Part shown: positions 1-41,765 of the stretch, piece after piece
Layout of the letters: every line of letters begins with the position of its first letter
How positions within the stretch are numbered: the first letter of the stretch is position 1
Origin: Magnetococcales bacterium
GTDB taxonomy: Bacteria; Pseudomonadota; Magnetococcia; Magnetococcales; UBA8363
Assembly: GCA_002753515.1 (NCBI GenBank)
Contig: PEAK01000039.1
Location: 1 to 41,765, forward strand
Direction of reading: 5' to 3'
DNA length: 41,765 bases
Position numbers and translations under genes: made by a program
The notes under the pieces: generated by a model
What the model was told of the DNA's origin: nothing
Databases searched by the model: none
The model's input: only the letters and a program-made list of their open reading frames with translations

Positions 1-33
1 TCTATGTTGTTTTGGTGGGTCTGCGCCGCTCAT
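1..33 (-). CDS. Partial outward-facing ORF starting MSGADPP (element-encoded?)
   Basis: On the minus strand an ATG at 33-31 begins the reading M-S-G-A-D-P-P-K-Q-H-R and runs off the window. The right-hand repeat copy encodes M-S-G-A-D-P-P-T-N in the equivalent place. The GGC/GGA difference at the Gly codon is synonymous, which suggests real coding. A purine-rich stretch (AGGTCGAGGACG) precedes the start. Too little is present to name a family. A transposase or another multicopy gene is the likeliest explanation, since the same start recurs at both contig ends. Confidence 0.4.
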   Translation of the reverse strand, partial: MSGADPPKQHR

Positions 34-124
34 TCTTTTTGCGTCCTCGACCTTGCGTTAAAAGTGAAACTATTATAGCATGTTCCAATAATTTCAAAAG
101 GTTAAATGTGACAAAGTAGAATTA
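12..124. repeat. Left copy of terminal inverted repeat
   Basis: This stretch matches, in inverse orientation, 41646-41759 at the other end of the window. The two outer parts are nearly identical: the block around GGTGGGTCTGC and CCGCTCATTC, and the inner block ending in GTGACAAAGTAGAATTA. A middle stretch of about 35 bp is clearly related but diverged. The outer part contains the first codons of an outward-facing ORF. The inner edge sits directly against the 5'-truncated TPR gene. Because the copies differ, they are two related elements and not one sequence assembled twice. An insertion-sequence end is my inference. Confidence 0.8.
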
Positions 125-763
125 AAGGAGATTGCCGAAAGGCACATTGCCTTGTTGCAGCAACTCCAGGCGCTGCCCAAAGGTAGCCTTGAGATGGTTG
201 CCTTGAAGGAAAAGGCGCAAAAGGCGATTGCTGAATACCGATATGATGACGCCGATGCATTGTTCGACCAATTGTTGGCGTTGCAAGGGGAGGAGACGGC
301 ATCGGTTTGGGCAAGCCGTGCGGAATTGGCCATGACCCGTTTGCGTTATAAGGATGCGGCGCAATACTTTGCCCATGCCGCTGATGCCCTGCCTTCGTCC
401 CGGGATGAGCAAAAAATAGCTTATAAGAAACAGGAATCTTGTGCTTGGTACCAACAGGGGGATGAATTTGGTGATAATGAGGCTTTGAAAAAAGCGATCC
501 AGGTCCGTACAAAACTTTTGGAGATGCAACCTCGCGAACGCTTTCCCTTGGAATGGGCTGGGACGCAAAACAATCTTGGTAATGCGCTCCGGGCATTGGG
601 TGAGCGCGAAAGCGGCACGGAAAAACTGGAAGCCGCCGTAATGGCTTTTGAAAAGGCACTCGATGTGGCCAAGGCGAGCGGGGCTGGCTATTATATTGAA
701 ATTTTCCAAAAAAATATTGATAAATGCAATAATCTATTGAAAAAACGAAAACAAGGTGGCTAA
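92..763 (+). pseudogene. 5'-truncated tetratricopeptide-repeat-like protein
   Basis: The frame is open from nt 92 (just after a TAA at 89-91) to a stop at 763. The first residues ([10 protein letters not shown]) are read from the terminal repeat, so the native gene appears to begin only at about 122. The nominal TTG start at 152 has no good ribosome-binding site. The protein is helical with TPR-like units: A-E-Y-R-Y-D-D-A-D-A-L-F near the N-terminus and a canonical unit with N-N-L-G-N-A-L-R-A-L-G around residues 135-165. It is probably the C-terminal remnant of a larger TPR scaffold cut off by the element at the left edge. Function unknown. Confidence 0.6.
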
Positions 764-1117
764 CACAAAGGGGCTGACGCTGATCCCCAGCTATCTTGGA
801 ATACGTATCATCCCATGCGAAAGCGGAAATCCAAAACGCATCTTTGAAGGGCAATGTGACAAAGACACAGTGAAATGAATCCCTGGCCGGAACCCGGCAT
901 TAGGTGTGTGATCGCTTTCGCAAAAAACACGAAAATACTTCGTGTCAAGGGGGGCGGGAAAATCAAAGTCAAAACCCTGGGGGCAATCCCCCAAACCCCC
1001 TATTTTTTTCAATATTTTTTTAATCAACCAAGAAGCGCGACTGTGACAAAGTAAAACTAAAATTCAACATTCCCATGGGAATCTGTGGGTGTCAAAACCC
1101 GGTGAACCAGTACAGTC
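764..1117. other. Gene-free interval with repeat debris
   Basis: I see no credible gene here. The interval holds a degenerate copy (789-833) of the palindromic element at 8281-8430. It also holds two copies of the 10-mer TGTGACAAAG (855-864 and 1042-1051), which is also part of both terminal repeats. A small G/C hairpin (TGGGGG-CAAT-CCCCCA, 978-993) lies about ten bases before a T run and might end transcription from the left. This looks like a decaying region that received several insertions. Confidence 0.5.
789..833. repeat. Degenerate half-copy of the palindromic MITE-like element
   Basis: AGCTATCTTGGAATACGTA followed by TCATCCCATGCGAAAGCGGA parallels the left arm of the element at 8281-8430 (AGCTATTTTGGGATACGTAG, then GTCATCCCCGCGAAAGCGGG), with several substitutions and a short gap. 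The right arm is missing. It indicates an old, decayed insertion. Confidence 0.55.
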
Positions 1118-2050
1118 TTAAGGAACCGCCACTGCGGTCAGCAGTTCGGGACCAGGATTTGCAACATCACCATTCAATGAAACCAGGCGGTGGCCGGCGA
1201 CCGGCAGCAAAACCGCTTGAACATCCTCCGGGGTAACACCCCGGCGCCCCTGCAAAAAGGCATGCGCCTTGGCAGCCGCCAACAAGGCCAAACCTGCCCG
1301 GGGCGATAATCCGGTCATGTAGCGATGCGGCTGCCGGGTGTAGGCCAGAATGGCTTGGATATAATCCATCAAAGGTTCCGCCACGTGCATCTTGGAAACT
1401 TGCGACATCAATGCGTGTAACATGACCGCGTCAAGCGGGCTATCGATCTGTTGCAACAACGAGCGGCGATCCGCACCCGACAACAGGGTCCGTTCTGCAC
1501 CCGTATCGGGATAACCCATGGTCATGCACATTAAGAACCGATCCAATTGTGATTCCGGCAAACGAAAAGCTCCCACCGAGGTTGACGCATTTTACGTGGC
1601 GATGACAAAGAAAGGCTCTGGCAATGGCCTGGTTTCACCGTCCACCGTCACTTGGCGCTCCTCCATGGCTTCCAGCAAGGCGCTCTGGGCTTTGGGAGTG
1701 GCCCGGTTGATTTCGTCGGCCAAAATCATTTGCGAAAAAACAGGACCAGGGCGAAATTGAAACGATTGACCAGTCAAATCAGGAATGGAATAGCCCAAAA
1801 TATCGGCGGGCAGGAGGTCACTCGTAAACTGGATGCGTTGCAGTTTCAGCCCCAAAACCCGGGCCAGAACGTGGGCGAACAAGGTTTTGCCCACCCCCGG
1901 GACATCTTCGATCAACAAATGCCCCCGGGCCAAAAGGCAGCACAAGGCTAATTGCAACTGGTGCCATTTGCCCAGGATCACGGTTTCTGCCGCGTCCAAT
2001 ACCCGGGTCAGCAAGGATTGTCCCATGATTACGCGATGCTCGACTTTCAT
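1118..2050 (-). pseudogene. MoxR-family AAA+ ATPase interrupted by one in-frame stop
   Basis: Two in-frame ORFs make up one MoxR-type ATPase. The upstream part (from ATG 2050, alternative TTG 2056) carries Walker A (E-D-V-P-G-V-G-K-T) and Walker B (I-L-A-D-E-I-N-R-A), and ends at F-F-V-I-A-T followed by TAA (minus strand, 1594-1592). The downstream part resumes without frame change as N-A-S-T-S-V-G-A-F-R-L-P-E-S-Q-L-D-R-F and includes the lid domain. In the family this segment reads A-T-Q-N-P...G-t-f-x-L-P-E-x-Q-L-D-R-F with the same spacing, so the stop replaces the sensor-1 Gln (CAA to TAA) and the following Pro has become Ala. No DUF58 or VWA partners, usual for moxR operons, are present. 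Inactivation is likely. A sequencing error could explain the stop but not the degraded neighbouring residues. Confidence 0.85.
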
Positions 2051-2222
2051 TTGCAACCTGTTGATTTATTGTGAGGCTGATTTCTGCGTCCGTGTTTGCA
2101 CGACATTTTTACCCAGTAAAATCAAACGCTCAAAAAATAGTCGAGCATCGCGTTATAAGGGAAATAGGTATGATGTCCCCGGATTTGCGGGATTTGCGGA
2201 TTTGCGTGAATGTCAACACGCC

Positions 2223-3278
2223 CTAAAGCTCGAGAGACCTTAGCAATCCAATAATGGCATCCCGATCGGTGACCCACAGGCCGTGATCCCCGATGGGACG
2301 CTGCCACAAGGGGGCAGGCGCGACAATTCCCGCGAAATGGGTCCTGCTTTGAAAGGTCTGGGGGATTTGCCGCTGCTCCAGGGAGACCATCCAGGGAACT
2401 TGGAGCGATTCCAGGACGGCGCAGTCGTTTTCCCAAGCCATGGGTAGGGAACCGGCTTGCCAAAGAATGGCATCAGGGGGCGTGGGCCATGTGCGAACCA
2501 GGGTGGCTTGAGCGACCAGATCCATCCCCGTCCCCGTGAGCGTGGGCACAACGCGATAGCCATGGTGCCGCACCTGCTCATACAAAGATTGCAGTTTTTC
2601 CGTGACACGATACCCTTGCAAGGTGTCGCAGCGCAAACGATGCAGGAGGGCCAGAACCAGTCGTGGTTCGGTGAGGTGGGTGTACAAAAACCGGCTCATG
2701 GTGGGCTTGAGCCGGTCGATCCAGGTGAGACCCGCCAAACGTTCCGACCACTGATCATCGCTGAGATCCAAGCCGATGGCATCCACCCCCATTTCCTGGC
2801 CCAGGCAGGCCGATTCCGGGGTGCTGAGGTTGGCGAGCAAAAGTCCAGGACGCTGCTGCCGGGCTTCCCGGGACCAGAATCGACCGGGTGGCACCGGACA
2901 GGGCATCCCCGGAGTGGAAAGCGGAATTTTATCGTCGGCCTTATGGCCCGGGGTACCGATTTCCAGAACTTCAGCAACGGTAGTGCCGGTATTGAGGAAG
3001 AAATGATCCTCGCCCGCCGGCAACGCCAAAAGATCACCCACCTGTAACTCTTGCTGCCAATGATGGAAATGCGAGGTGGCGCGGACGCTGCCGGACAACA
3101 AATAGAACCACGATTGACGCAACAGGTGGAAATGATGACTGGTGGCCTTCCCGGGTTCAATCTTCAATATTTTAATGTCGGTTGCGGCACAGGCGGTGGC
3201 GCCAGGATGTGTCAAGGGACGTTGCTGGCCGTAGGGGGTGACCAACCATTCGGGATGAGAATTTTTTTGCACGTTCAC
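2223..3278 (-). CDS. Cupin domain fused to a TIM-barrel-like (TrpF-like?) domain
   Basis: 351 residues from a GTG start. Residues ~15-115 form a cupin barrel of the mannose-6-phosphate isomerase C-terminal type: P-G-K-A-T-S-H-H-F-H, then V-G-D-L-L-A-L-P-A-G-E-D-H-F-F-L-N. The usual Glu after the His pair is replaced by Ser, so metal binding is uncertain. From ~140 the sequence changes character. L-L-L-A-N-L-S-T-P-E-S followed by G-V-D-A-I-G-L-D-L, and later L-R-C-D-T-L-Q-G-Y, recalls the first strands of phosphoribosylanthranilate isomerase-like barrels. That second assignment is a weak inference. It lies 76 bp downstream of the ChbG-type gene on the same strand, suggesting a shared role with a carbohydrate-type substrate. 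Confidence 0.6.
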   Translation of the reverse strand: MNVQKNSHPEWLVTPYGQQRPLTHPGATACAATDIKILKIEPGKATSHHFHLLRQSWFYLLSGSVRATSHFHHWQQELQVGDLLALPAGEDHFFLNTGTTVAEVLEIGTPGHKADDKIPLSTPGMPCPVPPGRFWSREARQQRPGLLLANLSTPESACLGQEMGVDAIGLDLSDDQWSERLAGLTWIDRLKPTMSRFLYTHLTEPRLVLALLHRLRCDTLQGYRVTEKLQSLYEQVRHHGYRVVPTLTGTGMDLVAQATLVRTWPTPPDAILWQAGSLPMAWENDCAVLESLQVPWMVSLEQRQIPQTFQSRTHFAGIVAPAPLWQRPIGDHGLWVTDRDAIIGLLRSLEL

Positions 3279-3354
3279 CGGCGAATCGCCCCAGAGCCAA
3301 AGGTGCCATCCCGATCACAAGGGAACTGGGAAACAGTTCCCACCTGAGTGGTAA

Positions 3355-4116
3355 CTATAAGTCATTAAAGGAAAGAATTTCAACAGGAAAAACCAACTGT
3401 TCCCACCAGGGCCGCTGCAACACCCCGGTATCGCCATCGTAGGGGGATCCGGGGTGCGTCATCAACTCCCAAAGGGTCGTTTCCGGCAGGGTGTGGGAAT
3501 CGCCGAAATGTTGCAGGAAGGTCTGCAAAGCGGTAAAGGCCCGAGTGGTTCGGGTGGCATGCCAGGCATGCGGATGGTCGTAAGGATAGTTGGCCCCACT
3601 CTCGGGAAAAATACGCCAACTGCCGCGCAATCGCTTCAGGTCATGGTGTTGTTGCAGGCGCGTCAACACCGGGAACAGCGGCGCCAGTCGATGCACATGG
3701 TGATGGGAATCGAGATGACTCACCGGGACACCCAACGCCCGGGCCCTGGCCACCTGCGCCGACCATTCCCGGTATACCGCTTCCTGGACGGCGGGCAGGG
3801 TCAGGGCCTGGCGATTGAAATGTTCACTGAAACATCCTTGCGGGTCGAGAATGGGTTGCAGGTCGGGATGCCGGGTCAGGGGGGGGCCATAGGTGAGATT
3901 CAGGTGAATCCCGAAGGAACATTGGGGGTACTCGGGAATTCGGGCCACCGCCGCCTCCACCCATGCGCCATTCATCAGCAGGCTGGCCGATTTCAAGGCG
4001 CCCTGATCCATCAACTGAAATATTCTTTCATTGACCTCGGGAAATATGCCAAGATCATCGGCATTGATGATCAGGGAAACCCGCGGGGGGGATGTGGGGT
4101 GGTGGGGGTGGGCCAT
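3355..4116 (-). CDS. ChbG/HpnK (YdjC-like) carbohydrate deacetylase
   Basis: A metal-dependent deacetylase-fold protein of the YdjC family, whose members remove acetyl groups from N-acetylated sugars or hopanoid precursors. Family motifs are visible: I-I-N-A-D-D-L-G near the N-terminus (metal-binding Asp), F-G-I-H-L-N-L-T, and H-L-D-S-H-H-H-V-H in the middle. I prefer the ATG at 4116 (AGGGA six bases upstream) over the upstream ATG at 4143. Length is about 253 residues, normal for the family. The cupin fusion follows on the same strand. The alpha/beta hydrolase gene diverges from it. The substrate cannot be told from sequence. Confidence 0.88.
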   Translation of the reverse strand: MAHPHHPTSPPRVSLIINADDLGIFPEVNERIFQLMDQGALKSASLLMNGAWVEAAVARIPEYPQCSFGIHLNLTYGPPLTRHPDLQPILDPQGCFSEHFNRQALTLPAVQEAVYREWSAQVARARALGVPVSHLDSHHHVHRLAPLFPVLTRLQQHHDLKRLRGSWRIFPESGANYPYDHPHAWHATRTTRAFTALQTFLQHFGDSHTLPETTLWELMTHPGSPYDGDTGVLQRPWWEQLVFPVEILSFNDL

Positions 4117-4171
4117 GCGCTTCCCTGTGGGTTTCGGTGTCAATGGGGTGGGTCACCTCTCGGGTATCTTC

Positions 4172-4987
4172 GTGGAAGCGGACGCGAAAAAAAAGCAAAA
4201 AAATACGGTGGACCTCGCATACCTGCAATGCGGTTCGGGTCCCGATGTCGTGGGCATCTCCGGTTTCGGCTGCGCTGGCTGGCTGTTGCAACCGTTGGCG
4301 GACGTAATGGGCCGGCATGTCCGCGTTTGGCTGCCCGATCATCGCGGCATGGGACGTTCACCCCCCGGTGCCGACACGGATTATGACCTGGACGATATGG
4401 CCCGGGATGTATTGGCCCTCATCCAAACCGGAATCGGACACCCGGTTGCCGTCTTCGGCGTCAGCATGGGTGGTTTCATCGTCCAACGCTTGTTGGCCAT
4501 GGCCCCCGCATGGATCACCCGGGCGGCCATTTTATGTTCCACCTCGGGGGGGCCACGCTTTCGCCCGTTGTTCACGTTTTGGGGGGCGGCACAAATGGAA
4601 AAAGTGCTGGCCATGGACCCGCTCGCCTATGCCCGCTGGATTTTGGAACCCCCGGTCAGCCCCTGCCTGGCCCGCTATCCCCAAACCTACGATGACCTCC
4701 TGCAAAAACGTCTCGACAATCCGGAAAACGCACACCAGGTGATGACCCAATATCATGCCATGGCGCGGTTTTTTCAGGAAACCCAGGATTTGTCATCCAT
4801 CACCATCCCGGTCTGGGTGGGCTGTGGGGAGCGGGATCCGGTGTTTCCCGCCGCCAACTCCCGTTTGTTGGCGGCATCGTTGCCCCGGGGATCCCTGACC
4901 CTCTTCCCGGAAAGCGACCATCTGTTCTTTTGCGAACAAGCAACGGCGGTCGGGCAAGCCCTCCTGGACTTTTTCCTGTCGCCATGA
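4172..4987 (+). CDS. Alpha/beta-fold hydrolase
   Basis: A serine hydrolase of the alpha/beta fold. Visible features in order: the oxyanion region G-I-S-G-F-G, P-D-H-R-G-M-G-R-S, the nucleophile elbow G-V-S-M-G-G (Ser), the acidic residue in C-G-E-R-D-P-V-F-P, and the catalytic His in P-E-S-D-H-L-F-F. The fold begins around V-D-L-A-Y-L-Q-C-G, so the GTG at 4172 is a reasonable start, although no strong ribosome-binding site precedes it. An in-frame ATG at 4115 would overlap the start codon of the divergent deacetylase on the same CATG. Substrate unknown. A bidirectional terminator separates it from the convergent peroxidase gene. Confidence 0.88.
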   Translation: MEADAKKKQKNTVDLAYLQCGSGPDVVGISGFGCAGWLLQPLADVMGRHVRVWLPDHRGMGRSPPGADTDYDLDDMARDVLALIQTGIGHPVAVFGVSMGGFIVQRLLAMAPAWITRAAILCSTSGGPRFRPLFTFWGAAQMEKVLAMDPLAYARWILEPPVSPCLARYPQTYDDLLQKRLDNPENAHQVMTQYHAMARFFQETQDLSSITIPVWVGCGERDPVFPAANSRLLAASLPRGSLTLFPESDHLFFCEQATAVGQALLDFFLSP

Positions 4988-5006
4988 AACAACGATGGGT
5001 TGCCAT

Positions 5007-5040
5007 AAAAAAAGCCCGGAGTCGTAACCCCGGGCCTTTA
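5007..5040. terminator. Bidirectional intrinsic terminator
   Basis: An A-run leads into the stem AAAGCCCGG (5011-5019), and the opposite arm CCGGGCCTTT ends in T. It lies between the hydrolase (plus) and thiol peroxidase (minus) stop codons, so it can serve both convergent genes. Confidence 0.85.
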
Positions 5041-5063
5041 TCCATCATGGGTGCGGCGTGTGA

Positions 5064-5561
5064 TTACAGTGCGGCCTTGGCCTTGGCATAATCGGGTTCC
5101 TGGGTGATTTCCGGAACCAGTTCGGTGTAGGTCACCTTGCCAGTGGCGTCGATGATGACAATGGCGCGGCAAAACAATCCGGCCAAAGGACCGTCAACGA
5201 TACGTACCCCATAAACCTCGCCAAAGCTGCGAGCGCGCAGTTCCGTCACGGAAATGACGTTATTGAGACCTTCAGCGCCACAAAACCGACCATGGGCAAA
5301 GGGCAGATCGAGGGAAACACACAATACCACCGTATTGCTGAGTTTGCTGACGGCTTCGTTGAAATGCCGGACGGAGGCGGCACAGACCGGGGTATCAATG
5401 CTGGGGAAAATATTCAGGACTACCTTTTTGCCGGCGAAGTCTTTCAAGGAGACATCGGACAGATCGGTTTTGGTCAGGCAAAAATCGGGTGCTGGCGCAC
5501 CGACGGCGGGAAGATTTCCACACGTATGGGTGGCGCCACCTTTAAGTGCAATGCTAGCCAT
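5064..5561 (-). CDS. tpx: Thiol peroxidase (atypical 2-Cys peroxiredoxin)
   Basis: Tpx reduces hydroperoxides with electrons from thioredoxin. The 165-residue length is typical. The peroxidatic cysteine lies in P-S-I-D-T-P-V-C-A (about residue 60) and the resolving cysteine in G-R-F-C-G-A-E-G (about residue 94). The N-terminal hairpin with G-N-L-P-A-V-G and P-D-F is also typical. The ATG at 5561 is preceded by a good GGAGAA site. It appears monocistronic. Confidence 0.96.
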   Translation of the reverse strand: MASIALKGGATHTCGNLPAVGAPAPDFCLTKTDLSDVSLKDFAGKKVVLNIFPSIDTPVCAASVRHFNEAVSKLSNTVVLCVSLDLPFAHGRFCGAEGLNNVISVTELRARSFGEVYGVRIVDGPLAGLFCRAIVIIDATGKVTYTELVPEITQEPDYAKAKAAL

Positions 5562-5755
5562 TTTTTGTTCTCCATTTATAATTTTCTATGAGGTTATGGT
5601 GTGCTACCTGGTTCGCAAAGGGTGGTCAGGTGGAAAAATGTAACGGTATAAAAAGTCTAAACGATCACCCCTCACGTGCAATTCGGGGTGATAGTACCTT
5701 GCCTTAACCTGTTTGGCACGGATCTTTTTTTGGGATGATCCGGACTTCAAGGCAC

Positions 5756-5788
5756 AAAAAAAACCCGGACCAACGTACGTCCGGGTTT
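5756..5788 (-). terminator. Intrinsic terminator of the HNH-like gene
   Basis: A perfect 10-bp stem, AAACCCGGAC / GTCCGGGTTT (5761-5770 and 5779-5788), with an 8-base loop. On the minus strand it is followed by a T-run (A-run at 5756-5763 on plus). It lies about 65 bp after the stop of the minus-strand gene at 5853. Confidence 0.85.
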
Positions 5789-5852
5789 CCATCATGTCCT
5801 GTCGTGTCACGAGGCGGATGCGTCATTGCGATGACCCGCGCAAGCGTGAAAA

Positions 5853-6140
5853 TCAGATTTTCATTTTCTTCTTGACCTTCTTGGCTTTTTTCTGCACCCA
5901 CTGCATATTGGAAGCGGAGTCCACGCCACCTTGTTTCAGCGGGATGACGTAGCCAATGCCGTAACCGGGGCAGGAACCTTTGGTTTTGCCGTTCGAGGGG
6001 CAGGGATTGGCCTTCATGAACGCGATTTTGGTGGCGCTCATTCTGGCTTTTTTGTGGCGGGTTGCACTGAAGGCATCCAGGGGCAGGGCCACGAGTACCG
6101 CCAGGGCTGCGGCCAAAATCAACTTGTTCATCTTCAACAT
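5853..6140 (-). CDS. Small secreted HNH-endonuclease-like protein lacking the catalytic Asp-His
   Basis: 95 residues with a clear signal peptide (L-I-L-A-A-A-L-A-V-L-V-A-L-P, cleavage probably after D-A-F-S-A). The mature part carries C-P-S-N-G-K-T-K-G-S-C-P-G-Y, then V-I-P-L-K-Q-G-G-V-D-S-A-S-N-M-Q-W and a lysine-rich tail. It matches the short exported HNH family whose signature is G-Y-x-I-D-H-x-x-P-L-K-x-G-G-x-D-x-x-x-N-M-Q-W. Here the D-H pair is replaced by G-Y, so the general-base His is absent and nuclease activity is doubtful. A strong ribosome-binding site (TAGGAGAT) precedes the ATG. It may now work as a small basic periplasmic protein. Confidence 0.75.
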   Translation of the reverse strand: MLKMNKLILAAALAVLVALPLDAFSATRHKKARMSATKIAFMKANPCPSNGKTKGSCPGYGIGYVIPLKQGGVDSASNMQWVQKKAKKVKKKMKI

Positions 6141-6785
6141 GGTTCATCTCCTACATGGGGTTTTAGACGTCCCGGAACTCTTGCGTATTGCGCTTTTCGG
6201 TGAGCCAGGGGACATATCGGTATCGGGTTGTTGTCACCTTGTACGGGTTGTTGTTTGCATTTTTTTAGTTACAATTATTGGATACAATGATTGGTCACAT
6301 TCCTTGGTGCCCGGGGCCGGTTACTGGACTTGCTTGCAAGACCTTATTGATTCAGTCATCCCGTCACCGTGGTTCGTTTCGTTATTTTGTTACGTTGTTT
6401 TGTTACGTTAATATACTCAATTTTTGTGCCATTCTAATTTCCGCCAAGATTCCAACACCAAAAGCTCCCCAACCGGCCCTCCGCCAGTTAGGGAATGAAA
6501 ATCTGCACGCTGCTGCAACTTCCGTAGAGTCATTGACCTGCGAAACGAGTGCAAGGTACAACAGGTTACATTAACCTTCAATGGCTATCGATAATCATCG
6601 ATCAATTTTTTTTTAACGGGACAAATGAGAGCATGCTGCGCGCCGTCCCCACCTCCCGATAAAGGGGGGTGATGCGCAAAGGATCGGATTAATGGGCATG
6701 CACGGGTTGAAACAAGGGGGGATCCCACCCCGGATAATGAGAGAAACAGGGGCGGGACGTTGCTCCATCGGGTCAAAGCGACCCG
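6141..6785. other. Long gene-poor interval
   Basis: No convincing coding region is visible on either strand in about 645 bp. It contains a short direct repeat (TTTTGTTACGTT twice in a row, near 6383-6408), a direct ATCGAT pair near 6587-6602, and a small hairpin (GGGTC-AAAGC-GACCC, about 6770-6784) beside the stop of the next gene. Promoters for the HNH-like gene (minus) must lie at its left end. I cannot assign an RNA gene here. Confidence 0.4.
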
Positions 6786-7058
6786 TTACACCTTTTTCGG
6801 GCCTTGCGGGTGCGCAGTAGCTTGTGGTTTGGCAACTTTGGGTTTGTTGGAGGTGTTTTGCGCGGCAGTGGAAACTTCAACGGTGACGGCGGTATTGCTC
6901 TTGCCCTTTTGCGTCAAATGATTGCGCGACAATCCCTGACGCTCCGTTTGGATGGCGGCTTCTTTTCTTTTCGCGCCGGTCGTGTCGAGAAAATTGCGAT
7001 AACTCGTCAACATGGCCTGCATGGACCCCTTGGAGACCGTATCGATACCGCTAGCCAT
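6786..7058 (-). CDS. Small hypothetical protein, 90 residues
   Basis: No family recognised. A start at 7058 follows a plausible ribosome-binding site (GGAAAGGGG). The N-terminal half (M-A-S-G-I-D-T-V-S-K-G-S-M-Q-A-M-L) looks helical. The C-terminal half is low-complexity and rich in Thr, Ala, Lys, Pro and Gln, suggesting a disordered tail. No signal peptide or membrane segment. Composition resembles the neighbours. It is isolated from cobC by about 125 bp. Confidence 0.5.
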   Translation of the reverse strand: MASGIDTVSKGSMQAMLTSYRNFLDTTGAKRKEAAIQTERQGLSRNHLTQKGKSNTAVTVEVSTAAQNTSNKPKVAKPQATAHPQGPKKV

Positions 7059-7184
7059 GGAGATGCCCCTTTCCGTACAACAAAACCAACGCCACCACCT
7101 TCTTTAGTGTACGCCTCTTGCACAGGGAAAGACAAACGCAATCAACGTGAAAAGACGGATCTTTTATTGCCCGGGAAACCCACC

Positions 7185-8240
7185 TCATCCGCGTGGCGGG
7201 ATGACGGTGACGCAGTGTTCCAAAGCGAGCGTCAATCGTTTCCAATCCGCTTCCGACCCCGGCAGTCCGAAACGCAAGCCGGGGGGATCGTCGAACTTCC
7301 GGACCAGAATCCCCAGACGCGCCAGGTTTTCGTACCACGGCCCCGGGTTGGTCCGTGGTACCCATTGAAACAGGGCGGTACGTCCTTGAACGGTAAGGCC
7401 ATGGCTCGTGAGCAATTGGCAGAGACGTTGGCTCCCCTGCTGCAAATGCTCGCGGGTCTTCTCGACCCAGGAATGATCGGCAAGGGCGGCCCGGGCTATC
7501 CAGCGGGAGGGACCGGCGACGTTCCAAGGACCCAGTTCGGCGCGTACCGCCTGCAACACAGAGGGGTGCGCCAGTAAAAAGCCAACCCGCGCACCTGCCA
7601 GGCCAAAAAATTTGCCCAGGCTGCGCAAGACGAGCAATCCCGCCCGTCCGCTATCGGCGGCAACACTCTCACGGGCTGCGGCATCCATGAACGCCTCATC
7701 GACGATCAGCCAGCCACCATGGTGCTGCAAACGCTGCCACCAGGTGAGGAGTGTCGTTTTGGGAATCACCCGTGCGGTCGGATTGTTGGGATTGACGACG
7801 ATCAACACCCGCAATCGATCCAGGAGCGTGTCCGAAACCTCATCCAATGTCGTGACTTCAAAGCCTTCCCGGTACCAGGCATGGGCATGTTCGGCGTAGG
7901 TTGGCGACATGACGCCGATGGGTCCCTTGGCGAGCAAACGGGGCAAGGTTTGGATGATGGCTTGCGATCCCGCTGCCGGGAGCAGGTGTTGGCAACCGTA
8001 GTATGCCCGAGCCACCGATTCCAGGTCATCCCCGTCTTCGGGCAGCCGGTTCCAGACGTTTTCCGGTATCCCGGGCACCGGCCAGCCCCGGGGATTGATC
8101 CCGGTGGATAAATCGAGCCATTCCCCGGGGGGGATACCCCATACCCGGGAGGCCTCCCGCACCCCGCCACCATGTGGCAACAAGGTTTTATGGGGGCGCA
8201 TGCCGCTGTTTGTCCACGTGTCGGTGACGGTTGCGGACAT
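7185..8240 (-). CDS. cobC: Threonine-phosphate decarboxylase (cobalamin biosynthesis)
   Basis: A PLP-dependent fold-type-I enzyme making (R)-1-amino-2-propanol phosphate from L-threonine phosphate for the cobalamin nucleotide loop. It begins with the family H-G-G-G-V-R-E-A and L-D-L-S-T-G-I-N-P-R-G-W-P-V. It has the substrate-side V-V-N-P-N-N-P-T, the Asp of I-V-D-E-A-F-M-D, and the PLP lysine in R-S-L-G-K-F-F-G-L-A-G. The ATG at 8240 is chosen because GGAGAG lies just upstream; a TTG at 8267 is possible. No other cob genes and no cobalamin riboswitch are visible nearby. The palindromic element at 8281-8430 occupies its upstream region. Confidence 0.92.
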   Translation of the reverse strand: MSATVTDTWTNSGMRPHKTLLPHGGGVREASRVWGIPPGEWLDLSTGINPRGWPVPGIPENVWNRLPEDGDDLESVARAYYGCQHLLPAAGSQAIIQTLPRLLAKGPIGVMSPTYAEHAHAWYREGFEVTTLDEVSDTLLDRLRVLIVVNPNNPTARVIPKTTLLTWWQRLQHHGGWLIVDEAFMDAAARESVAADSGRAGLLVLRSLGKFFGLAGARVGFLLAHPSVLQAVRAELGPWNVAGPSRWIARAALADHSWVEKTREHLQQGSQRLCQLLTSHGLTVQGRTALFQWVPRTNPGPWYENLARLGILVRKFDDPPGLRFGLPGSEADWKRLTLALEHCVTVIPPRG

Positions 8241-8280
8241 CGTTTCTCTCCAGGGTGGGATGGACAAGGCGGTGTGATAT

Positions 8281-8430
8281 TATACCGCAGCTATTTTGGG
8301 ATACGTAGTTTTTGTCATCCCCGCGAAAGCGGGGATCCAGGGGACTTTCCTATCTCCCCTGACTTTCTGGATTCCCGCTTTCGCGGGAATGACGCTGGAA
8401 AACTGCGTATCCCGAGTTGGTTTCGGTATA
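8281..8430. mobile_element. 150-bp palindromic MITE-like element
   Basis: The two halves are inverted copies with ends TATACCG...CGGTATA. Arm features pair in order: GGGATACG with CGTATCCC, GTCATCCCCGCGAAAGCGGG with CCCGCTTTCGCGGGAATGAC, and GATCCAG with CTGGATT. About 20 bases separate the arms. The TA at each end fits TA-target insertion as used by IS630/Tc1-type elements (inference). It contains no gene but supplies the 3' end of the response-regulator gene and sits upstream of cobC. Degenerate relatives lie at 789-833 and 14291-14313. Confidence 0.85.
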
Positions 8431-9342
8431 GCAGGGTAACGTTGTTTTGCAGAAGCGGTTGCGACCTTGGCGTTTGGCTTCATAGAGCATCTGATCCGCC
8501 GCCTCCTGAAGTTGTTCCGGTGTTGCCACGGGTGTGGGGAGCATCGTGGCCACTCCGAGACTGATGGTGACGTGTGCGGCCACCGTGGAGGAGGCATGCG
8601 GCATTTGTAATGCGACAACGGCCTGACGCAACTGTTCCGCGACCCGTTCGGCCCCTTCCGGACCGGTATTGGCCAGTATGGCGACGAACTCCTCCCCCCC
8701 ATATCGCGCCACCATGTCCCCGGGCCGATGCATGCAGTTGAACAAAGCCCGGGCCACCGATTGCAAACACACATCCCCGCCCGAATGACCATAATGATCG
8801 TTGTATTGCTTGAACTGATCCACATCCATCATGATCAGGGAAATAGGTTCCCCGGCACGCAAGGCCCGGTCCCATTCCCGTTTCTTGGCGCTGTCGAACG
8901 AACGCCGGTTGGGTATTTCCGTCAGGCCGTCCAGGGAGACCATCTTTTCCAGCAGGGCCATCTTGCGTTTGAGTCCCAGGTGGGTGCGAATGCGGGCATG
9001 GACGATCGTGGTATGAAACGGTTTGGAAATATAGTCCACCGCCCCCAGGTACAACCCCTGGCTTTCCGACTCGATATCATTTTTGGATGTCAAGAAAATC
9101 ACGGGGATTTCGCGGGTGCGCGGATTTTCCTTCAAGCGGCGCAGCACTTCAAAGCCATCCATTCCCGGCATGATGATATCCAGGAGGATCAAATCGGGCA
9201 GGGCATCGCCTTGTAAAGCCCGCAAGGCTTGCTCCCCATTCTTGGCCACCATGATTTTATAGGTCGTCTTCAATAACCCGACCAGGGATTCAATGTTGAA
9301 GAATTCATCATCCACGATCAATATTTTGGATTGATGTTCCAT
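8350..9342 (-). CDS. Response regulator with GGDEF diguanylate cyclase domain
   Basis: The start ATG at 9342 has GAGGA seven bases upstream. The receiver domain has I-L-I-V-D-D-E-F near the start, the phosphoacceptor Asp in D-L-I-L-L-D-I-I-M-P, T in I-F-L-T-S, and K in Y-I-S-K-P-F. It is followed by a GGDEF domain with D-G-L-T-E-I-P-N-R-R, D-V-D-Q-F-K-Q-Y-N-D-H-Y-G-H and the active-site loop G-G-E-E-F, so c-di-GMP synthesis is expected. The PleD-like single-receiver layout lacks an obvious R-x-x-D inhibitory site at -5. The GGDEF fold ends at K-R-Q-G-R-N-R-F. The last 27 or so residues (from Y-T-E-T-N-S to E-S-Q-G-R) are translated from the palindromic mobile element, so the native C-terminus has been replaced. 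Confidence 0.93.
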   Translation of the reverse strand: MEHQSKILIVDDEFFNIESLVGLLKTTYKIMVAKNGEQALRALQGDALPDLILLDIIMPGMDGFEVLRRLKENPRTREIPVIFLTSKNDIESESQGLYLGAVDYISKPFHTTIVHARIRTHLGLKRKMALLEKMVSLDGLTEIPNRRSFDSAKKREWDRALRAGEPISLIMMDVDQFKQYNDHYGHSGGDVCLQSVARALFNCMHRPGDMVARYGGEEFVAILANTGPEGAERVAEQLRQAVVALQMPHASSTVAAHVTISLGVATMLPTPVATPEQLQEAADQMLYEAKRQGRNRFCKTTLPCYTETNSGYAVFQRHSRESGNPESQGR

Positions 9343-9565
9343 AACGTCCTCATGTGGTTCAGAAGAATCCGGTAGCATGGGTCACCCCCCGTAAAAAGGA
9401 ACAATGTTCAATCCATCTGGCGGCATCATGGTGGGCAAAGAGGGGCGGTTTGGCAAGATCATACCGCCCATCGTCGCATTTTTTTTCCTTTGGCAACGGG
9501 TGAATCGGTATTCATACCAACCGGGAATAGGGTGTGGCTCCCTTATCCCGACAGGAGGTGGTTGC

Positions 9566-9724
9566 ATGGGTTCCAGGGTGCCTGAAGAGGAGCGTGGAAC
9601 ACTACAATTGCCATCATGCAAAAAATATGTTAGTAGGAGACAGCGGATAAATATGACTACACGATGGAGATATAACCATGCAGGAGACCGTCTCTTCCTT
9701 TCATACTTGGCTGCATTTGTCTGA
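9566..9724 (+). CDS. Possible 52-residue leader ORF overlapping the NACHT gene
   Basis: An ATG at 9566 follows a near-perfect AGGAGG (9553-9558, seven-base spacing). The frame stays open to TGA at 9722-9724, overlapping the start of the large gene (9678) by 47 bases in another frame. The product is basic, with R-R-Q-R and K-K-Y, and no family is recognised. It could be a translated leader that couples or regulates expression of the downstream protein. It could also be chance. The ribosome-binding site is better than the one of the large gene itself. Confidence 0.35.
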   Translation: MGSRVPEEERGTLQLPSCKKYVSRRQRINMTTRWRYNHAGDRLFLSYLAAFV

Positions 9725-12700
9725 CATTCACATGGGGTGTCGTGGGGAAGAAATCCGCAGGCAGGTAGATGCGGAATTCAAGCCCCATTTGCAAAAAATG
9801 GTGCAACAGTTGGGTGTTCCCGACATGATTCTATTGACCGGGGATCTGGCTTTTAGTGGCAAGGAAGAAGAGTATCAGCGACTCGATCTTTTTTTGGCCG
9901 ATCTGATGCAATGGATCCATGAGATCCAACCCGGTACTCTCCAGCCGATTGTCGTGCCGGTGCCGGGCAACCACGATCTGACCCGACCTGCACAAGCTCG
10001 GCATTTCCGTTTTTTGGACGACTTCGGGAACAATCCCCATTCTCAGGATCTTTGTGATTTACGGGATGAACTGTGGGGTACGCCTCCGAACATATCCAGT
10101 CTCGAACCCTTTTTTAAAAATTATCAAAAGTGGTTGTGCGACAGTATTGCCCCAAAGTGGCGGGAGAGAGGACTCAAGTTTCAGTTATCTCATTTCCCGG
10201 GCGATTTTCGCCTGGAGGTTGCTACGAATGGCCAGTCGCCATTGCATATCATTGGCCTGAACTCCGCCTGGATGCAATATGCCGAACATGTCGGCAAGAA
10301 CAGCCTGGAAATATATTCCCAGCAATTGCAGACCGTATGGGATGGGATTTCTGGACACAGAAACCTCCTGTTGCTGCATCATCCTCCCGCTTGGTTTTCC
10401 ACGGAATCGCTGAAACGCTTTCAAAGTGACATCTATCCACCGGAGCGCTTTCTCATGTGCCTGCATGGTCATATGCATGAGGGGCGTTCGGAAACAGTGG
10501 CCATTGCGGGCAATCAACCGCGTTATTTTTTTCAGGCACCATCGCTTTTAGGGTTGGAACATTACGGCACATCCCAGGAGATACGTTCTATTGGCTATGT
10601 CTGGGGAAGGCTGACTCAGGACGATCATATCCATGTTTGGCCCATGACCCGGATTCGGCGCGGCAGCGGCCACTGCGAGTTTGACTGGGACCAGGCCTTT
10701 CCAACGGATCTGATCGAGGGGATCCGCATCCGACCATGTGAGGATACAAAGGCGATCAAGAAAAGTGTGCCAGTCGTGGATTTGAAACCGTGGCTGCGTT
10801 CTCTTCACGAGCGCTGCAAATACATCAAGATCAGCGGCATCGGTTCTGGTGTCGGACGTGGCAAACGTGCGAACACCTATTGCATCGAGGAGCTTTACAC
10901 GTTCTTGAAGAGCCATGATGTTGTGGAAAGGAGAGAGAGAGGCAAAGGGGGGCAGGATCTGGAAGCCATGGTGTTTGCCGGCGCACGCCACAATGACGGG
11001 GTCAGTTTGGCCGACCTGTTGCCGAAGTATTCACGACTGTTCATCGAGGGGCAGCCGGGGTCCGGAAAAACCACGTTTTTGCGACTGGCCGCCGCCATGT
11101 TGGCCAAGGATTTGTTGGGGGAAAAATGTCCACAAGGTGGTACTTGGCGTAAACGCTATCTGGGGATGGATGATCGCCGGGATGCGCCGATTCCGCTTCT
11201 GTTAAGATTGTCGGAGTTGGCCGTGCTATTATCAGATACAAAACCGCCCGAAAAAGACGACGACCGTTTTCGCTTGCTGGATCTTCTCCAGACGACAGCC
11301 GATGCTGGGCAGGATGCGGCATGGCGAACGTATTGGTCCTGGCTGTTGGATGAAGGACGCGCCATTCTGTTACTGGATGGTCTGGACGAGGTGGCGGACG
11401 GAACCATCCGCGAGCGGGTGTTCACCATTTTCCAAAGCGCTGCGATCCATTGGAAAAAAAGCACCATTATTGTCAGCAGCCGCCCTATCGCGACAGAGCA
11501 ACTGGAGGCGATGGGTTTTCAGCGCTCGGTAATTGAACCCTTTGCCGCTGCCCAAATGCGGGAGTTCATCAATCGCTGGTCTGCGGCCTTGCATGATCAT
11601 GCCATTGGCGAGCAACCAACCGGTGAAGCGGGTAGGCATGTTGAAATTCTAGAGAAGGCCATTCTTGACAAACCTGCCATCCGCAAATTGGCATCCAATC
11701 CAGTCATGTTGACCTGTCTGTGCGTGGTGCATTGGAACGAAGGCCAATTGCCGGAAGGACGGGCGCGAGTCTATAGGGCAGTGCTTCGTTGGTTGTTGAA
11801 CAGCCGAGAAGAGGTACGAACCAAGGCAGGATACACGAACACTTTCACCCTGGCAGCTTTTTCCAGCATCGCCTTGACTATGATGGGAGATAAAAAGGGT
11901 GACAAGAAGGCTGATATTGATTTGGAAGATGCTGCTAATGCTATCCTGCCACTTCATGATCGTCATTTTCCGAAAATCACCAGGGATCGGAGTAAATTTG
12001 CAAGGGAATGGGTGCGTTTGGAGTGTGTGTATAGCGGTATATTGGAAGAGATGGATAATAACCGCCTGCGTTTTTGGCATTTGACTTTCCAGGAATATTT
12101 GGCAGCACAACAACTGGCCTGGATGAGTGACGACAAAACCAATGGTTGGTGGTCGATTGTTGCTAACCGCCTGGAAAACGCCCAGTGGCGCGAGACAATG
12201 GATCTATTTCCAAGTGTGTTGTTCGATGAGGGTGGTGAACGCCGGGTGGATGAATTGTTGTCGCGTGTTTTGGAAAAGTATCCAGGTCATGATTTAGCGC
12301 AGGATGCCCGCAAGGCTGGCATTCTCGGTCGCATTCTCGACCCCTTAAAGGTTTATCAGTATCAACCCAGACCGGAGATTCAAAGACAATACCAGCAGGT
12401 TTTGGATCGGGCCATGGCCATTTTTACACCAGAGGGGGCGGCCAAAGTGTCCATCATGGATCGCCTGCTGGTGGCAGAGGCCTTGGGTCAGGGGGGTGAT
12501 CCGCGCCTTGCTGAAGATCGATGGCGGGAAAACCTGATCAAGGTACCCGGTACGGATATCGCCTTGGGAAAATACTTGGTGACGGTGCAGGAATACCAGC
12601 GCTTTGTCGACGATGGTGGCTATGACAATCCCGATTTTTGGCAGGAGAAGCATGCCTGGGCCTTCCGCAAAGACGAGGGATGGCAAGAGCCAAATGGTTG

Positions 12701-13202
12701 GATTAACCAATTGGATCACCCCAACTGGCCAGTGACGGGCGTCTCCTGGTATGAAGCGTTAGCCTATTGTCGTTGGCTCCAGACGCAGAAAAATGTAGAG
12801 TTTTTTTTGCCTGAGGATGAAGACTGGCAAGCAGCGGCCACTCCTGCCCAAGGTAAATACCCCTGGGGCAACGCAAAGCCTACTCCAGAGTTGGCCAATT
12901 ACGACAAGAGCAAAATAGGCCATGCTACTCCGGTGGGGCTTTATCCCGCTGGCAATGGTCGGTATGGTCATTACGATTTGGCGGGTAATGTTTGGGAATG
13001 GTGCGCCACTCCAATAACGGGTTCCGACGTCTCTGATGAGGATATTCAGAAATACGGACCACCGCAGGTAGCCAGGGGTGGTGGCAACGAAGGCCCGGAA
13101 GCGCATCTTCGCGCTACTGTGCGCGCCAGGATCTTTGCCGGCAGCCGCTTCGTCAGCCTGGGCTTTCGTGTTGCCGCACCCGCCAGCACGGTTGATCCTT
13201 GA
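9678..13202 (+). CDS. Metallophosphoesterase-NACHT-FGE/C-type-lectin-like fusion (NLR-like)
   Basis: 1174 residues; ATG preceded by TGGAGATATAACC. Domain 1 (~8-310) is a calcineurin-like phosphoesterase with every metal motif present: S-D-I-H, T-G-D-L-A-F-S-G, P-G-N-H-D, L-H-H-P-P, L-H-G-H-M-H. Domain 2 (~375-830) is a NACHT NTPase: Walker A E-G-Q-P-G-S-G-K-T-T (~457), Walker B L-L-L-D-G-L-D-E-V (~563), a sensor stretch V-S-S-R-P, and the distal helix motif F-W-H-L-T-F-Q-E-Y-L-A-A (~797). Domain 3 (~945-1170) is a formylglycine-generating-enzyme/SUMF1-type fold (Y-P-W-G, D-L-A-G-N-V-W-E-W-C, R-G-G, L-G-F-R-V-A). The C-terminal cysteines used by true FGE are absent, so it is probably a ligand-binding lectin-like fold. 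By analogy with bacterial NACHT proteins, the third domain would sense, NACHT would switch, and the phosphoesterase would be the effector. An antiphage role is inferred, not shown. Confidence 0.9.
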   Translation: MQETVSSFHTWLHLSDIHMGCRGEEIRRQVDAEFKPHLQKMVQQLGVPDMILLTGDLAFSGKEEEYQRLDLFLADLMQWIHEIQPGTLQPIVVPVPGNHDLTRPAQARHFRFLDDFGNNPHSQDLCDLRDELWGTPPNISSLEPFFKNYQKWLCDSIAPKWRERGLKFQLSHFPGDFRLEVATNGQSPLHIIGLNSAWMQYAEHVGKNSLEIYSQQLQTVWDGISGHRNLLLLHHPPAWFSTESLKRFQSDIYPPERFLMCLHGHMHEGRSETVAIAGNQPRYFFQAPSLLGLEHYGTSQEIRSIGYVWGRLTQDDHIHVWPMTRIRRGSGHCEFDWDQAFPTDLIEGIRIRPCEDTKAIKKSVPVVDLKPWLRSLHERCKYIKISGIGSGVGRGKRANTYCIEELYTFLKSHDVVERRERGKGGQDLEAMVFAGARHNDGVSLADLLPKYSRLFIEGQPGSGKTTFLRLAAAMLAKDLLGEKCPQGGTWRKRYLGMDDRRDAPIPLLLRLSELAVLLSDTKPPEKDDDRFRLLDLLQTTADAGQDAAWRTYWSWLLDEGRAILLLDGLDEVADGTIRERVFTIFQSAAIHWKKSTIIVSSRPIATEQLEAMGFQRSVIEPFAAAQMREFINRWSAALHDHAIGEQPTGEAGRHVEILEKAILDKPAIRKLASNPVMLTCLCVVHWNEGQLPEGRARVYRAVLRWLLNSREEVRTKAGYTNTFTLAAFSSIALTMMGDKKGDKKADIDLEDAANAILPLHDRHFPKITRDRSKFAREWVRLECVYSGILEEMDNNRLRFWHLTFQEYLAAQQLAWMSDDKTNGWWSIVANRLENAQWRETMDLFPSVLFDEGGERRVDELLSRVLEKYPGHDLAQDARKAGILGRILDPLKVYQYQPRPEIQRQYQQVLDRAMAIFTPEGAAKVSIMDRLLVAEALGQGGDPRLAEDRWRENLIKVPGTDIALGKYLVTVQEYQRFVDDGGYDNPDFWQEKHAWAFRKDEGWQEPNGWINQLDHPNWPVTGVSWYEALAYCRWLQTQKNVEFFLPEDEDWQAAATPAQGKYPWGNAKPTPELANYDKSKIGHATPVGLYPAGNGRYGHYDLAGNVWEWCATPITGSDVSDEDIQKYGPPQVARGGGNEGPEAHLRATVRARIFAGSRFVSLGFRVAAPASTVDP
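13069..13190 (+). other. Candidate diversity-generating variable region at the 3' end of the NACHT gene
   Basis: The segment encodes V-A-R-G-G-G-N-E-G, then L-R-A-T-V-R-A-R, then S-R-F-V-S-L-G-F-R-V-A. This is the position and framework of the variable repeat in retroelement-diversified lectin-fold proteins (R-G-G...L-R-A...R...G-F-R-V). Several framework gaps hold codons of NNC type (ATC, GGC, AGC, TTC, GTC, AGC) that could derive from AAC by adenine mutagenesis. No template repeat or reverse transcriptase is visible in the window, so this is a hypothesis. Ordinary FGE-fold proteins share the framework. Confidence 0.35.
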
Positions 13203-13278
13203 TTTCCTTGCCCAGGCTTCGCGTTTCAGGGGACAATGCCAACGCCCATTTGCCCGTTATCAGGATGTCTGACACCCC

Positions 13279-14274
13279 ATGAATGCCCACGACCTTGGTT
13301 ACACCAAACTTTTTTCTCACGCCCGAATGATCCAAGACCTCCTGGTTGGCTTCGTGCAAGAAGATTGGGTAACGGGACTGGATTTTTCTACACTGGAAAA
13401 GGTGAACACGCTCTACGTCACCGACGATTTCCGCAAAAGAATAGATGATCTGGTATGGAAAATCCGCTGGCAAGGGACGGAACGCTGGCTTTTCATCTAC
13501 GCGATTCTTGAGCCACAATCCACGGTCGATGACATTATGGCGATTAGAAATACCCTGTATGCCATGCTGCTCTACCAGGATTTGCGTCAGTCCAGCAAAA
13601 TACTGAAAGGTCAAAAATTTCCTCCGATTGTCCCGATTGTCTTGTATAATGGGAGCAGTCAATGGACAGCATCGCTGGATGTCGCCGATTTGATCGAGGA
13701 ATCACCCCCTGGCCTTGAAGCCTATCGACCGCATATGCGTTACCTGCTGGTGGACGAACATAGATGTCTGGAGAGTGACCTGAAGTCCATGCATAACGTG
13801 GTTGCGGCGTTGTTTCGATTGGAGAAAAGTCGCCGAATTGAAGATGTACGACAAGTGATTCACGAGTTGGGTACTTGGTTGCGTGATCCAGAACAGCAAG
13901 AATTGCGTCGTGCTTTTGCCAATTGGTTGACTCGGATTTTGCTGCCAAGACTGTCAAAACATTATTGTGCCGTCCCGGAATCCATTCCGGAGATGAATGA
14001 CCTTGGGGAGGTACACACCATGTTAGCGGAAACAGCGGAAAGATGGACCAAAGAATGGTTACAGGAAGGACTTCAGGAAGGACTTCAGAAAGGACTCCAG
14101 AAAGGACGACAGGAAGAGGCCGCCACTATGCTCCTCAGGCAGATGCGTCGTAAATTCATCCAGGTTCCCGACGAAATAACTGAAAAAGTGAAATCTGCAA
14201 ATCTGGAACTGATTGAATTATGGGGTGACAACTTCGTTTTCGCGGACTCTCTGGATGACGTTTTTGCATCCTGA
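13279..14274 (+). CDS. Rpn-family PD-(D/E)XK nuclease (recombination-promoting, transposase_31 type)
   Basis: 331 residues. The N-terminus (Y-T-K-L-F-S-H-A...I-Q-D-L-L) is that of Rpn/YhgA-like proteins. The nuclease core shows the Asp in R-I-D-D-L-V-W-K-I and the Glu-Gln pair in Y-A-I-L-E-P-Q-S, followed by the helix with M-A-I-R-N-T-L-Y. The tail has a charged, repeat-built helix (Q-E-G-L-Q-E-G-L-Q-K-G) and a DUF4351-like end (S-L-D-D-V-F). Family members are DNA endonucleases linked to RecA-independent recombination and, more recently, phage defence. It lies 76 bp after the NACHT gene on the same strand. An internal start near 14020 may give a separate short product. Confidence 0.88.
   Translation: MNAHDLGYTKLFSHARMIQDLLVGFVQEDWVTGLDFSTLEKVNTLYVTDDFRKRIDDLVWKIRWQGTERWLFIYAILEPQSTVDDIMAIRNTLYAMLLYQDLRQSSKILKGQKFPPIVPIVLYNGSSQWTASLDVADLIEESPPGLEAYRPHMRYLLVDEHRCLESDLKSMHNVVAALFRLEKSRRIEDVRQVIHELGTWLRDPEQQELRRAFANWLTRILLPRLSKHYCAVPESIPEMNDLGEVHTMLAETAERWTKEWLQEGLQEGLQKGLQKGRQEEAATMLLRQMRRKFIQVPDEITEKVKSANLELIELWGDNFVFADSLDDVFAS
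14020..14274 (+). CDS. Possible intragenic C-terminal product of the Rpn gene (antitoxin-like)
   Basis: ATG at 14020-14022, in frame with the Rpn gene (codon 248), is preceded by GGGGAGG at 14005-14011 with an 8-base gap. That is a much stronger site than the one for the full-length start. The product would be 84 residues comprising the repeat helix and the DUF4351-like tail. Intragenic C-terminal antitoxins are known in the Rpn family. That this one is made is inference from the ribosome-binding site alone. Confidence 0.45.
   Translation: MLAETAERWTKEWLQEGLQEGLQKGLQKGRQEEAATMLLRQMRRKFIQVPDEITEKVKSANLELIELWGDNFVFADSLDDVFAS
14062..14109 (+). repeat. Four tandem 12-bp units inside the Rpn gene
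   Basis: Units CAGGAAGGACTT, CAGGAAGGACTT, CAGAAAGGACTC and CAGAAAGGACGA follow each other, encoding the Q-E/K-G-L/R tetrapeptide repeated. The unit number could vary by slippage without breaking the frame. Confidence 0.85.
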
Positions 14275-14594
14275 CTTTAAACCGCACCTGTCTTGGGATG
14301 ACGCTGGAAAATTTTCTTTTTTGATGTTGTCAAACCAAAAATAACAGGCAAATTTTTCGCATTTTTGGTCAAATACGTCTTTTTCATAACACGGTCATGT
14401 ACAGCGGATAGGGAGGAATACTCACGACCATCATGGGGCAAAATACCTGCCGTTCCGTTTGCAGGAATTTTTTGGGTTGCTCTCCGATCATACTGACATC
14501 ACCCTGGCAAGGCTTCAAGGAATCCTGGCGTATTATTTTTGCCCCGGGCAACAACTCTCGGGGTGCCAAGCCAGCGCCTGAAACGAGGTTTGAA
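14275..14594. other. Gene-free interval between Rpn gene and the coiled-coil membrane protein
   Basis: No credible gene on either strand in about 320 bp. A fragment at 14291-14313 (CTTGGGATGACGCTGGAAAA) resembles the right arm of the palindromic element at 8281-8430. The rest is AT-richer than the flanking genes and contains several T-runs. No clear hairpin-plus-T terminator was found. Confidence 0.4.
14291..14313. repeat. Fragment of the palindromic element
   Basis: GGGATGACGCTGGAAAA matches the inner-to-outer right arm of the 8281-8430 element (GGGAATGACGCTGGAAAACT) with one base missing. The rest of the element is not present. Short length makes this a modest call. Confidence 0.4.
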
Positions 14595-15314
14595 CTACCA
14601 CGGCATGAAGCGGTTGATAAAACTCATGGGTCGGGTGGCACCGTTCATGTCGTAGCTCATCACATGCATTGCCCCGGTCATGGCTTGCATCGCCTGCGTC
14701 ATACCCTGCATATTTTGCGTCATGGGTGCCAAGGCATTGAGCTTGCGTGACATGCCCTCCATCAGGGTGTTCATGTCCACGACACTTTTGTTCATCCCCT
14801 GGATGCTGGTTTCCATGTTGCCGACGCTCCCCGTCATGGAGGCGATTTTGCTGCTCATGCTTTCGACGCTGTCCGCCATGTTTTGCATGTCCACCGACAT
14901 GGTTTCCATGTTGTCGGAGATGTATTCCAAATGGGTTGACATCAACTCGACATTATTGGCCAGCATGCCGACATTGGATGACAACGACCCCATGTTGAAT
15001 CCCATTTGCGGATCAATGGAGGAGGCGACGATGCGGATATCCTGGGTCAAGCTGAAAATCAGGAAGAAGCCATACATGGCCAGGATGATGAAGGCGAACA
15101 GCGAGGGGTAAACGATCAATTCCCAACGTCGGGCGCTTTTGTCGAAGCTTTTGGCGAATTCTGAAATAACTTTGCCGGAGCAATCGTTACACTCCTCATA
15201 CTTGCCCACGGGCAGGAATGGGGCGGGATTGCGAAAGGCTTTCCCTGACGGTCCCCCGGCGCAAGAGGCATCGTTGTTGACCGGGGTGTCTGAATTTTTC
15301 TGGTTATCCGACAT
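14595..15314 (-). CDS. Met-rich coiled-coil membrane protein paired with ParA
   Basis: 239 residues with AAAGGAGAG upstream of the ATG. A soluble N-terminus (~1-60) contains Y-E-E-C-N-D-C-S. One membrane segment follows (about 65-90, L-I-V-Y-P-S-L-F-A-F-I-I-L-A-M-Y-G-F-F-L). The remaining ~140 residues are a long helix with M at regular steps (N-M-E-T-M, N-M-A-D-S-V-E-S-M-S-S-K, M-T-Q-N-M-Q-G-M-T-Q-A-M). No named domain is recognised. The ParA-type gene lies directly upstream on the same strand (106 bp). A membrane partner or cargo adaptor for the ATPase is a reasonable inference. Confidence 0.75.
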   Translation of the reverse strand: MSDNQKNSDTPVNNDASCAGGPSGKAFRNPAPFLPVGKYEECNDCSGKVISEFAKSFDKSARRWELIVYPSLFAFIILAMYGFFLIFSLTQDIRIVASSIDPQMGFNMGSLSSNVGMLANNVELMSTHLEYISDNMETMSVDMQNMADSVESMSSKIASMTGSVGNMETSIQGMNKSVVDMNTLMEGMSRKLNALAPMTQNMQGMTQAMQAMTGAMHVMSYDMNGATRPMSFINRFMPW

Positions 15315-15419
15315 GAATCACGACTCTCCTTTAAGGATTCAGCCCCACCGGTGATTGTTATGCGGGGTACCGGTGTGTTCCGATAGCCCGCATGGCCCAT
15401 TGTTGAATGTCGACCGGCC

Positions 15420-16067
15420 TCAAGCCTTGCCCTTGGCGTTTGGATACAATGCCTTGGCCAGGTCGATGATTTCACTCCCAGCTTTTCCGTCAGCTCCCAA
15501 CTCGAACACGGCGCGCCCTTCGCTGAAAGAGCGCCGGTATGCCGTTCTTTGAAAGATTCTGTTATCCATGACCGTGACACCCGACAGCGTTCGCAGGGCT
15601 TCCTGCGTTTCGATGGCTTCGCGCATACCGGGGTGGGTATCGGCCCGGTTGATGAACATCATGACGTCTGGCATGGCCTTTTTTCCCGCCACGGTTTCGG
15701 CGACGATGTCGCGAAAGCGTGCCGTGGACCAGACGTCGGCCTGACTGGGTGGAACGGGAACGACAACCCGATCCGCCATGGCGATGGCTTGGCGCATGGC
15801 CCACAGATTGGATGCCCCCACGTCCACCAGGACTTCGCCCACGTGTTGCCGCATGATTTTGGTCGGGTTGCTGTCCGGGCGATAGACTTTGAGCTCGGGC
15901 AAGACTCCCATTTCCATGCGAACCTCGTTGACATCGCTCAAGGTGGATTGGGGATCGAGGTCAAAGCAGATGACATCGCGACCATTGATTGCCAACCACA
16001 CGGCCAGGTTGAACGTGATCGTACTTTTGCCGCAACCTCCCTTGAGATTTCCGATAACTGTTATCAT
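15420..16067 (-). CDS. ParA/MinD-family ATPase
   Basis: 215 residues, a short ParA-type positioning ATPase. The deviant Walker A G-N-L-K-G-G-C-G-K-S-T lies at residues 6-16, with the signature lysine. D-L-D-P-Q-S-T-L-S-D follows as switch I, and V-L-V-D-V-G-A is the Walker B region. No ParB or parS is seen. Instead a membrane coiled-coil gene follows, so this is more likely an orphan ParA positioning a protein complex than a chromosome-segregation factor. Such orphans position chemoreceptor arrays, microcompartments or flagella in other bacteria. Confidence 0.9.
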   Translation of the reverse strand: MITVIGNLKGGCGKSTITFNLAVWLAINGRDVICFDLDPQSTLSDVNEVRMEMGVLPELKVYRPDSNPTKIMRQHVGEVLVDVGASNLWAMRQAIAMADRVVVPVPPSQADVWSTARFRDIVAETVAGKKAMPDVMMFINRADTHPGMREAIETQEALRTLSGVTVMDNRIFQRTAYRRSFSEGRAVFELGADGKAGSEIIDLAKALYPNAKGKA

Positions 16068-16228
16068 GTTTTATTTTGATCCGCACACCGCCTGCCGAGA
16101 ACGACCGCACTACCGAACCGCACCCCATCTTTGGAGTTTCACGTAAAATGAACGTATTTGCAAGACCCCGTAGCCAAATTTTCCATAAATCGGGATAATG
16201 CGATCCATCGTGCCATTTTTTAGAAGAA

Positions 16229-17947
16229 TCAAGAACGATCCCCGGGGAAAATGGTGCAGTGCAACAGGCGGTTGGCACGCACATCTTTCATGTCCTGGGC
16301 CAGGGTGGCTTGTGGCAGGTTGAAGGCGTTGAAAACCCTGTAACACAAGGCGACCGAGGCCATCAATTGCATGGAAACGGTATGATTGGCCCCCATGGAT
16401 TTAAGCTCGGCAACCTCACTGACGAAGTTGGCGCGGGCGACGATGACCAGATCGGAGTGCAACTGTCGGGCTGTTGCCACGATGTTGCGTGTCGCCACGG
16501 GGTCGGGGACGGTCACGAGCAGCACTTTGGCCTGCATGATGCCGGCATGGCGCAACACATTGGTTTGAGTGGCATCACCGAACACGATGTCCGTCCCGGC
16601 TTCGGTTTCGCGGCGTACGGTTTCCGGATTGGTTTCCAGGATCACACAAGGGATCTCATGGCGCATGGCCAATAGTTTCGCCGCCTGGCCATTTTCCCCG
16701 AAGCCGACAATGATCAGGTGGTTGCTCAGGCGTTTCCTGGTCACATCCACTTCTTTTCGGCCCACGGCCAGGCGCCGCAACCAACGAACCCGGGCCAGAC
16801 GCCGACCGGCCCATGCGGCCCGTTCCACGAGGTTGGGTGCCATGGCCATGGTCACGATGGATACCGCCAGGAAGAATTGGTGACCATCGGCCGACAGCAA
16901 TCCTTCCGCCAAACCGGCCTTGGCCAACACGAATGAAAATTCCCCGACCTGTGCCAGACACAAGCCCACGGCGATGGAAGCGGCCAGTCCCGCCCCTGCG
17001 AACCAGGCCGATCCCATGGTCAGCAAAACCTTCAAAGCAACGACCCCCAAAGCGGCGAGACCGACTTCTCCCAGGTGTCCCCATAAGAATCCGGCATCCA
17101 ACAACATTCCGGCGGAGACGAAGAACAAACTGGTGAACAGGTCGCGAAACGGTAAAATCTGGGCAAAGGCTTGATGACCGAATTCCGATTCGGAGATCAT
17201 CAAACCCGCCATGAAGGCCCCCAAAGCCAGGGATAATCCCGCCATGGCCGTCAGCCAGGCGATGCCCAAACCGATGACGATCACACTCAGGATGAACAGT
17301 TCCGGATCCCGTTGCCGGACGACGCGAAACAGGACCGTGGCCACCAAACGACGGGCACCAAACCACAAAACCAAACCGATCACCCCTGATTTCACCAGGA
17401 ACAGGGCGAGTTCCCGCATGGGGTGGGCGGCCGTGCCCGCCAGCAAGGGCGTCAGCAACAGCATGGGCACAACGATCAAATCCTGGAAAATCAGGATACC
17501 AACGGCAACCCGACCGTGTGTTGCCCCGGACTCACCGCGCAGTTGCAATATTTTCAGGACGATGGCTGTGGAACTCAATGCCACCAGAAAGCCGACGAAC
17601 AGTGCTTGATTGGCGGGGACCGCCCAAAGCCAGGCGACCAGGGCGGTGGCCGTGCAGGTCAGTACCACCTGCAGCCCGCCGCCGACGAACACCGCTTTTT
17701 TCAATTCCAGAAGGCGGGACAGCGACAATTCCAGACCGATGGTGAACAACAGCAGCATCACCCCGATTTCCGCCAACAGATCCACTTCCTTGACGGTATC
17801 CACCCATGACAAACCATGGGGGCCCGCAATGACCCCGGTCAACAAAAAACCCAGGACGGGTGCAATCCGGAATCGATGGCACAGATACACCACCACCAAC
17901 GACAAGGAAAAAATAATCAAGAGTTGCGGTAAGATCGGATTTTCCAT
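16229..17947 (-). CDS. CPA2-family cation:proton antiporter with RCK/TrkA-N domain (KefB type)
   Basis: 572 residues from ATG 17947. About 12 hydrophobic segments occupy residues 1-380, with the CPA2 hallmarks L-G-F-L-L-T-G-V-I-A-G-P-H-G-L and L-A-L-G-A-F-M-A-G-L-M-I-S-E-S-E. Then comes a cytoplasmic NAD-binding RCK domain starting H-L-I-I-V-G-F-G-E-N-G-Q-A and including V-F-G-D-A-T-Q. This is the layout of glutathione- or redox-gated K+/H+ exchangers (KefB/KefC/YbaL). No KefF/KefG partner is adjacent. It is 13 bp from the end of the downstream-oriented DHH gene's stop, on the same strand, so co-transcription is possible. Confidence 0.92.
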   Translation of the reverse strand: MENPILPQLLIIFSLSLVVVYLCHRFRIAPVLGFLLTGVIAGPHGLSWVDTVKEVDLLAEIGVMLLLFTIGLELSLSRLLELKKAVFVGGGLQVVLTCTATALVAWLWAVPANQALFVGFLVALSSTAIVLKILQLRGESGATHGRVAVGILIFQDLIVVPMLLLTPLLAGTAAHPMRELALFLVKSGVIGLVLWFGARRLVATVLFRVVRQRDPELFILSVIVIGLGIAWLTAMAGLSLALGAFMAGLMISESEFGHQAFAQILPFRDLFTSLFFVSAGMLLDAGFLWGHLGEVGLAALGVVALKVLLTMGSAWFAGAGLAASIAVGLCLAQVGEFSFVLAKAGLAEGLLSADGHQFFLAVSIVTMAMAPNLVERAAWAGRRLARVRWLRRLAVGRKEVDVTRKRLSNHLIIVGFGENGQAAKLLAMRHEIPCVILETNPETVRRETEAGTDIVFGDATQTNVLRHAGIMQAKVLLVTVPDPVATRNIVATARQLHSDLVIVARANFVSEVAELKSMGANHTVSMQLMASVALCYRVFNAFNLPQATLAQDMKDVRANRLLHCTIFPGDRS

Positions 17948-17995
17948 GGGTGGCCTTGAAGATGTTCCGCGAAACGTTACCAACCTCCGGGGGCA

Positions 17996-18934
17996 TCAAC
18001 CATCCGCGGTAATGATGGCCACCAACTCCTTGAGGACGGTATCCGCTTTGTTGTTGTCCACCTGACAGGTACCCGCATTACGATGGCCACCACCACCATA
18101 TTTCAAGGCCAATTCACCCACATTGGTATTGGAATCCCGGCGAATGATCGATTTGCCGATGGCGAATACGGTGTTTTGTTTCTGGAACCCCCACAGGACG
18201 TGAATGGAAATATTGCATTGCGGGTAGAGTGCATAAATCATGAAGCGATTGCCGGCCCAGATGGTTTCCTCATTGCGCAAATCCAGTACCACCAGGTTGT
18301 CATGCACCCGAACGCAATCGTGGAGCTGTTGGCGAAACTTTTTTTCATGATCGAAATAAATATCGACCCGTTCCTTGACATCGGGGAGCTTCATGATTTC
18401 CTCGACGGGCATGTCCCGGCAATGATCGATCAATTGCATCATCAACTGGTAGTTGGAGACGGTGAAATTGCGGAAGCGTCCCAAACCCGTGCGTGCGTCC
18501 ATCAAAAAGTTCATCAGCACCCAGCCGGTGGGTTGCAAGATTTCCTCGCGACTGAATTGCGCCGCGTCGCCTTTGTCCACAGCTTCCATCATTTCCTGAC
18601 TGATTCTGGTGAAAACGCTGGCGCCGCCATAATAATCGTAAACCACCCGTGCCGCCGAAGGCGCTTTGGGGTCGATGATGTGATTATCGGGTTTATCGCC
18701 ACCACGGCGGATGGTTTCGCTCAAGTGATGATCAAACGCCAGATAAATCCCCGGGACGTATGGCAAGTTGGTGGAAATATCCCGATTGGTGATGTCAATC
18801 TTGCCATCCTGCATATCCTTCGGATGGACGAACTTGATCTCATCAATCATCTCCAACTCTTTCAGCAACACTGCACACACCAAACCGTCAAAGTCGCTGC
18901 GGGTGACAAGGCGAAATTTATTTTTTTGATTCAT
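17996..18934 (-). CDS. DHH-family phosphoesterase (exopolyphosphatase-like)
   Basis: 312 residues; AAAGGAGCGCCC precedes the ATG. The DHH metal site is visible: R-S-D-F-D-G-L-V-C-A near the start and Y-L-A-F-D-H-H-L in the middle. The DHHA1-type motif G-G-G-G-H-R-N-A-G-T is near the C-terminus. Members hydrolyse phosphodiester or phosphoanhydride bonds in nucleotides, oligoribonucleotides or polyphosphate. Exact substrate cannot be told. It is followed by the antiporter gene on the same strand. Confidence 0.88.
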   Translation of the reverse strand: MNQKNKFRLVTRSDFDGLVCAVLLKELEMIDEIKFVHPKDMQDGKIDITNRDISTNLPYVPGIYLAFDHHLSETIRRGGDKPDNHIIDPKAPSAARVVYDYYGGASVFTRISQEMMEAVDKGDAAQFSREEILQPTGWVLMNFLMDARTGLGRFRNFTVSNYQLMMQLIDHCRDMPVEEIMKLPDVKERVDIYFDHEKKFRQQLHDCVRVHDNLVVLDLRNEETIWAGNRFMIYALYPQCNISIHVLWGFQKQNTVFAIGKSIIRRDSNTNVGELALKYGGGGHRNAGTCQVDNNKADTVLKELVAIITADG

Positions 18935-19012
18935 GGGCGCTCCTTTTTAGCAGCAAAATGGGGTTGAGAGACTGAAAGTCGACCATTACCCCTGCCAACA
19001 TAGCGAAAAACC

Positions 19013-21196
19013 CTAAACTTTCATACCCTGATTCTTTTCTTTATGGGTCAGCATCCAGGCGCGGTGAATGGTATCGTTACGGGAAAAATCCCTGGGTATC
19101 GTCTCCCGAGTGATTTCCCGGATCAGCAAGCGGGATTGCAAAGCCGCCTCATCCAGCTTGAATCGCTGAAAATTGGTCGAAAATAACAGAATTCCCCCGG
19201 AACTTAAATGCCCGGCCGCCTTGAGGATCAGTTCCCCATGATCGCGTTGCAAGTTCAAGGGACGTGCCATCCCCTTGGAGTTGGAAAAACTGGGGGGGTC
19301 CAACAGGATCAAATCGAATCGTTCCCGGGTGTTGTCGAGCCAGGCCAAACAGTCGGCATGGACGAAGCGGTGCTGATGCCCGGACACGCCGTTGAGTTCA
19401 CAATTTTTTCTCGCCCAGTCCAGATAGGCGTGCGACATATCCACGGTCACGGTCGCCGCCGCGCCGCCCGCCGCCGCGTAAACCGTTGCCGTCCCCGTGT
19501 AACCGAACAGGTTTAAAAAACGCCGACCCCGGGCATGCTCCCGTACCTTGGATCGCATCAGGCGATAATCCAAAAACAATCCCGTATCCAGGCGATCCGT
19601 GAGATTGATCAAAAAACGCAATCCCCCTTCGCCCACCTCATGATAGCGCCCCAGGCGTTCCAACACCCCATAACGCGCCCCACCGGGTCCACGCTGGCGT
19701 GTTTTCAGATGTACGTGATCCGCCGGAACCCGCAACACATCGGGAATCGCCGCCATGGCCAGACGCAATCGTTCCCTGGCCTTGGCGGCATCCACCGACT
19801 TGGGGGGGGCATATTCCTGCACATGAACCCGGTTTTCATACAGATCGATACCCAATGCGAACTCAGGGATGTCCGCGTCATACACCCGGTAACAACCAAT
19901 CCCCTCGCGATGACACCACCCCGCCAGGCGTTTTTTATTTTTGCTGAGACGATTGACAAAGGCGTCGATTTCGATGGGTTTGTCCGCAGCGCCATGGATC
20001 GCGGGCGCTTGGGGGGAATAATGTAACAATTGACAAGGGAGTGAACCATTTTTCAAGGCTTCCCGACGGTCGGGTTCCCGTCCCAATGCCTGTTCAGGCG
20101 ATGCCACTCCGGAAAAAATGGCGCAGTGCCACTGGGAGAAGTGGCGGCGCGACAATTCCCCCAATCGTTCATGCAAGGCCAGCACCTCTTCCTCCGCCCC
20201 CAAGCGCACGCCATACGGTGGATTGGTCACCAGGAGACCCGATGCACCCAATGCCATTTCCCGGCTCAGATGCTCCAGGGGCTGACACTCGAAGCGGATG
20301 CGACCCGTCAATCCCGCCTTGGCGGCGTTGGCCTCGGCCCCCTTGATCGCCCCGGGGGCGGCATCCAATCCCAACATGTCGGGTAAGGTCGTTATCCCCA
20401 CGGCAAACCGTTCTCGAGCCTCTGCCACGCATTGGTCCCATAGTTTGGCATCCATGCCCAACCAACCTTTGAAGCCGTAATAATCCCGCCACAATCCCGG
20501 AGCGGCATCCGCCGCCATCAAGGCCGCCTCGATGACCAACGCCCCGGTACCACACAGGGGATCCAGGAACGCCCCTCCCTGACTGGCAATGGCCGGCCAA
20601 TCCGACAGGAGCAAAATGGCCGCCGCCAGGTTTTCCTTCAACGGGGCCGCACCCGCCTGCATTCGATAGCCGCGTCGGTGCAAACTTTCCCCGGACAGGT
20701 CCAACGCCACCAGTACCCGATGATCGCGCAAGCGGCAATGAATGCGAATATCCGGTGCCTCCAGGCGCACCGATGGCCGGCGCCCATTGCGCAGGCGGAA
20801 ACGATCCGCCAGACCATCCTTGACCCGGAGTCCACCGAAATGGGTGTGGCGAATGCCATCCCCTGTGCCAAAGAAATCGACGGCAAAGGTGTCATTCAGG
20901 CGCAAATGATCTTCCCAAGGGATGTCCATGACCCCGGCATGCAAATCCTCTGCGGAGGCGATGCGGAACCGGGCCAACGGCAAAAGCAGGCGCGAAGCCA
21001 CCCGCGACCACAAACAAACCATGCAGGCGGTTCGCAAAGTCCCGGTGAAAGAGACCCCACCCTGTACCGGACGTATCCGTTCCGCACCCAAGGCGCCCAA
21101 TTCCCGGGCCAATAACGATTCGGTCCCCTGTGGGGACGTGGCGAACAATTCATGGTGGGTCACGGTATCGATCCCATAGCCGCTCCGGTGGTTCAC
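19013..21196 (-). CDS. rlmKL: Bifunctional 23S rRNA guanine methyltransferase RlmKL
   Basis: 727 residues, normal for the fused enzyme. The N-terminal part has a THUMP domain and the RlmL (m2G2445) methyltransferase, with D-P-L-C-G-T-G-A-L-V-I-E-A and the catalytic N-P-P-Y-G-V-R-L-G. The C-terminal part is the RlmK (m7G2069) domain, with L-N-L-F-G-Y-T-G-T-A-T-V, the SAM-binding V-D-M-S-H-A-Y, and L-D-P-P-S-F-S-N-S-K. The start is a GTG at 21196; another GTG 33 bases downstream is possible. It is separated from the DHH gene by about 80 bp. Confidence 0.95.
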   Translation of the reverse strand: MNHRSGYGIDTVTHHELFATSPQGTESLLARELGALGAERIRPVQGGVSFTGTLRTACMVCLWSRVASRLLLPLARFRIASAEDLHAGVMDIPWEDHLRLNDTFAVDFFGTGDGIRHTHFGGLRVKDGLADRFRLRNGRRPSVRLEAPDIRIHCRLRDHRVLVALDLSGESLHRRGYRMQAGAAPLKENLAAAILLLSDWPAIASQGGAFLDPLCGTGALVIEAALMAADAAPGLWRDYYGFKGWLGMDAKLWDQCVAEARERFAVGITTLPDMLGLDAAPGAIKGAEANAAKAGLTGRIRFECQPLEHLSREMALGASGLLVTNPPYGVRLGAEEEVLALHERLGELSRRHFSQWHCAIFSGVASPEQALGREPDRREALKNGSLPCQLLHYSPQAPAIHGAADKPIEIDAFVNRLSKNKKRLAGWCHREGIGCYRVYDADIPEFALGIDLYENRVHVQEYAPPKSVDAAKARERLRLAMAAIPDVLRVPADHVHLKTRQRGPGGARYGVLERLGRYHEVGEGGLRFLINLTDRLDTGLFLDYRLMRSKVREHARGRRFLNLFGYTGTATVYAAAGGAAATVTVDMSHAYLDWARKNCELNGVSGHQHRFVHADCLAWLDNTRERFDLILLDPPSFSNSKGMARPLNLQRDHGELILKAAGHLSSGGILLFSTNFQRFKLDEAALQSRLLIREITRETIPRDFSRNDTIHRAWMLTHKEKNQGMKV

Positions 21197-21314
21197 CCGT
21201 GCGGAGTTGCAGCGCTTTTATCGCCTGATTGGATGGCCGCCGCCAACTGCAATTCCTGCATGAATTCATCAGGTGACCTTAATGATTTTGGAAAACTTTT
21301 CTCGGAAAGCGGTG

Positions 21315-22247
21315 TCACACCTTGTCCGAGAAAACGTCATCCAGGGACTGGGCGTCCACAAATCGAAGACTCCATTCTTCCAGAAAGGATGGCTCAGCTT
21401 TGGCCATTTTCTCACGGGCCCAGTCGGGCACTGTGCCGAAACGGCGTTGCAACTGGCGGATTAGAATTTTGGCCTCGCCAATCTGCTCACCTTCCTGCCG
21501 TCCTTCCCATTTACCGGCACCATAGGTGGAGAGTACAAAGCTTGCCTGATCACGCAGTTCTTCCTGATAGCGTTCGTAGGCCCTGCGCTCGGTCTCTGGC
21601 AATTGCAGGACATCGAGCTGTTCTTTGGCCTTTTTTAGGCCACGGGCCGTAAAATCATCACGAATGTCAGAGTTTTTCAAAAAATAGATCCACTCGTCCA
21701 GGGTATCGCGGGCGACATCATCGAAATTTCTCACTTTGATCAGGTAATGCTCAGGGAAAATAGCAGCTACCGAAGGGCGTTGAAACAAAGCTTTCTGTCC
21801 CTCGTCCAAGGCCAATTCTTCCCGGGTGTGCAACCCCCTGAAAGAAGTGTTACCCACATAGACATAATCCTTGCCACGCCCCAGATCAAAATAGAGAATG
21901 CTGATGGTGATGACCTTGATGACACTGGCGTAAGGCTTGCCTTCCGTCATGTGTTCAGTAATGGCCTTGGCAGTGCTAAAGAGTAACCGCTGCAGATAGT
22001 CCCACTCGCGCTCATATTGCAGCTCAACGATGATCATTTCATCCCGGGTGTTTTTGATCTTGAGATCGACACGGTTGAATTTATCGTTGCGGGTTTCCTT
22101 ATTACTTTCGCTCTCCAGGATTTCAACGATACGCACATCCTCGCGAAGAAGTTCGGAGAGAAACCCTTCCAGGATTTCAAAATTGGCCTTGCTGCGCAGC
22201 AGGCGTTTCAAGGCCCAGTCGAAGCTGATCAACCGCCGTTGTTTCAC
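21315..22247 (-). CDS. Second Rpn-family PD-(D/E)XK nuclease
   Basis: 310 residues from a GTG at 22247 that is preceded by GGAGGACC with good spacing; the upstream in-frame ATG at 22310 lacks one. The core has F-D-W-A-L-K-R-L-L, the Asp in N-R-V-D-L-K-I-K, and the Glu-Gln pair in I-I-V-E-L-Q-Y-E-R-E, the PD-(D/E)XK arrangement of this family. The C-terminus carries the Q-E-G repeat-like region and ends S-L-D-D-V-F-S, matching the tail of the Rpn gene at 13279-14274, although the nuclease parts are only distantly similar. It stands alone between rlmKL and a gene-free stretch. Confidence 0.87.
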   Translation of the reverse strand: MKQRRLISFDWALKRLLRSKANFEILEGFLSELLREDVRIVEILESESNKETRNDKFNRVDLKIKNTRDEMIIVELQYEREWDYLQRLLFSTAKAITEHMTEGKPYASVIKVITISILYFDLGRGKDYVYVGNTSFRGLHTREELALDEGQKALFQRPSVAAIFPEHYLIKVRNFDDVARDTLDEWIYFLKNSDIRDDFTARGLKKAKEQLDVLQLPETERRAYERYQEELRDQASFVLSTYGAGKWEGRQEGEQIGEAKILIRQLQRRFGTVPDWAREKMAKAEPSFLEEWSLRFVDAQSLDDVFSDKV

Positions 22248-22902
22248 TTTTGTTGGTCCTCCCTGGCAACCCGACCAACCTGCAACTTTGAAAAATTGAG
22301 CATTTATCAAACGTCCATGATAGTCTTTCTATCACAAGAAACAAGTCGAAATCCTGGTTGAACACCTTCCAAGCGGCATGCCGAGCCCGTTTTGATCTTC
22401 AAATAGAGGCCACTCCCTGCGCCATCAGGTTGTGCCCCCTCCAGATGTCAGTAAAACGCCCCGAATAGTGCCTTGAAGAAGGCTGTTCAAATCACTAGGC
22501 AAGCCGTGTGGTACCAACACGATACGTTAACACTATTCTGCCATGTTGGCTGTCAAAAAACCAGGATTGGCGGATTGAAAACCCGACAGGCGCTATACTG
22601 CGCGCGGCTATAAACAACGATTTTGGAATGCCTTGCAGCACTCGTCCCGCCTTGCTTTACGCCGCGTTGGAAAAAACGTCATTTATGGCCGCGCACAGTA
22701 TATCTGGATGATACCGAGACAATCCAAGTACCATCTCTTGGAGAAGTAAGGCGTCGGAAGGAAGGCTGGGAATTTATGGCCGAATGAAGTTTTGACGCTG
22801 TCCCAAACCCTGCCGGGAAGGGGCACACCCCTTCCCGGACCCATCCATCCAAGAAAAGACACTTTGAATGTCAACACCCCCTGGTTCAAGTAAACTAAAA
22901 GT
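22248..22902. other. Gene-free interval upstream of the second Rpn gene
   Basis: About 655 bp without a credible gene. It contains a perfect G/C-rich palindrome at 22813-22838. The promoter for the minus-strand Rpn gene must lie in its left part. No RNA gene was recognised. Confidence 0.45.
22813..22838. repeat. Perfect palindromic hairpin
   Basis: CCGGGAAGGGG-CACA-CCCCTTCCCGG forms an 11-bp stem with a 4-base loop, 65 bp after the stop of the minus-strand fucose synthase gene. There is no T-run on either side, so it is more likely a REP-like unit or a Rho-assisted/3'-protecting hairpin than a classical terminator. Confidence 0.7.
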
Positions 22903-23844
22903 CTAACGCCGGAACGAATCCTGATGTTCAAGGAACCATTGGTACGTCATCCGGATACCCTCTTCAAGCCCCGTTGCCGCCCGCCAACCCAGTTGGTCCA
23001 GTTTGTCAACGTTCAAACATTTGACCGGGGTGCCATCCGGTTTGTCCGTGTCAAAACTTAAAACACCCGTATAGCCCACCACGTGTTGGATCATCTCCGC
23101 CAATTCCCGGATGCTGATATCCTTGCCAACGCCGACATTGACGATTTCCTCGGCATCGTAGTGTTGCATGAGGAACAGACAGGCCGCGGCCAAATCATCG
23201 ACAAATAAAAATTCACGGCGTGGCGTCCCCGTACCCCAAATGACCACCTGATCGGCCCCCGACAGTTTGGCTTCATGAAACCTGCGGATCAAGGCTGGCA
23301 AAACATGGGAATTCTCATGATGGAAATTATCACCCGGGCCATACAAATTGGTTGGCATCAGACAAATCCCCTGAAAGCCATATTGTCTCCTGAAAGCCTG
23401 TACCAGACGTATGCCGGCAATTTTGGCAATGGCATACCATTGATTGCTCACCTCCAGGGGACCCGTCAGCAAACTCCCTTCGGCGATGGGTTGCGGGCAA
23501 TCCCGGGGATAAATACATGAGGAACCCAAGAAAAGGAGCTTGTTGACCCGATAGCGTCTGGCCGCTTCGATGCAATGGTTCTGAATCTGTAAATTGCCGA
23601 GGATGAAGTCAGCCGGGTAGGTCGCGTTGGCATGGATCCCCCCCACCACGGCCGCAGCCAAAAAGACATACTCGGGACGATGTCTGGCAAAGAAGTCATC
23701 CACGGCGGTCTGACGGGTCAGGTCCAACTCGTCGCGACCGGCCAGCAAAATATTTTCATACCCTTCCGCGCGAAGTTGCCTTAGGATGGCCCCACCAACC
23801 AAGCCACGGTGACCAGCCACAAAGATACGACTCTTTTTTTCCAT
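22903..23844 (-). CDS. fcl: GDP-L-fucose synthase
   Basis: A short-chain dehydrogenase/reductase converting GDP-4-keto-6-deoxy-mannose to GDP-L-fucose for surface polysaccharide. Visible: the NADP-binding [16 protein letters not shown] (catalytic Ser), Y-A-I-A-K (catalytic Tyr and Lys), and [17 protein letters not shown] with the family His. ATG 23844 is preferred over 23859. The partner gene gmd is not in the window. It diverges from the gene at 23909. Confidence 0.95.
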
Positions 23845-23908
23845 GGTGAGAAATCCCATTACTCAAAATGAACGACCTCGCGGGGTCGATGTTGAAAGGC
23901 AGGGAATC

Positions 23909-24541
23909 ATGACAGATCCAACCAAGGGAAGGCAATCCATTACCGGTATTCGCATCGTTGAACAACCCGTGCCACCCGGGGCCATGCCGTCCGCCCCGGC
24001 ACCCTCCCGTCATGCGGGACCCGATTGGAACGCCGAAGTGGCCCAGGTCAAACGCTGGGCCGAGGAAGGCAACTGGGATGAAACATTCAAGTTGCTGAAA
24101 ACCATGTCGTTACGCTTCAAGAATACCGAAATCTACAAAGCCCTGGCCCAAAGGATATGGGTGGCCCTGAAAACCGATATTCCCGTTTCCGAAGTCGTTC
24201 TGGCACTGTTTCACCTGCTCAATACCCTGGGACCGCAACACGAAGTGGCCGGTCCGATCGCCGCCCTGGCCCATTTCATGGCCAAGCACCGCACGTCCGA
24301 CGATCCCGACCGGGAGCTGGCCATGGGTCAGGCGCAGCAAATGTTTCATCGGGTGTGCGAAGAAAAGGGTATCGTTGGCGAGGAAGCGTTTCAAATCTGG
24401 GTCAAGAACAGCCGCCTGGACGATCCGAACCATTACGTCCCGGTGGTCATGCATTGCCTGGAGATCATGGTGGGGGATGAATGGTGGTTTGACCGCAGCC
24501 TGCTGCAAAAAGAGTTGGATCAGGCCGTTGGCCACGCCTGA
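23909..24541 (+). CDS. Conserved-looking hypothetical protein, 210 residues
   Basis: No family recognised. The ATG at 23909 follows GGCAGGGA. The first ~45 residues are rich in Pro and Ala and probably disordered. The rest is helical, with W-N-A-E-V-A-Q-V-K-R-W-A-E-E-G-N-W-D-E-T-F-K-L-L resembling a TPR-like helix pair, and later H-F-M-A-K-H-R and a Trp-rich end (D-E-W-W-F-D-R). No signal peptide or membrane segment. It has typical host-like codon use and stands alone. Confidence 0.7.
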   Translation: MTDPTKGRQSITGIRIVEQPVPPGAMPSAPAPSRHAGPDWNAEVAQVKRWAEEGNWDETFKLLKTMSLRFKNTEIYKALAQRIWVALKTDIPVSEVVLALFHLLNTLGPQHEVAGPIAALAHFMAKHRTSDDPDRELAMGQAQQMFHRVCEEKGIVGEEAFQIWVKNSRLDDPNHYVPVVMHCLEIMVGDEWWFDRSLLQKELDQAVGHA

Positions 24542-24568
24542 GCGCGTGGAATGATACCCGATCGGCAC

Positions 24569-24602
24569 TGGGGGTGGCGGTTGTTACAACCCACCACCCC
24601 CG
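24569..24602. terminator. Hairpin between convergent genes
   Basis: GGGGGTGG (24570-24577) pairs with CCACCCCC (24594-24601), with an inner GTTG/CAAC pairing. It lies between the hypothetical gene (plus) and ahcY (minus). A T-run is missing, so termination is probable but not certain. Confidence 0.55.
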
Positions 24603-24620
24603 GCGCGCCAATCTGGAATG

Positions 24621-25937
24621 TCAATACCGATAATGTTCCGGCTTGTACGGACCATTGACGTCGACGCCGATGTAATCCGCCTGGGCATTGGTCAACCGGG
24701 TCAACTTCGCCCCCAGTTTGCCCAGATGCAACCGCGCCACCTTTTCATCCAACGCCTTGGGTAACACATAGACCCCGATTGGATATTTCCCCGGGTTGTT
24801 CCACAATTCCATCTGCGCCATCACCTGGTTGGTGAACGAATTGGACATCACGAAGCTGGGATGACCCGTGGCACAACCCAGATTGACCAAACGTCCCTCG
24901 GCCAGGACGATCAAGCGTTTGCCATCGGGGAAAATCACATGATCCACCTGGGGTTTGATGTTCTCCCAGGTGAGATTGCGAATGCCCGCGATATCGATTT
25001 CCGCATCGAAATGGCCGATGTTGCACACGATGGACTGATCCGGCATCCGCTCCATGTGCGCCCGGGTGATGACATTGACGTTACCCGTGGCGGTGACGAA
25101 AATATTGCCCAATGGTGCCGCGTCCTCCATGGTGACCACCCGATATCCCTCCATGGCCGCCTGCAAGGCGCAAATGGGATCGATTTCCGTAATCCACACC
25201 GTCGCCCCCAGGCCACGAAACGATTGGGCACATCCCTTGCCGACGTCACCATACCCGCATACCACGGCAACCTTGCCCGCTATCATCACATCGGTCGCCC
25301 GTTTGATGCCATCCACCAGCGATTCCCGGCACCCGTACAAATTGTCAAATTTGGATTTGGTCACCGAATCGTTGACGTTGAACGCCGGGACTTTCAATAC
25401 CCCTTTGGCGGCCATTTCGTTCAACCGATGTACCCCCGTGGTCGTCTCCTCGGAGATACCCCGGATTTGCGCCATCAAATCGGCATATTCCGGGCGATGC
25501 ATCACCAAAGTCAGGTCTCCGCCGTCATCCAGGATCATGTTGGGCGTCCACCCACCCGGTCCGCGGATGGTTTGCTCGATGCACCACCAGAACTCTTCCT
25601 CGGTTTCCCCCTTCCAGGCGAACACCGGGATACCCGCCTGAGCCATGGCTGCCGCCGCTTGATCCTGGGTGGAGAAAATGTTGCAGGACGACCAACGCAC
25701 CTCCGCCCCCAAAGCCACCAGCGTCTCCATCAACACCGCAGTCTGGATCGTCATGTGCAGGCAGCCGGCAATCCGCGCCCCAGCCAATGGTTTGGTCCGA
25801 CCATATTCTTCGCGTAACGCCATCAATCCCGGCATTTCGGTTTCGGCAATGGAAACCTCTTTGCGCCCCCAGGCGGCCAAACTCATGTCGGCAACCTTGT
25901 AATCCCCCGTGGTAACAGCCTGTTGTCGATCAGTCAT
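24621..25937 (-). CDS. ahcY: Adenosylhomocysteinase
   Basis: 438 residues. It hydrolyses S-adenosylhomocysteine to adenosine and homocysteine in the methyl cycle. Visible: the NAD-binding [10 protein letters not shown], the substrate region L-D-D-G-G-D-L-T, the [13 protein letters not shown] stretch with the conserved Lys, [17 protein letters not shown], and the C-terminal [16 protein letters not shown] precedes the ATG. It lies 59 bp downstream of metK on the same strand, pairing SAM synthesis with SAH removal. No SAM or SAH riboswitch was recognised. Confidence 0.97.
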
Positions 25938-25996
25938 GTATTCTTCCTTAGTTTATCACGTCCAGTTCTTTAAGTTACGCTCGGCAGTCACTGCGA

Positions 25997-27166
25997 TCAG
26001 AGGCCTGCCGATTGCCGAATGGCTTGGGCCTTGTCGGTCCGTTCCCAATAAAACTCGGGCAATTCCCGCCCGAAATGGCCGTAGGCGGCTGTTTTGCGAT
26101 AGATGGGACGCAACAAATCCAAGGTTTGGATAATGGCCTTGGGCCTTAAATCAAAATGTTCGCGCACCAAGGCTTCGATTTTGTCGTCGCCAATACGCCC
26201 GGTCCCGAAGGTATTGATCATCATGGAGACTGGTTTGGCCACGCCAATGGCATAAGCGACCTGCACCTCACAACGGTCAGCCACACCGGAAGCGACGATA
26301 TTTTTGGCAATGTAGCGTCCCATGTAGGCGGAGGAGCGATCCACCTTGGAAGGATCCTTGCCGGAAAAGGCCCCGCCACCGTGGTAACCGGCACCACCAT
26401 AGGTATCGACGATAATTTTCCGCCCGGTCAAACCGCAATCCCCCACCGGACCCCCAATGACGAAGCGACCTGTTGGATTGACATGGTATGTGACCGCCCC
26501 TTTGAGGAGATGCGCCGGCAATTCGGGTTTGATGATTTCCTCAATAACGGCCTCGCGCAATTTGTCGTAGGCAATGTCGGGATCGTGCTGGGTGGAGACC
26601 ACAACGGTATCGATAGCCACTGGTTTGCCGTCCTCATAGCGGACGGTGACCTGGGATTTGGCATCGGGACGCAACCAGGGCAGGCCGCCGCTTTTCCGGA
26701 TACGGGATTGCCGTTCCATAATGCGATGCGCGTAATGAATCGGGGCCGGCATGAGTTGCGGTGTTTCGTTGCAGGCGAAGCCAAACATCAACCCCTGGTC
26801 ACCCGCTCCCTGATCCAGATCCAATCCCTCACCTTCGTTGACGCCCTGGGCGATATCGGGGGATTGTTTGTCCAGGCTCACCAGCACCGCACAGGATTTA
26901 TAGTCGAATCCCATCTTCTCGGTTGAGTTGTAACCGATTTCCTGGATGGCTTCCCGCACCGTGGTCGTATAATCGATGACGGCCCGGGTTGTGATTTCCC
27001 CGGCAATGATGGCCATGCCCGTGGTGATCATGGTTTCACAAGCAACCCGACTTTTGGGATCCTGTGCCAACAACGCATCCAGAACGCCATCGGAAATTCT
27101 ATCGGCCATTTTATCTGGATGCCCCTCTGAAACCGATTCAGAGGTGAATAGATAGTTTCTGCTCAT
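25997..27166 (-). CDS. metK: S-adenosylmethionine synthetase
   Basis: 389 residues, typical length. It makes SAM from methionine and ATP. Visible: [13 protein letters not shown] near the N-terminus, the M-F-G-F-A-C-N-E-T signature, and the P-loop-like [16 protein letters not shown]. Upstream lies rapZ with a 95-bp gap. That gap carries a TCGGGTCGGGTTTTTTAT stretch that may weakly end the upstream operon. Confidence 0.97.
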
Positions 27167-27261
27167 CCTTTACGTCTCCACGTTTGGCGAAAATCCCCGG
27201 GAACCTCCCATAAAAAACCCGACCCGATAACTTGAATACCTGCGATTACAGCACACTTGCT

Positions 27262-28137
27262 TCAACGTTCCAGTTCCCGATGCCGTACCAACACCTGATA
27301 TCCCACAGGACTTAGTCTTTCGGCCAATTGCTGCACCAGGAATACGGAACGATGGTGACCGCCCGTGCAACCGATGTCAACCGTAAAATAATGTTTCTTC
27401 TCCTTCTTGTAGCGCGGCAACAGATAACCGAACAGTTCCACTAGGCGGTCCAAAAAGGCCTGAACATCCCCATCCTTTGCCAGATAGGCTTGAACCGATG
27501 GATCGAGTCCTGTAGCCTCTTTAAGTTCTGGAATATAAAAAGGGTTGGGCAGGAATCGGGCATCCAGGACCATATCGGCATCCGTGTTCAGGCCAAACTT
27601 GAAACCGAAGGAGCGCAGCACGATCACCAAATCCTGTTCCCCGGTCTTGCTGAAGTGGCGCTGCAACCGTTCCTTGTGTTCCGGCAGGGTGGTCTGAGAG
27701 GTGTCGAAGACGGTGTCCGCCCTATCCCGCAAGGGTTGCAATGCCTTGATCTCTTCGGTAACCGCTTCGGTTACGGTGCGGTTGCGCGCCATCGGATGCC
27801 GACGTCTGGTCTCTCGATAGCGGGACACCAGGACTTCCTGGTCCGCTTCGACAAACACCAACTCAAGATGCACGGTGACTTCCCGCAATCGCTCCAGGAT
27901 GCTCTGCAACAGGGATATTTCACGATAATCACGCCAGTGCAGACCGATCACCAAGCCTTCCGCATCGCCCCAATTCAATACATGCCCGGTTACCAATCCC
28001 ACAATGCCTGGCAAAGGGGGGTTGTCCATCCACATATAGCCAAGATCTTGTATATATTTCAAAGAACTGGAAATTCCCGCCCCGGAATATCCGGTCAGGA
28101 CAACCAGGTGTGGAATTTTTCCCTCCAGATCCTTCAT
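27262..28137 (-). CDS. rapZ: RapZ/YvcJ-type nucleotide-binding protein with altered P-loop
   Basis: 291 residues from ATG 28137 (GGCGGGG upstream; a TTG at 28158 is possible). RapZ is an RNA-binding adaptor controlling glucosamine-6-phosphate synthase through small RNAs in enterobacteria; homologues bind nucleotides. Family landmarks are present: M-D-N-P-P-L-P, V-F-V-E-A-D-Q-E-V-L-V-S-R-Y-R-E-T-R-R-R-H-P, S-F-G-F-K-F-G, and V-D-I-G-C-T-G-G-H-H-R-S-V. The Walker A normally G-x-S-G-A-G-K-S/T reads G-Y-S-G-A-G-I-S-S, so the phosphate-binding lysine is Ile. It follows rpoN by 33 bp; the usual hpf and ptsN between them are missing. Confidence 0.93.
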   Translation of the reverse strand: MKDLEGKIPHLVVLTGYSGAGISSSLKYIQDLGYMWMDNPPLPGIVGLVTGHVLNWGDAEGLVIGLHWRDYREISLLQSILERLREVTVHLELVFVEADQEVLVSRYRETRRRHPMARNRTVTEAVTEEIKALQPLRDRADTVFDTSQTTLPEHKERLQRHFSKTGEQDLVIVLRSFGFKFGLNTDADMVLDARFLPNPFYIPELKEATGLDPSVQAYLAKDGDVQAFLDRLVELFGYLLPRYKKEKKHYFTVDIGCTGGHHRSVFLVQQLAERLSPVGYQVLVRHRELER

Positions 28138-28170
28138 GAACACCCCGCCAATAGACAATCCACTCTCATG

Positions 28171-29691
28171 TCACTCCACCTTGGGGGCCAGTTGCTTGCG
28201 GCGTGAGGAGGAGGGAATATTCAAGGCGTCACGATATTTGGCGACCGTGCGTCGCGCCACATCGATTCCCTGTTCTTGCAGCAACTTGGCCAACTTTTCA
28301 TCGGAAAACGGTCGATTGGCGGGTTCACTGTCCACCAGTTTGCGTATCTTGTATTTGACCGCTTCTGAAGAATGATTTTCACCACCTGTTTGGGATCCCA
28401 ACGAGGATGAGAAGAAAAATTTAAGCTCGAAAATACCCCGTGGCGTATGCATGTATTTATTGCTGGTCACCCGCGATGTCGTCGATTCATGCACACCGAT
28501 ATCGTCAGCCACGTCTTTGAGGATCAAGGGTTTGAGATATTCCTGACCATGATCCAGAAAATCTTTCTGGAAACGGACAATGCTTTCCGCCACGCGAAAA
28601 ATGGTACTCGAGCGTTGCTCCAAACTTTTGATCAACCATTGGGCCGATCGGGCGTTGTCGGCCAAAAACCGTTTGTCCTGCGAGGAAACATTCCCACTCA
28701 ATGCGGCTTCGTAGGCGCGATTGATGCGCAAACGCGGCTGGGTTTCGGGATTGATCTCCACGATCCATTGCCCATCCACTTTTTTGACGAACACATCGGG
28801 TACGACATAGTTGGCCTGGTCACTGCCGAATGCCAGACCGGGTTTGGGATTGAGGGATTGAATGACCGCTACCGCATCCCCCAACTCGTCATCATCCAAC
28901 TTTAACAAACGCTTCAGCTTGCGAAAATCCCGACGCGCCAAATCCTCAAGGTTTTCCAGCAATACCGTGTAGGGGGGATGGGCCATCCCTTCATTTTTCA
29001 GTTGCAACAGCAAACATTCCGCCAGGTTGCGCGCCCCGACACCGGGGGGGTCGAACGATTGAATCAAAATCAGCGCATCTTCCAAATCTTCTTCCGACAC
29101 GCCGCTCATTTCGGCAATGGCGCTCAAGGGGGCCCCCAGATAGCCATTTTCATCGATGGCGTCGATCAGGGTCAGACCCAGGGAACGCTCCTTCTCGTGC
29201 AACGCCGATAAACCCAACTGCCAAACCAGGTGATCCTGCAATGTCTGGCTGCCGGTCAGGGTGTTCTCCAAGGGTGGCGCTTCGCTGCCGGCGGAGTTTT
29301 CAAACGGTACCGCCGAATAACTGTCGCCATACACGTCATCCCATGACGCATCCACCTGCAATTCACCGTTCAATCCCGATTCGGGGTGGTCACGGTCCAA
29401 TTTTTCCCGTTCCCGAACGATGTCCGTACTCTCCGGACGCATCGGGAATTGATCTTCCAAGCCACCCTCGAAAATTTCCCGTGCATCGTCGGCTTTTTGG
29501 GTTTCGCTCGGTTCCCTGGTGTCCTCAGGACCCTCTTCCCGCTCCAGGAGCGGGTTTTTTTCAAGCTCCTCCTGCAGATAATCCGCCAAATCCAGACTGG
29601 ACATTTGCAAAAGCTTGATAGCCATTTGCAACTGGGGTGTCATCACCAGTTGCATGCCCATCCGCAGTTTCAGTTCCAAACCTAAGGCCAT
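28171..29691 (-). CDS. rpoN: RNA polymerase sigma-54 factor
   Basis: 506 residues. The N-terminal Q-rich activator region (M-T-P-Q-L-Q-M-A-I-K-L-L-Q-M) is followed by an acidic linker, the core-binding domain, and the DNA-binding region with the RpoN box A-R-R-T-V-A-K-Y-R-D near the end. Preceded by AAGGGAAG and only 15 bp after lptB, as in many proteobacteria. The sigma-54 regulon implies enhancer-dependent promoters elsewhere in the genome. Confidence 0.97.
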   Translation of the reverse strand: MALGLELKLRMGMQLVMTPQLQMAIKLLQMSSLDLADYLQEELEKNPLLEREEGPEDTREPSETQKADDAREIFEGGLEDQFPMRPESTDIVREREKLDRDHPESGLNGELQVDASWDDVYGDSYSAVPFENSAGSEAPPLENTLTGSQTLQDHLVWQLGLSALHEKERSLGLTLIDAIDENGYLGAPLSAIAEMSGVSEEDLEDALILIQSFDPPGVGARNLAECLLLQLKNEGMAHPPYTVLLENLEDLARRDFRKLKRLLKLDDDELGDAVAVIQSLNPKPGLAFGSDQANYVVPDVFVKKVDGQWIVEINPETQPRLRINRAYEAALSGNVSSQDKRFLADNARSAQWLIKSLEQRSSTIFRVAESIVRFQKDFLDHGQEYLKPLILKDVADDIGVHESTTSRVTSNKYMHTPRGIFELKFFFSSSLGSQTGGENHSSEAVKYKIRKLVDSEPANRPFSDEKLAKLLQEQGIDVARRTVAKYRDALNIPSSSRRKQLAPKVE

Positions 29692-29706
29692 GGCTTCCCT
29701 TGTTTC

Positions 29707-30462
29707 TCAGTCAAGCTTAAACGCGTCACCCAAATACATTTGCCGAACGCCCACATCCTTCACCACCGCTTCGGGGGTGCCGCGAGCCAATACCCGCCCC
29801 TGGGTGAGGATGTAAGCGCGATCGCAAATACCCAAAGTCTCCCGGACGTTGTGATCGGTGATCAAGATACCGATCCCCCGTTGCCGCAGATGCAGGATAA
29901 TGGAACGGATATCTTCAATTGCCAAGGGATCGACGCCAGCAAATGGTTCATCCAGGAGAATGAACCTGGGTTCGATCGCCAAGGCGCGTGCCACCTCAAC
30001 CCGACGACGTTCGCCCCCGGACAGGGTGTAGCCCATGGCCCGGGCCAAATGGGATATCCCCAATTCCACCAACAGCTCCTCCAGTCTTTCAAGTCTTTCC
30101 TCCCGCGTCAACTGCAACGTTTCCAGGATCGCTAAAATGTTATCCCGGACCGAGAGTTTGCGAAACACCGACGGCTCCTGGGGCAGATAGGAAATACCCA
30201 TGCGAGCCCGTTGGTACATGGCATCGTAGGTGATGTCCCGACCATCCAACCAGATGGATCCCTTGTCCGGGGCCACCAGGCCGACGATCATGTAGAAGGT
30301 TGTGGTTTTCCCAGCGCCGTTCGGACCCAGCAATCCCACGACTTCACCCGACACCAACTTCAATCCCACATCGTCCACCACCTGCCGACCCCGATAGCTT
30401 TTCCCCAGCCCCAGGGCCATGACCGAACCTTTATCCAAGGTTGTCTCAACATCCTGCGCCAT
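29707..30462 (-). CDS. lptB: LPS export ABC transporter ATP-binding protein
   Basis: 251 residues from the ATG at 30462, which nearly abuts the lptA stop (TGA then TATG). ABC ATPase of the LptB2FG complex that powers lipopolysaccharide extraction from the inner membrane. Walker [11 protein letters not shown]-loop Y-L-P-Q-E-P, signature L-S-G-G-E-R-R-R, Walker [14 protein letters not shown], and H-loop I-T-D-H-N-V are all present. An upstream in-frame ATG inside lptA is not needed. Confidence 0.96.
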
Positions 30463-30463
30463 A

Positions 30464-31144
30464 TCATTCGCCCTGTACTGGACTGGTTTGTTGCACAGGT
30501 TCGGTTGCGACAACGGGTTCCGGTTTGGCAACCTCTCCTTTTCGTTGCGGTTTGGCCGCGCCACTGCCAATTTTCCCACCGCTCAGGCCCGGGGCCAAGC
30601 CACTCCCTTCCACCCGTCCCGATTGGGTGATGCGGGCGGATACACGTTTCTTGTCGCCCCCCTGCACCGACATTTTGTCGATGCGCATGTCGGTACCCAG
30701 TGTTAAAAGAATGCGCCGTCCCGTCACATGGTCTTTGCCCCGTGTGATCGACGCCTCCTTGTCGCCACCAATCAGTTCCAGGGTACGGTTGATCACGTTG
30801 TACACCGCATGCTGCCCAGTGCCATGACTCTCACCCTGGGTGAGAACCACATTGCCATCCACCTTGACTTCCCGGACATTGCCACCCCCGGTACCGGTCG
30901 GTGATTTCATGACATAATGCACCGTCATTTTGTCCGATGTCAGATGCATGCTGCCATCGTTCGCCTCCACATGCCCGGTGAACACGGCGACCTGACGTTT
31001 CTGGTCCATCTCCAGCGTGTCCGAGGTCACCAACAACCCTTGCGAGCCCCACGCGAGCCGCGAACTCAAAATAATCGCAACCGTCAACCACCCAACCGCA
31101 TTGTTTCTGGCGCAACCACCTCCGCCTTGGTTCAGGAACCCCAC
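30464..31144 (-). CDS. lptA: LptA periplasmic LPS-bridge protein
   Basis: 226 residues from a GTG overlapping the end of lptC. A signal peptide ([16 protein letters not shown]) precedes an OstA/LptA beta-jellyroll: [19 protein letters not shown], and T-S-D-K-M-T-V-H-Y. It bridges the inner and outer membranes for LPS transfer. The C-terminal ~40 residues are a Pro/Gly/Lys-rich extension not usual for the fold. Confidence 0.9.
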
Positions 31145-31731
31145 GCCCCAACCTCCCTGGTACGATCACCGTTGAACAAAACCTTCACCTTGCTTTTCAC
31201 TTTGAGGACACGGGTTTCCTGGTTCAGAACAAATCCGACACCCTCCAATTGGGCATTTTCCCCCAACATCTTGAATGCCTGATCGGTATACAATATTCGC
31301 TCGTTGGGATCAAAGCGCAACCAATTGGTTGTCAATTTGTTGGTCAATCCGTCCTTGGCTTCCACCGCGCCGTGAAAAATAACGGCACGGGTTTCGTTGT
31401 TGACGGCCCCTTCCCTGGAAGTCACCTCCATTGTGCGCCCATCACCGTGGTGTACTTCCAGATGCGGGGCTTCGATGATCACATTGTCATCTTTGGCGCG
31501 CATGGCACTCCGGGCATTGAGTGTCCAGCGGGTCTCACGCCCTTCAAATTGCACCATGCTCAAATCGGTTACCATGGCCCCTTGTGGCCCGTTTTTGAGC
31601 AACAAAACCTGCCCGGTTGTCATGGCGAATGGTTTCCAAAGATACCACCCCAATCCCAGCAAAATCATCAACGCCAGGGATAAAAACAGATATTTGACAC
31701 GCCCCGCCTTACGGTTTGCCATGGATCTCAT
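31132..31731 (-). CDS. lptC: LptC, inner-membrane anchor of LPS transport
   Basis: 199 residues with one N-terminal membrane helix (V-K-Y-L-F-L-S-L-A-L-M-I-L-L-G-L-G-W-Y-L) and a periplasmic LptC jellyroll (L-E-V-H-H-G-D-G-R-T-M-E-V-T-S, V-I-F-H-G-A-V-E-A-K-D). It overlaps kdsC upstream and lptA downstream by a few bases, an operon sign. ATG at 31722 is an alternative start. Confidence 0.92.
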   Translation of the reverse strand: MRSMANRKAGRVKYLFLSLALMILLGLGWYLWKPFAMTTGQVLLLKNGPQGAMVTDLSMVQFEGRETRWTLNARSAMRAKDDNVIIEAPHLEVHHGDGRTMEVTSREGAVNNETRAVIFHGAVEAKDGLTNKLTTNWLRFDPNERILYTDQAFKMLGENAQLEGVGFVLNQETRVLKVKSKVKVLFNGDRTREVGAWGS

Positions 31732-32290
31732 GGCCGTTTTTCACGGGTACTCCCCCCGCCACCTGTGGGATGAAACGGGCGACCGTGGTTTCCCAGCGCC
31801 CCTGGGACATCAATAGACCCTCCGCCAACTCGCGCACAGCTCCGTATCCCCCCAAGGCACTCGCCACCCAATGGACCCTTCGCCGGACCTCTTCGGCGGC
31901 ATCCCGGGGTGCCGACGCCAACCCAACCCGACACAAGATATCCAGATCGACCAAATCGTCACCCATGGCGGCGCACTGGCTGGCATCACACCCGAGTTTC
32001 ATCAATTCCGCTTGCAGACACGGCCATTTACCACCGCGAACACCTTGATGCACGAAGGATAGCGACAACTCTTCGCCACGCCGGGAAACGGCCGGGGATT
32101 GCCGAGCGGAGATCAGGCCAACCGCAATTCCCGCATCCAATAACAGGCGAATCCCCAAACCATCCGTTACATGGAATCGTTTTGATTCCTGGCCTGCCCC
32201 ATCCAGATGAATACCGCCATCGGTCAGAACCCCATCACAATCCAGGGCCACCACCCGTATTTCCCGTCCCAAATGCCAAGGAAATATCAT
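31709..32290 (-). CDS. kdsC: 3-deoxy-D-manno-octulosonate-8-phosphate phosphatase
   Basis: 193 residues. HAD phosphatase releasing phosphate from Kdo-8-P. Catalytic motif A-L-D-C-D-G-V-L-T-D-G, motif II L-I-S-A-R-Q-S, the lysine of G-V-R-G-G-K, and motif III M-G-D-D-L-V-D-L are present. Starts with a 4-base overlap with kdsD. Confidence 0.95.
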   Translation of the reverse strand: MIFPWHLGREIRVVALDCDGVLTDGGIHLDGAGQESKRFHVTDGLGIRLLLDAGIAVGLISARQSPAVSRRGEELSLSFVHQGVRGGKWPCLQAELMKLGCDASQCAAMGDDLVDLDILCRVGLASAPRDAAEEVRRRVHWVASALGGYGAVRELAEGLLMSQGRWETTVARFIPQVAGGVPVKNGHEIHGKP

Positions 32291-33264
32291 AGCAACCCCG
32301 CTTGCAACAGGTCATGCAGATGAATCACGCCGATCACCCGATCATGCTCCTTGTTTTCAAGTTCCCCTCCGGGACAGACAAACAGACTGGTAATTTTTCT
32401 TTCCTCCATCCGGTGTACCGCCTCGGCGGCCAACGCATCAGGAACGATGGTTTTGGGATTGGCCGTCATCAGGGTACCCGCCGTTTCGGTCAACAACGAA
32501 CTGCCCCGTTCCAGATGGCGACGCAAATCGCCGTCGGTGATGATGCCAACCAAGCCGCCGTGCTGGTTGATCACGCCGGTCATGCCAAAACGTTTGGCCG
32601 TCATTTCCAACAGGACTTCCCGACCTTGCTCCTGTTCCGATACCAAAGGGATTTTCGATCCGGTATGCATCAGGTCCGCCACCCGCAACAACAGCCGTCG
32701 GCCCAAGCTGCCGCCCGGATGAAACTGGGCGAACTGTTCGGCATCAAAACCCCGTTTTTCCAGCAGGGATACCGCAAGGGCATCCCCCATGGCCAGGGCA
32801 GCCGTTGTCGAGCTGGTCGGGGCCAGACCCAGGGGGCACGCTTCACGGCTCACCGAGGCATCCAATACCACATCGCTCATCCTGGCCAGCGAAGAATCCA
32901 ACCGCCCCAGCAAACCGATCAAGCTCAGACCCAAACGTTTGACCACCGGCATGATGGCCAGCACTTCCGCCGTTTCACCGCTGTTGGACAGGGCAATGAC
33001 ACAATCCTGACGTGTCAACATCCCCAAATCGCCATGACTCCCTTCGGCGGGATGGAGAAAAAAGGAGGGGGTACCCGTACTGGAAAACGTCGCCGCAATT
33101 TTTTGCCCGATCAACCCCGATTTGCCCATGCCCGTGACCACGACCCGGCCACGACAGTCATACAACAATCCAACCGCCCTGACAAAATTTTCATTCAACC
33201 GTCCGGCCATGGCCATGATGGCCTCAGACTCAAGCTGTAAAATGTGTCGTGCCGCTTCCAACAT
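32287..33264 (-). CDS. kdsD: Arabinose-5-phosphate isomerase
   Basis: 325 residues from ATG 33264 (AAGGAAAAAG upstream). It makes D-arabinose-5-phosphate for Kdo. SIS domain: G-M-G-K-S-G-L-I-G-Q-K, P-S-F-F-L-H-P-A-E-G-S-H-G-D-L-G, and A-L-S-N-S-G-E-T-A-E. Two CBS domains follow (L-V-G-I-I-T-D-G-D-L-R-R and the C-terminal pair). It is the first gene of the kds-lpt-rpoN-rapZ block and diverges from the CoA-binding gene. Confidence 0.95.
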   Translation of the reverse strand: MLEAARHILQLESEAIMAMAGRLNENFVRAVGLLYDCRGRVVVTGMGKSGLIGQKIAATFSSTGTPSFFLHPAEGSHGDLGMLTRQDCVIALSNSGETAEVLAIMPVVKRLGLSLIGLLGRLDSSLARMSDVVLDASVSREACPLGLAPTSSTTAALAMGDALAVSLLEKRGFDAEQFAQFHPGGSLGRRLLLRVADLMHTGSKIPLVSEQEQGREVLLEMTAKRFGMTGVINQHGGLVGIITDGDLRRHLERGSSLLTETAGTLMTANPKTIVPDALAAEAVHRMEERKITSLFVCPGGELENKEHDRVIGVIHLHDLLQAGLL

Positions 33265-33490
33265 GAAACTTTTTCCTTGGCTGTGCGAATTTCCGGGGAT
33301 ACCCTTCGACCAGCCCAATAATAACCTTTTCGTTTCAGGATACCACAATCTTTCGATAATATAACAGGCCCTGCCCGGTTTTTCATGTCTTATCGTCAGG
33401 CCCTTGGATCAAAAATCCCTGAATTCCATCGTTCAACGCTTCCGACCAGGGTTACCAACGTCACCACCACGTCATCTTCAAAAGGTTACC

Positions 33491-33913
33491 ATGACCGATA
33501 TCGACCAGGACATCATTCTACCCATACTGAAACATTGCCGCACCATTGCCGTTGTCGGCCTTTCCCCCAAACCGGATCGCGCCTCGTATCGCGTTGCCGC
33601 CTACATGCAAAAACAGGGATATCGCATCATTCCCATTCGCCCCGGATCGGGAAAAATTTTGGGGGAAACCTGTTTTCCTTCCCTCTCCGAAGTCCCTGCC
33701 GACCTGACAATCGACCTGGTTGATGTCTTCCGCCGTGCCGAAGAGACCCCACCCGTTGCGCAGGAAGCCGTGGACCGCCGTGCCAAGGGATTTTGGCTGC
33801 AAAGCGGCATCATCAACGATCAGGCCCTGGCGATAACCCATGCCGCGGGTCTGTGGTCGGTCCAGGATCATTGCCTGATGGTGGAACACCGGCGTTTGGC
33901 GCACCTGTTATAG
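33491..33913 (+). CDS. CoA-binding domain protein (YccU type)
   Basis: 140 residues from ATG 33491 (AAAGGTTACC upstream); an upstream ATG at 33404 would add a non-conserved tail. A single Rossmann CoA-binding domain with A-V-V-G-L-S-P-K-P-D-R-A-S, I-I-P-I-R-P-G and the terminal W-L-Q-S-G-I-I-N-D and C-L-M-V-E-H. Family function is unclear. It is followed by larC on the same strand (57 bp). Confidence 0.9.
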   Translation: MTDIDQDIILPILKHCRTIAVVGLSPKPDRASYRVAAYMQKQGYRIIPIRPGSGKILGETCFPSLSEVPADLTIDLVDVFRRAEETPPVAQEAVDRRAKGFWLQSGIINDQALAITHAAGLWSVQDHCLMVEHRRLAHLL

Positions 33914-33970
33914 TCTGGACACGGCACCATCGCCCAACCTTTTGCCTGATCAGGAAAGCAACCGCCACCC

Positions 33971-35155
33971 ATGCGCATCCATCTCGACCCCGTTTCCGGC
34001 ATCGCCGGGGACATGTTTGTCGCCGCCTGTCTGGATCTCGGCCTGAACCGGGACGAATTGACCCAAGCCCTTGGTACCCTGAAACTGCCCCCCTGGCAAC
34101 TGGAGGTTACGCAGCAACGGCGCATGGGACTGGTGGGCACCCATGTCGCCTTCAAGGTGCCCCACGAACATCACCATCGCCACCTGCCGGATATCCTCAA
34201 CATTATCCAGCAATCCGCTCTGCCCCCAGCCGTGCAACACAATGCCAGTCGTGTTTTCACCCTTCTCGCCGAGGCGGAGGGAAAGGTTCATGGCATCGAT
34301 GCCAACGCCGTCCATTTTCACGAAGTCGGCGCCATGGATGCCATTCTGGACGTGTGTGCCGCCGCCTTTGCCGTCTGGCGTCTGAATATATCCACTTTAT
34401 CCGCCTCGCCCCCGCCCGTGGGTTCCGGAACGGTGCGTTGCGCGCATGGCATCATGCCCGTCCCGGTCCCGGCGGTCGCCGAAATGTTCCGCCAGCATCG
34501 CCTGCCCCTGCAACCGGGTCAGGAGGAGCCGTCCGGCGAACTGGTGACCCCCACGGGTGCCGCCATTCTGATCCATTTCTGCAAACGTTTCGGAGCGTGT
34601 CACCTGCCACGCATCGATGCCATCGGCCTGGGGCTGGGCACCCGGGATATCCCCAATCGATGCAATGGCCTGCGCATCCTCGCCCACAAGGAGGATCCCT
34701 CCGGCGACCCCGTGCAACTGGATCGCATCGCCATCCTCTCCACCCACATCGATGACATGAATCCCGAATGGTATGGCCTTCTCTGGGATCAACTCTTCCA
34801 GGCAGGGGCGTTGGACGTCGCAATCAGTCCGGTCACCATGAAAAAAGGGCGGCCCGGGGTACGTCTGGAAATCATCAGCCCGGAAACCATCGCCCCATCC
34901 CTGGCCCGACTGGTCCTCAACCATACCACCACCCTGGGGGTGCGGATCCAACCGTGCGACCGCATCACCCTGCCCAGGAACAGTCAAACACGCAGCACCC
35001 CCTGGGGCGAACTGCGTATCAAACGGGCCGGTCACCACGTCAAACCCGAGTATGACGATCTGGTCGCCATGGCCACCACCATGAACTGGTCCTTGCCGGA
35101 AACGCAGGCACGCATCGCACCGTACCTGGACATTGCGAATGATAACACCCCATGA
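33971..35155 (+). CDS. larC: Nickel-pincer cofactor nickel insertase LarC
   Basis: 394 residues in one frame. LarC inserts nickel into the pyridinium dithiocarboxylate mononucleotide of lactate racemase-type enzymes. H-L-D-P-V-S-G-I-A-G-D-M at the N-terminus, the His-rich P-H-E-H-H-H-R-H, V-H-F-H-E-V-G-A-M-D-A-I-L-D, and G-E-L-V-T-P-T-G-A-A are family marks. In lactobacilli larC needs a programmed frameshift; here both halves are fused. It overlaps larB (ATGA). Confidence 0.94.
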   Translation: MRIHLDPVSGIAGDMFVAACLDLGLNRDELTQALGTLKLPPWQLEVTQQRRMGLVGTHVAFKVPHEHHHRHLPDILNIIQQSALPPAVQHNASRVFTLLAEAEGKVHGIDANAVHFHEVGAMDAILDVCAAAFAVWRLNISTLSASPPPVGSGTVRCAHGIMPVPVPAVAEMFRQHRLPLQPGQEEPSGELVTPTGAAILIHFCKRFGACHLPRIDAIGLGLGTRDIPNRCNGLRILAHKEDPSGDPVQLDRIAILSTHIDDMNPEWYGLLWDQLFQAGALDVAISPVTMKKGRPGVRLEIISPETIAPSLARLVLNHTTTLGVRIQPCDRITLPRNSQTRSTPWGELRIKRAGHHVKPEYDDLVAMATTMNWSLPETQARIAPYLDIANDNTP

Positions 35156-35937
35156 CACCCACGCAGCTACGCACCATCCTGGAAAACATCCATAACGGTA
35201 CCCTGGGCATCGACGAGGCCATGCGACTATTGGCACGTTTCCCCGTGGAAACGGTTACGGATCAGGGGCACATCGTTGCCCGCCTCGACACGCATCGCCA
35301 GTTGCGCCATGGTTTCCCCGAAGTCATCCTCGCCCGGGGCAAACAAAAAAAACATCTGCAACAAATCGTCACCCGGGCCATGGACCGCCCCGGGGCCGTC
35401 TTGATCACCCGACTGGGAAAGAAACAACAAACACGATTGCAAAAACTTTTCCCAGAATTGCAATCAGAAAATCATACCCGCTGTCTCTACCGGGAAGAGG
35501 AGCCCGTTGCTGAAAAAACCGGACTGGTTGCTGTCTTGACCGCAGGCACGGCCGATGTTGGCATCGCCATGGAAGCCGCTCTCACCGCCAGACTCATGGG
35601 CGCCCATGTGCAGACCCATTTCGATAGTGGCGTTGCCGGGTTGCATCGCCTGTTGGCTGCGGGCGACCTGCTCGCACAAGCCCATGTTTTCGTTGTTTGT
35701 GCCGGCATGGAGGGGGCTTTGCCGTCGGTAGTGGGGGGGTTGGTGGATAAACCGGTGATCGCCGTACCCACTTCCCAAGGTTACGGTGCCTCGTTCGGGG
35801 GCTTGTCGGCGCTCCTGGGGATGCTCAACAGTTGTGCCGCCAACGTCACAACCGTCAATATCGATAACGGTTTCGGCGCCGGTTACATCGCCGGACTCAT
35901 CAATCGTGCGACAGCCGGGGTGATTGCCGCTACCTGA
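35152..35937 (+). CDS. larB: Nickel-pincer cofactor carboxylase LarB
   Basis: 261 residues. LarB carboxylates and hydrolyses nicotinic acid adenine dinucleotide, the first step of the cofactor path. R-H-G-F-P-E-V-I-L-A-R-G-K and the PurE-like C-terminal half (L-T-A-G-T-A-D-V-G-I-A-M-E-A, V-C-A-G-M-E-G-A-L-P-S-V-V-G-G-L, N-I-D-N-G-F-G-A-G-Y) are visible. The larE sulfur transferase and any LarA enzyme are elsewhere or absent. Confidence 0.94.
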   Translation: MTPTQLRTILENIHNGTLGIDEAMRLLARFPVETVTDQGHIVARLDTHRQLRHGFPEVILARGKQKKHLQQIVTRAMDRPGAVLITRLGKKQQTRLQKLFPELQSENHTRCLYREEEPVAEKTGLVAVLTAGTADVGIAMEAALTARLMGAHVQTHFDSGVAGLHRLLAAGDLLAQAHVFVVCAGMEGALPSVVGGLVDKPVIAVPTSQGYGASFGGLSALLGMLNSCAANVTTVNIDNGFGAGYIAGLINRATAGVIAAT

Positions 35938-36049
35938 AACCATCCCATCATGCCGTTGCCGCGAATCGGTTTCCACGGAATGGCACTGGCATGGGCGGAG
36001 CGAACTCGAAGCGGGCGGGTTTCTCTGCCAACCAGTGGATCCAGCATGG

Positions 36050-36074
36050 GAGAGGACAGAAATAACGTCCTCTC
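36050..36074. terminator. Hairpin downstream of the PsiF-like gene
   Basis: GAGAGGAC-AGAAATAAC-GTCCTCTC forms a perfect 8-bp stem 40 bp after the minus-strand stop at 36115. No T-run follows, so it is a possible terminator only. Confidence 0.45.
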
Positions 36075-36114
36075 ACACATACTCGCCGGACTACGGTTCG
36101 GGAGGGAATCGGAA

Positions 36115-36423
36115 CTACCGCTTGATGGCACGCCCAACGCATTCCTTAATGAATTCTTTGGCATCTCGTCCCCTGAGATTCTGCCCTTTCGCCTCTTTCG
36201 AACATGCAATATGAATATAAGAGGATTTTTTCGAAGAGGATTTCCTTGCAGATGTTTTCTTCGCAGATGTTTTCTTCGCCGTGAGCTTTTTCGAAGAGAG
36301 CGAGTTCGTTGCAAGTGGGTTCGTGGAAAGTGTGTCAGAAGAGGGCGTATTAGCGGCGAAGACTTCACCACTGAATACTGTGCCAACAAGCATAGCTAAA
36401 AATACGACAGCCAGTTTTCTCAT
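36115..36423 (-). CDS. PsiF-repeat-like secreted protein
   Basis: 102 residues from ATG 36423 (AAGGAGTAATTTC upstream). Signal peptide K-L-A-V-V-F-L-A-M-L-V-G-T-V-F-S with cleavage probably after E-V-F-A-A. Then comes a Ser/Thr/Lys low-complexity linker (S-K-K-L-T-A-K-K-T-S-A-K-K). At the C-terminus a single unit (C-S-K-E-A-K-G-Q-N-L-R-G, then F-I-K-E-C-V) matches the PsiF repeat seen in small phosphate-starvation-related periplasmic proteins. Function unknown. Confidence 0.78.
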   Translation of the reverse strand: MRKLAVVFLAMLVGTVFSGEVFAANTPSSDTLSTNPLATNSLSSKKLTAKKTSAKKTSARKSSSKKSSYIHIACSKEAKGQNLRGRDAKEFIKECVGRAIKR

Positions 36424-36705
36424 GAAATTACTCCTTGTTATTGCCAATTGGGAAACTGCATGAACTTGTAGTGCGGTCATTGGAAAACATGAGACGCGCA
36501 TTACGAGACTTTCTAAACTTTAAGAAGTCACAAGGCGAACGCGGATATCCAGGATCACTTTTTGGGGGAATTCACCAAAGTGCCAGCAATAACAAAGCAT
36601 CCCATCCCGTTCCCTCCGGCCCACATTCTATTCCTAACATTTCATAATGCAAGTAAGAAAACTTGATTGTGCCCAGGGGCGGGTTGCCAATGGGTGGGGG
36701 GCGGG

Positions 36706-38736
36706 CTACGGAAGTTTGAGCTGGAGGGAGGGGGGGAGGTTGGCGGGGAAGGGTGGAAAGGGAATCCCCTGCAGCAAAAGTTTTTGCAATCCGGGCGCAC
36801 CCGGGTTGATGATCGACAGAATGGACCCCTTGCCGTACATGAGCAACTGGTAATGCACAAAGCCGTTGAGGACCAGCTTGACATAGGCGCGGGTTTCATT
36901 GAAAGGAATATTTTCAATGAATTCCACGGCGGATTCTGATCGACGTTGTTCGCGCCACTTTTCGCCCCGGCCAGGACCCGCATTGTAACTGCACAGGGCC
37001 AACACCAGATCCCCATCAAAGGCGGACAACATGCGCTTCATATAGGCCTGTCCCAAGGCCAAATTATAGGCGGGTTCATAGATCAACTCGGGATCGGGTG
37101 GTGGAAAGGAACTCAGTTTGGCCTCTTCTTCGGCAGTGGACGGGATGATCTGCAACAAACCCCGGGCTTGCGCGCTGGATTTGGAACGGGTATCGAACAA
37201 ACTCTCCTGTTTGGTCATTCCCCAGATCAAGGCGGGATCCAGTTGCCATCCCGATGCCGGCACCCAGTGGGGCATGGGGTAGAGACCTTGCCAATAATGG
37301 TGACCTGACCTCCGCATCTCCTGCGCCAGTCTGATGGCGTAATCAAAGGCGCCGGAGTGAACGGCCAGGCAGAGATGTTCCGCAATACCGAGTTGGAATC
37401 GTTGCGCAATGGTTTCCGCTTCCAGGCCATTGTAATGGCTTCGGCCCATGTCCCGTAACCAGAACATGCGCTGTAGATCCCCCTGCAACCGGGCGTCATG
37501 GATGATGTCACAATTGGTTGCGGAGGTTCGCAAATCCGGCAATTGGTTATCACGGGTTTCCAAGGCCAGCAAACCATAAAAGGTATCCGGAAATTTGGCT
37601 GCCTGATTGAGCCATTTCTTCCTGGCGCTTTTGGATTTTGACAACATGGCCGCCCACCAGGCCCCCTGGGAACGGCGATGACCTGACTTGGCCTGTTCCC
37701 CGAGCAATTCAAACATTTTCAAAGATCGTTTATCATGCTTCAGGCGATGTGCCGTCCAGGCCGCGAGCCACAGGGCATCTTCCAGTTCGGTACCCTTGTC
37801 CCCGTCATGGAGATCAGGGAGTTCAAGGGCGTCAAACAGATGATCACGATCTTCCAGATATTTGGCCAATCGATAGCGCAGAACATAACGATCATTGGTA
37901 TTCAGATGCCTGCCTTCCGGCCCCGTCAGCATGGCATACGCCTTGGCCCGGGAGCCATGACTCCGCAACCATTCGATGTATGCGTACCACAGCTCCGATC
38001 TGTGGGCATTTCTTTTTGACAGATGTTCGCGATATCTGGCGAATGACTTTTCATCGCCCCTGGTGGCCGCATCCAGGGCCAGGAAATAATAGCGCCGATT
38101 CTCGGGAAAGCCTTGAAGAAACACGCGCAGGGTTTCATGGCTACCATTTTTTATCAGATTGCGCGCCCGTTTCTCCTGGTCCCCGATGCCAATCCCCTTT
38201 TCAAATTCAGATGTTTTGCTGGCCAGATCCTTGGGGAGGACCATGCCCGCCAGGTACAGGTCTTTCCATAAGGGGAGGGCTTCAGGGATTCTGTTTTTTT
38301 GCAGGAGCAACTGAACGTAAAAAGTGCGAGCGGCTGTGGAAACGGGTGGGTGCGCGTCAAACCATGCCAATGCACTTTTCTCATCCATGGATTCGGTCAA
38401 TCGCGTTTCCACCCTCTTCGCAATCAGCTTCTTCTGGGCATGATCGGGCCATCTTTCCAGAAAATGCAAAAGATCGGGAATTGTGGCCTCGTTGCGGGGG
38501 TGAAGCAATAATTCGAGTTCAAGATAGGATATCAAATCCGCGTTATCCGGCCAGGTTGATCGATCAAGCACTTCGTCAACCGGTCCGCCATTCTCCAATA
38601 TTTTGAAATACGTGCGAAATATATTCAGATCACTTCCGGTTCCCCCTGCGGGCGCAGCGGCCATGGGAAAGGGGTGGCCCAAAAAAAATGCGAGCCACCC
38701 CGAAATCACTATGGCGGCTCGCAATTTTCCCCGCAT
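36706..38736 (-). CDS. Soluble lytic murein transglycosylase (Slt70-like)
   Basis: 676 residues. A signal peptide (~1-27) is followed by a long alpha-superhelical U-domain (~35-480) and a C-terminal SLT domain. The catalytic Glu is in T-K-Q-E-S-L-F-D, followed by A-R-G-L-L-Q-I-I-P-S-T-A and L-C-S-Y-N-A-G-P-G-R. It cleaves peptidoglycan glycan strands with 1,6-anhydro product formation. It starts 5 bp after the DUF302 gene on the same strand. A terminator-like hairpin lies inside its signal-peptide codons (38681-38723). The last ~45 residues (Pro-rich) extend past the usual domain end. Confidence 0.95.
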   Translation of the reverse strand: MRGKLRAAIVISGWLAFFLGHPFPMAAAPAGGTGSDLNIFRTYFKILENGGPVDEVLDRSTWPDNADLISYLELELLLHPRNEATIPDLLHFLERWPDHAQKKLIAKRVETRLTESMDEKSALAWFDAHPPVSTAARTFYVQLLLQKNRIPEALPLWKDLYLAGMVLPKDLASKTSEFEKGIGIGDQEKRARNLIKNGSHETLRVFLQGFPENRRYYFLALDAATRGDEKSFARYREHLSKRNAHRSELWYAYIEWLRSHGSRAKAYAMLTGPEGRHLNTNDRYVLRYRLAKYLEDRDHLFDALELPDLHDGDKGTELEDALWLAAWTAHRLKHDKRSLKMFELLGEQAKSGHRRSQGAWWAAMLSKSKSARKKWLNQAAKFPDTFYGLLALETRDNQLPDLRTSATNCDIIHDARLQGDLQRMFWLRDMGRSHYNGLEAETIAQRFQLGIAEHLCLAVHSGAFDYAIRLAQEMRRSGHHYWQGLYPMPHWVPASGWQLDPALIWGMTKQESLFDTRSKSSAQARGLLQIIPSTAEEEAKLSSFPPPDPELIYEPAYNLALGQAYMKRMLSAFDGDLVLALCSYNAGPGRGEKWREQRRSESAVEFIENIPFNETRAYVKLVLNGFVHYQLLMYGKGSILSIINPGAPGLQKLLLQGIPFPPFPANLPPSLQLKLP
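38681..38723 (-). terminator. Terminator/attenuator inside the slt signal-peptide codons
   Basis: On the minus strand TGCGAGCCGCC pairs with GGTGGCTCGCA (11 bp, one G-U) around a loop of about 13 bases, and eight T follow immediately. This is a textbook intrinsic terminator just after the DUF302 stop, yet it falls within codons 5-19 of slt. Confidence 0.8.
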
Positions 38737-38741
38737 GGTTC

Positions 38742-39140
38742 TTATACCAGATTCTCAAAGGCGGTGCGTATCTTCGCGGTCACTTCCGCAACCACTTCGA
38801 CAAGGGCATCGCTTTGCATGACATGGCCAATGATTTCCGGGTTGATGGCCGCCACCTCGACCCGTCCAGAGCCGTTTTCACGAACAACGACATTACAAGG
38901 AAGGAAAACACTGACATTTGCATCCGCCGACATGGCTCTATGCGCCAACGGGGGATTGCAGGCTCCCAGGACAATGGTTCGCGGCCAGGTGATATCCATT
39001 TTGTTTTTGAAGGTTGCCGACAGATCAATCTCAGTCAAAACGCCAAAGCCCTGTTGCATCAGAACTTGGCGCGTTTTGCCCAGGATGTCCTCGAAGGTTC
39101 CCGAAACGGTCTTGAGTATCAAATAATTATTTTTATTCAT
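38742..39140 (-). CDS. DUF302 domain protein
   Basis: 132 residues from ATG 39140 (GAGGAT upstream). DUF302 pattern: G-F-G-V-L-T-E-I-D-L, L-G-A-C-N-P-P-L-A-H-R-A, and L-P-C-N-V-V-V-R-E. No signal peptide. The biochemical role of the family is not established; it often occurs with redox or sulfur genes. It lies between the chemoreceptor and slt on the same strand. Confidence 0.88.
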   Translation of the reverse strand: MNKNNYLILKTVSGTFEDILGKTRQVLMQQGFGVLTEIDLSATFKNKMDITWPRTIVLGACNPPLAHRAMSADANVSVFLPCNVVVRENGSGRVEVAAINPEIIGHVMQSDALVEVVAEVTAKIRTAFENLV

Positions 39141-39190
39141 CGCAATCCTCGATGTGGATATGGAAAACTCGGTTGGATCATGCCGCAACT

Positions 39191-41646
39191 TTAGAGGAAA
39201 TAGAGTTCGTCGAGCAACTCAAATAGTCTCCTTTGATGAGTACTGAAAATATTTTCCAATTGTTTGGCCGCTTCCCCCTTATTCATGGCGTGAACGAGGT
39301 GAACGACTTCACGGGCGGATTCATGAACTCGAGCATGAACCTCACCTAATTCCTTGAACATGGGTAGATGGCCGAACTTTTCCTGACCTTCCCGGTCATA
39401 CCACTTCCCAAAAACACAGTCATGGGCCGAAGAAACATCATCCGGTACCAGGTTCAATCGCCCGCTGATGACCTGCTCCAGTTTTCCCAGCCAAGCCAAG
39501 TGTGCCTGCTTGATGAATCCCACATCGAAAAGCGGGGGGGGAATGGTCAAACTTTTTACGGAGTCGGAAAGGGACTCGCCGACACTTTGAATGATCTCGG
39601 TCATTGACCCGACCTGATGAACCGAACCGTCAACAAAGTTCATGTAATGAACAGCTTGCATGCCAACCTTTTGCACCTCGACTGAGGCGATGAAAATCTC
39701 TTTGGCGGACTGATGAACTTTATGAGCCAGAATTTTTGCCGAACTGCTGGCTTGTGCCACTTCTGATGCCGCAAGGGAGCCTTCAGCGGCAGCTCTGGCG
39801 ATCTCACTGTTGCCCGCAGCGGCCTCGGTGGAGGACCTTGCCACCTCCTGGGTGGCAAGGCTCATTTCCCGGGCGTTGCGCATCACTGTTTTTGCTGCGG
39901 CGGACACAGTGCCTATGGACGTGGAAATGGCCTCGGTGGCATCCCCTTGTTCGGTGATCGCAAAGGTGATTTCCCGGTTTGAGCGGCTGATGAGGGATAC
40001 CCCGTCAGAGATACCCGAAACGGAGCGACTGACTTCATCGGTGTGTTTCTGGATATCATTGACATAGTCCGAGATCATCTGCGTAGCCGCAACCGTCTGT
40101 CTCGCCAACTCCTTGACCTCATTGGCGACCACGGAAAAACCTTTGCCCGCCTCGCCTGCGCCTGCGGCTTCAATGGAGGCGTTGAGTGCCAGCATGTTGG
40201 TTTGCTGGGCAATGTTGCTGATGATTTCCAACACGCCTCCGATCCCTTTGGCGGAATTGGCGAGTTGCATGACGACCTGCTGGCTGTGTTGGGCACTGAG
40301 GGCGGCCTGGTTGGACTCGTTGCTGGCGAGCGTGCAAAGTTTCATGATTTCATTCATACTGACAGTCATTTTTTCTATGGCAGCGGCTACCATTGTTACG
40401 GATGCATCCACTTGTGTCAGGTTGTTGGACACGTCCTCAACATTCGCAGTCATTTCCTCAGCAGCCGCTGCCATGGTCGAAACATTTTGACTGGCCTGTT
40501 CAGCCCCTGCGGCAATGGTCTGGATGTTGGCGGCCAGTTCCTCCGCCGCTGCTGCTACCGTATTGATTTGTTCCTCGGCGTCATTGAGGTCGGACTTCTG
40601 ATTGGTGGTCGATTCGTCCAGCAAGGCGTTCTGTTTGATGACATCATGGAGACCGGCAACGGTATTCCGGGTGTCCAGGTCCAGCTGTGTCCTGATGTTG
40701 CGTTGCTCGTCTATGACCGAGGACAACGAATAAGCCTGAAGCATCACATTTCTCACGAGGTGGATCAGGCTATTGCGCATGAGGAGGATTTTGCCCAGCA
40801 GGCCAGTCTCCTCACCGGTTCCGGTGACTGTCAGATCACCTTTGGATATCCGGTCGATAATGATTTCCACATCCTTTGGCTCGCCGCCGATCTGCTTGAG
40901 AATGTCCCGAACGATCAGAAAGGTGATGAACAGTCCCAGAAACGCAGATATGATACCGGTAAGCCGCGCAATCCAATTGTGGATATTGGTTTGGCTGTCA
41001 ACGGACTTGATGGTGGTATCCCGGAGAGCAAAGGCCTGCTGTCGGATCCCCTCGATGATCGGCTCTATTTGGTGAACCGAATTCCGCATGTTTTCAGCTA
41101 CTTTACTGATAATCGCGTCTTCGTTCACAAGGGCGACGAAAGCCTTCTCGTAGGTGGCCAGTCCCCCCTGGATGGCCAGTTTTTCATCATCGCGAATTTT
41201 CGATTGAACGACATTGCCGGAAATGGTCGCGATCATGGCCTTGAGGCCTTGGACATATTTATCAATTCCACGAATCAGGTAGTCCTTTTCATGACGGCGG
41301 ACCATGAGGAGATCACCCCAGATATTGGAAACATAATAGGTATTGAGGAGATTCTCAATGACGTGGGCCTTTTGGCTCATGTGTTGGTAAACTGGTTGAT
41401 CCAAATCAATCTTTCCATCGTGTTGCCGAGCGGATACATAGTCATTCACTGCGGTTTTGTAGTCCTTGCCGGCTTGAAGGATTTCTGATTTCAACGCATC
41501 TGAGAGTCGGGACGAGGAAAGATAATTAACAAAATTAGTATGATTTTGCTGGAATCGGAGCCAATATTTTTCCTGTCCCCGCACCACGAAGTCTTTTTCA
41601 TCCCGGCGCAGTTCCCCCAACATAATTTTGAGCGGTGCCGTATCAT
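39191..41646 (-). pseudogene. 5'-truncated chemoreceptor: HBM-HAMP-MCP signal-CZB
   Basis: The annotated ATG at 41623 gives 810 residues, but the frame stays open upstream (N-Y-D-T-A-P-L-K-I) to a TAG inside the terminal repeat. Two related units, E-L-R-R-D-E-K-D-F (~4) and V-R-R-H-E-K-D-Y (~108), mark a helical bimodular ligand domain. Only one membrane helix remains (~217-238). HAMP follows, then the signalling hairpin (tip [12 protein letters not shown]) and a C-terminal zinc-binding CZB domain (H-L-A-W near 710, C-V-F-G-K-W-Y, H-x-x-x-H). The first membrane helix that should precede the ligand domain is lost where the repeat begins, so sensing from the periplasm is unlikely to work. Confidence 0.85.
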
Positions 41647-41759
41647 AATTCTACTTTGTCACATTTAACCTTTTGATTTGTTACGGATATGTTACAATAT
41701 TTGCATCCTTAAACGCAAGGTCAGGAACTCGAAAAGAATGAGCGGAGCAGACCCACCAA
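41646..41759. repeat. Right copy of terminal inverted repeat
   Basis: Inverse match of 12-124. Its inner edge TAATTCTACTTTGTCACATT borders the truncated chemoreceptor exactly as the left copy borders the TPR remnant. The outer part contains an outward ATG (41738). Confidence 0.8.
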
Positions 41760-41765
41760 CAAACC
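41738..41765 (+). CDS. Partial outward-facing ORF starting MSGADPP (right copy)
   Basis: Begins M-S-G-A-D-P-P-T-N and runs off the window. It parallels the left-end ORF, with a silent change in the Gly codon. AAGGTCAGGA lies upstream. The identity is unknown; a transposase or other multicopy gene is inferred. Confidence 0.4.

Follow-up and report, generated by a model that had tools for sequence, protein, structure and literature searches.

We describe a strong terminator-like site within the signal-peptide codons of slt, a lytic transglycosylase gene of a Magnetococcales genome, which begins 18 nt behind the stop codon of an upstream DUF302 gene. To judge from the sequence, it is somewhat probable that this slt-overlapping site is a partial intrinsic terminator belonging to the DUF302 gene and that readthrough throttles slt expression; slt would then probably be made only upon polymerase readthrough. 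The arrangement seems to be a familiar element in an unusual place, not a new kind of switch. This reading is favored by the strength of the stem, its rarity, its codon choice, and its position 18 nt behind the stop both here and in a sister genome (G001).

Organization of the DUF302-slt gene pair

Within the window, the whole stretch of 41,765 nt that was analyzed, slt, DUF302, and the adjoining MCP gene all lie on the minus strand. slt (36706..38736) encodes an Slt-type lytic transglycosylase of 676 aa (Pfam PF01464 SLT, E=4e-22), whose N terminus, judged by eye, is a signal-peptide-like segment, MRGKLRAAIVISGWLAFFLGHPFPMAAA. Its upstream partner (38742..39140) encodes a DUF302-domain protein of 132 aa (Pfam PF03625, E=5e-22). 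The DUF302 stop codon, TAA, lies at 38744-38742 and the slt ATG at 38736-38734, leaving a minus-strand spacer of 5 nt (38737..38741). Upstream of DUF302, at 39166-41623, the window carries a chemoreceptor gene (MCPsignal, CZB), which is absent from that place in G001; there, the similarity to the window ends just upstream of DUF302.

Downstream of the preceding in-frame stop, no start codon comes before the ATG at 38736, which is kept with the same spacing in G001, where the next Met codon, 38664, is Arg. Since moving the start downstream would also remove the signal-peptide-like segment, the slt start is hard to place elsewhere. A GAGG is found upstream of the DUF302 ATG; in the sequence before the slt ATG, no Shine-Dalgarno motif was recognizable by eye. 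Because slt lacks such a motif and starts 5 nt behind the DUF302 stop, the sequence suggests reinitiation or translational coupling. A sigma-70 scan was uninformative (5 sites versus 4.6 expected), and transcription from any slt promoter ahead of the start codon would likewise have to pass the hairpin described below.

Geometry and predicted fold of the hairpin

The terminator-like site spans 38681..38723 on the minus strand, with the stem formed by 38723-38713 and 38699-38689, the loop by 38712-38700, and a T8 run at 38688-38681. The stem has 11 pairs, one of them G.U, with zero mismatches, and the loop measures 13 nt. Stem onset is 18 nt past the DUF302 stop, at +14 of slt; the stem opens in slt codon 5, and the T-run closes in codon 19. 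A preliminary description of this DNA had reported an 11-bp stem with eight T after the DUF302 stop, inside slt codons 5-19, and both its coordinates and its account of the element were correct.

The hairpin by itself has a predicted folding energy of about -21 kcal/mol. Including flanks, the 51-nt element reaches -24.5 kcal/mol (z = -5.2), which was equaled by 0 of 200 shuffles. A stable GC-rich stem and a U-tract of 8 directly 3' of it are the features of an intrinsic terminator, and the fold, the 11 pairs, and the T8 support the earlier claim to the extent of a strong terminator-like site within the signal-peptide codons. The 13-nt loop is longer than the 3 to 8 nt that are typical, if not strictly defining, of these elements, and a simple terminator scan accepting only loops of 3 to 8 nt missed the site. 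As in attenuators, an ORF ends shortly upstream, 18 nt away in both genomes, and we infer that it is translated. Ahead of the stem, an A4 stretch (38725..38728, minus strand), whose G001 counterpart is A6, could pair with the U-tract in the predicted fold and lengthen the hairpin. Rfam returned 0 matches at the gathering score in 38000-39400.

Two other roles for this region were considered and rejected. One was a plus-strand terminator; read that way, only AATTTT follows the stem, and the neighboring genes are all on the minus strand. The other was a regulated antiterminator switch based on an alternative hairpin (38671..38701, minus strand; 38701-38691 paired with 38681-38671), which is predicted to be preferred in a longer read-through RNA. 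This pairing needs bases past the T-run and was not found in the G001 fold; for both reasons, it makes no convincing switch.

Rarity of the site

We compared the site with a genome sample of 20 stretches plus the window (404,537 bases, both strands, loops of up to 15 nt). The sample held 128 sites with a score of at least 14 and at least six T; a score of at least 22 with at least seven T was reached by two, namely the slt site and an intergenic site located 23 nt behind a stop. By combined score, the slt site ranks third in the sample. We then shuffled synonymous codons in 200 sets of 301 called CDS (349,020 nt; crude ORF and codon-usage gene calls). A score of at least 26.3, the level of the slt site, with at least seven T arose 19 times anywhere in the 200 sets (0.095 per set) and in 0 of 200 sets within the first 60 nt of genes, where a milder score of at least 23.3, the G001 level, yielded 2 sites in 200 sets. 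Scaled to the whole genome, 0.095 per set corresponds to about one such site by chance somewhere in CDS; therefore, position and conservation matter, and the rarity of the slt site rests on the joint start position and 18-nt gap, not on score alone.

When the protein sequence was kept and codons were redrawn according to the usage in the sample, 72 of 40,000 draws for this genome and 54 of 40,000 for G001 formed all 11 pairs, in a pairing register chosen after the fact. A T-run of at least seven recurred in 4,519 of 40,000 synonymous draws.

Conservation in the sister genome

In G001, the DUF302 protein is 88% identical and its gene occupies the same place before slt. All 11 pairs are retained, two as G.U, followed by one G and then T9; the 18-nt gap and the 5-nt spacer are also retained, and the spacer letters differ. 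Between the two slt genes, dN is 0.10 and dS 0.37 over the whole gene, and dN is 0.37 over the first 25 codons. Within codons 1-26, stem nucleotides differ at 2 of 22 positions versus 22 of 56 outside the stem (Fisher p=0.013), and both stem changes preserve pairing. Amino acids are the same in 7 of 7 stem codons (6-8 and 13-16) versus 5 of the 19 other codons in this range (p=0.001). Yet this conservation is weak proof, because 4-fold divergence (55/254) implies that the stem would survive neutral drift with a probability of about 0.42. Moreover, the right arm encodes GWLA, and since GWL recurs in several slt copies that lack the stem, protein constraint explains part of the conservation.

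Distribution among relatives

Seven of the 10 loci with named relatives belong to Magnetococcales MAGs, the remaining 3 being distant Ferrovibrio matches. Eight genomes of the genus account for 12 of the listed full-scale slt places. We scanned 34 distinct slt loci of the 46 listed with E <= 1.9e-102, including all 12 of the genus; the 12 listed full-scale places left unscanned are all outside it. Two loci, L035 and L036, are the same places as L002 and L007 and were counted once, which reduces 36 loci to 34. A terminator-like site occurs in 2 of these 34 (2 of the 12 within the genus), exactly the two behind DUF302, and no comparable site was found in the other 32. The preliminary description had looked to homologous loci for conservation of the stem; stem, T-tract, and spacing are kept in G001, and the stem is missing from these 32. 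As the carriers are two sister genomes only, they represent one evolutionary event.

Besides this genome, only G001 has slt directly behind DUF302. In five other genus members, the DUF302 match and the full-scale slt places are on different contigs; G003 lacks a DUF302 match. At the five loci where DUF302 lies elsewhere (L049-L053), no comparable hairpin with a T-tract follows DUF302. In L050 and L051, a long near-perfect hairpin (GTGTGTCCACA...TGTGGACACAC) lies just past the DUF302 stop, without a T-tract; in L050, an opposite-strand gene comes after it. A DNA search with 161 bases against 61 genomes matched this genome, G001, and, over a short stretch at 93% (E = 2.8e-4), G031.

Several further features of slt were observed in these genomes. 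A second copy in this genome (L031, G000:C129:43233-45179) is 56% identical and lacks the terminator. Several of the copies among L006-L008 and L031-L034 are preceded by a frame whose end we take to resemble the FtsY C terminus. In L004 and L005 (G005 and G004), the slt frame contains, at about +90 to +93, a different and weaker hairpin with 8 bp, a loop of 6, and a T5 run behind it, inside the codons for LPEKDLEVF in both genomes. Finally, at G010:C140:58719-60673, a possible frameshift splits slt into two adjacent pieces that match residues 37-399 and 381-654; a convergent DUF302 gene lies about 1.5 kb away.

A model for readthrough into slt

In the reading that we favor, most RNA polymerases coming from DUF302 would stop at about 38681-38688, while a minority would read through to yield slt mRNA, so that slt would be held below DUF302. 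slt itself would be translated by reinitiation 5 nt past the DUF302 stop. The readthrough share may rise when a ribosome finishing DUF302 closely trails the polymerase, because 18 nt is within the range at which it could hinder the stem. The signal peptide would tolerate the constraint, since hydrophobic codons (Phe TTT and Leu TTG) can supply the T-run and the codons for RAA and GWLA the two arms.

The most similar experiment that we found, in Escherichia coli, offers a gauge for this distance. According to Li et al. (PMC4824070), termination at tR2 is repressed when a translated gene ends shortly before the stem and is restored at a distance of about 30 nt, with values of about 0.8 at 18 nt in one series and about 0.12 at 17 nt in another, figures that concern another terminator in another bacterium. 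The same source reports that translation from an AUG located 30 bp before a terminator cost the terminator only about 10% of its efficiency, and argues that ribosomes rarely catch the polymerase within the first 100 bp (PMC4824070). Because of the 17- to 18-nt results versus the post-AUG result, the ribosome finishing DUF302 is a plausible modulator, and if there is a translational gate at all, it is more likely to be this ribosome than one starting slt.

Several points weigh against the partial-terminator reading. A longer read-through RNA is predicted to prefer the alternative pairing, the 13-nt loop is long for a terminator, and G001 has a G before its T-run. In addition, any terminated transcript on which ribosomes started at the slt AUG would lack a stop codon, making it a costly non-stop mRNA. 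We are rather doubtful of a further-reaching version, in which the slt signal-peptide codons would be dual-use, selected both for export and for a terminator at a distance of exactly 18 nt from the DUF302 stop; how fast DUF302 is translated would then set the amount of a cell-wall hydrolase mRNA, and terminated messages would become non-stop if slt were started.

Alternative explanations

The most serious competitor, in our view unlikely but deserving attention, is chance: signal-peptide codons (FFL, RAA, and GWLA) would form a hairpin and a T-run with no selected role, with little or no termination in vivo. T-runs are no rarity in segments of this kind, as the synonymous draws indicate (4,519 of 40,000) and as L003, which also has T8, illustrates; the probability of neutral retention, the confinement to two genomes, and the expectation of 0.095 sites per 349 kb of shuffled CDS, or about one somewhere per genome, point the same way. 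However, none of the 200 shuffle sets reached the score in the first 60 nt, the site is among the best of the genome sample, and the excess conservation at stem positions and the fitting distance behind DUF302 also argue against chance. A role in marking or protecting an RNase-processed 3' end of the DUF302-slt message, or in tuning slt translation, without termination being the main function, strikes us as very improbable. A hairpin at a 3' end can stabilize the RNA upstream, and G004 and G005 have a long hairpin without a T-tract after DUF302, but the T8 here and the T9 in G001 at the base of the stem would be superfluous for such a role.

The two remaining alternatives concern the start of slt and were both raised in the preliminary description. 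It had proposed a switch in which slt-initiating ribosomes would cover the hairpin, so that slt translation itself could decide whether transcription continues. The stem onset at +14 invites this idea, and the proximity of the slt start to the DUF302 stop means that reinitiation could be quick. Given the size of a ribosome footprint, however, a ribosome initiating at 38736 would extend no further than the first few nucleotides of the left arm, which tells against the proposal. The locus also has no leader peptide and no conserved antiterminator that we could find, and the competing hairpin, which was not seen in G001, requires that the T-run has been passed. The small loss, about 10%, reported in E. 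coli for a terminator 30 bp past an AUG (PMC4824070) further speaks against it, and we regard the switch as improbable. The description had also suggested that slt truly starts downstream of the site, which would then be an ordinary intergenic terminator. That view could appeal to the Met codon at 38664 and to the Shine-Dalgarno motif not seen before 38736, but it would strip a periplasmic-type enzyme of its signal-peptide-like segment and rely on a Met that is Arg in G001, where the ATG at 38736 and its spacing are kept; we find it scarcely credible.

Relation to known systems

Literature matches were inspected by title and abstract opening; among those listed, none concerned a terminator located in the signal peptide of a lytic transglycosylase, and none combined Magnetococcales with DUF302. 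A survey of 5' premature terminators and attenuators is reportedly the work of Naville and Gautheret. That survey (PMC2965389) covers the region ahead of the first codon and leaves out terminators closer to the upstream than to the downstream gene; its sites lie before the ORF, whereas the slt site lies inside it. Close parallels appear in Li et al. (PMC4824070): the lambda tR2 constructs place a stem near an upstream stop (17 to 18 nt, compared with 18 nt here), and construct W48 has a terminator 30 bp inside a second ORF. Those constructs are engineered, whereas the overlap described here, with the signal-peptide codons of the next gene, is natural. With the pyrBI-type attenuator as presented in that text (PMC4824070), the site shares a terminator within coding sequence and readthrough that a nearby translating ribosome would allow. 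Unlike that type, it has no leader peptide or known pause site, its upstream ORF is a complete gene, DUF302, of 132 aa, and the regulated gene itself contains the terminator.

Such sites escape terminator finders that accept only short loops or search only intergenic DNA. Should the slt site not terminate transcription, it is ordinary in kind and unusual only in its location. If it does, it would be a natural terminator overlapping the export signal of the next gene, and a test case for whether it is upstream-finishing and not downstream-starting ribosomes that set readthrough.
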